Position numbers and translations under genes: made by a program. From Candidatus Nitrosocosmicus sp. (GTDB lineage Archaea > Thermoproteota > Nitrososphaeria > Nitrososphaerales > Nitrososphaeraceae): a stretch of 38,173 bases of DNA. The stretch spans positions 1 through 38,173 of the forward strand of contig JAPSGR010000017.1 of assembly GCA_031177355.1 (NCBI GenBank), given 5' to 3'. Below the pieces are notes generated by a model. The model made no database searches. It was not told the DNA's origin and saw only the letters and a list, made by a program, of their open reading frames with translations. The first letter of the stretch is position 1; every line of letters begins with the position of its first letter. Shown here piece by piece: positions 1-38,173 of the stretch.

Positions 1-443
1 CCTGGTGTGACACCTATAACTTGAAATGTAAGTCTACCACCAAAGTACGGTACCATTACATTATCTCCTTTTATCAGAGGTACGCTTTCAAGAGCATCAG
101 CTAAATATCGTTCATCAATTGGAGGAATAGCTTCTAATGGTGCTACAATCACTTTTTCTGCAGGAACAGCCTTTATTTTTCTAACAATTACTGTATCACC
201 AATGGCTACTCCAGCATTATTTCTAACAAGACCATCAACTCGGATGATACCCTTACCCTCATCTGAAGGATAAAGAGGTAAACATTTTGCAACTGTTTTG
301 CGTTTACCCCTTATTTCCACGACATCACCAGTAGATGCGCTTAAAGCATCCATAGAATCATAATCAATTCTAGCAACACCACGACCAACATCTCGGGTAT
401 ATGCTTCAAGCACCTTTAAAGAGAGAGTATTACTTTGAGACAT
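1..443 (-). CDS. CDC48/VCP-type AAA+ ATPase, N-terminal part only
   Basis: About 147 residues are present; the gene runs off the left edge. The start ATG is at 443 and is preceded on the minus strand by an AT-rich TATA-like stretch near 458-470. The protein begins MSQSNTLSLKVLEAYTRDVG and continues with the double-psi beta-barrel and following substrate/adaptor-binding N domain typical of archaeal CDC48/VAT (segments such as DVVEIRGKRKTVAKCLP). Neither AAA module lies in the window, so ATPase motifs cannot be checked. The family unfolds proteins in the cytoplasm, often feeding the proteasome. The assignment rests on the N domain alone; a related AAA protein with the same N domain is the main alternative. 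Confidence 0.88.
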   Translation of the reverse strand, partial: MSQSNTLSLKVLEAYTRDVGRGVARIDYDSMDALSASTGDVVEIRGKRKTVAKCLPLYPSDEGKGIIRVDGLVRNNAGVAIGDTVIVRKIKAVPAEKVIVAPLEAIPPIDERYLADALESVPLIKGDNVMVPYFGGRLTFQVIGVTP

Positions 444-623
444 GATTACTACCTAATATTTAATAACATACTACTTATACACTTTTGTAAATCGAATCAT
501 CAGAAAAATGAATCTATTAGTTACAAAAACCAAAAAAAGAGCGGATTATTTCGATCCATAAGAAGGGTTAGTATTAGTAATTATAATTGTAATAGTAATT
601 GGAATCGGCCACGACATACATCA

Positions 624-1448
624 CTACTGTTTAATCAGACCTACAAGTGGAGCATTTGTAAACTCCTTTGATACCGCAGATTGTGAATCAAAATTTATGA
701 ACAGGACGCGATTATCTATCAAACTTATGGAGACACCGATGCCTTTATAGGTATTAGTCTCATCCGAAACTGTTGCGTTATTTGAACGAATTTCCTCAAC
801 AACATCTATCTTTCCTGAATATGTAACATCTTCATTTTGTTGTTGAACGGAACTGCCTATAAAGTTTGACAACTCATACGATGTTGTATTTGTAGATCTA
901 TCAATTGATGAGGTATTGGTTTCAGTTGCAGTTTCATCTGCAGTTTCATTTGCAGTTATAATAGTTTCAGAGGAGTTAGAAAAAACAGGTTGTTTAGTAA
1001 AACTAGCATTGAAGGATTTAGAGCCATCATCTTTAGTAACAAGAGACCAATTACCGTAAATACTATAGACTATAGATCCATTCTCCTGATCAAATTCTGA
1101 ACTTACAATTGTTCCGTTGAGGTTGCCACTAGAAGTTTCTCCTGATCCAACATTGTTAGTGGATGTGTTAGAGGTTGCTTCACCATCACAAGTGCTACGA
1201 GTTGTACTAGTAGTCTTTCCATTCTCATTTGTTTGAGATTGTATTGAGATGTTGTTTTCACAATTATTGTTATTGTTACTATTTTCACTATTTTCAATAG
1301 TTGATTGAATATTTTCTTGAGTTTGTTTCATAAAATCATCAAAATCCAGTTGTGCAACAACAGGTCCAAAACTGATAGATGTTGATACTAATAAAGTAGA
1401 TAAAACGGCTATAACATAAGCTGATCTTTTAACACAATAATTATTCAT
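624..1448 (-). CDS. Secreted Ser/Thr/Asn-rich protein of unknown function
   Basis: The likely product of 274 aa starts at the ATG at 1448 and begins with a clean signal peptide: a short basic n-region (MNNYCVKRS), a hydrophobic core and a cleavage-like end near PVVAQ. An upstream in-frame ATG at 1499 would add 17 residues before the signal core. A TATA-like box at about 1511-1522 predicts transcription from about 1490, so the inner ATG with a short leader is preferred. The rest is low-complexity and very rich in Asn, Ser, Thr, Glu and Gln, as in exported, probably glycosylated surface proteins of Thaumarchaeota. The C-terminal third is less repetitive and may fold. No catalytic motif was recognised. 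It lies upstream of the CDC48-type gene on the same strand. Confidence 0.7.
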   Translation of the reverse strand: MNNYCVKRSAYVIAVLSTLLVSTSISFGPVVAQLDFDDFMKQTQENIQSTIENSENSNNNNNCENNISIQSQTNENGKTTSTTRSTCDGEATSNTSTNNVGSGETSSGNLNGTIVSSEFDQENGSIVYSIYGNWSLVTKDDGSKSFNASFTKQPVFSNSSETIITANETADETATETNTSSIDRSTNTTSYELSNFIGSSVQQQNEDVTYSGKIDVVEEIRSNNATVSDETNTYKGIGVSISLIDNRVLFINFDSQSAVSKEFTNAPLVGLIKQ

Positions 1449-1655
1449 AAAACCATGATTTTGAAAGATATGGAGAAAATAATTTTTTTTACTAGTCATT
1501 TATAATTCGTAATTTATATACACAAAATATGATTTATGTTTTTCTGAATAAAAGATAGGGTTTTATATTAGTCTAATTTCTTATATAAAATAATTATAAA
1601 TGATTTTGCTTATCAACGCGATTGCTAACATGTTATCTAGAAAAATGAAAGGTAA

Positions 1656-2948
1656 ATGAAAATACAAGCTCCCGAAATTGACAGACTTGCAGGAATTGAG
1701 TATTATACAACTTCGATTCAAGGAATTGGCGGCTACATAAAGAAATATTATGACGATTTTTCCGTTAAAGAAATAATTGCAGACAGGTTTCTAAATCAAT
1801 TAATTGAGGTACCGACAAGGATTAATCCATTTCCAATATATAAAATAGAAAAAAAAGGTATTGATTCTAGCCATGCAGTCATGCTTGCAAGGAAGAAGAC
1901 AGGATTAAATCTTAAGATTGTGGGAATAAAGGATGCTAAAGCAACTACAGTCCAATATGCGAGCAGCAATAGTATTTATGGTGCAAAAGCAAGGAGCACA
2001 AATTACGAGATTGGACCCATCAAACTTAGTTTAATTGGATACTCGAAAAGACCTATAGAAAAGAGGAGCCTCGTTGGAAACTCTTTTAGAATAAGGATCA
2101 CAAATCCAGATAGATTTAAAGTAAATAATATTACAAAATTTTTTCGAGAAATTAATGACTTGGGAAACTATTATGGCTTACAAAGGTTCGGTAGTGAAAG
2201 ATTGGTAACGCATCTAGTCGGCAAGGCTATTCTTGCGCGGCAATTTGGTCAAGCTGTAGAAACATTATTGACACATACTACCAAATATGATTCTAAATTT
2301 AGTATAGAAATAAGAGAAAAATTAAGAGATATAAGAAATAATCCATCAATTCTGAAGGAAATTCCAAGAGGGATGGATATTGAAAAAAATTTAGCTCGTG
2401 AAATTTTAGATGGAAAAGACCCAATAACAGTTCTTAGATCAATCCCTATAACAGTAAGGCGACTTTTTGTTCAAGCATTCCAATCGTTTCTTTTTAACAA
2501 GACCCTTAGCAAAGCTATAGAAAAAGATCTTTCACTCATTCAGCCAGAAAGAAATGATCTTTGTTTTGAGGTACCTAGGAACAGTCTAGAGTTTGGTAAA
2601 ATACGAAAATTCACAAGTGAAAGGAAAGAAGCAAAAGACATTGTAATGTTACCAATTATAAGGCTTCCTGGATATTCATTTCAACCCGGAAATAATCGAT
2701 TTGACAACATAATCAAAGACTTTATGAAAGAAGAGAATATTACTCCAAAAGATTTTTTTATAAAAGAAATTCAAGAACTTAGTGAATCTGGAGGTTTCCG
2801 ACAGGCATGGTTTTATTGTAAAAATTTTAGATACGAGAAAGACAATGACTCTTTAATAGTAGAATTTACGACGCCTAAAGGGTCATATGCAACCATATTA
2901 TTAAGAGAAATAGTTAAACCTGCGGACCCAATATTATCTGGGTTTTAG
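1656..2948 (+). CDS. truD: tRNA pseudouridine(13) synthase TruD
   Basis: This 430-aa protein is a TruD-family pseudouridine synthase, which isomerises U13 in the tRNA D-loop (and related sites in archaea). The catalytic segment GIKDAKATT (residues 90-98) matches the family's GxKDxxAxT with the nucleophilic Asp at 93. The second signature NYYGLQRFG (171-179) corresponds to the family's NYFGxQRFG. A large insertion between these and the C-terminal catalytic segments matches the TruD insertion domain, and the length is normal for archaeal TruD. The ATG at 1656 overlaps the stop of a nine-codon upstream reading frame (1630-1659) in an ATGA arrangement. The gene appears monocistronic. Confidence 0.95.
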   Translation: MKIQAPEIDRLAGIEYYTTSIQGIGGYIKKYYDDFSVKEIIADRFLNQLIEVPTRINPFPIYKIEKKGIDSSHAVMLARKKTGLNLKIVGIKDAKATTVQYASSNSIYGAKARSTNYEIGPIKLSLIGYSKRPIEKRSLVGNSFRIRITNPDRFKVNNITKFFREINDLGNYYGLQRFGSERLVTHLVGKAILARQFGQAVETLLTHTTKYDSKFSIEIREKLRDIRNNPSILKEIPRGMDIEKNLAREILDGKDPITVLRSIPITVRRLFVQAFQSFLFNKTLSKAIEKDLSLIQPERNDLCFEVPRNSLEFGKIRKFTSERKEAKDIVMLPIIRLPGYSFQPGNNRFDNIIKDFMKEENITPKDFFIKEIQELSESGGFRQAWFYCKNFRYEKDNDSLIVEFTTPKGSYATILLREIVKPADPILSGF

Positions 2949-3064
2949 GTCAAAAAAAATATAGTATAGTTATTTGACTAGACTTTATTCATATAGACAT
3001 ACTTATTTGTTATTCAAAATAGTTAATATCATAGTGGTGAAATAGAATTTCAATCAAAAATACT

Positions 3065-3322
3065 TTGCCATTATTTAAGGCATTTATCACCATAGGCATT
3101 CTGGTATTCTTATTTGGATTCTCATTTATTATACTTGACATAGTTGTAAATGCATTTACGGAAGGGTTACGAGAAATTGGGATAAGATTTGCAATCGCTG
3201 GATTAGTCACTATTGGTATTTCTTTTATTTACAAGTATCATATAGTTATAGGATTTATCTTAAGGAGTTTTAAAAATAAATTGACAGATCAAGATAGATT
3301 TTCAAAATGGCACAAACCATGA
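3065..3322 (+). CDS. Small two-helix membrane protein, unknown
   Basis: An 85-aa protein read from a TTG at 3065, the first usual start after an in-frame stop at 3038. Two hydrophobic segments (about residues 5-27 and 42-60) are separated by an amphipathic stretch containing EGLREIGIR. The C-terminus is basic and polar (SFKNKLTDQDRFSKWHKP), so both ends are probably cytoplasmic. A GGTGA at 3036-3040 sits too far upstream for a TTG start but would fit an ATT at 3047, so the exact start is open. No family was recognised. It follows truD by about 115 bases on the same strand. Confidence 0.5.
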   Translation: MPLFKAFITIGILVFLFGFSFIILDIVVNAFTEGLREIGIRFAIAGLVTIGISFIYKYHIVIGFILRSFKNKLTDQDRFSKWHKP

Positions 3323-3481
3323 ACATATATTAGTAGAATTTATAATTGCCAAAAAATTGTTTAATCAAATTTATGAAAGTGAATCTACAAATCAATTGAT
3401 TCAGATAAACCACACTATTAATGACATTGTTCTGATATAAACAATTATTAGTTATAAAAAAGAAAATCATTAATTGGCCAT

Positions 3482-4156
3482 TTGACAATTGAAGTAGTAC
3501 GATATGAATTTGATGAATACCCTGAGCAACTTCGCATTTATTTCATAAAAGTAATAAAATTGATTATAATTTCGAAGCTGAATTGTCTTGAAACAAACAG
3601 AGTCTCAGCAATGTATTTTCATGAATTGGTAAACAGAATAGAGGGATGTGCCTATCACTCAATAAAATATGGAAAGCCCATGTTATTCACTGAATTTATG
3701 GGATATAAATTCAATTACCATTCAGTAAGGGTTACAATAAGAACTGTTAATAATTACGCGATAGAAATATCTCTCGAATCAATAATTCAAGAGTTTGTAA
3801 AATTCTTTGATAAGCTCAGCTCAGATACTAGAGAGATAAAATGGGACGTATCTACCACAGGCACAGAAGGCGAAGAGAAGATAACATTTTATTTACTAGA
3901 TTCATTCATTGTTTCACTTTACATTTTGATGACTTTATCTTCACGAGATAAAGATAGTTTGCTTGGAAAAAATATTGAAATTAAGGACGTATCACTTACT
4001 AGGAAAATATTAAATATTGAAGTATTAGTAAATGAGGAAACTATTATTATTGATTTAGATCCCAAATCAAGAGACAAAGTGGTAGTTTCGCTTGACAACT
4101 ATATAAAGACAGGAGAAACAATAAAGAATTTAATGTTGCAGAATTACATACATTAA
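3482..4156 (+). CDS. Hypothetical cytoplasmic protein
   Basis: A 224-aa protein with a TTG start at 3482. No signal peptide is present. One moderately hydrophobic stretch (around FYLLDSFIVSLYILMTLSS, near residue 140) looks like a buried helix rather than a membrane span. The composition is that of a mixed alpha/beta soluble protein; the C-terminal part (IEIKDVSLTRKILNIEVLV, then IIIDLDPKSRDKVVVSLDNY) looks like consecutive beta strands. I do not recognise a family. It stands alone between the small membrane protein and the convergent CopD-like gene, and codon and base use match the neighbours. Confidence 0.65.
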   Translation: MTIEVVRYEFDEYPEQLRIYFIKVIKLIIISKLNCLETNRVSAMYFHELVNRIEGCAYHSIKYGKPMLFTEFMGYKFNYHSVRVTIRTVNNYAIEISLESIIQEFVKFFDKLSSDTREIKWDVSTTGTEGEEKITFYLLDSFIVSLYILMTLSSRDKDSLLGKNIEIKDVSLTRKILNIEVLVNEETIIIDLDPKSRDKVVVSLDNYIKTGETIKNLMLQNYIH

Positions 4157-4178
4157 GTCAATTTAATAGGATTTGAAC

Positions 4179-4685
4179 TTATGTCCACCAAGTCACTCCT
4201 CTATCTAACATAGCTGCTAGAAATAATATGGCTATAGACAATCCTACAGTAACACGTCCTAAGAATATTATTTTGCTTCTCAAGGATATGAAATATTCAT
4301 CAGGAACATTATAATTCAATATTCGTTTCTCGACATTCTTATTTAATATTAAAATATGAATGATATAAATGACAAACAGAAAACAAACCATTATAATTTT
4401 TGTTAAAAGTACATATCCATATGTGGATTCAAGCAGTAAAAGTGGCTGATCAAAAAATGAACGGGCGTTATAAATCCCAGTAATTACAAGTATTAATAAT
4501 GAGGACCCGCCTAAATAATTAAATCTTCGACCTACTACGACCATGAACGGTATCCGTTTATTTAGATCAGGCATAGTTTTTTTTAAAAGAGGAGCTAAAA
4601 CAATCCCTAAAAATATGGAGCCCCCAACCCAAATTGATGAAAATATTAAGTGAATCCAAACTACTAGTGGATCGTAAATATTCAT
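4179..4685 (-). CDS. Four-helix membrane protein, CopD-like
   Basis: A 168-aa integral membrane protein with four predicted helices (about residues 8-32, 52-72, 86-112 and 135-160). The first helix carries VVWIHLIFSSIWVGGSIFLG, resembling the first helix of the CopD/DUF2269-type families, where a His at this place (here H12) lies next to an aromatic and a W(V/L)GG turn. A second His lies in helix 3 (IIHILIL). CopD proteins are linked to copper uptake or haem binding, which would suit a copper-dependent ammonia oxidiser, but the family call rests on overall pattern only. It is convergent with the preceding hypothetical gene, with 22 bases between stops. Confidence 0.6.
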   Translation of the reverse strand: MNIYDPLVVWIHLIFSSIWVGGSIFLGIVLAPLLKKTMPDLNKRIPFMVVVGRRFNYLGGSSLLILVITGIYNARSFFDQPLLLLESTYGYVLLTKIIMVCFLFVIYIIHILILNKNVEKRILNYNVPDEYFISLRSKIIFLGRVTVGLSIAILFLAAMLDRGVTWWT

Positions 4686-4772
4686 CGGATAATACTATAC
4701 AATTAGGTCCATAATATATTATATAAACAAAGTTTTTTAATACCAATCCTCTACACATTAAATCGATAGTAA

Positions 4773-5276
4773 TTGTTTTTAAGTAGGCGAAGATTAATTT
4801 TGATTGGCACTGCTACTGTTATAGTAGGAGTAATTATTCTACTACCATTAATACTAACAATAACATTGCCAGACTTGGGGGCAATAAGCATCATTGTCAA
4901 GAAAATTGAACTCGAAGATATATCTGATGACAACAATACGGCAACATTGAATGTGATATTCAACATTCAGAATCCTACGAGCCAAGCATTAACTACATCT
5001 AAAATTGATTACGAGCTTTTTGCTGATGGCGAGTCTCTTGGAGAACATTCAAAGTCCTATATAGACATTCCAGTAAATGGCAGACCTCAACTCTTATCTA
5101 ATACGGATACAAACATTAGTTCAATAATCGAAACTTCAATTTCAGACAGGAATCTCGATGTAGGTCTCTTAAGGAATAATCAAACTATAGAGGATATAGA
5201 CTGGACAATTAACGGTAATGCCATAATAGAATCAGGGTTTAGCTCCGCTCCAAAAATATTTAATGCAACGTGGTAG
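4773..5276 (+). CDS. Membrane-anchored LEA14-like (LEA_2 / WHy) protein
   Basis: A 167-aa protein starting at TTG 4773, directly after an in-frame stop. An N-terminal basic stretch (LSRRR) and one hydrophobic helix (about residues 8-30) anchor it, with the rest outside. The outer part reads as an LEA_2-type beta-sandwich: a strand ending NVIFNIQNPTSQALTTSKIDYELFA is the family's conserved N-P-T/S strand, followed by a loop (GESLGEHS) and a second strand set. Archaeal members are small, single-pass, surface-exposed proteins of uncertain role, possibly in stress or lipid contact. It faces the next gene tail to tail. Confidence 0.7.
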   Translation: MFLSRRRLILIGTATVIVGVIILLPLILTITLPDLGAISIIVKKIELEDISDDNNTATLNVIFNIQNPTSQALTTSKIDYELFADGESLGEHSKSYIDIPVNGRPQLLSNTDTNISSIIETSISDRNLDVGLLRNNQTIEDIDWTINGNAIIESGFSSAPKIFNATW

Positions 5277-5345
5277 ACTGTGCTTTATTCCCCATTTTGC
5301 TTTACTTGAATTCTAAAGAATAAAATAATAATAGAGCAGGCGATC

Positions 5346-5810
5346 TTACAATAAATCTTGATCGCTAGTTTGTTGTTGGTTGATCATGAATTTATCGAAA
5401 GAAGTTAAAATCCACTCTTCAATGATTTGGCATTTCGCAGGACTGTATTGATTTGATTCATCCTCGTTAGAACAAAGATGTTGATATGAGCAACAAAGAC
5501 AAGGAGCCCCTTCTACCATACTAACGTCAATAGGCTTTTGTTCTTCGGTGTCCATAGAAAGAGATTTTTTTACTACTAATTTGTATGTCCACCTTCCCCG
5601 ATAGAGAGCTTTTTCACGTGTGATCAATGACTGTTTTTCTAAATTTCCCACTAACCTTGAACCATCTCTACTATCTAATGAAAATAGCTTGCATAGTTCG
5701 GTTTGAAAAACACCCTCTTCACCACTTGTGGTAATAGCGTCAAACACTTTATCAATAAGATCACTCTTCGAACGAACAGATAATTTTGAACCAATAATTT
5801 CAGATGACAA
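5346..5810 (-). CDS. TFE-beta / RPC39-like winged-helix Fe-S transcription factor
   Basis: A 154-aa protein with an N-terminal winged-helix domain (about residues 14-82) and a C-terminal cysteine cluster (C104, C106, C107, C113, C127) followed by EEW. The spacing, with S-P-x-x-C and a following E-W, matches the 4Fe-4S domain of RPC39 (RNA polymerase III) and its archaeal homologue TFE-beta. TFE-beta joins TFE-alpha to help RNA polymerase open the promoter. The start is TTG 5810; a TATA-like TTTATATCA about 28 bases upstream fits a leaderless message. The alternative is a different winged-helix Fe-S regulator; the cysteine pattern favours TFE-beta. Confidence 0.75.
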   Translation of the reverse strand: MSSEIIGSKLSVRSKSDLIDKVFDAITTSGEEGVFQTELCKLFSLDSRDGSRLVGNLEKQSLITREKALYRGRWTYKLVVKKSLSMDTEEQKPIDVSMVEGAPCLCCSYQHLCSNEDESNQYSPAKCQIIEEWILTSFDKFMINQQQTSDQDLL

Positions 5811-6594
5811 AACATAGTATAAACAACAAAATGATATAAATGTCTTTATCGCCTTTATTGATTAGTACTATAAGATGTACTCGATTAATTCCACTATAGA
5901 TATTATCTATCTAGTTTAGAAAGTATTTTTAATATTCTAATTCTCTACTTCTTTCATTAAATTACAACAAAACACCTTCCTATTAAGTTTAGACGCGGAG
6001 ATCAAGTACATTCTGACTTCACTTGACTTATAGTAAAAGATCACCTACACTATTTTTAATTCTTTCAGAAAGTAAAAATTGACCTTTATAAATTTGTTTC
6101 ATTGATTAATATTCTATCAATATATTACAATAGCTTTATCTATCTAAAGATGGGGGCTAGAAGCTACTTTTATTTGTATCAGCAGAATACGTATGTCTAT
6201 TACCTATGATACACACATATTTTAATTGGAAGTTTGAAGGGCACAATCATGGTAGTTATATGAAGGCCAGGTAAAAAAAGGTCAACTGCAATATAGGATT
6301 AAGGAAAAGAAAGCATAACCAAATATCAAACTACACGCTTCATAAAAGAATTGAAGAATTCTAGAAACCACAAAGTATCCCGAGATAATTTAAGATTAAA
6401 TCAATAAATTAAAAAATCAATCAAGGACTACAAAGGAAATGGAATATATATTATGCGTCTATCAGTTTGGATGGAGACAAATTTACATCTAAATATTGAA
6501 CCGGTTAATGAAATAGGTGTTCTCTCCGTAAGTAATGATTTATAGTAAGTATTTTCACCTTTAGGTAATCTACTTCAGCAAAACTAAGGTTTTC
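5811..6594. other. Intergenic stretch of about 780 bases
   Basis: AT-rich region between the TFE-beta-like gene and a small minus-strand gene. The first 40 bases hold the TFE-beta promoter. The rest shows no open frame longer than about 30 codons, no tRNA-like fold and no long repeat. The only item noted is a 24-codon frame at 6471-6545 with a well-placed TATA-like box, listed separately. Confidence 0.5.
6471..6545 (+). CDS. Possible 24-aa microprotein
   Basis: A short frame, M-E-T-N-L-H-L-N-I-E then PVNEIGVLSVSNDL, starts at ATG 6471. A TATA-like GAATATATATT at 6441-6451 is centred 26 bases upstream, the spacing used by leaderless genes elsewhere in the window. A longer version from ATG 6453 adds six residues. 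No homologue is known to me, and frames this short arise by chance in AT-rich DNA, so this is a weak call based on promoter position alone. Confidence 0.2.
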   Translation: METNLHLNIEPVNEIGVLSVSNDL

Positions 6595-6876
6595 TCATTG
6601 ACTAAAATTCTTCCTTTTTGATGCGAGAAATTCCTTAGTCAAATTAGATAAGTCAGACGTATCGTGTCCTCTTGCCTGGTCTACCATTCTCTTAAAACTC
6701 TGATAATTACTATCTCCCTCTGGAAGATTCTGCATTCGTGCTCTTAATGATTCAATCATTTGATTATTCAATTTTTCAAGTTCAGATAATTCTCTAATTG
6801 GAATTTGATTAGAATGAAAAAAATCGGGCATAAATCCACGGTTTATTCTCTGAGTATGACGATTTACAAAATCCAT
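6595..6876 (-). CDS. Small charged helical protein, unknown
   Basis: A 93-aa protein from the ATG at 6876 (MDFVNRHTQR); a TTG three codons upstream at 6885 is also in frame. A TATA-like TTTATTA at 6898-6904 is about 25 bases before the ATG and supports it. The sequence is polar and mostly helical (LSELEKLNNQMIESLRARMQ in the middle), with no cysteines, signal peptide or membrane segment. It may form a coiled coil or act as a small adaptor. I do not recognise a family. It sits alone in a sparse region ahead of the cyclase-like gene on the same strand. Confidence 0.55.
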   Translation of the reverse strand: MDFVNRHTQRINRGFMPDFFHSNQIPIRELSELEKLNNQMIESLRARMQNLPEGDSNYQSFKRMVDQARGHDTSDLSNLTKEFLASKRKNFSQ

Positions 6877-7090
6877 AATGTTCAATAGTTTATAGCTAAT
6901 AAAAGTATTTTTTTAATCAAATTAGTTGGCGTAGATTTTTAATTAGTCCCTAAAACTATGTTGTAGAAAGTTTGAATCAATAAACTCTCCATCCATACTT
7001 TCATTATATTTTTTGCACTGATCATTTTATTTAAAAGCTATAACAGATGTTAGATTAAACATATTTATAAATAATTCTGAAATGGGAATT

Positions 7091-8434
7091 TCATCTCTCG
7101 TTGATAATATTGTTATAATAATTATGATCTACTTTAGTCAAAGACATTTGAGAAACCAACTCAACTAGTTCATTGAAGAAATCATTGCTTTGATTATATG
7201 TCTCATTTCCAGCAGCATGCAGCCAAAATCGTCGCCTCACTAAAGGGTGATTTTGGTCCTTATGATTAACATATTTCATAATGGGGCCGAATTGAAGCAC
7301 ATATTTACCCTTCCACAAGCCTAGACCCACATTATGTACTATCTTTGGATATTTTACTAAGATTTTATTTATTTTGGATGGCTCAACAAAGTATAAGTTC
7401 ACATTATTTTCTGAATGCCATTTTATGAAAAGAAGGGAACTATTTTGATTCTTCATTATATCGTTATCAAGTTTCTCTTTTTCCATAATCAAGAATCTGA
7501 TACTACTCCTTGCCATTTCTGAGTGTTTTAATCTACTCAAAGATTTTTCCTGGTAACTCAATAGGTTCAGCGGCTCACTGTTCTGTATTTCCCAATATTC
7601 TCCAGGTGGTAAGTAAGTCGCAGAAATATATTCATTTCCATTTTCAAATAAAACTTGATAAATCAACCCGGTGGAAAGGAGACCAATCTCTAATCCCCTA
7701 GAGGGATTAGTAAGATCCTTAAACTTTTCTAAAATAGTGTCGAACCGGGCCTCACAGAAATTTTGAATAGGAATTACAAAGGTGTCATCAAATTTATGAT
7801 AATGAATTAAAGGTTTGAGATCCATGCTAAATTCGATATCTGAATTATTGCCATATTCATCAGCTTTATAAAAGGAATAGACATTTTCTAACTCGTTATG
7901 ATGTTTTAGCATGATTTTTCCTTTATCATATAATGACAAACCATACTTATTTTTGTCAAATAGATAATCATTTTTTATTTTTTGATATGCAAAATCAGTC
8001 AATAGGATTTGATTAGGTCTAGCCATATCCATTATCCGCCGTGCGAGAACCAATTCATGACCCCAAGGCGCAAATTCTTTATGGACTCCATCATTAAAAG
8101 AGAGAAATGATCCGAAACCGATCCCTATACGTACAAAAATTTTCTCTTTTTCGGGCAAAGATCTATTATATTCCTTGATATTCTTATGAATGTAAACAGA
8201 TAATTCTAACGGAAAATTATACTTCAAAAAGACTATAAGCATACCGTCACCAGTAAATGACTTGTAAATTTCGGGTTCCTGTAGAGAGACAAGATATGAT
8301 GTTATCAAGCCTTTAATAATGGCTATTTTTTCCAGCTGACATGATATGGACAAGTTTGGGTTTGAAGAACCGACAATATCTATAAAAAAATACCATCCAT
8401 CCTCTATATCCTTTTCAAAATCTTTACGATTCAT
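7091..8434 (-). CDS. Class III nucleotide-cyclase-like protein with unknown C-terminal domain
   Basis: This 447-aa protein begins with a class III adenylate/guanylate cyclase homology domain (residues 13-190). Both metal-binding aspartates are visible: D19 in FFIDIVGSS and D63 in FTGDGMLIVF. The segment GHELVLARRIMDMARPNQIL (125-144) lines up with the catalytic G-x-x-V-N-x-A-x-R-L region. The transition-state Arg is kept (R133), but the usual Asn is Val (V129). The substrate Lys region near K58 is shifted by one residue. Activity is therefore uncertain; it could be a cyclase, a nucleotide sensor or a degenerate partner. The C-terminal half (about 205-447) has no domain I recognise. There is no membrane segment. 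It is divergent from the ABC exporter. Confidence 0.8.
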   Translation of the reverse strand: MNRKDFEKDIEDGWYFFIDIVGSSNPNLSISCQLEKIAIIKGLITSYLVSLQEPEIYKSFTGDGMLIVFLKYNFPLELSVYIHKNIKEYNRSLPEKEKIFVRIGIGFGSFLSFNDGVHKEFAPWGHELVLARRIMDMARPNQILLTDFAYQKIKNDYLFDKNKYGLSLYDKGKIMLKHHNELENVYSFYKADEYGNNSDIEFSMDLKPLIHYHKFDDTFVIPIQNFCEARFDTILEKFKDLTNPSRGLEIGLLSTGLIYQVLFENGNEYISATYLPPGEYWEIQNSEPLNLLSYQEKSLSRLKHSEMARSSIRFLIMEKEKLDNDIMKNQNSSLLFIKWHSENNVNLYFVEPSKINKILVKYPKIVHNVGLGLWKGKYVLQFGPIMKYVNHKDQNHPLVRRRFWLHAAGNETYNQSNDFFNELVELVSQMSLTKVDHNYYNNIINER

Positions 8435-8563
8435 GGTTCTAATAGATTATATGTTAAGTTCAATATGCCAATTTATAATTGTTAAAGTTATTATGACAGA
8501 TATCCGTTTCTCGTGAAAAATTTATGAAAATTATCAACATATTTATCCCCTCATTTGAGTATT

Positions 8564-9610
8564 ATGATAGATCATTTTTTGGTGCTTGATTCTACTTCCA
8601 TCAGCAAAAATATAGCAATACACTGTGAAGGACTATCAAAAGTGTATGGCACTCAAACAGTGGTTGATGATCTCGCCTTAGAAATTAGTTATGGAAGTAT
8701 ATTTGGATTGTTAGGTCCTAATGGAGCTGGAAAAACTACTTTGATAAAAATACTTACTGGTTTGTTAAAGCCTAGTAAGGGAAGAGCAGTTGTCGCAGGT
8801 TTTGATACAAACGTGCATTCAATAAAAGTCAAGGAAAACATAGGATGGATATCATCCGAGGTAATCCTGGATGAGTCACTTTCAATCATGGAAAATATTC
8901 ATATTCAAGCAAGAATGCACAATATTGGTAAAGACTGGAAAGATAGAGCTGTTGCTCTTTTAAAATATTTTGAATTAACGGATACTAAAGTAAAAAAAGT
9001 TGAAAAACTTTCCACTGGGATGAAAAAAAAGTTAGAAATTGTTATGGCATTGCTGCACAAGCCTAAAATCTTGTTCATGGATGAACCTACAATAGGTCTA
9101 GATGCGAATACAAGACAACTTCTTTGGAGTTTTATAAGAAGAATAAATTCGATGTATGGGGTTACAATATTCCTAACTACTCACTATATTGAGGAGGCGG
9201 ATGCATTATGCGACAACATAGCTATTATTAATAATGGAAAGGTAATTGCTATGGGACCACCACAATTACTCAAATCTCAAGCTCATGGTGACATAATAGA
9301 AATTACTTTTTTTTCATCATTTGACTACAAGAATATTAAAAGTATATCTGGCTTGATTCATATTGAAGAAATAGGATCGATCGAGGAAAGCAAAACTTTT
9401 GAAAACCGTATAAACAAATCTCTGAAATTGCGTATAAAAGTTAACAATGCTGAAACAGTATTGCCAGAATTGATTTCCAAGATATCAGAAAATCAATCTT
9501 ATAATATAGAAACAATTAGAATTGAAAAGCCAAATCTAGAATCAGTTTTTTTGGAACTTACAGGAAGACGATTTGAAGATATCGAAGAGACCGCAAATAT
9601 CAAAAGATAG
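8564..9610 (+). CDS. ABC transporter ATP-binding protein (DrrA-like exporter)
   Basis: A 348-aa ABC ATPase. Motifs, counted from the ATG at 8564: Walker A GPNGAGKT (51-58), signature LSTGM (149-153), Walker B ILFMDEP (169-175) and the switch His in TTH (207). After the nucleotide-binding domain there is a C-terminal extension of about 100 residues, as in drug- or polysaccharide-export ATPases of the DrrA/NodI class. A TTG at 8555 is also in frame, but an ATATTTATC box near 8539-8547 favours the ATG. It forms a two-gene operon with the permease 10 bases downstream and should energise export across the membrane. The substrate cannot be told from sequence. Confidence 0.94.
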   Translation: MIDHFLVLDSTSISKNIAIHCEGLSKVYGTQTVVDDLALEISYGSIFGLLGPNGAGKTTLIKILTGLLKPSKGRAVVAGFDTNVHSIKVKENIGWISSEVILDESLSIMENIHIQARMHNIGKDWKDRAVALLKYFELTDTKVKKVEKLSTGMKKKLEIVMALLHKPKILFMDEPTIGLDANTRQLLWSFIRRINSMYGVTIFLTTHYIEEADALCDNIAIINNGKVIAMGPPQLLKSQAHGDIIEITFFSSFDYKNIKSISGLIHIEEIGSIEESKTFENRINKSLKLRIKVNNAETVLPELISKISENQSYNIETIRIEKPNLESVFLELTGRRFEDIEETANIKR

Positions 9611-9620
9611 CCTAAAAGAT

Positions 9621-10403
9621 ATGATAAGAACAATCAACCAATTCATTGGATTATACATAAGAGAAATAATGAATACATTTAGAAGTCCAGCTGTAATCGT
9701 TCTTAGTATAGTACAGCCGTTACTCTGGATAGTTTTTTTTGGTAGTAGTTTTGCGCATGCACCAATTGTTTTTTTAGAAGATTTTTTTCAGACCGATAAT
9801 TATGTAGCATTTCTTTTATCAGGACAATTAGCCACATCGATGCTATTTGTAGGGATGTTTAGCTCTTTGAGCCTTATTCAAGATAAGAAATCCGGGTATG
9901 TTAGAAGAATAATGGTTACCCCTACGAAAAACTATGTGATATTTTTATCCAAGGTATTTGGTGCCACAACACGTGGCATGTTACAAGTTCCTATAGTGTT
10001 TATTGGCGTTATGATTCTCGGTGTACAGATTCCTGATGTGATAGGATTGGTAATATTTGTATTATCACTTGTGTTACTAAGTTTAGGCCTTTCTTCAATT
10101 TACCTTCTGTTAACCATGACAAGTTCAGACTGGCAAATTCCTACATTAATATCTAATTTTATAAATCTGCCTCTAATGTTTGCGAGTACGGCCCTGTTTC
10201 CTAATGATAATTTTCCTCCATGGATGCAAATTATTTCAAATATAAATCCAGTATCATTTTCATCTACCTTTGGAAGAGAGATAATATTTTCAGGAAATAT
10301 TTCTGAGGTTAATTGGATAAATTTTTACTATTTGCTATTTTTTGCAGGTATTATGTTACTAGTTGGAATAGTTGTGGCGAACAAGACACTAAAAATAGAT
10401 TAG
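9621..10403 (+). CDS. ABC-2 type permease (DrrB-like)
   Basis: A 260-aa membrane protein with six hydrophobic segments and the ABC-2 layout: a short cytoplasmic N-terminus (MIRTINQFIGLYIREIMNTF), a first helix, then a motif around QDKKSGYVRRIMVTPTKNY and paired helices. The call starts at ATG 9621, ten bases after the ATPase stop. An in-frame TTG at 9573 would add 16 residues overlapping the ATPase, and these residues are unlike the family N-terminus. It is the membrane partner of the preceding ATPase, probably a homodimeric exporter of lipids, antibiotics or glycoconjugates. Confidence 0.93.
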   Translation: MIRTINQFIGLYIREIMNTFRSPAVIVLSIVQPLLWIVFFGSSFAHAPIVFLEDFFQTDNYVAFLLSGQLATSMLFVGMFSSLSLIQDKKSGYVRRIMVTPTKNYVIFLSKVFGATTRGMLQVPIVFIGVMILGVQIPDVIGLVIFVLSLVLLSLGLSSIYLLLTMTSSDWQIPTLISNFINLPLMFASTALFPNDNFPPWMQIISNINPVSFSSTFGREIIFSGNISEVNWINFYYLLFFAGIMLLVGIVVANKTLKID

Positions 10404-10412
10404 ACCGATTTT

Positions 10413-10429
10413 ACAATCATTAGGATTGT
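10413..10429 (+). terminator. Hairpin after the ABC exporter operon
   Basis: ACAATC (10413-10418) and GATTGT (10424-10429) form a perfect six-base-pair stem with a five-base loop, ten bases after the permease stop. No long T run follows, so it may act as a weak terminator or a 3'-end stabiliser. Confidence 0.35.
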
Positions 10430-11363
10430 GACTCAAACTAACAATACATCCCCCTCTTGACATTGTTTACTTACTCATTTGACTTACATTTAATTTGAAT
10501 TAGATAATCATAATCAATTTCTAAATTAATTTTACACGACTGAAGTGGACAGATCAATTCATTCTCTTAAGTTCTTTGAGTGCCATTTTAATTCATACCG
10601 TTAAATCCGTCGGCAAGATAATGAAATATGCCAATATCTCAATGCTATTTATTGTAATACTATCACTAACAAGTTCTCATTTGGAAAAAGGAATCAATCG
10701 CGACAAGAGTATAAAGTCAGAATAGACCTAAATATTCACTAACAGCTCTAAATGCGGAGTTACCAAGATTTGTTCTTAGGTTGCCTTAGCCAATAAAGAA
10801 CCAAATTAGTCCGGGTATGGTATCTGTACCCTTTTGGCTTGAATTATCTTACATATAGATTAGTATTTTTCCTCAACATAGGACCATAGTGGATACAAGT
10901 CACCATGTATATTATAGATACACTTCCATGAAAGATGAGAAATAGAATTCAGGCTACTTACGATTCGCCAACAAATACATTATGAATATACTAATTAACA
11001 AAAAAAGAAAACTGAAAATTATAGGAGCAAATTATGAGGCAAGAAGACGATTATCGTGTCAATTGGGTGATAGAGAAAGTTCCATGTTTATAATTGGCAA
11101 TAGCACGGTGAATTTATGAGTTATCATAATTTGATATAAGATTTCCGTATTTTTAATCTTCATTCCGTTGTTAGTTGAAGCTTGTTGACTGCTTGGTCTC
11201 TTTTATTGTGTTTCTATTTATAATGGACATAAATTAATGAGACTTAATTCTTTAAAAAAAAGAAAATAAGAATGATTTGAATAATTCTTAGATAAGAAGG
11301 TACAATAAGTCCAAGATTTATTTTTAAATTAATCAGGACTAATCTATGAATTCCAACAGTCTA
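10430..11363. other. Intergenic stretch of about 930 bases
   Basis: No convincing gene lies between the ABC permease and tRNA-Gly. A structured segment at 10769-10840 is listed separately. A 45-codon plus-strand frame at 10982-11119 lacks a TATA-like box at the expected place and is not called. The rest is AT-rich with no repeat longer than about ten bases that I could see. Confidence 0.5.
10769..10840 (+). ncRNA. Possible structured RNA element
   Basis: Several complementary segments are packed here. TTTGTTCTT (10769-10777) pairs with AAGAACCAAA (10796-10805) with one bulged base, enclosing GGTT/AGCC (10779-10782 with 10788-10791). GGGTA/TACCC (10813-10817 with 10827-10831) forms a second hairpin. 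An alternative long-range stem AGCCAA/TTGGCT (10788-10793 with 10834-10839) competes with the first. The segment is visibly more GC-rich than its surroundings. No promoter is clear and the strand is a guess; it could also be chance. Confidence 0.25.
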
Positions 11364-11490
11364 TGCGGTCACCGGGATTTGAAGTCCCGCTTTGTCTATA
11401 TTAAAAGACAAAGTCCCGGGTTACGGGCTTTCTCCATATAGATAATATACATGGAAGGCCAGTGTCCTAACCAAACTAGACGATGACCGC
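11364..11490 (-). tRNA. tRNA-Gly(UCC) with two introns
   Basis: The acceptor stem is a perfect seven pairs (GCGGTCA with TGACCGC), followed by D-arm GTCT...GGAC and anticodon loop CTTCCAA, giving anticodon UCC. Two insertions must be removed. Intron 1 (11430-11451, 22 nt) lies at the canonical 37/38 position. Intron 2 (11384-11414, 31 nt) lies in the T arm after position 53; its removal restores CCGGG-TTCAAAT-CCCGG. Both form bulge-helix-bulge structures. For intron 2 the central helix is CCCG/CGGG, the bulges are GGA and ACT, and the inner helix is CTTTGTC/GACAAAG. For intron 1 the central helix is CTTC/GGAG and the inner helix GTATA/TATAT. The anticodon stem keeps one U-C mismatch. CCA is not encoded; the discriminator is A. 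Confidence 0.92.
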
Positions 11491-11578
11491 AACAACAATT
11501 CTTCTTATTTATTCTGATATTAACTTTTCCAATATCGGAAAAAGTAATAATACCTAGAAAGGTTAGTATAGTTAAATC

Positions 11579-12223
11579 CTACTTTCTTTTATTGGAAAAA
11601 ATATAATTGAGCAAGCTATCTATCGCCTTGTTTGTCAGCTTATGTTTATAGTATGAAGATCCTTTTTTTGGTTCTTCACTCAATTTGTCTTTTTGAATTA
11701 AGTTATAGGACCTATGATCTAGTGCTCCTTCAAACATTACCTTAAACCTCTCTCCGAATTTAGAGGCTACAATTGAATCAAATACTTCTCTTTGCCAGAC
11801 GGATCCGACAAAATAGATAGTCGGCGGGTTATTAAGGGAACTTATTCTATTCCACGTGTTATTTAATACGGACTCGATTGTTTTAGAATTATTATCAAGT
11901 TCAATGTATTGCGCCGAGATTCCTTCAGCTATCAAATGATCTTTAATTATTTTATGGAAAATATTTTCAGTTACCAAGATAATGGTAGTATCAAATTTAT
12001 CAGGTTTGGACTTCATTATAATATTGAATGATTGAACACACAATGCAATTCTAGCCTTTACAAAATCTGGTAAAGAATCATAAGAAACTTCTTGATTTGA
12101 TTGTACACGTTCCGCCTCATTCTCAGAAAGATTCTCCGCGTTAAATTTGCAATATAATAATATCAAGTTACCATATGTAAAGGCCTTGTCGGACAATTTG
12201 TTTAATTGTTGTATGGTTATCAA
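11579..12223 (-). CDS. Hypothetical protein next to cobJ, possibly DUF218/YdcF-like
   Basis: A 214-aa soluble protein from a TTG start at 12223, 29 bases after the cobJ stop, so probably in one transcript with it. The middle shows an alternating strand/helix pattern (TIILVTENIFHKIIKDHLIA, then EGISAQYIELDNNSKTIESV) that resembles DUF218/YdcF proteins, where a basic/polar helix is followed by an acidic strand and a S-x-T helix cap. The typical glycine-rich first strand of that family is not obvious, so this is tentative. There is no signal peptide. The position suggests a link to corrin metabolism, but the sequence alone does not show a role. Confidence 0.6.
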   Translation of the reverse strand: MITIQQLNKLSDKAFTYGNLILLYCKFNAENLSENEAERVQSNQEVSYDSLPDFVKARIALCVQSFNIIMKSKPDKFDTTIILVTENIFHKIIKDHLIAEGISAQYIELDNNSKTIESVLNNTWNRISSLNNPPTIYFVGSVWQREVFDSIVASKFGERFKVMFEGALDHRSYNLIQKDKLSEEPKKGSSYYKHKLTNKAIDSLLNYIFSNKRK

Positions 12224-12252
12224 ATTTATAGGTAGCGAAAAAAAATTAAAAG

Positions 12253-13026
12253 CTATTTTACGAGTTGGTATTTAGAACGATAACCTCTTGGATTTATCAT
12301 CATGTCGTTATAATTAAAAGATGAGGAATTTCCAATGATTATGGTCGTTATCATACCCATCATGTCTGGAAAATTTAACATTCTGTCTAAATCGGTAACA
12401 ACAATTGACTGACTTTCTCTAAACGCACCCTTAACAATTGCCACCGGAGTATTAGGATTTCTATATTTTAGAAAGATATCCCTTGCATCTCTAAGTTGAT
12501 GTATGCGTTTCTTACTCGATGGATTGTATACAACAGTAACAAAATCACCTAAGGCGGCCGCCTCAACTCTCTTTACAATTATTTCCCAAGGTACAAGCAA
12601 ATCACTCATACTTACTACAGCAAAATCGGTCATTAATGGAGAACCGATTAAGGCACTGCAGGAGTTCAATGAAGATACGCCAGGAACACACTCTACTTCT
12701 ATGCCTTGATTTTTTTTCCATCCCTTTTCGGCTAAGATTTCATATATCAATCCCACCATTCCATATATACCAGGGTCTCCTGATGATACTAATGAAACTA
12801 TGTTACCTTTTTCGGCAAACGCTATTGCCTGATTTGCGCGGTCGACTTCTTGGGTCATTGGATATCTATAAACTTCTTTACCCCCGATTAGATCTTCAAC
12901 TAAAGACACGTACGTTTCGTATCCTACAATGATTTGGCTTTCTTCTATGACTTTTTTTGCTCGAAATGTCATATGATCATGATGGCCTGGACCTACTCCG
13001 ACTACATATAATTTGCCTAAACTCAA
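12253..13026 (-). CDS. cobJ: Precorrin-3B C17-methyltransferase (CobJ/CbiH)
   Basis: A 257-aa SAM-dependent tetrapyrrole methyltransferase. The N-terminal VVGVGPGHHDHMT is the family's glycine-rich loop; SLVSSGDPGIYGM is the SAM-binding GDPxxYG motif; VPGVSSLNSCSALIGSPL is the substrate-side motif distinctive of CobJ/CbiH; and VVYNPSSKKR carries the later conserved strand. It methylates C17 with ring contraction of the corrin macrocycle on the way to cobalamin, which Thaumarchaeota make. The start is TTG 13026 with a TATA-like ATATACTTA about 22-26 bases upstream. The gene is isolated from other cobalamin genes in this window, apart from the unknown downstream partner. Confidence 0.92.
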   Translation of the reverse strand: MSLGKLYVVGVGPGHHDHMTFRAKKVIEESQIIVGYETYVSLVEDLIGGKEVYRYPMTQEVDRANQAIAFAEKGNIVSLVSSGDPGIYGMVGLIYEILAEKGWKKNQGIEVECVPGVSSLNSCSALIGSPLMTDFAVVSMSDLLVPWEIIVKRVEAAALGDFVTVVYNPSSKKRIHQLRDARDIFLKYRNPNTPVAIVKGAFRESQSIVVTDLDRMLNFPDMMGMITTIIIGNSSSFNYNDMMINPRGYRSKYQLVK

Positions 13027-13167
13027 TCTAAAAACTGTAATAAGTATATTTCATTTATTTTTTTCTTCGACCTATTAATATAACACAAAGTTTTATTTCT
13101 TCAGTATAATCTTACTTCCAACAAGAATTTTTAGAAAAGATTGAATCATTGATTAAAAGGTCTTTTT

Positions 13168-14598
13168 CTATAAAAAGCTCGAATTAGGTATATACTTCTG
13201 GTCCAAGCCAAATTCTTGGTGCAGGCTCCTAACGGCCTTTTCGCAATCGGCATCATTGACCACAAATGCAAGGCTTAATTCAGATGAACCTTGAGCTATC
13301 ATTATTACATTAACATCATTTTTTGCAATGGATGCAAATATTCTGCCTGCTATACCTTTTATGCCACGCATACCTGATCCTACTACTGTAACAATTGAGA
13401 CATTTTCCAAAACATTGAGATGCTTAATGATTCTACCCAATAGTTTGAGCTCCAATGAGGTTATTGCCTTCCCCAGGTCATCTTGTCTCAGAATCATTGA
13501 AATACTAGATTCAGAAGGTCCTTGTGAAATCATCATTATATTCACCTTATTTTTGGCAAGTGTTTCAAAAATGCTTGCTGCAGTTCCAGGTGCCCCAACC
13601 ATTCCACCCCCACTAACGTCTATCAATGCGGTATTCCTTATTGCAATTATTGATTTTACGATATTATTTGAAATTTTCAGATTTGGAGTAATAGTGGTGC
13701 CTGCATGGTTTAAATCCATAGCATTTCTGATTTTTATTGGGATATTAGAATCCATTACAGGTTCGAGAGCCCTTGGATGAATATACTTGGCCCCAAACAA
13801 AACCATTTCGGCCGCTTCACTATAAGAAATCTCAGGTAAAACCTGTGCTCCCTTTACAATCAATGGATCTGCAGTCATCAATCCATCGACATCGCTCCAC
13901 AGATACACTACATCTGCATTAATACAATAAGCAATTATCGTAGCAGTATAATCTGAACCACTACGTCCCAGAGTTGTAACATGATCGTGTTGATCTGCTG
14001 CTATATATCCGGTTACAACTGGAATTGTGTTCTTTTGAAGTATCGGAAATAGTTTTGCATTTACACGAAATTTTGTAGTGTCCATTAAAGGGCTCGCTTC
14101 ACCAAAATTTGAATCTGTAACGATACCAATTTCCTTACCTGTAAAGTAATTGGAGTTTAGACTTTGACTTCTCAAAGAATAGCAAACAATAGGAGCCATC
14201 AAGCGTTCTCCAAAAGAAAGAATATGATCTAGAGATCGTGGAGTAATTTCAGCTATTAAAACTAATCCCTCCAATATCGCCTGAAATTCTCGCATTATAT
14301 ATAACACCCTATCCTTAGCTTCCTGTTGCATTGTAGGATCATCTATTACTTCATTTATCAAATCAAGATGAAGCAAACTCATTTCATCTATGAAACCTTT
14401 GATTGCCCTCTTATCATTTCTAGCCAATGAATCTGAGAGCATAAAAATTTTATCGGTGACGCCAGATATTGCCGATATCACGCAGACAAGTTCATTATTA
14501 TTTGACTTATTTTTAAAAGATTTCACTATATTTACGAGCGTCCTTATTTTTAAAGGCGAATTCAAAACTGAACCGCCAAATTTCATTACAATTCTCAT
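13168..14598 (-). CDS. Aspartate kinase
   Basis: A 476-aa aspartokinase, first step from aspartate to threonine, methionine and lysine. The N-terminus MRIVMKFGGSVLNS holds the KFGGS phosphate-binding motif (6-10). LGRSGSDYTATIIAY is the family's catalytic GRGGSDxTA segment, and YLWSDVDGLMTADP is the ATP/aspartate motif. Two ACT domains follow (about residues 325-400 and 405-470), the second with MIAQGSSELSLAFVV, as usual for feedback-regulated enzymes. In the first ACT the MMISQGPSESSISMIL strand is intact. The start is ATG 14598. It lies 115 bases after the pcn stop on the same strand and may be read with it. Confidence 0.95.
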   Translation of the reverse strand: MRIVMKFGGSVLNSPLKIRTLVNIVKSFKNKSNNNELVCVISAISGVTDKIFMLSDSLARNDKRAIKGFIDEMSLLHLDLINEVIDDPTMQQEAKDRVLYIMREFQAILEGLVLIAEITPRSLDHILSFGERLMAPIVCYSLRSQSLNSNYFTGKEIGIVTDSNFGEASPLMDTTKFRVNAKLFPILQKNTIPVVTGYIAADQHDHVTTLGRSGSDYTATIIAYCINADVVYLWSDVDGLMTADPLIVKGAQVLPEISYSEAAEMVLFGAKYIHPRALEPVMDSNIPIKIRNAMDLNHAGTTITPNLKISNNIVKSIIAIRNTALIDVSGGGMVGAPGTAASIFETLAKNKVNIMMISQGPSESSISMILRQDDLGKAITSLELKLLGRIIKHLNVLENVSIVTVVGSGMRGIKGIAGRIFASIAKNDVNVIMIAQGSSELSLAFVVNDADCEKAVRSLHQEFGLDQKYIPNSSFL

Positions 14599-14713
14599 AT
14601 TATCGGATTAGATCCATTGTCATACAAGGATATTAATAGAGTACTCCAAAATCAAGATGTATATACAACATTATTTTGCGACGAAGACGTATGCCAGTGG
14701 TAATTATGAGTTT

Positions 14714-15463
14714 CTAATCTTGAACTCGCGGGGCCAGGTAAAAATGAATACGACCGATATTAGCTATGCGAAATTCAAGTCTAATAGGCATTTTAGTAGA
14801 ATATTCTATAGCAGCTGTTACTCCCATCGAGCTTACAGATTTTACTATTTTAAGCAAATAATCAAGGCTATATGTGGCCTTTGATTCTTCCTTGACTTCA
14901 ATTTCCTCTAATCCCTCGCTATTTGGTTCCATAATCACCACTGCTTCGCCGGTATCACTTTTCCCAACAAACTCTATTTTTTCAGTATGTGATTCTATTT
15001 CAACATACTCCGATACGACTTCAATATCAGATAATATTTTATCAAATGAGGGTAACGAGAGTACTAATTTTGAGTTGAAAGATAATTTTGGTAACGGCGT
15101 CGACCCTGAAGAACTTTCTATTAGCCGCATTTTGTATTCCCTTTTGTAACTTCCGCTCGTTTTTATACGCAATACGTCCTGATCACTAATAGATACCTCA
15201 AGTTCGTCCTTTTTATCAGTCCTTTTTATTAATTTTGAAAATTCAGAAATACGTACACCAAATTTAAGTTCAGTGTCACAATCATAGCTTTCAAATGCGG
15301 TATTGGGCCAAAAAATATCGATCAACGCAACATGGGATGGATCCATTCCCCTAAAGGAGATTCCCTCAGATGTTGCCTCAAAAGTTGCCTCATCCACTAA
15401 TGTAGATATGGCGGAGTTAATTATCTTCCATTCCTCCGGAGATTTAGTTTTAGCTACAAACAT
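14714..15463 (-). CDS. pcn: DNA polymerase sliding clamp PCNA
   Basis: A 249-aa clamp subunit from the ATG at 15463. A TTG four codons upstream at 15475 is in frame, but MFVAKTKSPEEW is the usual N-terminus, and a TTTTTAAAT box at about 15490-15498 fits a leaderless ATG. The signature SEGISFRGMDPSHVALIDI is the PCNA loop and strand near residues 34-52. The C-terminus IRLEFRIANIGRIHFYLAPR is the conserved last strands and the tail that docks client proteins. It forms a homotrimeric ring holding the replicative polymerase and other factors on DNA. It follows tfs closely on the same strand. Confidence 0.96.
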   Translation of the reverse strand: MFVAKTKSPEEWKIINSAISTLVDEATFEATSEGISFRGMDPSHVALIDIFWPNTAFESYDCDTELKFGVRISEFSKLIKRTDKKDELEVSISDQDVLRIKTSGSYKREYKMRLIESSSGSTPLPKLSFNSKLVLSLPSFDKILSDIEVVSEYVEIESHTEKIEFVGKSDTGEAVVIMEPNSEGLEEIEVKEESKATYSLDYLLKIVKSVSSMGVTAAIEYSTKMPIRLEFRIANIGRIHFYLAPRVQD

Positions 15464-15520
15464 CAATTTAATCAACTATAACGAAAGTCATTTAAAAATT
15501 CTCAGGGTTTAAAGAAAAAT

Positions 15521-15868
15521 TTAGGAATAATTTCTCCAGGTATGACTGCATTTAGTACATCTATAGAACTGAGTTGTTGCTTCATCTGCAGATCGAGTCT
15601 GAAGCATCCACCAAAATGCTAAATTATTCTGACATTTGGGACATTCCATATTAGTGGTAGGCAATCCCTCCATTGGTTTATCTGAATCCATAATTTTTAA
15701 AGTATCATCAGAATAATCATAACCAGATACGGTACTGACCATACTGGCGGGGTTGGAAGTATTAGTATTATTTTCTCCTGCTATAATATGTCCGCATTTA
15801 AGACATGTCAAAATTTGTTCTTGTTGTCTATTCCTTAAGCGCGAATCACACTTCGGACAGAATTTCAT
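15521..15868 (-). CDS. Transcription factor S (TFS), RNA cleavage factor
   Basis: A 115-aa archaeal TFS, related to TFIIS and Rpo9. An N-terminal zinc ribbon (C4, C7, C22, C25) and a C-terminal ribbon (C76, C79, C104, C107) are joined by a Ser/Thr-rich linker. The tip of the second ribbon carries TRSADEATTQFY, with the acidic pair D95-E96 that activates the polymerase for transcript cleavage; this separates active TFS from Rpo9. The start is ATG 15868, 31 bases after the rpo11 stop. The group rpo11-tfs-pcn joins transcription and replication genes in one direction. Confidence 0.94.
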   Translation of the reverse strand: MKFCPKCDSRLRNRQQEQILTCLKCGHIIAGENNTNTSNPASMVSTVSGYDYSDDTLKIMDSDKPMEGLPTTNMECPKCQNNLAFWWMLQTRSADEATTQFYRCTKCSHTWRNYS

Positions 15869-15899
15869 ATATTATTCATCACCATATTCAATTCTTCTT

Positions 15900-16178
15900 T
15901 CAACTACCTATAGTCAACTTCAGCATGCCAGAAAGATCATTCGTAAAATTGATTGCACCATCTACCGAATCGCTAATTGCCTTGTAAGGTTCATTCTTAG
16001 TAGTCAATATCTTGAGCATATACTCACGTACTAGAGGATGTTTTAATACTACGCCTGCAAACCTATTATCGACATCTTTTTGTAGCTCATGTTGAATTAT
16101 ATATAAAATAGAGATATCTACATCATGTATTTTAAATTCTAATTCTCTGTCTTTAGCATGTGTAACCTCAGCATGCAT
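15900..16178 (-). CDS. rpoL: DNA-directed RNA polymerase subunit Rpo11 (RpoL)
   Basis: A 92-aa protein with the Rpo11/Rpb11 fold pattern: strand ELEFKIHDVDISILYIIQ, then helix and DVDNRFAGVVLKHPLV. The H-P-L-V turn and the FAGxxxxHPL block are distinctive of this subunit. The helix at the end (YKAISDSVDGAINFTNDLSG) would pair with Rpo3 in the assembly platform of RNA polymerase. The start is ATG 16178. A TATA-like TTTATATCC at 16203-16211 on the minus strand sits about 29 bases upstream and predicts a leaderless message. It is divergent from an unknown plus-strand gene. Confidence 0.88.
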   Translation of the reverse strand: MHAEVTHAKDRELEFKIHDVDISILYIIQHELQKDVDNRFAGVVLKHPLVREYMLKILTTKNEPYKAISDSVDGAINFTNDLSGMLKLTIGS

Positions 16179-16187
16179 ATATAAAAG
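16177..16187 (+). promoter_or_regulatory. TATA-like box for the 16234 gene
   Basis: ATATATAAAAG at 16177-16187 on the plus strand predicts a start of transcription near 16207-16210, about 25 bases before the TTG at 16234. It overlaps the first bases of the divergent rpoL coding sequence. Confidence 0.45.
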
Positions 16188-16202
16188 ACAACTACATATT
16201 GA

Positions 16203-16211
16203 GGATATAAA
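16203..16211 (-). promoter_or_regulatory. TATA-like box for rpoL
   Basis: On the minus strand this reads about TTTATATCC, centred near 16207, 29 bases before the rpoL ATG at 16178. It lies downstream of the opposing plus-strand TATA box, so the two promoters interleave. Confidence 0.5.
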
Positions 16212-16233
16212 TGATACCTTCTCAGTATCTAAA

Positions 16234-16749
16234 TTGGAAGAAAATGTTAGCTATATTGATGACTTGACTTTAGTAAAACTAAACGAGACTAAAGAGAAGG
16301 AAAACATAATTACATTTACTTTAGGATTTAAGATAAAAGGCTTGATTCGTAACCAATTAACTCAGAAAAACTGGGAGAAGGCTTACAACAAACATGATAA
16401 TTCTTTGCGAATAACAATCAACTTGGACATTAAGATCAATGGAAGAGTTATTAATACCGTTAAACTAATAAGAAAAGCGATTTTCTTCTGGACTCGAAAC
16501 CCAAAAATCGATCACAGAATTTGGATAATGATAGTAAAAGATGATACTCCTTTTTATCCACTTGAAGAGGAAGAAGCTCGACGATTATTATTTGATTTTG
16601 AGAAAAATATTTCAGTTGATCCTACATATTTGAAAAAAGGAAAGAACGATGTTTCAGTTTTGGTAAAATTGTCATGGGGGAAACATAATTTTATTGACAA
16701 AAAACAGGTCGAAAGAGAATCCAAAACCGAACTAGTAGATATGACTTGA
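16234..16749 (+). CDS. Hypothetical protein, probable beta-rich
   Basis: A 171-aa soluble protein from TTG 16234. It begins MEENVSYIDDLTLVKLNETK and has two long strand-like stretches: NIITFTLGFKIKGL and SLRITINLDIKINGRVINTV. A basic, aromatic segment (KAIFFWTRNPKIDHRIWIMI) follows, then an acidic helix (EEEEARRLLFDFEKN). No signal peptide, membrane span or metal cluster is present. I do not recognise a family. Its promoter region is shared with divergent rpoL. Confidence 0.6.
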   Translation: MEENVSYIDDLTLVKLNETKEKENIITFTLGFKIKGLIRNQLTQKNWEKAYNKHDNSLRITINLDIKINGRVINTVKLIRKAIFFWTRNPKIDHRIWIMIVKDDTPFYPLEEEEARRLLFDFEKNISVDPTYLKKGKNDVSVLVKLSWGKHNFIDKKQVERESKTELVDMT

Positions 16750-16803
16750 TCATCTAGGTCGTTTAATTTAATTTAAATATGCCTTAGAATTGCATTATAT
16801 ATT

Positions 16804-16950
16804 ATGGCCAAATTTGACGGTATAAAAGGACAGGAATTACTCGATGTAGAGGAAAGTGAGAATGAATTAACTTTGATTTTCAAAGATAATAGATTTTTAT
16901 TTATAAAAATAGAAAATGGGAAATTGGTAAGCGATTCTGTTCCTGAATAA
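16804..16950 (+). CDS. Small 48-aa hypothetical protein
   Basis: MAKFDGIKGQELLDVEESEN, then two strand-like segments (ELTLIFKDNRFLFIKIENGK) and a short tail ending VPE. The frame starts at ATG 16804. An AATTTAAATATGCC box centred near 16777 lies about 27 bases upstream, the usual leaderless spacing here. The beta-hairpin-like pattern looks like a real small folded protein rather than chance. It is 54 bases after the previous stop and convergent with the Rieske ferredoxin. The function is unknown. Confidence 0.5.
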   Translation: MAKFDGIKGQELLDVEESENELTLIFKDNRFLFIKIENGKLVSDSVPE

Positions 16951-16991
16951 TAGTCAATATGAATACATCTAACAGTATCTCTCTCAAGCCA

Positions 16992-17348
16992 TTAATTTAA
17001 TTCAATCAAAATTTTCTCGTTGTCCAAATATATTTTATATGTCTTCAAGTCGTCAGAATATCTCCATTGAGAATTCTGCTCGATCCAAGTTGTATCTTTT
17101 TTCCATGACTTCATGTTTTTTAGCTTCCCTGTGAAGATATCATATTCATAGCCATGCATATAGCAAACGATATTATCACCATCTAAGATGCCTTTTGACA
17201 GTGATGCTCCTTTATGTGGACAAGTATTATTAAATGCAAATACGTGATTATTCTTCTTTCCTATTACGATATCTTGCTTGTCTATAGTGATTTTCTTAAA
17301 CGGCACGAGTTCCAAATCATTTAACTTCAAACCAGTATCAAAAATCAC
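16992..17348 (-). CDS. Rieske-type 2Fe-2S ferredoxin
   Basis: A 118-aa soluble Rieske protein. The cluster ligands are C43 and H45 in CPHKGASL, and C62 and H65 in CYMHG, with 16 residues between the pairs as in biphenyl-dioxygenase-type ferredoxins and nitrite-reductase small subunits. There is no signal or membrane anchor, so it is cytoplasmic, unlike the respiratory Rieske protein at 32068. It probably carries electrons to an oxygenase or reductase encoded elsewhere. The start is GTG 17348, 25 bases after a TTTATAAATA box at 17369-17378. Confidence 0.9.
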   Translation of the reverse strand: MIFDTGLKLNDLELVPFKKITIDKQDIVIGKKNNHVFAFNNTCPHKGASLSKGILDGDNIVCYMHGYEYDIFTGKLKNMKSWKKDTTWIEQNSQWRYSDDLKTYKIYLDNEKILIELN

Positions 17349-17368
17349 GAATACATTAAAAAAAGACC

Positions 17369-17378
17369 TATTTATAAA
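17369..17378 (-). promoter_or_regulatory. TATA box of the Rieske ferredoxin gene
   Basis: TTTATAAATA on the minus strand, centred about 25 bases before the GTG start. It is one of the clearest archaeal TATA boxes in the window and supports a non-ATG leaderless start. Confidence 0.6.
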
Positions 17379-17402
17379 CTGATCAAAACATACGAAAAAA
17401 AA

Positions 17403-17666
17403 TTAAAGTATAGGCTTCGTCATTGTAATTGACTCAGTCATTTGTTTGTACAGTATCAAAAAGCGTCTTCCTTTATCAGTCATCTTGTAAATTTGAGCCC
17501 CATCATCATAAATGATCAAGTCATTCTTCATGAGTTGAGATAAGTACTCTTTCATTTGAAGAAAAGAAAGATATACTTTATACATGATTTTAGCCTGTAT
17601 TGCACCGTTATCACCCACTGTTTCTAGTATCATGGCTATAATTTCTAGGCGGCTTCTATTTTTCAT
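17403..17666 (-). CDS. Winged-helix DNA-binding protein (ArnR1-like, HTH_45)
   Basis: An 87-aa protein from ATG 17666 (MKNRSRLEIIAMILE); a TTG three codons upstream is in frame, but a TTTTTAAATTA box near 17686-17696 favours the ATG. The pattern is the small winged-helix family abundant in Thaumarchaeota: helix 1 RSRLEIIAMILETV, helix 2/3 KIMYKVYLSFLQMKEYLSQL, wing LIIYDDGAQIYKMTDKG and a final helix RRFLILYKQM. It probably dimerises and regulates transcription. The wide intergenic region upstream contains repeated CGGGTAA motifs that might be its sites, which is inference. Confidence 0.8.
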   Translation of the reverse strand: MKNRSRLEIIAMILETVGDNGAIQAKIMYKVYLSFLQMKEYLSQLMKNDLIIYDDGAQIYKMTDKGRRFLILYKQMTESITMTKPIL

Positions 17667-17826
17667 TTTGTCCAAAGTAATAATTAATTTAAAAAATAAA
17701 AACGGAGCAATACTAAGACCAATAGATATGTATTAGTGATTTTTTCGATTTGATGGTATTGAAATTATAATATAGATGATACTAATCATTCAAACATGCA
17801 GGTTTATATTATAAGATTTAAAAATA

Positions 17827-18000
17827 GTTCGGGTAATAAATGTTCAGTTTAGGTTAGTATGGTTAATTTCTTGATTTATTCAGGAGCTTGAATAAGTTAA
17901 AATTTTTTACCATTTGTAAGAAATGTTCGGGTAATTAATCTATAATCTGTATGTTAGATTTTTTTATTCAGAACAGGTGATCCGAAATATACTTTACCCG
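17827..18000. repeat. Three copies of CGGGTAA in an intergenic region
   Basis: GTTCGGGTAAT occurs at 17827-17837 and again, identical, at 17925-17935. The core occurs inverted as TTACCCG at 17994-18000. The unit is GC-richer than its surroundings. The region lies between the winged-helix gene and asnS and could hold operator sites. Three copies of a seven-base core can also be chance. Confidence 0.35.
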
Positions 18001-18060
18001 CATTTACTGTTAAAAGATAAAAGACATAGCGTCAAAATTTTCCTGTCCATTTAAGTAGGC

Positions 18061-18081
18061 ATTATAAACGAGGTTTATAAT
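18061..18081. repeat. Perfect inverted repeat, 9-base arms
   Basis: ATTATAAAC-GAG-GTTTATAAT, with no mismatch. Each arm also contains a TATA-like TTATAAAC. It lies about 190 bases before asnS. It could be a dimeric-regulator site or a hairpin; nothing else in the window repeats it. Confidence 0.45.
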
Positions 18082-18240
18082 ATGGGTCTTCAGACAGATA
18101 TTTGTTTAAGGTAATTAAGTATATAGTATTAGTTAATCTCGACGTTGTTTGTCACCAAACTAGCTACTAGTTAACCACTACTGGTCAAATTCAAATGATT
18201 AAGCATAAGACCATACTTTTTAGTTCAATTTGCAAAGATA

Positions 18241-18250
18241 AATAAAATAT
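18241..18250 (+). promoter_or_regulatory. TATA-like box of asnS
   Basis: AATAAAATAT is centred 24 bases before the GTG start at 18269, consistent with a leaderless asnS transcript. Confidence 0.45.
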
Positions 18251-18268
18251 TTGACGAAATAAGAAATA

Positions 18269-19579
18269 GTGTTTAAAAGAATCTCAGATGTAAGGAAGGA
18301 GAATGAAGTAGGAGCCACAATTTCATTGAGAGGATGGATACACAGACTACGAAAACAGAAAGAAAAAACTTTCATTATCCTCCGAGATGACAGAGGAGAT
18401 ATAATTCAAGCTGTATGCCCATCCAGTTTATGTGAGGAATTAACTATCGAGTCTTCTGTCGAAATTACTGGAAGACTAAAAAAGGATAGTCGTGCACTTG
18501 AGGGGGGATATGAGCTTAAAGTTGATGAAATCCTTGTATTCAATATAGCTGCTACAGATTATCCCATAGGCGAATATCAAAGTGACGAAACCCTACTTGA
18601 TTATCGACATCTTTCCCTTAGGACTCGCAAGATGATAAATGTAGGAAAATTAAGAGGTGCTCTACTAAAGTATTCACGAGACTGGTTTGGCATAGAGGGT
18701 TGGATGGAAATAACTCCACCTCTAATTGTGAAAGGAGCTGTTGAAGGTGGAGCTACCTTGTTTGAAGTTAAGTACTTTGACAATACAGCTTATCTGTCCC
18801 AAAGTTCTCAATTATATCTTGAATCGATGATTTACAGTTTAGGTCCAGTTTGGACCATTAGTCCCTCGTTTAGGGCAGAAAGATCAAGAACTATAAGGCA
18901 TTTGGCAGAATTTAGTCATCTAGAAGCCGAAATTCCGTGGATAGGTTTATCTGACCTTATTTTAATTCAGGAGAATTTGATATATAATATTATTTCAAAG
19001 ATTAAATTATATAATAAGAAGGAAGTAGAATTTTTAAACAAAGATTCCCTAACTAAATTAGAAGCTATATCAACACCATTTGAAAGAATAAGTTATGAAA
19101 ATGCAATAGATAAATTGAGATCACAGGAGTTTATAATAAAAGATGAAGAGGATAAGAAAAGATTTATTGAGTGGGGAGACGACCTTAATATCGAATCAGA
19201 AAGAGAACTGACAAAAGATATGACCAGCCCCATTTTTGTAACAGACTATCCTTTAGAGATAAAGCCATTTTATGTTAAACAAAATCCTGAAGACGAAAGT
19301 ACAGGATTAGCAGTTGACCTATTAGCTCCTTATGGATTTGGGGAAATATCCGGCGGAGGAATAAGAGAGGATGATTTATCGAAATTAAAAAAGAGAATGC
19401 ATCAGTCGAAACTAAATATTGAGGACTATACATGGTATCTAGATCTTAGAAAATATGGATCAGTCCCCCATGGCGGGTTTGGTCTAGGTATAGAAAGATT
19501 CCTCAGATGGATTTTGAATTTTGATGATATCAAAGATGTTACTCTATTCCCTAGGACCATGTCAAGAATACTTCCATAG
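18269..19579 (+). CDS. asnS: Asparaginyl-tRNA synthetase
   Basis: A 436-aa class IIb synthetase. The N-terminal OB-fold tRNA-binding domain begins with DVRKENEVGATISLRGWIHR. Motif 2 is FRAERSRTIRHLAEFSHLEA (from about residue 207), and motif 3 is GGFGLGIERFLRWIL near the C-terminus. YGSVPHGGFGLG and the ending PRTMSRILP favour AsnRS over AspRS, which usually has a different motif 3 context. It charges tRNA-Asn with asparagine in the cytoplasm. The start is GTG 18269, supported by the N-terminus and promoter position. It is monocistronic, with long flanking intergenic regions. Confidence 0.94.
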   Translation: MFKRISDVRKENEVGATISLRGWIHRLRKQKEKTFIILRDDRGDIIQAVCPSSLCEELTIESSVEITGRLKKDSRALEGGYELKVDEILVFNIAATDYPIGEYQSDETLLDYRHLSLRTRKMINVGKLRGALLKYSRDWFGIEGWMEITPPLIVKGAVEGGATLFEVKYFDNTAYLSQSSQLYLESMIYSLGPVWTISPSFRAERSRTIRHLAEFSHLEAEIPWIGLSDLILIQENLIYNIISKIKLYNKKEVEFLNKDSLTKLEAISTPFERISYENAIDKLRSQEFIIKDEEDKKRFIEWGDDLNIESERELTKDMTSPIFVTDYPLEIKPFYVKQNPEDESTGLAVDLLAPYGFGEISGGGIREDDLSKLKKRMHQSKLNIEDYTWYLDLRKYGSVPHGGFGLGIERFLRWILNFDDIKDVTLFPRTMSRILP

Positions 19580-20415
19580 AAATGGAGCAGTACTATGAAT
19601 AGTTTCTTTCATTATGGTGTCGGAAAAGAATTCAAGTATAATCCGCTAGACTTTTGAGAGATTTGTCCTGTCTTGTCTAGACATTTCGGCTACCTATATA
19701 GAACTTTGCAAATATTTGATAAAATTCTCATAACTTCCCTATCAATGAAGTGAAGTATGCCGTCTTTTCCACCATGAGAAAATGTAAATTTGATTGTCGT
19801 GTTAAGAAGTTTATGACCCAAAAATTAATTCATCATCATATAGAGGCCAAACGGTAGATGAACATCTCCGAGATAAATAAAAATTCTTCGTAAGTGGAAG
19901 GGTTAGTACATACATATCTTTTATTAAATTCCAATCAATTTGCTTGGCATCGGACAGTGTAAATCATATTCATTATTGAAAGATTAAATGGTTGTAGACA
20001 AACTAAAGTTAGCTATTTACGGTTCAATCCAGTTATTGATTGTTATAACCCTTTGGACGGCTTATTAAATGGCGTATAAATCAGTAAAAATCTTTAATGT
20101 TTTGTTGATCGCGTAATTTTCAATTGGTTTTTTGGTTTTCAATAGATGCGTTGCATGTAATATTGACAAAATTATTGCCATAGTTGATTTTGCCTATTAC
20201 GCCAGTAATTGGTCTAGTGATAAACCTTTCGGTCAACCGCTCTAGGACAATTTGACATTCTTCTAATAATACCTTTAGGGATTTCCGAAATGTAATGGCA
20301 AGTTGAAGCTATTATATTTTGCCTCAGATTGTAAATGGAATATATAATGTCATCTTAAGTTTATGTATTATTTTGGAGGGGATAAAATAAATTGGATTAA
20401 TACACGATCAAAGAA
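19580..20415. other. Intergenic stretch of about 830 bases
   Basis: No strong gene lies between asnS and the aconitase-X pair. The only coding-like item is the 43-codon minus-strand frame at 19690-19821. GATAAAATAAATT at 20380-20392 lies about 26-30 bases before the next gene. A purine-rich GGAGGGG at 20374-20380 is too far from that start to act as a ribosome site for it. Confidence 0.5.
19690..19821 (-). CDS. Possible small protein or gene remnant (43 aa)
   Basis: A TTG-started frame whose translation looks protein-like rather than random: HKLLNTTIKFTFSHGGKDGI, then LHFIDREVMRILSNICKV. It contains a strand, a glycine turn and an amphipathic helix. It ends at a TAG near 19690 and is closed upstream by a stop four bases before the TTG. 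A CTATATGA box lies about 20 bases upstream. It may be a real small protein, or the preserved C-terminal end of a decayed regulator. Confidence 0.3.
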   Translation of the reverse strand: MGHKLLNTTIKFTFSHGGKDGILHFIDREVMRILSNICKVLYR

Positions 20416-21579
20416 ATGCTTCTCACACGCGAAGAAGAAAAAGGATTGTTAGGTGAGTATGGTAATGCATTAGCTGCAGCATACAGAATTCTAGTAGCTA
20501 TAGGTGAGGCAACCGACGCAGAGAAGTTGGTGCCAATCAAATGGGCACATGTATCGGGGGTGAATTACAATACTATAGGTGACAGCGGCCTTGAATTTCT
20601 AAAAGAAATTAGTAGAGATGGAAAGGTAAAGGTGGCTACATCTTTAAATCCAATGGGTTTTGATAGAGAAAATCTCCCGGACTTGTCGTTAGAGTTTATT
20701 GAAAAACAAATGGAGATAACTAGAGCCTACAGTAAATTAGGAGTTACCCCTACCTTTTCTTGTATTCCTTATGAAATAATGTCCCTACCGAATGAAGGTA
20801 CGCAGGTCAGTTTAGCTGAAAGTAACGCGGCGGTTCTGGCAAACTCCTATCTAAATCTTATAACCAACAAAGAAAGTGCTTTAAGTGCGCTAGCTAGCGC
20901 AATAACGGGGAAATCACCTTATTCGGATTTGAGAATAGAAGAAAATAGAAATCCCAAAATAAAAATAGTTAACGAACTAGACTTGGAGAGCGAATTAGAT
21001 TATGGTTTGTTAGGCTATTTTGCAGGCAAAACAATTCAAAGAAGTTGCACAGGGATTTGCAATATTTCTAACGTTACTGAAGCTTGGAATATGAAATCCC
21101 TTGCTGCAGGAATAGGCACTTCCGGTTCCTGCGGAATGTTTCGGCTACAAGAATTAGATACTCCCATGGAGAAAGTGAACTATGGTGAAAGAGAAAGGAG
21201 AGAAACATTGGATGAGCTAAATACTTCAGATGATGGTCAAGTAATTACATTTGGAAGTCCACAGTTGGGGATGGAGGAGTTAAGTAAACTTCAAACATTG
21301 CTACAACACAAAAAATTCACCAAACCTTGTAAAGTTTTCTGCCCAAAAATGGTTTATTGTAAAGCCAAGAAAGTTGGTCTAATAGAAACGTTACAGCGAG
21401 CTGGGATAGACTTTATATCTGATGCTTGTACTTGCTTGACTCCTCTTATAACTAAAAAAAATTACGATAGCATAATAACTAATAGTGTTAAGGCATCTTA
21501 TTACATGAAAACATCAAACAAGCTTTCAGTAGCGCTTATGAGCCTAAAGTCGATTATTAAGAAATATACAAAAAGTTAG
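20416..21579 (+). CDS. Aconitase X large subunit; mevalonate 5-phosphate dehydratase catalytic subunit
   Basis: A 387-aa AcnX catalytic protein (DUF521). Typical blocks are WAHVSGVNYNTIGDSGLEFL near the N-terminus, TPTFSCIPYE, the G-x-x-V-x-LAESNAAVLANS block, and a late cysteine block FCPKMVYCKAKK with DACTCL. Family members with a separate small subunit in archaea dehydrate (R)-mevalonate 5-phosphate to trans-anhydromevalonate 5-phosphate in the archaeal mevalonate pathway, using an iron-sulfur cluster. This supplies isopentenyl units for archaeal membrane lipids. The small-subunit gene starts 19 bases downstream. A proline-type hydratase is the alternative for AcnX proteins, but the split archaeal form favours mevalonate. 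Confidence 0.92.
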   Translation: MLLTREEEKGLLGEYGNALAAAYRILVAIGEATDAEKLVPIKWAHVSGVNYNTIGDSGLEFLKEISRDGKVKVATSLNPMGFDRENLPDLSLEFIEKQMEITRAYSKLGVTPTFSCIPYEIMSLPNEGTQVSLAESNAAVLANSYLNLITNKESALSALASAITGKSPYSDLRIEENRNPKIKIVNELDLESELDYGLLGYFAGKTIQRSCTGICNISNVTEAWNMKSLAAGIGTSGSCGMFRLQELDTPMEKVNYGERERRETLDELNTSDDGQVITFGSPQLGMEELSKLQTLLQHKKFTKPCKVFCPKMVYCKAKKVGLIETLQRAGIDFISDACTCLTPLITKKNYDSIITNSVKASYYMKTSNKLSVALMSLKSIIKKYTKS

Positions 21580-21598
21580 ATTTGTAAGTTATATTTAG

Positions 21599-22039
21599 AT
21601 GAGGGAATTTGATTTGAAAATAGGATGTAAAAAAATAGTTAACGGGAAAGCTAGAGGCAAGGTTCTGTTATTTCAAAAGCCTCTGAATTTTCTGGGAATG
21701 GTAAATACAAATACTGGTGAAATTACAAATATTGAAGATAGGACTGAAACATATCAACTTAGAAACAGAATACTTGTTTTTCCAAATTCTATTGGAAGTA
21801 GTGTTGGTGCCTACACAATATTTTCCCTTAAATCTAATAACGTTAGTCCAAGGGGAATAATTTGTACTAATAAAGTAGATATCACTACAGCTTCAGGTTG
21901 TGCAATATCAAACATTCCATTAGCTTTTATCAATAAGGAAAATTACAGAAAGTTTATCGAGGCTATAGAGGATCACTTTAATAGTAACGAGATTGAAATT
22001 TTGCTAGATACAGAAAGAGAAATTATTAGTGTAGACTAG
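21599..22039 (+). CDS. Aconitase X small subunit; mevalonate 5-phosphate dehydratase small subunit
   Basis: A 146-aa DUF126 swivel-domain protein. VVNGKARGKVLLF is replaced here by IVNGKARGKVLLFQKPLNF, the conserved G-x-A-x-G strand; later NRILVFPNSIGSSVGAYTIF is the P-x-x-x-GSS(V)G motif that closes the active site. It partners the large subunit encoded 19 bases upstream, and the two should form the heterodimeric dehydratase. In bacteria these two parts are often fused, so the split form agrees with archaeal lineage. The start is ATG 21599. Confidence 0.91.
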   Translation: MREFDLKIGCKKIVNGKARGKVLLFQKPLNFLGMVNTNTGEITNIEDRTETYQLRNRILVFPNSIGSSVGAYTIFSLKSNNVSPRGIICTNKVDITTASGCAISNIPLAFINKENYRKFIEAIEDHFNSNEIEILLDTEREIISVD

Positions 22040-22076
22040 AATAAATCTTTATAGGCTGTAATTTGAATTAAAAGTG

Positions 22077-22149
22077 TCTCGACACATGGTTTTCGATGGG
22101 CGAACTGACCATTTATGATGGAATGAGGATAAAAATCCATGTGTCGAGA
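22077..22149 (+). ncRNA. Candidate structured RNA with 13-bp perfect terminal stem
   Basis: TCTCGACACATGG (22077-22089) is perfectly complementary to CCATGTGTCGAGA (22137-22149). The stem continues as TTTT/AAAA with one bulged T, giving about 17 pairs. Inside, CCAT (22109-22112) can pair either with ATGG at 22096-22099 or with ATGG at 22118-22121, so two folds compete. CTGA (22105-22108) and TGATGG (22116-22121) resemble box D'/C' elements of a kink-loop. A TCTTTATAG box at 22047-22055 would start transcription near 22077. No open frame is present. It may be a small RNA, an L7Ae-binding element, or a terminator-like stem of the upstream operon. Confidence 0.4.
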
Positions 22150-22216
22150 TTTATTTACAAAAGAACTTTCCATAAAATTCAAAACCTTTTTGTATAGTTC
22201 GTAATATAATTAATTA

Positions 22217-22426
22217 TTGGTCAAATTTTGTCCCGAATGTGGAGGCAGTCTGAGTTTTGATTCAATAACAAAGAACTTTATATGTAGGGGTTGTGGCCTC
22301 TTTGCACCAAGAGAGAAGTTTGAAGAACTACATGAAAAAATAAATGAAAGAGAACAAAGGAACAAAAGTGAGGATTATCTAGATTGGTGGCAATCGTCAA
22401 AGAAAGAAAAGAAAAGTAATTTCTAA
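22217..22426 (+). CDS. Small zinc-ribbon protein
   Basis: A 69-aa protein from TTG 22217. An N-terminal zinc ribbon, FCPECGGSLSF then FICRGCGLF, has two CxxC knuckles of the type seen at the N-termini of TFS, Rpo9 and many archaeal zinc-ribbon proteins. The remainder is a charged helix (REKFEELHEKINEREQ) and a basic tail. It lacks a second domain, so it is probably a stand-alone regulatory or RNA/DNA-binding protein. TTTTTGTATAG near 22188-22198 is about 24 bases upstream. Its stop overlaps the end of the convergent tRNA thiolase gene by four bases. Confidence 0.65.
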   Translation: MVKFCPECGGSLSFDSITKNFICRGCGLFAPREKFEELHEKINEREQRNKSEDYLDWWQSSKKEKKSNF

Positions 22427-23370
22427 TTACTAAAATTTTTTTTGCTTAGATTAAGCATTTGTATGGTTGTACAAACTGAACAAATGTTATTAGAGGATGT
22501 TTCCCCACAATTTAGACAGGTATTTTTAATCTCTTCATTCTTCTCAATAGACTTTACAATCTTTGAAAGTTTATTTATTGAATTGAAACAATTATACTTT
22601 ATACCAGGATGTATTTTTTCCAAATCATTAAAAAATAATCGAAATTCTGAACGAATACTCTCATCCATATAAGGGCACTCATCGGTCTGAAATTCAATTC
22701 CACTATGGAAAGCATAGAATACAATTTCACTTTCATAAATTTCTACAAATGGTTTTATCTTTTTCAATCCATTACTATATTCAATTGGCCTTGGATACAT
22801 CCATCCTATACGACTTATGTCTCCCGAGAAGAGGTTTATCATAAATGTCTGGAGATAATCATCCAAATTATGAGCAGTTGCCAATATATCTGCATTTACA
22901 GACACACTAGCCAGATCTAAAGCTCTTCGCCTAAATGTACCACAGATAGAACAAGAACTAAGTTTCTTTGAGGGTCTTTTCATAATAGCTTCATCCATGT
23001 TTGAGCCGAAAAGTTCATTATAACTAAAAATTCTTAATGAAATTTCTTTCTCTTTACAAAAACTCTTTACTATTGAAAGAGATTCATTACGATAACCTTC
23101 TATGCCTTCGTCTATTGTAATTGCAATAATATCATTATTGTTTCTTTTAGATATTTTTTTTAAAATATGCAACAAAGCTAAACTGTCTTTACCTCCAGAA
23201 ACCCCCACAGCGATCTTTTGATTAAATTTTAACATCGAATACTTTGAGATAGTTTGTAAAGTTTTTTTTTCTATAGAATACATAAAACATGATCTACAAA
23301 GATACTCTCCAGAGTAACGACGATGAAAAACAGTGTGTTTCTTATTACACTTGTTGCATAGGAGAGTCAT
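22423..23370 (-). CDS. Ncs6/TtuA-family tRNA 2-thiolation enzyme
   Basis: A 315-aa PP-loop ATPase from ATG 23370 (a TTG at 23382 is in frame). The N-terminal zinc finger CNKCNKKHT...YLCRSC leads into the PP-loop VGVSGGKDSLALLHIL. Then come CSICGTFRRRALD, TAHNLDD and a C-terminal double-CxxC zinc finger (CLNCGETSSNNICSVC). The two cysteines of CSIC plus that of DECPYM are the three ligands used by the TtuA/Ncs6 4Fe-4S cluster. The enzyme adenylates and thiolates a tRNA uridine, either U34 (Ncs6) or position 54 (TtuA). Sequence alone does not decide which. Sulfur would come from a ubiquitin-like carrier. Confidence 0.9.
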   Translation of the reverse strand: MTLLCNKCNKKHTVFHRRYSGEYLCRSCFMYSIEKKTLQTISKYSMLKFNQKIAVGVSGGKDSLALLHILKKISKRNNNDIIAITIDEGIEGYRNESLSIVKSFCKEKEISLRIFSYNELFGSNMDEAIMKRPSKKLSSCSICGTFRRRALDLASVSVNADILATAHNLDDYLQTFMINLFSGDISRIGWMYPRPIEYSNGLKKIKPFVEIYESEIVFYAFHSGIEFQTDECPYMDESIRSEFRLFFNDLEKIHPGIKYNCFNSINKLSKIVKSIEKNEEIKNTCLNCGETSSNNICSVCTTIQMLNLSKKNFSN

Positions 23371-23463
23371 GGCGCTATCCAATTCATATATCTAAACAAT
23401 TTAAAAGTGTTAATCTATTTTTCGTAATTTTCTGATCTTCATTGATTGTATAAAATTTGGTTG

Positions 23464-23555
23464 AAGCCACACCTAGGCTTATAGATTAGTGATCAAGGAA
23501 ATACTGATCAAAGACAGTTCACTCGAGCTTTTCGAGCAACCTTAAAAAAAGGTTG
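23464..23555. terminator. Cluster of hairpins downstream of the phasin-like gene
   Basis: CAACCTT (23537-23543) and AAGGTTG (23549-23555) form a perfect seven-pair stem with a five-base loop, directly at the stop of the minus-strand phasin-like gene. CTCGA/TCGAG (23522-23526 with 23532-23536) forms an adjacent hairpin, and AAGCC/GGCTT occurs near 23464-23480. On the minus strand the first hairpin has a five-T loop. The simplest reading is a terminator or 3' processing structure separating this gene from the thiolase gene. Confidence 0.4.
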
Positions 23556-24050
23556 TTATTTATTTCTGTAAAAAGATCTTGCGAATGCGGTCCAGGCATT
23601 GAAGGTGTTGGTACTATAGTCTGTAAATGCATCCAATGCTTTATTGTAAAGTTTAACATTTTCTCGAGTTGTATCGATAGCATCAAAATTGAATTGATTT
23701 CCTGCAGTAAAGGCCTTTACAAAATTATCTACATTCTCATTAGTTTTGTTGAACAATTGTTGATATGTTTCGTTTGGTTGTGCTTGAGATACATTAACAA
23801 ATTCTTTAATTAATCCCTTTTGGTGTGCAATCGTCTTATTAATAACGTCTTTTGAAGACTGGATAACTTCTAGTTGAAAATCAGATACCGACTGTAAGAA
23901 TCTAGGCTGAATTTTCACATACTCATCTATAGATTTTATCATGTTTTCCTTAATGGTATCCAATGTTCTCTCGACGGACTGTTCTGTAAGGTTTATGTAA
24001 GAGGAAACGTTATTTGAAACGTTATTTGAATCTTTAATTTCTTTACTCAT
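23556..24050 (-). CDS. Phasin-like helical protein
   Basis: A 164-aa protein made almost entirely of long amphipathic helices: SVERTLDTIKENMIKSIDEY, FQLEVIQSSKDVINKTIAHQ and NVDNFVKAFTAGNQFNFDAI. This is the pattern of phasins, which coat polyhydroxyalkanoate granules; Nitrososphaera-type Thaumarchaeota encode PHA synthases. No PHA gene is in this window, so the role is inferred. The start is ATG 24050, 27 bases after a TTATAAAC-type box at 24074-24081. The alternative is another helical-bundle protein with no granule link. Confidence 0.7.
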   Translation of the reverse strand: MSKEIKDSNNVSNNVSSYINLTEQSVERTLDTIKENMIKSIDEYVKIQPRFLQSVSDFQLEVIQSSKDVINKTIAHQKGLIKEFVNVSQAQPNETYQQLFNKTNENVDNFVKAFTAGNQFNFDAIDTTRENVKLYNKALDAFTDYSTNTFNAWTAFARSFYRNK

Positions 24051-24073
24051 ACTTAATATCTAAACAACGCTGC

Positions 24074-24081
24074 TTATAAAC
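24074..24081 (-). promoter_or_regulatory. TATA box of the phasin-like gene
   Basis: GTTTATAA on the minus strand, centred 27 bases before the ATG at 24050. It predicts a leaderless transcript. Confidence 0.55.
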
Positions 24082-24140
24082 TTTACCATCATTACCCATT
24101 AATTTCCATACAAAGCCGTTATATGGGTAAAATAAAAAAA

Positions 24141-24566
24141 TTAGGCTTTAGTTCCACAGTTTCCGCAGAACTTTTGGTTATCACCGAGTTGGGTGCCACA
24201 GTTTGTGCAGAATTTCCCGCTTGTATAACTACCGCCGGTACCAGCTGTAACTGTCCTCTTCTTACTACTTCCACCAGCAGCGAAGAATGCAGCTGAAATA
24301 CCACCCATAATTACAGTTATTATTATTATTGTCAAAACTGTGTTATCCAAATTAGTACCAAACATTGCAGTACCAGAACCATATGCACCTTGTTGTTGAG
24401 CATTCGTTAATTTTTCTCTAGCGAGTTGAAGTTGTTCTTCTAATGTTGCGCTGCCAACTTCACCTTGAGTTCCATATTGTGCAAATGCAATGTTGAATGT
24501 TGGTAATAAAAGTATAGACCCCATTACCAATGAAAAAGCCGCTACCATTAAGTGTGCCTTATTCAT
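24141..24566 (-). CDS. Exported or membrane protein with C-terminal zinc ribbon
   Basis: A 141-aa protein with an N-terminal signal or anchor (residues 7-29, ending NIAFAQ), a Gln-rich helical segment (EEQLQLAREKLTNAQQQ), a second membrane helix (75-97) and a C-terminal double-CxxC zinc ribbon (C120, C123, C134, C137; CTNCG...CGNCG). If the first segment is cleaved the ribbon faces the cytoplasm. Such membrane zinc-ribbon proteins are common in archaea and usually unassigned. The start is ATG 24566, 28 bases after a TTATATAA box at 24589-24598. Confidence 0.72.
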   Translation of the reverse strand: MNKAHLMVAAFSLVMGSILLLPTFNIAFAQYGTQGEVGSATLEEQLQLAREKLTNAQQQGAYGSGTAMFGTNLDNTVLTIIIITVIMGGISAAFFAAGGSSKKRTVTAGTGGSYTSGKFCTNCGTQLGDNQKFCGNCGTKA

Positions 24567-24588
24567 ATTAAAAATTACTCAGAAAGGA

Positions 24589-24598
24589 ATTATATAAC
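24589..24598 (-). promoter_or_regulatory. TATA box of the membrane zinc-ribbon gene
   Basis: AGTTATATAA on the minus strand, centred about 28 bases before the ATG at 24566. Confidence 0.55.
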
Positions 24599-24662
24599 TT
24601 TTATGTTAAAACAAAATAATAACATTTAAGATATGTAAATTTTTATACCAATATAGAGAAAT

Positions 24663-25109
24663 ATGGCACGAACTCATGCCCACACACACGGAAAATCCCA
24701 TTCAATAAGGCCAACTTCAAAAAATGCTCCCTCTTGGACCATAGAAGGTCAAGAAATCGTAAAATCAATAGTAGACTTTGGTAAGGATGGAATGTCTGCG
24801 AGTGAAATTGGATTAAGACTAAGAGATGAATTTGCAGTTCCGTTAGTAAAACCAATTATAGGAAAGACCATAACTCAAATTTTAGAAGAAAATGATATTA
24901 AAAAAACTATGCCAGAAGATCTAGAAAAACTAGTTCGCAAGGCTTTAGGATTACAAAAGCATTTGAATGTCCACAACAGTGATAAAAGGAATGTCAGGTC
25001 TCTCGAATTAATAGAATCAAAGATTCACAGACTGTCAAGGTATTATAAAAGAATTGGTAAAGTATCAAAAGACTGGAAATATGCGTCGGTAATTGCTAAA
25101 TTAGAATAG
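24663..25109 (+). CDS. rps15: Small ribosomal subunit protein uS15
   Basis: A 148-aa archaeal/eukaryotic-type S15. It starts MARTHAHTHGKSHSIRPTSK, with the archaeal basic N-terminal extension, then PSWTIEGQEIVKSIVDFGKD and the C-terminal helices LIESKIHRLSRYYKRIGK that contact 16S rRNA. It is the first gene of a tight operon: the Cdc45/RecJ-like gene begins three bases after its stop. The S15-RecJ-like link is widely conserved in archaea. Confidence 0.96.
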   Translation: MARTHAHTHGKSHSIRPTSKNAPSWTIEGQEIVKSIVDFGKDGMSASEIGLRLRDEFAVPLVKPIIGKTITQILEENDIKKTMPEDLEKLVRKALGLQKHLNVHNSDKRNVRSLELIESKIHRLSRYYKRIGKVSKDWKYASVIAKLE

Positions 25110-25112
25110 AGA

Positions 25113-26636
25113 ATGGGAGATAAAGAAGCTGATTCTATTTTATCATCAACTAGTAAACGAGTATATAATCTCTTAGAACAAAAAAAAGTTATTCTTATTA
25201 TTTCTAACTTAACTGTCGACGGAATAGTAAGCAGTTCTATACTCTTTGATTCAATCCGTCGTCTAGACAGCAGTGCAATTATTAAATGTCTTGATTCTTC
25301 TAGTCATTTTGAAGTAAAAGATAAGATAAAGGAGTTGATAAAGGAAAGACATGATTATTATATATTTTTAAATTTTGATTCAAAATTGTATAGCTATATC
25401 AATGATTTACTTACTCAAGAAGATTTTTTATTTATTAACACTGAAAAGAGTACAACAGAACAACAAAATTCAAATCAGAAAGAAAACAGGTCATTTCTTA
25501 ATTTAAATACATTGGATAACAACTCTGACCTCAAAATCATTTCTACAACCTCAGCTTTTGTATACCTTCTCGTTAAAGAGTTCGATAAGAAGATAGTTCA
25601 AAAGTCATATTTACCGCTTGTAGCTGAAGTTTCAAGATTTGCAGAAACAGGTAAGTATGACACTAACAAAGTCCATGATGAAATATTACAAACTGCCATT
25701 GATTTGAATTTATTGGAGAAAAAAATGGGGTTAACATTCGCCGATAAACAAACATCATCCATAATAGATGCAATTGAATACAATACCGTTTATTTTATCA
25801 AAGGACTAACGTGGAATAAACAAGCCTCAACTGAAATGTTAAAACTATCTGGGATCACGTTTATAGAGAACAACAGAGTGAAGTCCTTGGCAGAATTAGA
25901 AGACAAAGACTATATCGAAATTGTAAGCTCAATCGAAAAGTTTATTGAAGAAACATCCTTTTCAAATAAAAAGAAGGAAGATAACATCCTCGATGTAAAG
26001 AAAAGGATTAGAGACAAATTGCTTTCTTATAACTACCTATTAACACATGAGGAAAACAATAGTATTCTCAAAGGAGTCTATTCATTTTCAAGAGTGTTAG
26101 AATCATGTATTAGGAAAAAAAATTACGGATTAGCTTTGGCGATATTACTCGGAGATAGATCAAATTTGATTACGGAAGTTCAGAATCAGGTCCAAGCCGA
26201 CAATAATATAATCAAAAAAATAGGGTTAAGGATATTTGCAGAGAAATGGAGATTCTACGAACATAAAGAAATACTATTTGTAAATGGTGATGGAATATTA
26301 GATGAAGAAGAACTTGATCAATTTGCTAATTTAATTGGAAAATCAATATCGTTCGCGGATAAAATAATCTGCCTGAGAACTACAGGAACAGAGAATGAAG
26401 AATCATATAAATACACCTTGATTAGCGGAGAGGCGCTTAATTTTGACCTTATAAAAATAATAGATAAAATAAATGAGTTTATGGAAGGTAATAATATAAT
26501 GAACTCAGATCACCCCGGCATAAAACATCTGCATAACTGTGGAGTCACAAGGATAGAAATTGTAGTTCCAATGTCAGAATTAGAAGTCTTTTTATCGAAT
26601 ATAAAAAAAATAGTTATGGATGCAAGAATCACCTAA
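25113..26636 (+). CDS. RecJ/Cdc45-like DHH-family protein, active-site motifs degraded
   Basis: A 507-aa protein in the position of archaeal RecJ/GAN/Cdc45, directly after rps15. Motif I, usually H-x-D-x-DG, reads ISNLTVDGI (30-38): the first His is Asn, the first Asp is Thr, and only the last Asp stays. The strand normally containing the second Asp reads FLNFDSK, and no D-H-H motif follows (FINTEKS instead). The C-terminal DHHA1-like part is kept (DHPGIKHLHNCG, then RIEIVVPM). Loss of metal ligands suggests a structural, Cdc45-like role with MCM and GINS rather than a nuclease. Family membership rests on motif remnants plus position. Confidence 0.8.
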   Translation: MGDKEADSILSSTSKRVYNLLEQKKVILIISNLTVDGIVSSSILFDSIRRLDSSAIIKCLDSSSHFEVKDKIKELIKERHDYYIFLNFDSKLYSYINDLLTQEDFLFINTEKSTTEQQNSNQKENRSFLNLNTLDNNSDLKIISTTSAFVYLLVKEFDKKIVQKSYLPLVAEVSRFAETGKYDTNKVHDEILQTAIDLNLLEKKMGLTFADKQTSSIIDAIEYNTVYFIKGLTWNKQASTEMLKLSGITFIENNRVKSLAELEDKDYIEIVSSIEKFIEETSFSNKKKEDNILDVKKRIRDKLLSYNYLLTHEENNSILKGVYSFSRVLESCIRKKNYGLALAILLGDRSNLITEVQNQVQADNNIIKKIGLRIFAEKWRFYEHKEILFVNGDGILDEEELDQFANLIGKSISFADKIICLRTTGTENEESYKYTLISGEALNFDLIKIIDKINEFMEGNNIMNSDHPGIKHLHNCGVTRIEIVVPMSELEVFLSNIKKIVMDARIT

Positions 26637-26898
26637 TATTTCTATCGATACCAACATTGCAATAAGATGCAAGAATAAAGACGAGGCACAGACAATCTAT
26701 AGATCTTTAAATGCGGATAATGTTGATATTCCTGCAAGCATAGATCTGAATGTAAAAGCAGATCAAAAAGATTTTTCACTATTATTGAAGTTCAATCAAA
26801 CCAAGAACAGAGAAAATAATATTAACACTTTAATAAACACAATTGATGAGATTATGGAGCATATTTCACTTATCAGGAATGTGATAAATATTGATTGA
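26620..26898 (+). CDS. KEOPS complex subunit Pcc1-like
   Basis: A 92-aa protein with the Pcc1 pattern: strand IAIRCKNKDEAQTIYRSLNA, the D-N-x-x-x-P turn (ADNVDIPASI) and a second strand pair, ending in a helix (INTLINTIDEIMEHISLIRN). Pcc1 dimerises and organises the KEOPS complex that makes t6A37 in ANN-decoding tRNAs. The ATG at 26620 overlaps the end of the upstream gene by 17 bases, and the stop overlaps the serS start, so translation is probably coupled. Archaeal Pcc1 is usually about 80-90 aa. Confidence 0.78.
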   Translation: MQESPNISIDTNIAIRCKNKDEAQTIYRSLNADNVDIPASIDLNVKADQKDFSLLLKFNQTKNRENNINTLINTIDEIMEHISLIRNVINID

Positions 26899-28228
26899 TT
26901 CGAAAACCATAAAGGAAAATCCAGAAATGGTTAAGGAAATGTTAATTAAAAGAAATATCGACTTTCCATTAAATAATTTATTTGATGCCGATAAAAGGAG
27001 GCGAAATATAATTGTAGAATTGCAAAACTTGAAGCACCAAAAAAATGTTTTGGCCAAGGAGATTGCACAAGCAAAAAAGAGAAATGAGAATGTATCAAAC
27101 TCTATTAATAAGATGGAACAAATTGGATTAGAGATCAAAAGAGCTGAGGTTGAGAGCAAGCATAATGAAGAAATATATTTAAAATATATCAATAGTCTAC
27201 CCAATTTTTTTCATGAAAGTGTTCCCATTGGTAATGACGAAAGCGGAAATGTGGTAATAAAAGAGTTCGATACAAAATTTTATACTTCCGAATTATTGCC
27301 TGAAAAACGCAATAATCATCACAAATATCTCCCTCATTTCAACAGGAAAAGTCATATCGACCTTGCTAATGAATACAACCTTGTCGATTTTGAAAGAGCG
27401 GGAAAAATATCAGGAGCGCGGTTTTACATATTAAAAAATGAAATGGTCAGATTAAGTATGGCATTGTCTAACTTTGCCTTAGATTACTTAATAAATGAAG
27501 GATACACTGCAATTCAGCCCCCTTTTCTGATTAGGAGAGAAGCAATGGAAGGAGCTGTCATCCTGAGTGATTTTGAAGATACTATTTACAAAATAGAAAA
27601 TGAAGATCTGTATTTAATAGGAACATCAGAACATGCTATGGCCTCAATGCATATGAATGAAATTATTGAGGGCAAGAGTCTCCCCATCAGATATGCAGGA
27701 GTTAGTTCCTGTTTTAGAAAGGAAGCAGGTGCGCATGGCAAAGACATGAAAGGACTATTTAGAGTACATCAATTTGAAAAAATTGAGCAGTTTGTATTCT
27801 GTAAACCCGAAGACTCTTGGGGAGAACATGAGAGACTTCTACAGATTACAGAAAAATTTTATGAGTTGTTAGAGATTCCCTTTAGAACAATAATTTTATG
27901 TTCCGGTGATCTCGGAAAAGTATCTGCAAAAACGTATGATATCGAAGCTTGGTTCCCTGTGCAAGAAGCTTATAGAGAAATTTGTTCTTGTTCTAACTGT
28001 ACAGATTATCAATCAAGAAGCTTAAAAATTAGGTATAGAAATAATCCAAATGAGGAAACCACATTAGTGCATACATTAAATAGCACTTTGGTGGCCGTTC
28101 AAAGAACCCTAGTCGCCCTACTAGAAAATTATCAAACTGCAAATGGTACTATTGTTATTCCCAAAGTATTAAGGAAATACATGGGTGATTTAGAAGAGAT
28201 AGGCACTAGGAATGAGAATGGGACATAG
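26891..28228 (+). CDS. serS: Seryl-tRNA synthetase (bacterial/eukaryotic type)
   Basis: A 445-aa class II synthetase. The N-terminal long antiparallel coiled coil (about residues 27-100, with QNLKHQKNVLAKEIAQAKKR) contacts the long variable arm of tRNA-Ser. Motif 2 is FRKEAGAHGKDMKGLFRVHQ, and motif 3 is the NGTIVIPKVLRKYMG segment near the C-terminus. VQRTLVALLENYQ is also conserved. It is the common SerRS, not the methanogen type. The start is TTG 26891, which overlaps the Pcc1 stop by eight bases; the N-terminus MIDSKTIKENPEMVKEMLIK begins as the family does. It is the last gene of the rps15 operon. Confidence 0.96.
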   Translation: MIDSKTIKENPEMVKEMLIKRNIDFPLNNLFDADKRRRNIIVELQNLKHQKNVLAKEIAQAKKRNENVSNSINKMEQIGLEIKRAEVESKHNEEIYLKYINSLPNFFHESVPIGNDESGNVVIKEFDTKFYTSELLPEKRNNHHKYLPHFNRKSHIDLANEYNLVDFERAGKISGARFYILKNEMVRLSMALSNFALDYLINEGYTAIQPPFLIRREAMEGAVILSDFEDTIYKIENEDLYLIGTSEHAMASMHMNEIIEGKSLPIRYAGVSSCFRKEAGAHGKDMKGLFRVHQFEKIEQFVFCKPEDSWGEHERLLQITEKFYELLEIPFRTIILCSGDLGKVSAKTYDIEAWFPVQEAYREICSCSNCTDYQSRSLKIRYRNNPNEETTLVHTLNSTLVAVQRTLVALLENYQTANGTIVIPKVLRKYMGDLEEIGTRNENGT

Positions 28229-28312
28229 CACAATGACATCACCAGCGAAATACAGTTTTGGCGATATAAGCAACCAAAATATATATATCTTAGTTGTCAG
28301 GCTCATAATATA

Positions 28313-28588
28313 ATGAGCTTGTTAAACGTACTGTCTCAAACAAGTAGTATGTTCCAAAACTTTGGCTTGCAGATAGGGCCACAATACGACCCATTGTTCT
28401 ATGATGTAATGATATACATATTTGGAACCATGTTATTTGGAGTATTCTTATTAGGTGCAATTTCATTCTGGCTGAGAAGGAAAGGTCTTGGTGGTCAATC
28501 TTCGAAGGAAAAGTGGACCCAAGAGTTAGAGAAATATTTCCAAAAAGAGCAGATAGGATTAATGCCTGACGAAAAGCATCATTGGTAA
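28313..28588 (+). CDS. Small single-pass membrane protein, unknown
   Basis: A 91-aa protein with one strong hydrophobic segment (about residues 32-54, VMIYIFGTMLFGVFLLGAIS), an N-terminal polar region and a basic C-terminal half ending PDEKHHW. It does not have a cleavable signal. The start is ATG 28313, preceded by an ATATATATATC run centred about 29 bases upstream. It follows serS by 84 bases but has its own promoter. I do not recognise it; the His-His-Trp end could bind metal, which is speculation. Confidence 0.62.
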   Translation: MSLLNVLSQTSSMFQNFGLQIGPQYDPLFYDVMIYIFGTMLFGVFLLGAISFWLRRKGLGGQSSKEKWTQELEKYFQKEQIGLMPDEKHHW

Positions 28589-28636
28589 TAATCAAACTTT
28601 TTTTTATTCATTTTAAAATTTTTTAATCACTATTTT

Positions 28637-29296
28637 ATGGAAAAATTGTATCAAATTATAATCAACCATTGGGGATTATCGCTTGGTGAAATCGAAACTA
28701 TCAGCAATCTTTTCAAAAACTATGAATTGATCGAAACGGAAGTTCAGAAAAATGGCGAATATGCCAGTAATATAGAGATTGAATTTGTTAAAAATATGGA
28801 GAATGATTTTTTTAATTGTATCTCAATCGACAAATGGAACATTTTTGTAGATATTATAAAAAACATCAAAAAAAGGAGAGGCAATAAAGGATTAAAATTT
28901 AAGGTAATAATAACAGATTGTTTTGAGGACGATGGAAATAACAATCACAATTTAAACGATTATAAAAATTCTAATGAAGACGGAAACAAAAAAGAAGTCG
29001 AAATTGAACTTTTATTTTTTAGAAGGATAATATTTATTTTAGGGCATAAACATCAAAGTGAATTTGTTAAAGGAGTAGAAAGAATTGAAATAACAATTGA
29101 AAATATTACAGAAGCTTTCAACAAAAATAACGAATTTGAGATTTCTGAGGAAAATACATATGTAAAAAAATCAACAGGTAGCAAATCTTATTCTAGCCAA
29201 ATTAGAAGCCACAAGGAATTTAGACACTTGAAATCAAAAATTCAGCTATATGTGTTCGTCTTTGATAATGACAAGAGAATTTGGAAGCCTCTTTGA
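28637..29296 (+). CDS. Hypothetical protein with Asn/Asp-rich loop
   Basis: A 219-aa soluble protein from ATG 28637. It is lysine- and asparagine-rich. A low-complexity insert (DDGNNNHNLNDYKNSNEDGN, near residue 97) interrupts otherwise alternating strand and helix segments. The C-terminal part includes KIQLYVFVFDNDKRIWKPL. No known motif, signal or membrane span was found. It lies downstream of the small membrane protein on the same strand. Confidence 0.55.
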   Translation: MEKLYQIIINHWGLSLGEIETISNLFKNYELIETEVQKNGEYASNIEIEFVKNMENDFFNCISIDKWNIFVDIIKNIKKRRGNKGLKFKVIITDCFEDDGNNNHNLNDYKNSNEDGNKKEVEIELLFFRRIIFILGHKHQSEFVKGVERIEITIENITEAFNKNNEFEISEENTYVKKSTGSKSYSSQIRSHKEFRHLKSKIQLYVFVFDNDKRIWKPL

Positions 29297-29366
29297 TATA
29301 ATTAGTTAGCATGAATGTACCAAAAACCATAGAATTAAAAAGTCCAAGTCACTAGAAAATCAAAAC

Positions 29367-29753
29367 ATGCATAAATTAAATAGTGTTGATAAAACGGTAA
29401 ATATCATAAACCTAACCTTTGAGGATAAGGAAACTCAAAGTGGAAAAGAACTGATTGGTGTGATATCAATCAAATATGAAGGAAGGTTCGACAGCATTAG
29501 TATAAATTCTTCAATTGAAAATTCATCAGATATTTTTTCTTATATCGAAGTAGATGGAAAAAAGATCAATCATCCTTATGCAAGACTTTCATTAATGAAA
29601 AAAGAGGTATTAGATCCGAACAATATAAAATTTAAAGTCATTACACAGCATGTACCCAACAAAGATATTTCTGTCGCCAAGTTTAGGGCGACCCTTATTC
29701 AGGAACACAAGGAAATTGCTTCGGATGTAAAATTCATCCAAATAAGGAAATAA
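29367..29753 (+). CDS. Hypothetical beta-sandwich-like protein
   Basis: A 128-aa soluble protein, predicted all-beta: VNIINLTFEDKE, ELIGVISIKYEGRFDSISIN, KFKVITQHVP and ISVAKFRATLIQEHKEIASD read as consecutive strands. The layout (G-x-I-x-I-x-Y, then a long loop) resembles arrestin-type or Ig-like sandwiches, but the similarity is weak. The start is ATG 29367 with GAATTAAAAAGTC about 26 bases upstream. It converges with the cupredoxin gene, nine bases apart, and nothing links it to the respiratory genes in function. Confidence 0.55.
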   Translation: MHKLNSVDKTVNIINLTFEDKETQSGKELIGVISIKYEGRFDSISINSSIENSSDIFSYIEVDGKKINHPYARLSLMKKEVLDPNNIKFKVITQHVPNKDISVAKFRATLIQEHKEIASDVKFIQIRK

Positions 29754-29762
29754 CGATTTTGC

Positions 29763-30239
29763 CTACCCGAAATTGGGCTCAACATCGACCTTCCCAGTCA
29801 TCCATGGATGAGGTTCACAATGATATGGATATTCACCACGTTGTGTGAAAGTAAACTCAAATGTGCCTTGTGGTGGAATTAAGCCTATTGTAGCCAGAGA
29901 ATCAAAGCGGCCGTTTATTGGGTCTTCATAATCGTTATCAGTGGTCACGGTATGTGCAGTTACGTCATCATTGGTCCATACAACTTTATTTGATACTCCC
30001 AATGTAGTGCGAACCTCAGTGGGAGAATAGAAATTTTCATTTTCAGGTAGAGCAGAACCTTCTACAATTGATACAGATGTGATATCAGACGGATTTAATA
30101 CCTCTTCGGCAACATCTGGTCTAGCATTCATTGCAGGTGTATAAACAAATTGATAAAAGGTTAAACTAATAACCACAATTACTACAAATGAAACAATACT
30201 GATTCCGCCTATCTGGGATTGTTTCTTTACTTTTTCCAA
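29763..30239 (-). CDS. Membrane-anchored blue copper protein (plastocyanin-like)
   Basis: A 158-aa cupredoxin. One N-terminal helix (about residues 11-33) anchors it outside the cytoplasm. The type 1 copper ligands are visible: H96 in TAHTV, and C141, H144 and M147 in YHCEPHPWM. The strand EFTFTQRGEYPYH before Cys is typical. In Thaumarchaeota such proteins replace cytochrome c between the quinol-oxidising complex and the terminal oxidase. It lies downstream of cytochrome b and Rieske on the same strand. The start is TTG 30239, 27 bases after a TATTTATTA box at 30262-30270. Confidence 0.92.
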   Translation of the reverse strand: MEKVKKQSQIGGISIVSFVVIVVISLTFYQFVYTPAMNARPDVAEEVLNPSDITSVSIVEGSALPENENFYSPTEVRTTLGVSNKVVWTNDDVTAHTVTTDNDYEDPINGRFDSLATIGLIPPQGTFEFTFTQRGEYPYHCEPHPWMTGKVDVEPNFG

Positions 30240-30261
30240 TTAAGTTTTATTTCATAAACGA

Positions 30262-30270
30262 TAATAAATA
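30262..30270 (-). promoter_or_regulatory. TATA box of the cupredoxin gene
   Basis: TATTTATTA on the minus strand, centred 27 bases before the TTG at 30239. It suggests the cupredoxin can be transcribed independently of the upstream cytochrome b pair. Confidence 0.5.
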
Positions 30271-30476
30271 TTTTATTTATCAATAATGATTTGTATCAAG
30301 TGTTTTGCTCGTCTGCTTCCTTGATATAGAAAGAGATAAGATTTTTTTTAAAATTAACTAAAAACGGATTAAAAAAGGATTTTTTTCCTGAGGTATGGAT
30401 AACTTTTGATTTTCTATCCAACTGCTCTAAAAAAAGATGAAATGAATAGATTTAAATTTTTACAGGTTTGTATTTA

Positions 30477-32087
30477 CTATCCTTCTGCTGCTGATATACC
30501 CTTGTCTGAAGCAGATTCGGCTTTAATTGATGAAGAGATTTCTTTAGAGGATTTGATTTCGGGAATAGGGACAGGTTCACTTTTCTTCAAGGATTTATCA
30601 TTCCTTAAATCATCTTTTAAAGATATATCAGACAGTTGCCCCTTTGAATTACTCGAAGATAGGTCCCTTTTTTCAGCTGATCCCAAAGACGGAAAGATGA
30701 ATTTGCGTTTTCTAGTAGTTATGACTTTGACGTTAGATTTTGACAGTCCTCTTCCATATCTATATAGATGGAACATGCCTGCAAACACCAGCATCAAGAT
30801 TCCTATCAGGAATAGCGAATAATTTTTCATTCCATTTAATACAGCATAGTAAGCCGCAATGTTTAGGTACACTTGAAATCCTATGAGGACTATAAATAGA
30901 ATATACAACCATTGTGAAGGAAGCTGAATAGAATTCTTTTCAGTAGGTTTTTGTTTTTTCGAATTCGCTTCAGCATTTTTCGCCAGTTTTATCATCAAGT
31001 ATGTGAACCCAAAAGATAGAGGAACTAATAGGGCCATAACTGTATACAAGAAAATGGGATCGATCACTAGTCTTTCTAATAATGACTTCGTCCGGTCAGG
31101 ATCAATATAGAAACCCCAATACGTTGTAATGATAATTTGAGATATACTTGTGATACCTATAGCAGTAATAATTGGCCTATCCTTCCAAGAGAACTTTTTA
31201 TACTTATCTATAAATGGAATTATTAAGAAAGTAAATATAAATATTCCAGGCCATGCCACCCCCGTTGTAAATTTATCAAACCCGCTTCTCAAAAAGGCGT
31301 AAAGTCCAGTTAGGTACCACTCTGGAACGGTGATGCCCGGAGGAACGTTAGGTTCGAATTTAAGGCCTAAATCAATAGGAAAAACTCCACCAGTTAGCAT
31401 TATAGCTCCGGCTACTGCCATTACCATTGGTACATCAAATACTAGAAATCGTGGAAAATGGACGACCATTAGTCCCAAAAGTACAATGGGCAAAAAGAAT
31501 ACATGGAATGCGTAAAACCTAAGTATGAAATCGTGAAATCCCGAACCAAAGAAAGCATTCATTATGTCAGGCCCAAGTATCGGAATTGAATTAGTAAGGG
31601 ACGCCGCTATAGAAATGGCCAAAACTGCTCTCTCGCTAAAAATAATATCATAGCCTGTAAATGCTTCTAGAATCGTCAAAACACCTAACAATATTCCAGT
31701 AACCCAAAGCATTTCATTTCGGATCTTGTACCGGCCGCTAAAGAACTGATAATACATATGTAGTATCGCAAGCATAATCATTGCGTTTGAGGCATGATAG
31801 TGAATATTTCTCATATGAAAACCATACGGAATCGTATCATTGATCTTGCTCACACTGTCCCATGCTCTATCCAAGATAGGTTCATACCATAACATCAAAA
31901 ATGCGCCACTAATACCCAATATGATAAAAACTACAAAAGTCAACATTCCAAGGAATCCTAATGGGCTTACAAATTTAGTTGGGAGTGTAAATTTTAGACC
32001 CATAAATATTGTTCTATCAAACCCGGCATAGATCCACTTGAATAGCCTCACAAGGCTATTATCTTGACTATGTAAGGAAGCGCCCAT
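30477..32087 (-). CDS. Cytochrome b of the quinol-oxidising complex (b6-type), with C-terminal extension
   Basis: A 536-aa protein with b6-like haem ligation: H96 and H110 are 14 apart, and H195 and H210 are 15 apart, as in plant b6. A PEWY motif (255-258, in VPEWYLTGLYAFLRSG) marks the quinol-oxidation site, so a subunit-IV-like part is fused. The last 95 or so residues are hydrophilic and Ser/Lys-rich (KRDLSSSNSKGQLSDISLKD), absent from ordinary cytochrome b. Its ATG overlaps the Rieske stop region by 20 bases. It transfers electrons from quinol via two b haems to the Rieske protein and pumps charge. Confidence 0.95.
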   Translation of the reverse strand: MGASLHSQDNSLVRLFKWIYAGFDRTIFMGLKFTLPTKFVSPLGFLGMLTFVVFIILGISGAFLMLWYEPILDRAWDSVSKINDTIPYGFHMRNIHYHASNAMIMLAILHMYYQFFSGRYKIRNEMLWVTGILLGVLTILEAFTGYDIIFSERAVLAISIAASLTNSIPILGPDIMNAFFGSGFHDFILRFYAFHVFFLPIVLLGLMVVHFPRFLVFDVPMVMAVAGAIMLTGGVFPIDLGLKFEPNVPPGITVPEWYLTGLYAFLRSGFDKFTTGVAWPGIFIFTFLIIPFIDKYKKFSWKDRPIITAIGITSISQIIITTYWGFYIDPDRTKSLLERLVIDPIFLYTVMALLVPLSFGFTYLMIKLAKNAEANSKKQKPTEKNSIQLPSQWLYILFIVLIGFQVYLNIAAYYAVLNGMKNYSLFLIGILMLVFAGMFHLYRYGRGLSKSNVKVITTRKRKFIFPSLGSAEKRDLSSSNSKGQLSDISLKDDLRNDKSLKKSEPVPIPEIKSSKEISSSIKAESASDKGISAAEG

Positions 32088-32682
32088 ATCCGACTACCCC
32101 ATTACCTGACGGAGTCCAAGTTGGTGGCTTAATCCAGATGTTACCTTCATCATCAACTTCTAAATCTAAACTAGGCAAAACATTTGATGGAGGAGCTTGC
32201 ACGGCTGCAGGGCCTGCAAAAGCTTCACCGGTTAAAGGATCGTACATAGTTCCATGACAAGGACATTCTCCACGCTTCCTGCCATCTTCTGGCCAATATT
32301 CCCACAAGCACCACAAGTGTAAGCACACCATGCTATACATCCTAAATGCTGATGCGTCATTCTTTTCCCCGCCAAGTTCTGCAGGCAACCTTATAAATTG
32401 CCATGTTCTAAAAGCTTCTTCATTTAACACCGGGTCTTCTGACATGGGATAGACAATAGCTTCAGCATGATTAACTTGAAATGTATTTACATTTGCTTGG
32501 CTTCCGTCAGGCAGAACAACTTTTGCTCTTTCTTCGACAGATTCTCTAGGATTAGGTAGAAATTTTCCCCATTCAACAAAAGGTGTAAAGGTCATGACAG
32601 TACCTGCAGCCGCAAGCAATTTTAAAAAATCTCTACGTGAAATCTTTCCTCCGTCCACTTTTGGAGGTTGTCGTTGAGACAT
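32068..32682 (-). CDS. Rieske iron-sulfur protein of the quinol-oxidising complex
   Basis: A 204-aa protein with an N-terminal Tat-like signal anchor: RR at 16-17 in SRRDFLKLLAAAGTVMTF. Cluster motifs are C120-L-H122-L-W-C125 and C140-P-C142-H143-G, giving two Cys and two His ligands for 2Fe-2S plus the disulfide Cys pair. The first loop has Trp where many family members have Gly. It sits on the outer face of the membrane and passes electrons from cytochrome b to the cupredoxin. It starts at ATG 32682 and overlaps cytochrome b by 20 bases. Confidence 0.95.
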   Translation of the reverse strand: MSQRQPPKVDGGKISRRDFLKLLAAAGTVMTFTPFVEWGKFLPNPRESVEERAKVVLPDGSQANVNTFQVNHAEAIVYPMSEDPVLNEEAFRTWQFIRLPAELGGEKNDASAFRMYSMVCLHLWCLWEYWPEDGRKRGECPCHGTMYDPLTGEAFAGPAAVQAPPSNVLPSLDLEVDDEGNIWIKPPTWTPSGNGVVGYGRFLT

Positions 32683-32888
32683 TATACTTAAAAAATGTAG
32701 AAATATATCTTATAAATCTTTATTTAAGTTTCCGCTGTGCGGGCACCACTCTTATATTCATGCTCAAGAAATTGAATAAAAGTATATTTTTGGTTCCTAG
32801 CCAACGATACATTATGATAGAAAAAAGACAAGGTTTATCTAACATGTAAATATTATTTCTTAATATTTCATGGGTTTCTTAGGATCGA

Positions 32889-33920
32889 TTATGAAAGTCT
32901 AATCCTCACGATTCCATTTATAACGGATATTTTTGAGACAACATAATCGATATTTTGTACCTTTGGAATGGATATAATATCACTTTTATTAGAAACAAGA
33001 TTGTTTACTTTTAATGTATGATTTTCATTATTAAAAATTGCTTGTATATGTGAGTCGGATAAGGCATTTTTATCTTCGAAAATGATATCAATAAAACTTT
33101 CTCCAACTATAACCTCAGGATGTAATGTTTTATCACTGTTATTTGTATTGAGAGGTTTTGAATTGTTATCACTAGAACGTGCATTGTCAAGTATTGATGA
33201 CCGAGGTCTTTGTGATGTTGGCTTATAGTATAAGCGCTGATAGGATCGGTGATTGAAAAACGTTTTAGAAAAGAATTTCCACCCATATGCAGATATCAAT
33301 CCAATTATGAAGCCACCAATGTGTGCTAGATAGGCTACTCCCCCTGATTGCCCTATTAATGCGAAAATAAGTTGCATAATAAACCAAAATGGAATATAGG
33401 CTATCGCGGGAATTCTCACAGTCGTGATAAAAAAGGCAAAAATAATTGTATGAATCTTGGCATGAGGAAAGAATATCAAATAGGCACCTAAAACTCCTGA
33501 TATGGCACCGGAAGCACCAATTGCCGGTATGCTTCCTTCTCCTGTAGATACAGCGTAAACACTATGTGAGAGACCTGCCATAACTCCCCAAAACAGATAC
33601 AATAAAAGGTATCTAACGTGTCCAAATCTATCTTCCAAATTGTCTCCAAAAACATATAGAAAAAACATATTTCCCAAAATATGAGCAATGCCACCATGCA
33701 TAAACATAGAACTAAAAAGAGATCCGAGGTTTTGACCCGATAGGATCAAATCCGGAACTGAACCATAATTCGTAAATAACTCGTTTACTGCGATTCTATT
33801 TGAAAAGTTTCCTGTGATAATTATTTCATAAATAAAAACAATTATGTTAATTCCTATTAAACTATAGTTAATAAAAGGACGGCCATTTGCCCTGGGAGTA
33901 TCATCATGAATTGGAAACAT
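32889..33920 (-). CDS. Rhomboid intramembrane protease with possible Hsp20-like tail
   Basis: A 343-aa protein with six core membrane helices. The catalytic Ser is S137 in GASGA (135-139), and the catalytic His is H200 in AHIGGF; oxyanion-side H80 and N84 lie in HILGN. After the core there is a polar linker (about 225-268) and a final beta-rich segment (269-343). That segment ends in IPKVQNIDYVVSKISVINGI, then VRIRL, resembling the last strands of Hsp20/alpha-crystallin domains (a P-x-V-x-x-x-x-x-x-A-x-x-x-NG-x-L-x-I-x-L pattern). The tail match is tentative; the protease call is firm. Confidence 0.9.
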   Translation of the reverse strand: MFPIHDDTPRANGRPFINYSLIGINIIVFIYEIIITGNFSNRIAVNELFTNYGSVPDLILSGQNLGSLFSSMFMHGGIAHILGNMFFLYVFGDNLEDRFGHVRYLLLYLFWGVMAGLSHSVYAVSTGEGSIPAIGASGAISGVLGAYLIFFPHAKIHTIIFAFFITTVRIPAIAYIPFWFIMQLIFALIGQSGGVAYLAHIGGFIIGLISAYGWKFFSKTFFNHRSYQRLYYKPTSQRPRSSILDNARSSDNNSKPLNTNNSDKTLHPEVIVGESFIDIIFEDKNALSDSHIQAIFNNENHTLKVNNLVSNKSDIISIPKVQNIDYVVSKISVINGIVRIRLS

Positions 33921-33968
33921 GAGTGTACAAGTATTTTACAAATACTGTAGATTTAAACCATAGTTATT

Positions 33969-34157
33969 TTAACTTGGTCCAAATGGGTTGAAATTTGGCA
34001 TATCCCCATTCTTTTCGTTATGAGCCTTTTTAACATGGCGGCGGAGTCTCTCCTCATCGTCAAACGTCATATCACAATGTTTACATTTTTTCTGTATGGA
34101 TCTATCAGAGTTTTCTTTTTCAACACTCTTTTTGTCCTTTTTAAAAAATAATTTCAT
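33969..34157 (-). CDS. Single C2H2 zinc-finger protein
   Basis: A 62-aa protein with a classical C2H2 finger: C25 and C28 in CKHC, then MTFDDEERLRRHVKKAH with H41 and H46. A basic, highly charged N-terminal part (KKDKKSVEKENSDRS) precedes it. Such small one-finger proteins are common in Thaumarchaeota and may bind DNA or RNA. The start is ATG 34157; TATATC near 34178-34184 is about 24-27 bases upstream. It is separate from the rhomboid gene by 49 bases, on the same strand. Confidence 0.78.
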   Translation of the reverse strand: MKLFFKKDKKSVEKENSDRSIQKKCKHCDMTFDDEERLRRHVKKAHNEKNGDMPNFNPFGPS

Positions 34158-34264
34158 ATATAATTAAAAAAAAGAGATATAGATTAAAGTTGCTATCTAG
34201 TAATCCTCATTTAATTTGTAATGGAATTGTACATCAAAATAGAACAAATATGGATGCCAATTGA

Positions 34265-34495
34265 TTATTCCATTACTATCATAGTTAAAGTAGATTTCAC
34301 GCCATTAAGCTTTCTAAGTTTCCACGTTATTGTTTCTTTAACTTTGTCCATGCTTTCGCCTTCTACGAGGGCCACGATATCGTATACGCCATAAACTTGG
34401 TAAACATGTTTTACCAAATCTATCTTTTTTAACTCATTAACAATGGACTCCTCACTTCCTAATTCTGCATTCATAAGCACAAAAGCTTCCGGCAT
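34265..34495 (-). CDS. Stand-alone Lrp/AsnC ligand-binding (RAM) domain protein
   Basis: A 76-aa protein consisting only of the effector domain of Lrp/AsnC regulators: AFVLMNAELGSEESIVNELK, VYQVYGVYDIVALVEGESMD and STLTMIVME are the alternating strand/helix elements, with the G-x-YD-ivA-lVe block. The DNA-binding helix-turn-helix is absent. Such proteins can oligomerise, bind amino acids or modulate full-length Lrp proteins. The start is ATG 34495, 28 bases after a TTTTTATAT box at 34519-34528. Confidence 0.9.
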   Translation of the reverse strand: MPEAFVLMNAELGSEESIVNELKKIDLVKHVYQVYGVYDIVALVEGESMDKVKETITWKLRKLNGVKSTLTMIVME

Positions 34496-34518
34496 ATATC
34501 AAGTTAATAATATAACAA

Positions 34519-34528
34519 ATATAAAAAT
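34519..34528 (-). promoter_or_regulatory. TATA box of the Lrp-domain gene
   Basis: ATTTTTATAT on the minus strand, centred about 28 bases before the ATG at 34495. Confidence 0.5.
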
Positions 34529-34569
34529 GTGATAGCCACTCAATATACTATCAAAAAAATTCTATTACA

Positions 34570-35379
34570 TCAAATTTCAGGACTTAATTTAGATTCGTCA
34601 AAAATCTTGGCTTTGGTCCACTCATATTCAAAGAAATCTTCGCACCATTCGTGAAATGATGAATCTTTGCTATAAAACATGATATTTAGATCGGGTTCTC
34701 CCTTTAAGGTTGGGAATGAGATACATGATTCCCTTTCATTGAATATAGTCACTATGTTAATTTTATCGACCATCCGACGCTCGACTATTCCTTTGGATAC
34801 AAAATTCTTCCAACCAAGTTTTTTAAGCAATTCATTTCTGCCCCTAGGTATCACCACATCGGCTGGAAAGATATAGCTGAACTTTACGTTATTATTTACT
34901 CTTTCAGCAATCGTTTCTATTAGATCAATTGGTACTTGCGATATTACTTCCTTAATATACTCCTGAGAATTATGATAAACGGCCTTCCAACGTTGCAGAA
35001 CAGCCATCACACCAACTACTACTTCACAATTATTTAAAGAGCCTATCCTTTGAATGAATTTTAATGGAAGATTACTAAGAGAATGCTCCTGAAAATAATC
35101 CTTATGTTTGAATGGAAAATTAAAATTTGGAATAAGAGAGACAATAATTTCACCATAGGGAGTAAGCAATAATTCACCCTCTCCTGTCTTTTTTACTAGT
35201 TTTGAATCTATCAACCTATTTATATTTCGGTGAGACTCTTGCATAGTTGCATTCAAATCTGTGGCCAATTGAGATAGCCTATATGGTTTTGTAGAGAGTT
35301 TAAGGAGCATGTAGATACGCAAGTCGCCTGCAAGTTCAAAGAATACTGTTTGAAAGTCATCACCAGCCTGACTAAGCAT
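34570..35379 (-). CDS. Winged-helix transcriptional regulator, FilR1-like
   Basis: A 269-aa protein. The N-terminal winged helix (about residues 15-80) contains helix-turn-helix RLSQLATDLNATMQESHRNI and a wing ending GELLLTPYG. The rest fits the FilR1 middle domain (DUF1724) of archaeal regulators: a long helical start, then VKFSYIFPADVVIPRGRNEL, a short RRM(V)DKINIVTIF strand and the D-x-x-x-x-F-x-x-WCEDFFEYEW end. Effectors of this family are mostly unknown. The start is ATG 35379. Four TTTAAA sites lie just upstream and may be operators. Confidence 0.82.
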   Translation of the reverse strand: MLSQAGDDFQTVFFELAGDLRIYMLLKLSTKPYRLSQLATDLNATMQESHRNINRLIDSKLVKKTGEGELLLTPYGEIIVSLIPNFNFPFKHKDYFQEHSLSNLPLKFIQRIGSLNNCEVVVGVMAVLQRWKAVYHNSQEYIKEVISQVPIDLIETIAERVNNNVKFSYIFPADVVIPRGRNELLKKLGWKNFVSKGIVERRMVDKINIVTIFNERESCISFPTLKGEPDLNIMFYSKDSSFHEWCEDFFEYEWTKAKIFDESKLSPEI

Positions 35380-35386
35380 GAATAAC

Positions 35387-35439
35387 GTTTAAACTACTGG
35401 AATTTAAACTTGATAAATTATAGGTTTAAATATTTAAAT
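35387..35439. repeat. Four TTTAAA-centred palindromes upstream of the FilR1-like gene
   Basis: GTTTAAAC (35387-35394), ATTTAAAC (35402-35409), GTTTAAAT (35424-35431) and ATTTAAAT (35432-35439) stand in the promoter of the regulator gene. One overlaps its presumed TATA element. They could be autoregulatory sites, but AT-rich DNA makes such motifs cheap. Confidence 0.3.
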
Positions 35440-35499
35440 TAATTGAAATAACCAAAAACAAAACGTTTTAATTAGTTTTACCTTTACGAAAATTATAGT

Positions 35500-35599
35500 G
35501 CCCGGGTAGTATAGAAATGCACTGATGTGCGTTGTAAAGTCCGGTCCAGTATGGGGGACTGTCACTCCCTTGACCCGGGTTCGAATCCCGGCCCGGGCG
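35500..35599 (+). tRNA. tRNA-Asp(GUC) with an intron in the D-loop
   Basis: The acceptor stem GCCCGGG/CCCGGGC is perfect, the anticodon loop is CTGTCAC (anticodon GUC), and the T arm is CCGGG-TTCGAAT-CCCGG. The D-arm (GTAT/GTAT) is split by an insertion of about 23-25 nt. The best bulge-helix-bulge reading takes central helix TATA/TGTA, bulges GAA and AAG, and inner helix ATGCAC/GTGCGT with a TGAT loop, so intron 35516-35538. That leaves a rather long D-loop of 13, so the exact cut could differ by one or two bases. CCA is not encoded; the discriminator is G. Confidence 0.94.
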
Positions 35600-36069
35600 C
35601 TTTAATATTATGTTGTGGTGAATGTTGGATGAACTTTTTTTTAGAAAATTTAGTTAGATAATCGGCTAGTATGACAGATTTGAGTAAGAATATCTTACTG
35701 TTCTTGGTTATGCGCCCACTTGATGATTCTTCCAACCCTATTAGTGTCTATTTTGGCAGTAATATTTATAGAAATAAAAATAATGTAGATGAAATTTATT
35801 CTGGCTACTTAACAACCACTTTTCAGTGTTTTGAAGTATCTAAACCACTTCCAGTTTCACTTGAGATGGTGTCGTAAGGTATTAACATTTTCATGTTCAT
35901 TATTATCTTCGTTTTCAGTCCCATTAACAACACCTTCAGTTGGGAGGATACCATGGTTAGGATTGTCTCCAGCTCTTGGACCATCGAAAACGCCGTTAAA
36001 TGGTTAACCGCTACAATTCATTCACAGAAAAGCGAAAATAGTCAATATTTTTTCAAAGTATTAGTAAGG
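35600..36069. other. Intergenic stretch of about 470 bases after tRNA-Asp
   Basis: No firm gene. A 68-codon plus-strand frame at 35671-35877 has no family features or clear promoter. A coding-like but startless minus-strand frame lies at 35857-36003. No integrase or repeat of the tRNA 3' end was seen, so there is no sign of an insertion at this tRNA. Confidence 0.45.
35857..36003 (-). pseudogene. Possible gene remnant, frame without start codon
   Basis: The minus strand is open for 48 codons and reads FNGVFDGPRAGDNPNHGILP, then TEGVVNGTENEDNN, a hydrophilic, protein-like sequence. It is closed upstream by TAA at 36004-36006 and has no ATG, GTG or TTG. It could be the surviving end of a secreted protein or a chance frame; the plus strand is open here too. 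Confidence 0.2.
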
Positions 36070-36336
36070 CTAGGAAGGAATGGATGCTTTCCTAGTCTTT
36101 TTCATATCCCAGCCGAACAATGCCACTATCCAACCAACGATTACAAGGATAATAGAGACAACCTCAGCATCTACCATAGGATTTCTAAATTCCGTGATGT
36201 TAGGAGGAGATTGAATGTTAAATTCAGTATCAGGTATAGCATCACTAATTACGATTGGTGCAGTAATCCCTATTCCAATAACGCCCGCTATTACCATAAC
36301 TAAACCAGCTATTAAAATTGGTTTATAACTAACCAT
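36070..36336 (-). CDS. Small two-helix membrane protein, unknown
   Basis: An 88-aa protein from ATG 36336 (MVSYKPILIAGLVMVIAGVI). A longer frame from 36402 adds 22 residues that do not look like protein, and a TATATAAAT box at 36358-36366 lies 26 bases before the inner ATG. Two hydrophobic helices (about residues 5-28 and 57-75) flank an outer loop with PDTEFNIQSPPNITEFRNP; the C-terminus is basic (MKKTRKASIPS), so both ends are cytoplasmic. I do not recognise the family. Confidence 0.65.
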   Translation of the reverse strand: MVSYKPILIAGLVMVIAGVIGIGITAPIVISDAIPDTEFNIQSPPNITEFRNPMVDAEVVSIILVIVGWIVALFGWDMKKTRKASIPS

Positions 36337-36866
36337 GCAAAGAACTAGATTTTTTCCTATATAAATATTAAGAGACAACTGACTGTAGTTCCTATTAAGC
36401 ATGAGGCTTATTCCCCACAGTCATTTTGACAGCCAAGTATGGAAACTAGATGTGACACCATCAAGGTCTAGATATTATAGGTTCGGCTTGGTTTGTTTGG
36501 AAAAGGTATGTTTGATAACTAACGAGGATAAAGGAGTTATTTAGAGATCCATCATTATCTAGAGAATAAAAAGTTAAAACCAGTGTCGGAATCAGGTGTA
36601 TATCTGTAATTACTTGAAGTAAATTTTAATAACTATTGAATTAATAATAAAAAAATAATCAGACCATAGCATAGATTCATAATTTCCTTCCACCAAAATT
36701 TGGATAGTTAATAATAATATTTACGAAAATGAATTAAATGTATTATTTTCACTCCTTCTTATTTTAAATTATTATATAAATAATTTAAAGCGAATGTCGT
36801 TTTCACCTATTGTCAGAAAACAAGTAATATTGAAAGTTTATCTAATATTCATTGATTATATTTTCC
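36337..36866. other. Intergenic stretch of about 530 bases
   Basis: It holds the promoter of the minus-strand membrane protein gene. A 47-codon plus-strand frame at 36401-36544 starts about 39 bases after the symmetric TATA box, with no recognisable family. The rest is AT-rich with no further feature seen. Confidence 0.45.
36358..36366 (-). promoter_or_regulatory. TATA box of the small membrane protein gene
   Basis: The plus strand reads TATATAAAT here, close to symmetric, so it could drive either strand. On the minus strand it is centred 26 bases before the ATG at 36336. Confidence 0.55.
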
Positions 36867-37031
36867 ATGGATAATGAAACTAAAGGATCCCAACAGGACG
36901 GTTCAACTAATGACAAGTTGAAAAAAGATATGTTGAAACCCGTGACTAAGACGAATTCAGAATTAGATAAAGAGTTGGAGGAATTGGAAGTAGAGAATTC
37001 AGGAGGTGGAAAGGATGGAGGAGGCGGTTAG
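36867..37031 (+). CDS. Small acidic/lysine-rich protein with glycine-rich C-terminus (54 aa)
   Basis: The frame starts at ATG 36867 and reads MDNETKGSQQDGSTNDKLKK at its N-terminus. A helix follows with heptad-like leucines (SELDKELEELEVEN), then a tail SGGGKDGGGG. It has no hydrophobic core beyond the helix and looks intrinsically disordered. GTTTATCTAAT centred near 36842 is about 25 bases upstream, fitting a leaderless gene. The size, disorder and terminal glycines recall ubiquitin-like tags such as Pup or SAMP proteins, but the defining C-terminal motifs are not present, so this is only a resemblance. Confidence 0.45.
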   Translation: MDNETKGSQQDGSTNDKLKKDMLKPVTKTNSELDKELEELEVENSGGGKDGGGG

Positions 37032-38173
37032 ATAAAAACCTGAGAGTAATTATTGCTGATGCATATTAAATATTATTTTACTTAATAAGTAGCCAATAAG
37101 TTTTTCCTTATATGGACTATAATTGGTTAGGACTGTCTCAGAAATTCCAGTATTTGTGAATATAGTGATTCTTTTTGTTTCCTCATCGGCAGAACTGATA
37201 TAAAACAAATACTTTTTTAAACAGTACTTGAAATAAATGAACCATTTCTTTATTTTTTGGTTCCGTGTGTTAGTTTAAGGAATGTGATATGAAACACCAT
37301 CAAAATCTAATTGGGCGAAAAGACCTTTTCTCACCCTTCTTCTCATCATCTATTACCAGTATGAATAATACAGTATCTCTTTCTTCTTTATTCTTTATGC
37401 ATGATGTGGTTGATTAATCTTCATCCATTTCCAATGCAAGAATTGAGTATTCTTTTCAATGTTAGAAGCCCCAGTTTTTGAGCTATCCTTTATTTCGTTT
37501 GCTAGTTAAGTAAATTGTTTTCTAGAGAGAGCAATTAAGGTAATTATGAGATCAGAAGATTTATGATAGTAGCAAACCCTAAACAATATAGTTCAATCAA
37601 AAGATAGTCACTCCGATCCCAAAGTTTCTTTATCATTCTTATAGTTTCTAATAGCGTCTCTAAACTTTTCGAAATATTTGGTCGAAGGTTTCGGTTAGGA
37701 ACTTTATTCATTGATTCGCTTCTTCTTACGTCAAGATTATCCTTTTCTAATTAGTCTTGCAAGGATTGCAAAAACCTAAGCAATTATCGCTGTACAATTG
37801 CTCAAAACGAATGCTATTTCTATAGTATATAAAAAAATTATTAGTTTATCAAAAAAGGCTCCATCAAGGGCCAAGCAACTCCTCAGGATGCTCTTGAATC
37901 CAAACCCCTTTGTTAAAACTAAAGACATGGTCTTGCAAATGTCATAATTTCTAAGCGAATCTTTGAATAGGCTGCAAATTCATAATGAGTATTAATAATT
38001 CTTGCAGGTAGAGTGATGATGATTCTTATGGAATAAATTGATCAGATTTTAACGTGTTTATTTGTTTGTTTGTTAACCAATTCTATGGTTAGTTCGTTTA
38101 GCTTTGTTAATTTAAACGGCTTGATTAGCAATTTTATGTTTTTTGTAATAAATCTTTTTTCATTGTTAAATGC
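37032..38173. other. Gene-poor right end, about 1.14 kb
   Basis: No gene, tRNA, long repeat or mobile-element signature was found. Frames up to about 42 codons occur on the plus strand but show no protein-like features. The composition remains AT-rich like the rest of the window. The segment runs to the window edge, so it could include the upstream region of a gene outside. Confidence 0.45.

Follow-up and report, generated by a model that had tools for sequence, protein, structure and literature searches.

A tRNA-Gly(UCC) gene of Candidatus Nitrosocosmicus with two predicted introns, one of them in the T arm, shared across the Nitrososphaeraceae

A tRNA-Gly(UCC) gene in Candidatus Nitrosocosmicus sp. 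(Nitrososphaeraceae, Thaumarchaeota), a soil ammonia-oxidising archaeon, is interrupted in both the anticodon loop and the T arm, which raises the question of whether both interruptions are introns and whether the gene is the one that supplies this tRNA. The locus occupies 11364-11490 on the minus strand of the window, that is, of the whole 38,173-nt stretch of DNA that was analysed. We are close to certain that it is the sole Gly(UCC) gene found in this genome, with introns at 37/38 and 53/54 that would be excised by an alpha-beta splicing endonuclease and exons that would be joined by RtcB.

The gene can be read on the minus strand as three exons and two introns. Exon 1 (GCGGTCATCGTCTAGTTTGGTTAGGACACTGGCCTTCCA; 11452..11490) provides the acceptor 5′ strand, the D arm, the 5′ strand of the anticodon stem and the anticodon loop to A37, and is followed by intron 1 (tgtatattatctatatggagaa; 11430..11451), which is 22 nt long, sits at the canonical position 37/38 and carries a complete bulge-helix-bulge (BHB). 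Exon 2 (AGCCCGTAACCCGGG; 11415..11429) contributes A38, the 3′ strand of the anticodon stem, the variable loop and the 5′ strand of the T stem. Intron 2 (actttgtcttttaatatagacaaagcgggac; 11384..11414), 31 nt long and with a relaxed motif, lies in the T arm at the noncanonical position 53/54, and exon 3 (TTCAAATCCCGGTGACCGCA; 11364..11383) adds the T loop, the 3′ strands of the T stem and acceptor, and the discriminator A73. Removal of both introns yields a 74-nt tRNA with a seven-base T loop and a standard T stem (CCGGG-UUCAAAU-CCCGG). The tRNA identity, the UCC anticodon, the two introns and their boundaries had all been proposed in an earlier note on this DNA; they proved exact to the base, relatives without the introns confirm the junctions, and the note's explanation by archaeal splicing is supported too. 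The mature 5′ end is preceded, 26-39 bases upstream, by a promoter-like element of the BRE/TATA type (GAAAAGTTAATATC; 11516..11529, minus strand) that may direct transcription of the gene; the related AAAGTTTAATATC or AAGATTTAATATC is found at about the same distance upstream in most family members.

ARAGORN reported no tRNA anywhere in the 38,173-nt window, and the Rfam tRNA model scored the unspliced gene at 26.4 bits, under its cut-off of 29. After both introns were taken out of the sequence, ARAGORN called tRNA-Gly(tcc). The earlier note had advised a BHB search; an exhaustive splice-rule run, in which all cut pairs that form a 4-bp central helix and leave 2 bp or more of intron helix were enumerated singly and paired, arrived at the same pair of introns as the clear best solution. 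The rule allowed 19 candidate introns, and this pair ranked top with a score of 49.75, the next reaching 39.5. The score of the spliced Gly(UCC) falls among those of the genome's intronless class I tRNAs (46-54), and none of 2,000 dinucleotide shuffles matched 49.75 (best, 43.75). When each intron was permuted, the 4-bp central helix formed at frequencies of 0.6% and 0.25%.

The two splice motifs differ in completeness. Intron 1 begins one base 3′ of the anticodon and forms the canonical arrangement of a 3-nt bulge, a 4-bp helix and a 3-nt bulge; its central helix consists of C32-G, U33-A, U34-G and C35-G, with the anticodon stem as the exon-side helix, and all four pairs are present in 23 genomes. 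Two equivalent registers of this intron give an identical mature RNA, and the splice rule picks the one given in the earlier note. For intron 2 the boundary is unique in the Candidatus Nitrosocosmicus sp. genome once the mature sequence is given. Its 4-bp exon-intron helix (CCCG/CGGG), with cuts after the second bulge base, recurs in 23/23 genomes, next to an intron helix that is 8 bp long here and 2-10 bp across the set. It has no stable exon-side helix: one exon-side pair only is available in all 23 genomes, and the 3′ splice site does not lie in a closed bulge. Thus, the description of both introns as BHB introns holds in full for intron 1, and the boundaries of both stand, whereas intron 2 has a relaxed motif in place of the complete one; for noncanonical introns, hBH/HBh′ motifs of the relaxed type are recognised as valid (PMC4090602). 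Energy folding did not favour the BHB fold of the precursor (−34.1 versus −52.9 kcal/mol), but these energies carry little weight because the cloverleaf of the mature tRNA was not predicted either (−25.3 versus −32.3 kcal/mol).

Nearly every relative within the family yielded the gene in a whole-genome search, and the loci of 23 genomes were parsed by exon anchoring. Mature sequences have a mean identity of 0.993 (99.3%) and a minimum of 95.9%; the means for introns 1 and 2 are 0.598 (59.8%) and 0.692 (69.2%), and their lengths range over 18-42 nt and 23-33 nt, respectively. Exon 1 is identical in 19 of the 23 family members, exon 2 in 22 and exon 3 in all 23. The central helix is complete for both introns in every genome: the intron 1 bases that pair with U33 and U34 alternate between U-A and U-G (GGAG, GAGG, GAAG), the exon remaining unchanged, and the intron helices still pair with different bases. 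As judged from these alignments, splicing and the mature tRNA are both under selection.

Natural empty sites bear on the T-arm insert directly. Intron 2 is exactly absent and intron 1 kept at eight loci of g28, the second widely sampled genus, which includes Nitrososphaera (L104, L105, L108-L112 and L114); intron 1 is exactly absent and intron 2 kept at L107 of the same genus, and other g28 loci retain both. Two further families of the order have neither intron (L061 and L087). Whatever the intron state, the junctions read CTTCCA-AGCCCG and CCGGG-TTCAAAT or differ only slightly from these. Sequence and comparison establish the gene, its boundaries, its conservation and its empty sites. It is highly improbable that the 37/38 insert is the sole intron and that the T-arm insert is retained as an extended T arm. 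The T-arm insert has CGGG at its end, and this could replace the T stem by pairing with CCCG, as in the minimum-energy fold, but orthologues that lack the insert restore CCGGG-UUCAAAU-CCCGG exactly, the sequence of the insert varies along with its 23-33-nt length while the splice motif is retained in 23/23 genomes, and introns at 53/54 are already known (PMC4090602). Nor do we find it at all likely that the T-arm insert arose by recent insertion of a mobile element with a target-site duplication and is not an established spliced intron. The presence of CGGGACTT at both ends of intron 2 would suit such an event, but most of this repeat is explained by the need for the intron end to pair with CCCG, and the intron is old in this lineage, as several genera of the family carry it with interiors that have diverged. 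A search of the Candidatus Nitrosocosmicus sp. genome for intron copies at unrelated sites returned short chance matches only.

The earlier note had held that another intact Gly(UCC) gene would speak against the spliced-intron reading; none was found in this 2.32-Mb, 97%-complete genome, in which tRNA-Gly(GCC) and tRNA-Gly(CCC) are present and both intronless. In G005, G007 and G013, three genomes of the genus that each consist of a single contig, the exon-1 pattern matches exactly once per genome. It is therefore scarcely credible that the locus is a pseudogene, randomly interrupted twice, and that another Gly(UCC) gene does its work, as the ARAGORN miss and the low Rfam score might suggest, when no second gene was found here, the exons are near-invariant over 23 genomes with variable introns, and the splice-rule geometry is preserved throughout. 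A sole gene for its anticodon, with exons under purifying selection, is what a functional tRNA-Gly(UCC) would look like. Among 17 open reading frames of the window, GGA is used more often than any other glycine codon (154/348), and the tRNA should therefore be essential; the Gly(GCC) and Gly(CCC) tRNAs would not be expected to read GGA. Thus, a gene that is probably essential was missed here by a standard tRNA finder. One observation counts against the overall reading: positions 1501-1624 of L059, from the genome G012, hold a copy of the Gly gene that looks degenerate, its stems altered and its upstream element conserved; no intact Gly(UCC) copy was found in that 84%-complete assembly.

A U28-C42 mismatch in the anticodon stem had been described as leftover and unusual. 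That it results from splicing is contradicted by the intronless orthologues L061 and L087, which have it as well. Because these two and 23/23 family genomes share the mismatch, it belongs to the mature tRNA and, from sequence comparison, is an old feature of it in this lineage.

How would the two introns be removed? Two tRNA_int_endo genes are present in the genome. The product of one, a 182-aa protein, aligns over its length with the Sulfolobus and Aeropyrum pernix catalytic subunits and keeps the Tyr, His and Lys residues of these solved enzymes. The product of the other lacks the catalytic His, as expected of a structural subunit. Lys37 of the 182-aa protein aligns with A. pernix K44 in the Crenarchaea-specific loop, a residue needed for broad substrate specificity (PMC6379350). 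By sequence, the pair thus has the features of an alpha-beta endonuclease with CSL, namely Tyr/His/Lys plus the loop Lys in alpha and a beta subunit without the complete catalytic set, and an alpha2-beta2 endonuclease type has been assigned to Thaumarchaeota (PMC4090602). The putative enzyme resembles the A. pernix alpha-beta heterotetramer in its full-length alignment of the catalytic subunit, loop lysine included (PMC6379350), and differs in being thaumarchaeal and from a soil lineage. RtcB is also present (E = 1.4e-169), and the enzyme and ligase genes, like the tRNA gene, can be regarded as established by sequence and comparison.

We infer from these genes that splicing occurs, and by which enzymes. 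The alpha-beta endonuclease would cut each intron at two bulges flanking the 4-bp exon-intron helix, and the GGA-reading tRNA of 74 nt would then be made by RtcB-catalysed joining of the exons. As the motif of the T-arm intron lacks an exon-side helix, its removal would need relaxed endonuclease specificity, and the predicted enzyme complement agrees with such an intron at 53/54.

As the outgroups lack introns, the most economical history would be that an ancestor of the Nitrososphaeraceae gained both introns and that separate losses followed; the two introns are kept in nearly all sampled Nitrososphaeraceae, and one genus has lost each of them separately. In a class-wide scan for 53/54 introns adjoining the CCGGG stem, nearly all sampled Nitrososphaeraceae were positive. 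The same scan, whose pattern favours glycine tRNAs by construction, also recovered 53/54 introns in the tRNA-Gly(GCC) genes of G189, G200 and G036, three genomes that belong to other families, and a fourth tRNA-Gly(GCC) case was seen by eye (G027). A further class-wide scan, by a gene pattern, missed the Gly-UCC genes of f9, the largest other family in the order. It is conceivable, although we would put it no higher than a tentative suggestion, that 53/54 is a recurrent insertion hot spot of tRNA-Gly, with retention perhaps aided by a functional role or by an obligatory processing order in which the T arm matures only after splicing. The tRNA-Gly(GCC) loci with a 53/54 intron in other families are L158, L159, L160/L063 and L065, and L063 has a 37/38 intron as well.

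The background given in the earlier note, that multiple and noncanonical tRNA introns are known in some archaea, is borne out by the literature: 53/54 is among the known noncanonical insertion points, and canonical and noncanonical introns co-occur (PMC4090602). Such introns, with BHB or relaxed motifs, are best described in Thermoproteales and other Crenarchaeota, whereas the gene described here is thaumarchaeal. Thaumarchaeota have themselves been described as having noncanonical introns (PMC8450103; PMC3218864), with 107 in thaumarchaeal genomes analysed with tRNAscan-SE 2.0 (PMC8450103). In Caldiarchaeum subterraneum, 3 of 45 tRNA genes have multiple introns, and noncanonical introns occur in the D, V and T arms (PMC3293823); our gene shares with that organism the multi-intron structure and the noncanonical T-arm intron, but the multi-intron tRNAs there are Leu, Glu and Thr, not Gly. 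In the literature searched, no paper was found that names the tRNA-Gly(UCC) intron pair or its family-wide conservation, and no specific paper on tRNA introns of Nitrososphaera or Nitrosocosmicus. The gene adds to a known class, as the 53/54 position and thaumarchaeal noncanonical introns are already published, and it leaves the general picture of archaeal tRNA splicing unchanged. What it offers is a natural series (both introns, either or none) within one tRNA, in which relaxed-motif recognition outside hyperthermophiles and intron gain and loss can be tested.

Other tRNA genes of the genome are interrupted as well, according to an intron census that is rough for class II tRNAs and serves as context only. 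The best splice solutions for tRNA-Asn(GUU), tRNA-Phe(GAA) and tRNA-Pro(GGG) (L020, L024, L028) place introns in the anticodon stem, so that noncanonical introns are common in this genome. Within the window, tRNA-Asp(GUC) (35500-35599, plus strand) has a D-arm intron of about 23-25 nt; Rfam matches positions 7-64 only, and ARAGORN misses the gene. D-arm introns are also seen in tRNA-Gln(UUG), tRNA-Glu(UUC), tRNA-Glu(CUC) and tRNA-Arg(CCU) (L030, L032, L033 and L029, respectively), and the similar places of those in the Asp, Gln and both Glu tRNAs suggest a shared or repeatedly used insertion site.
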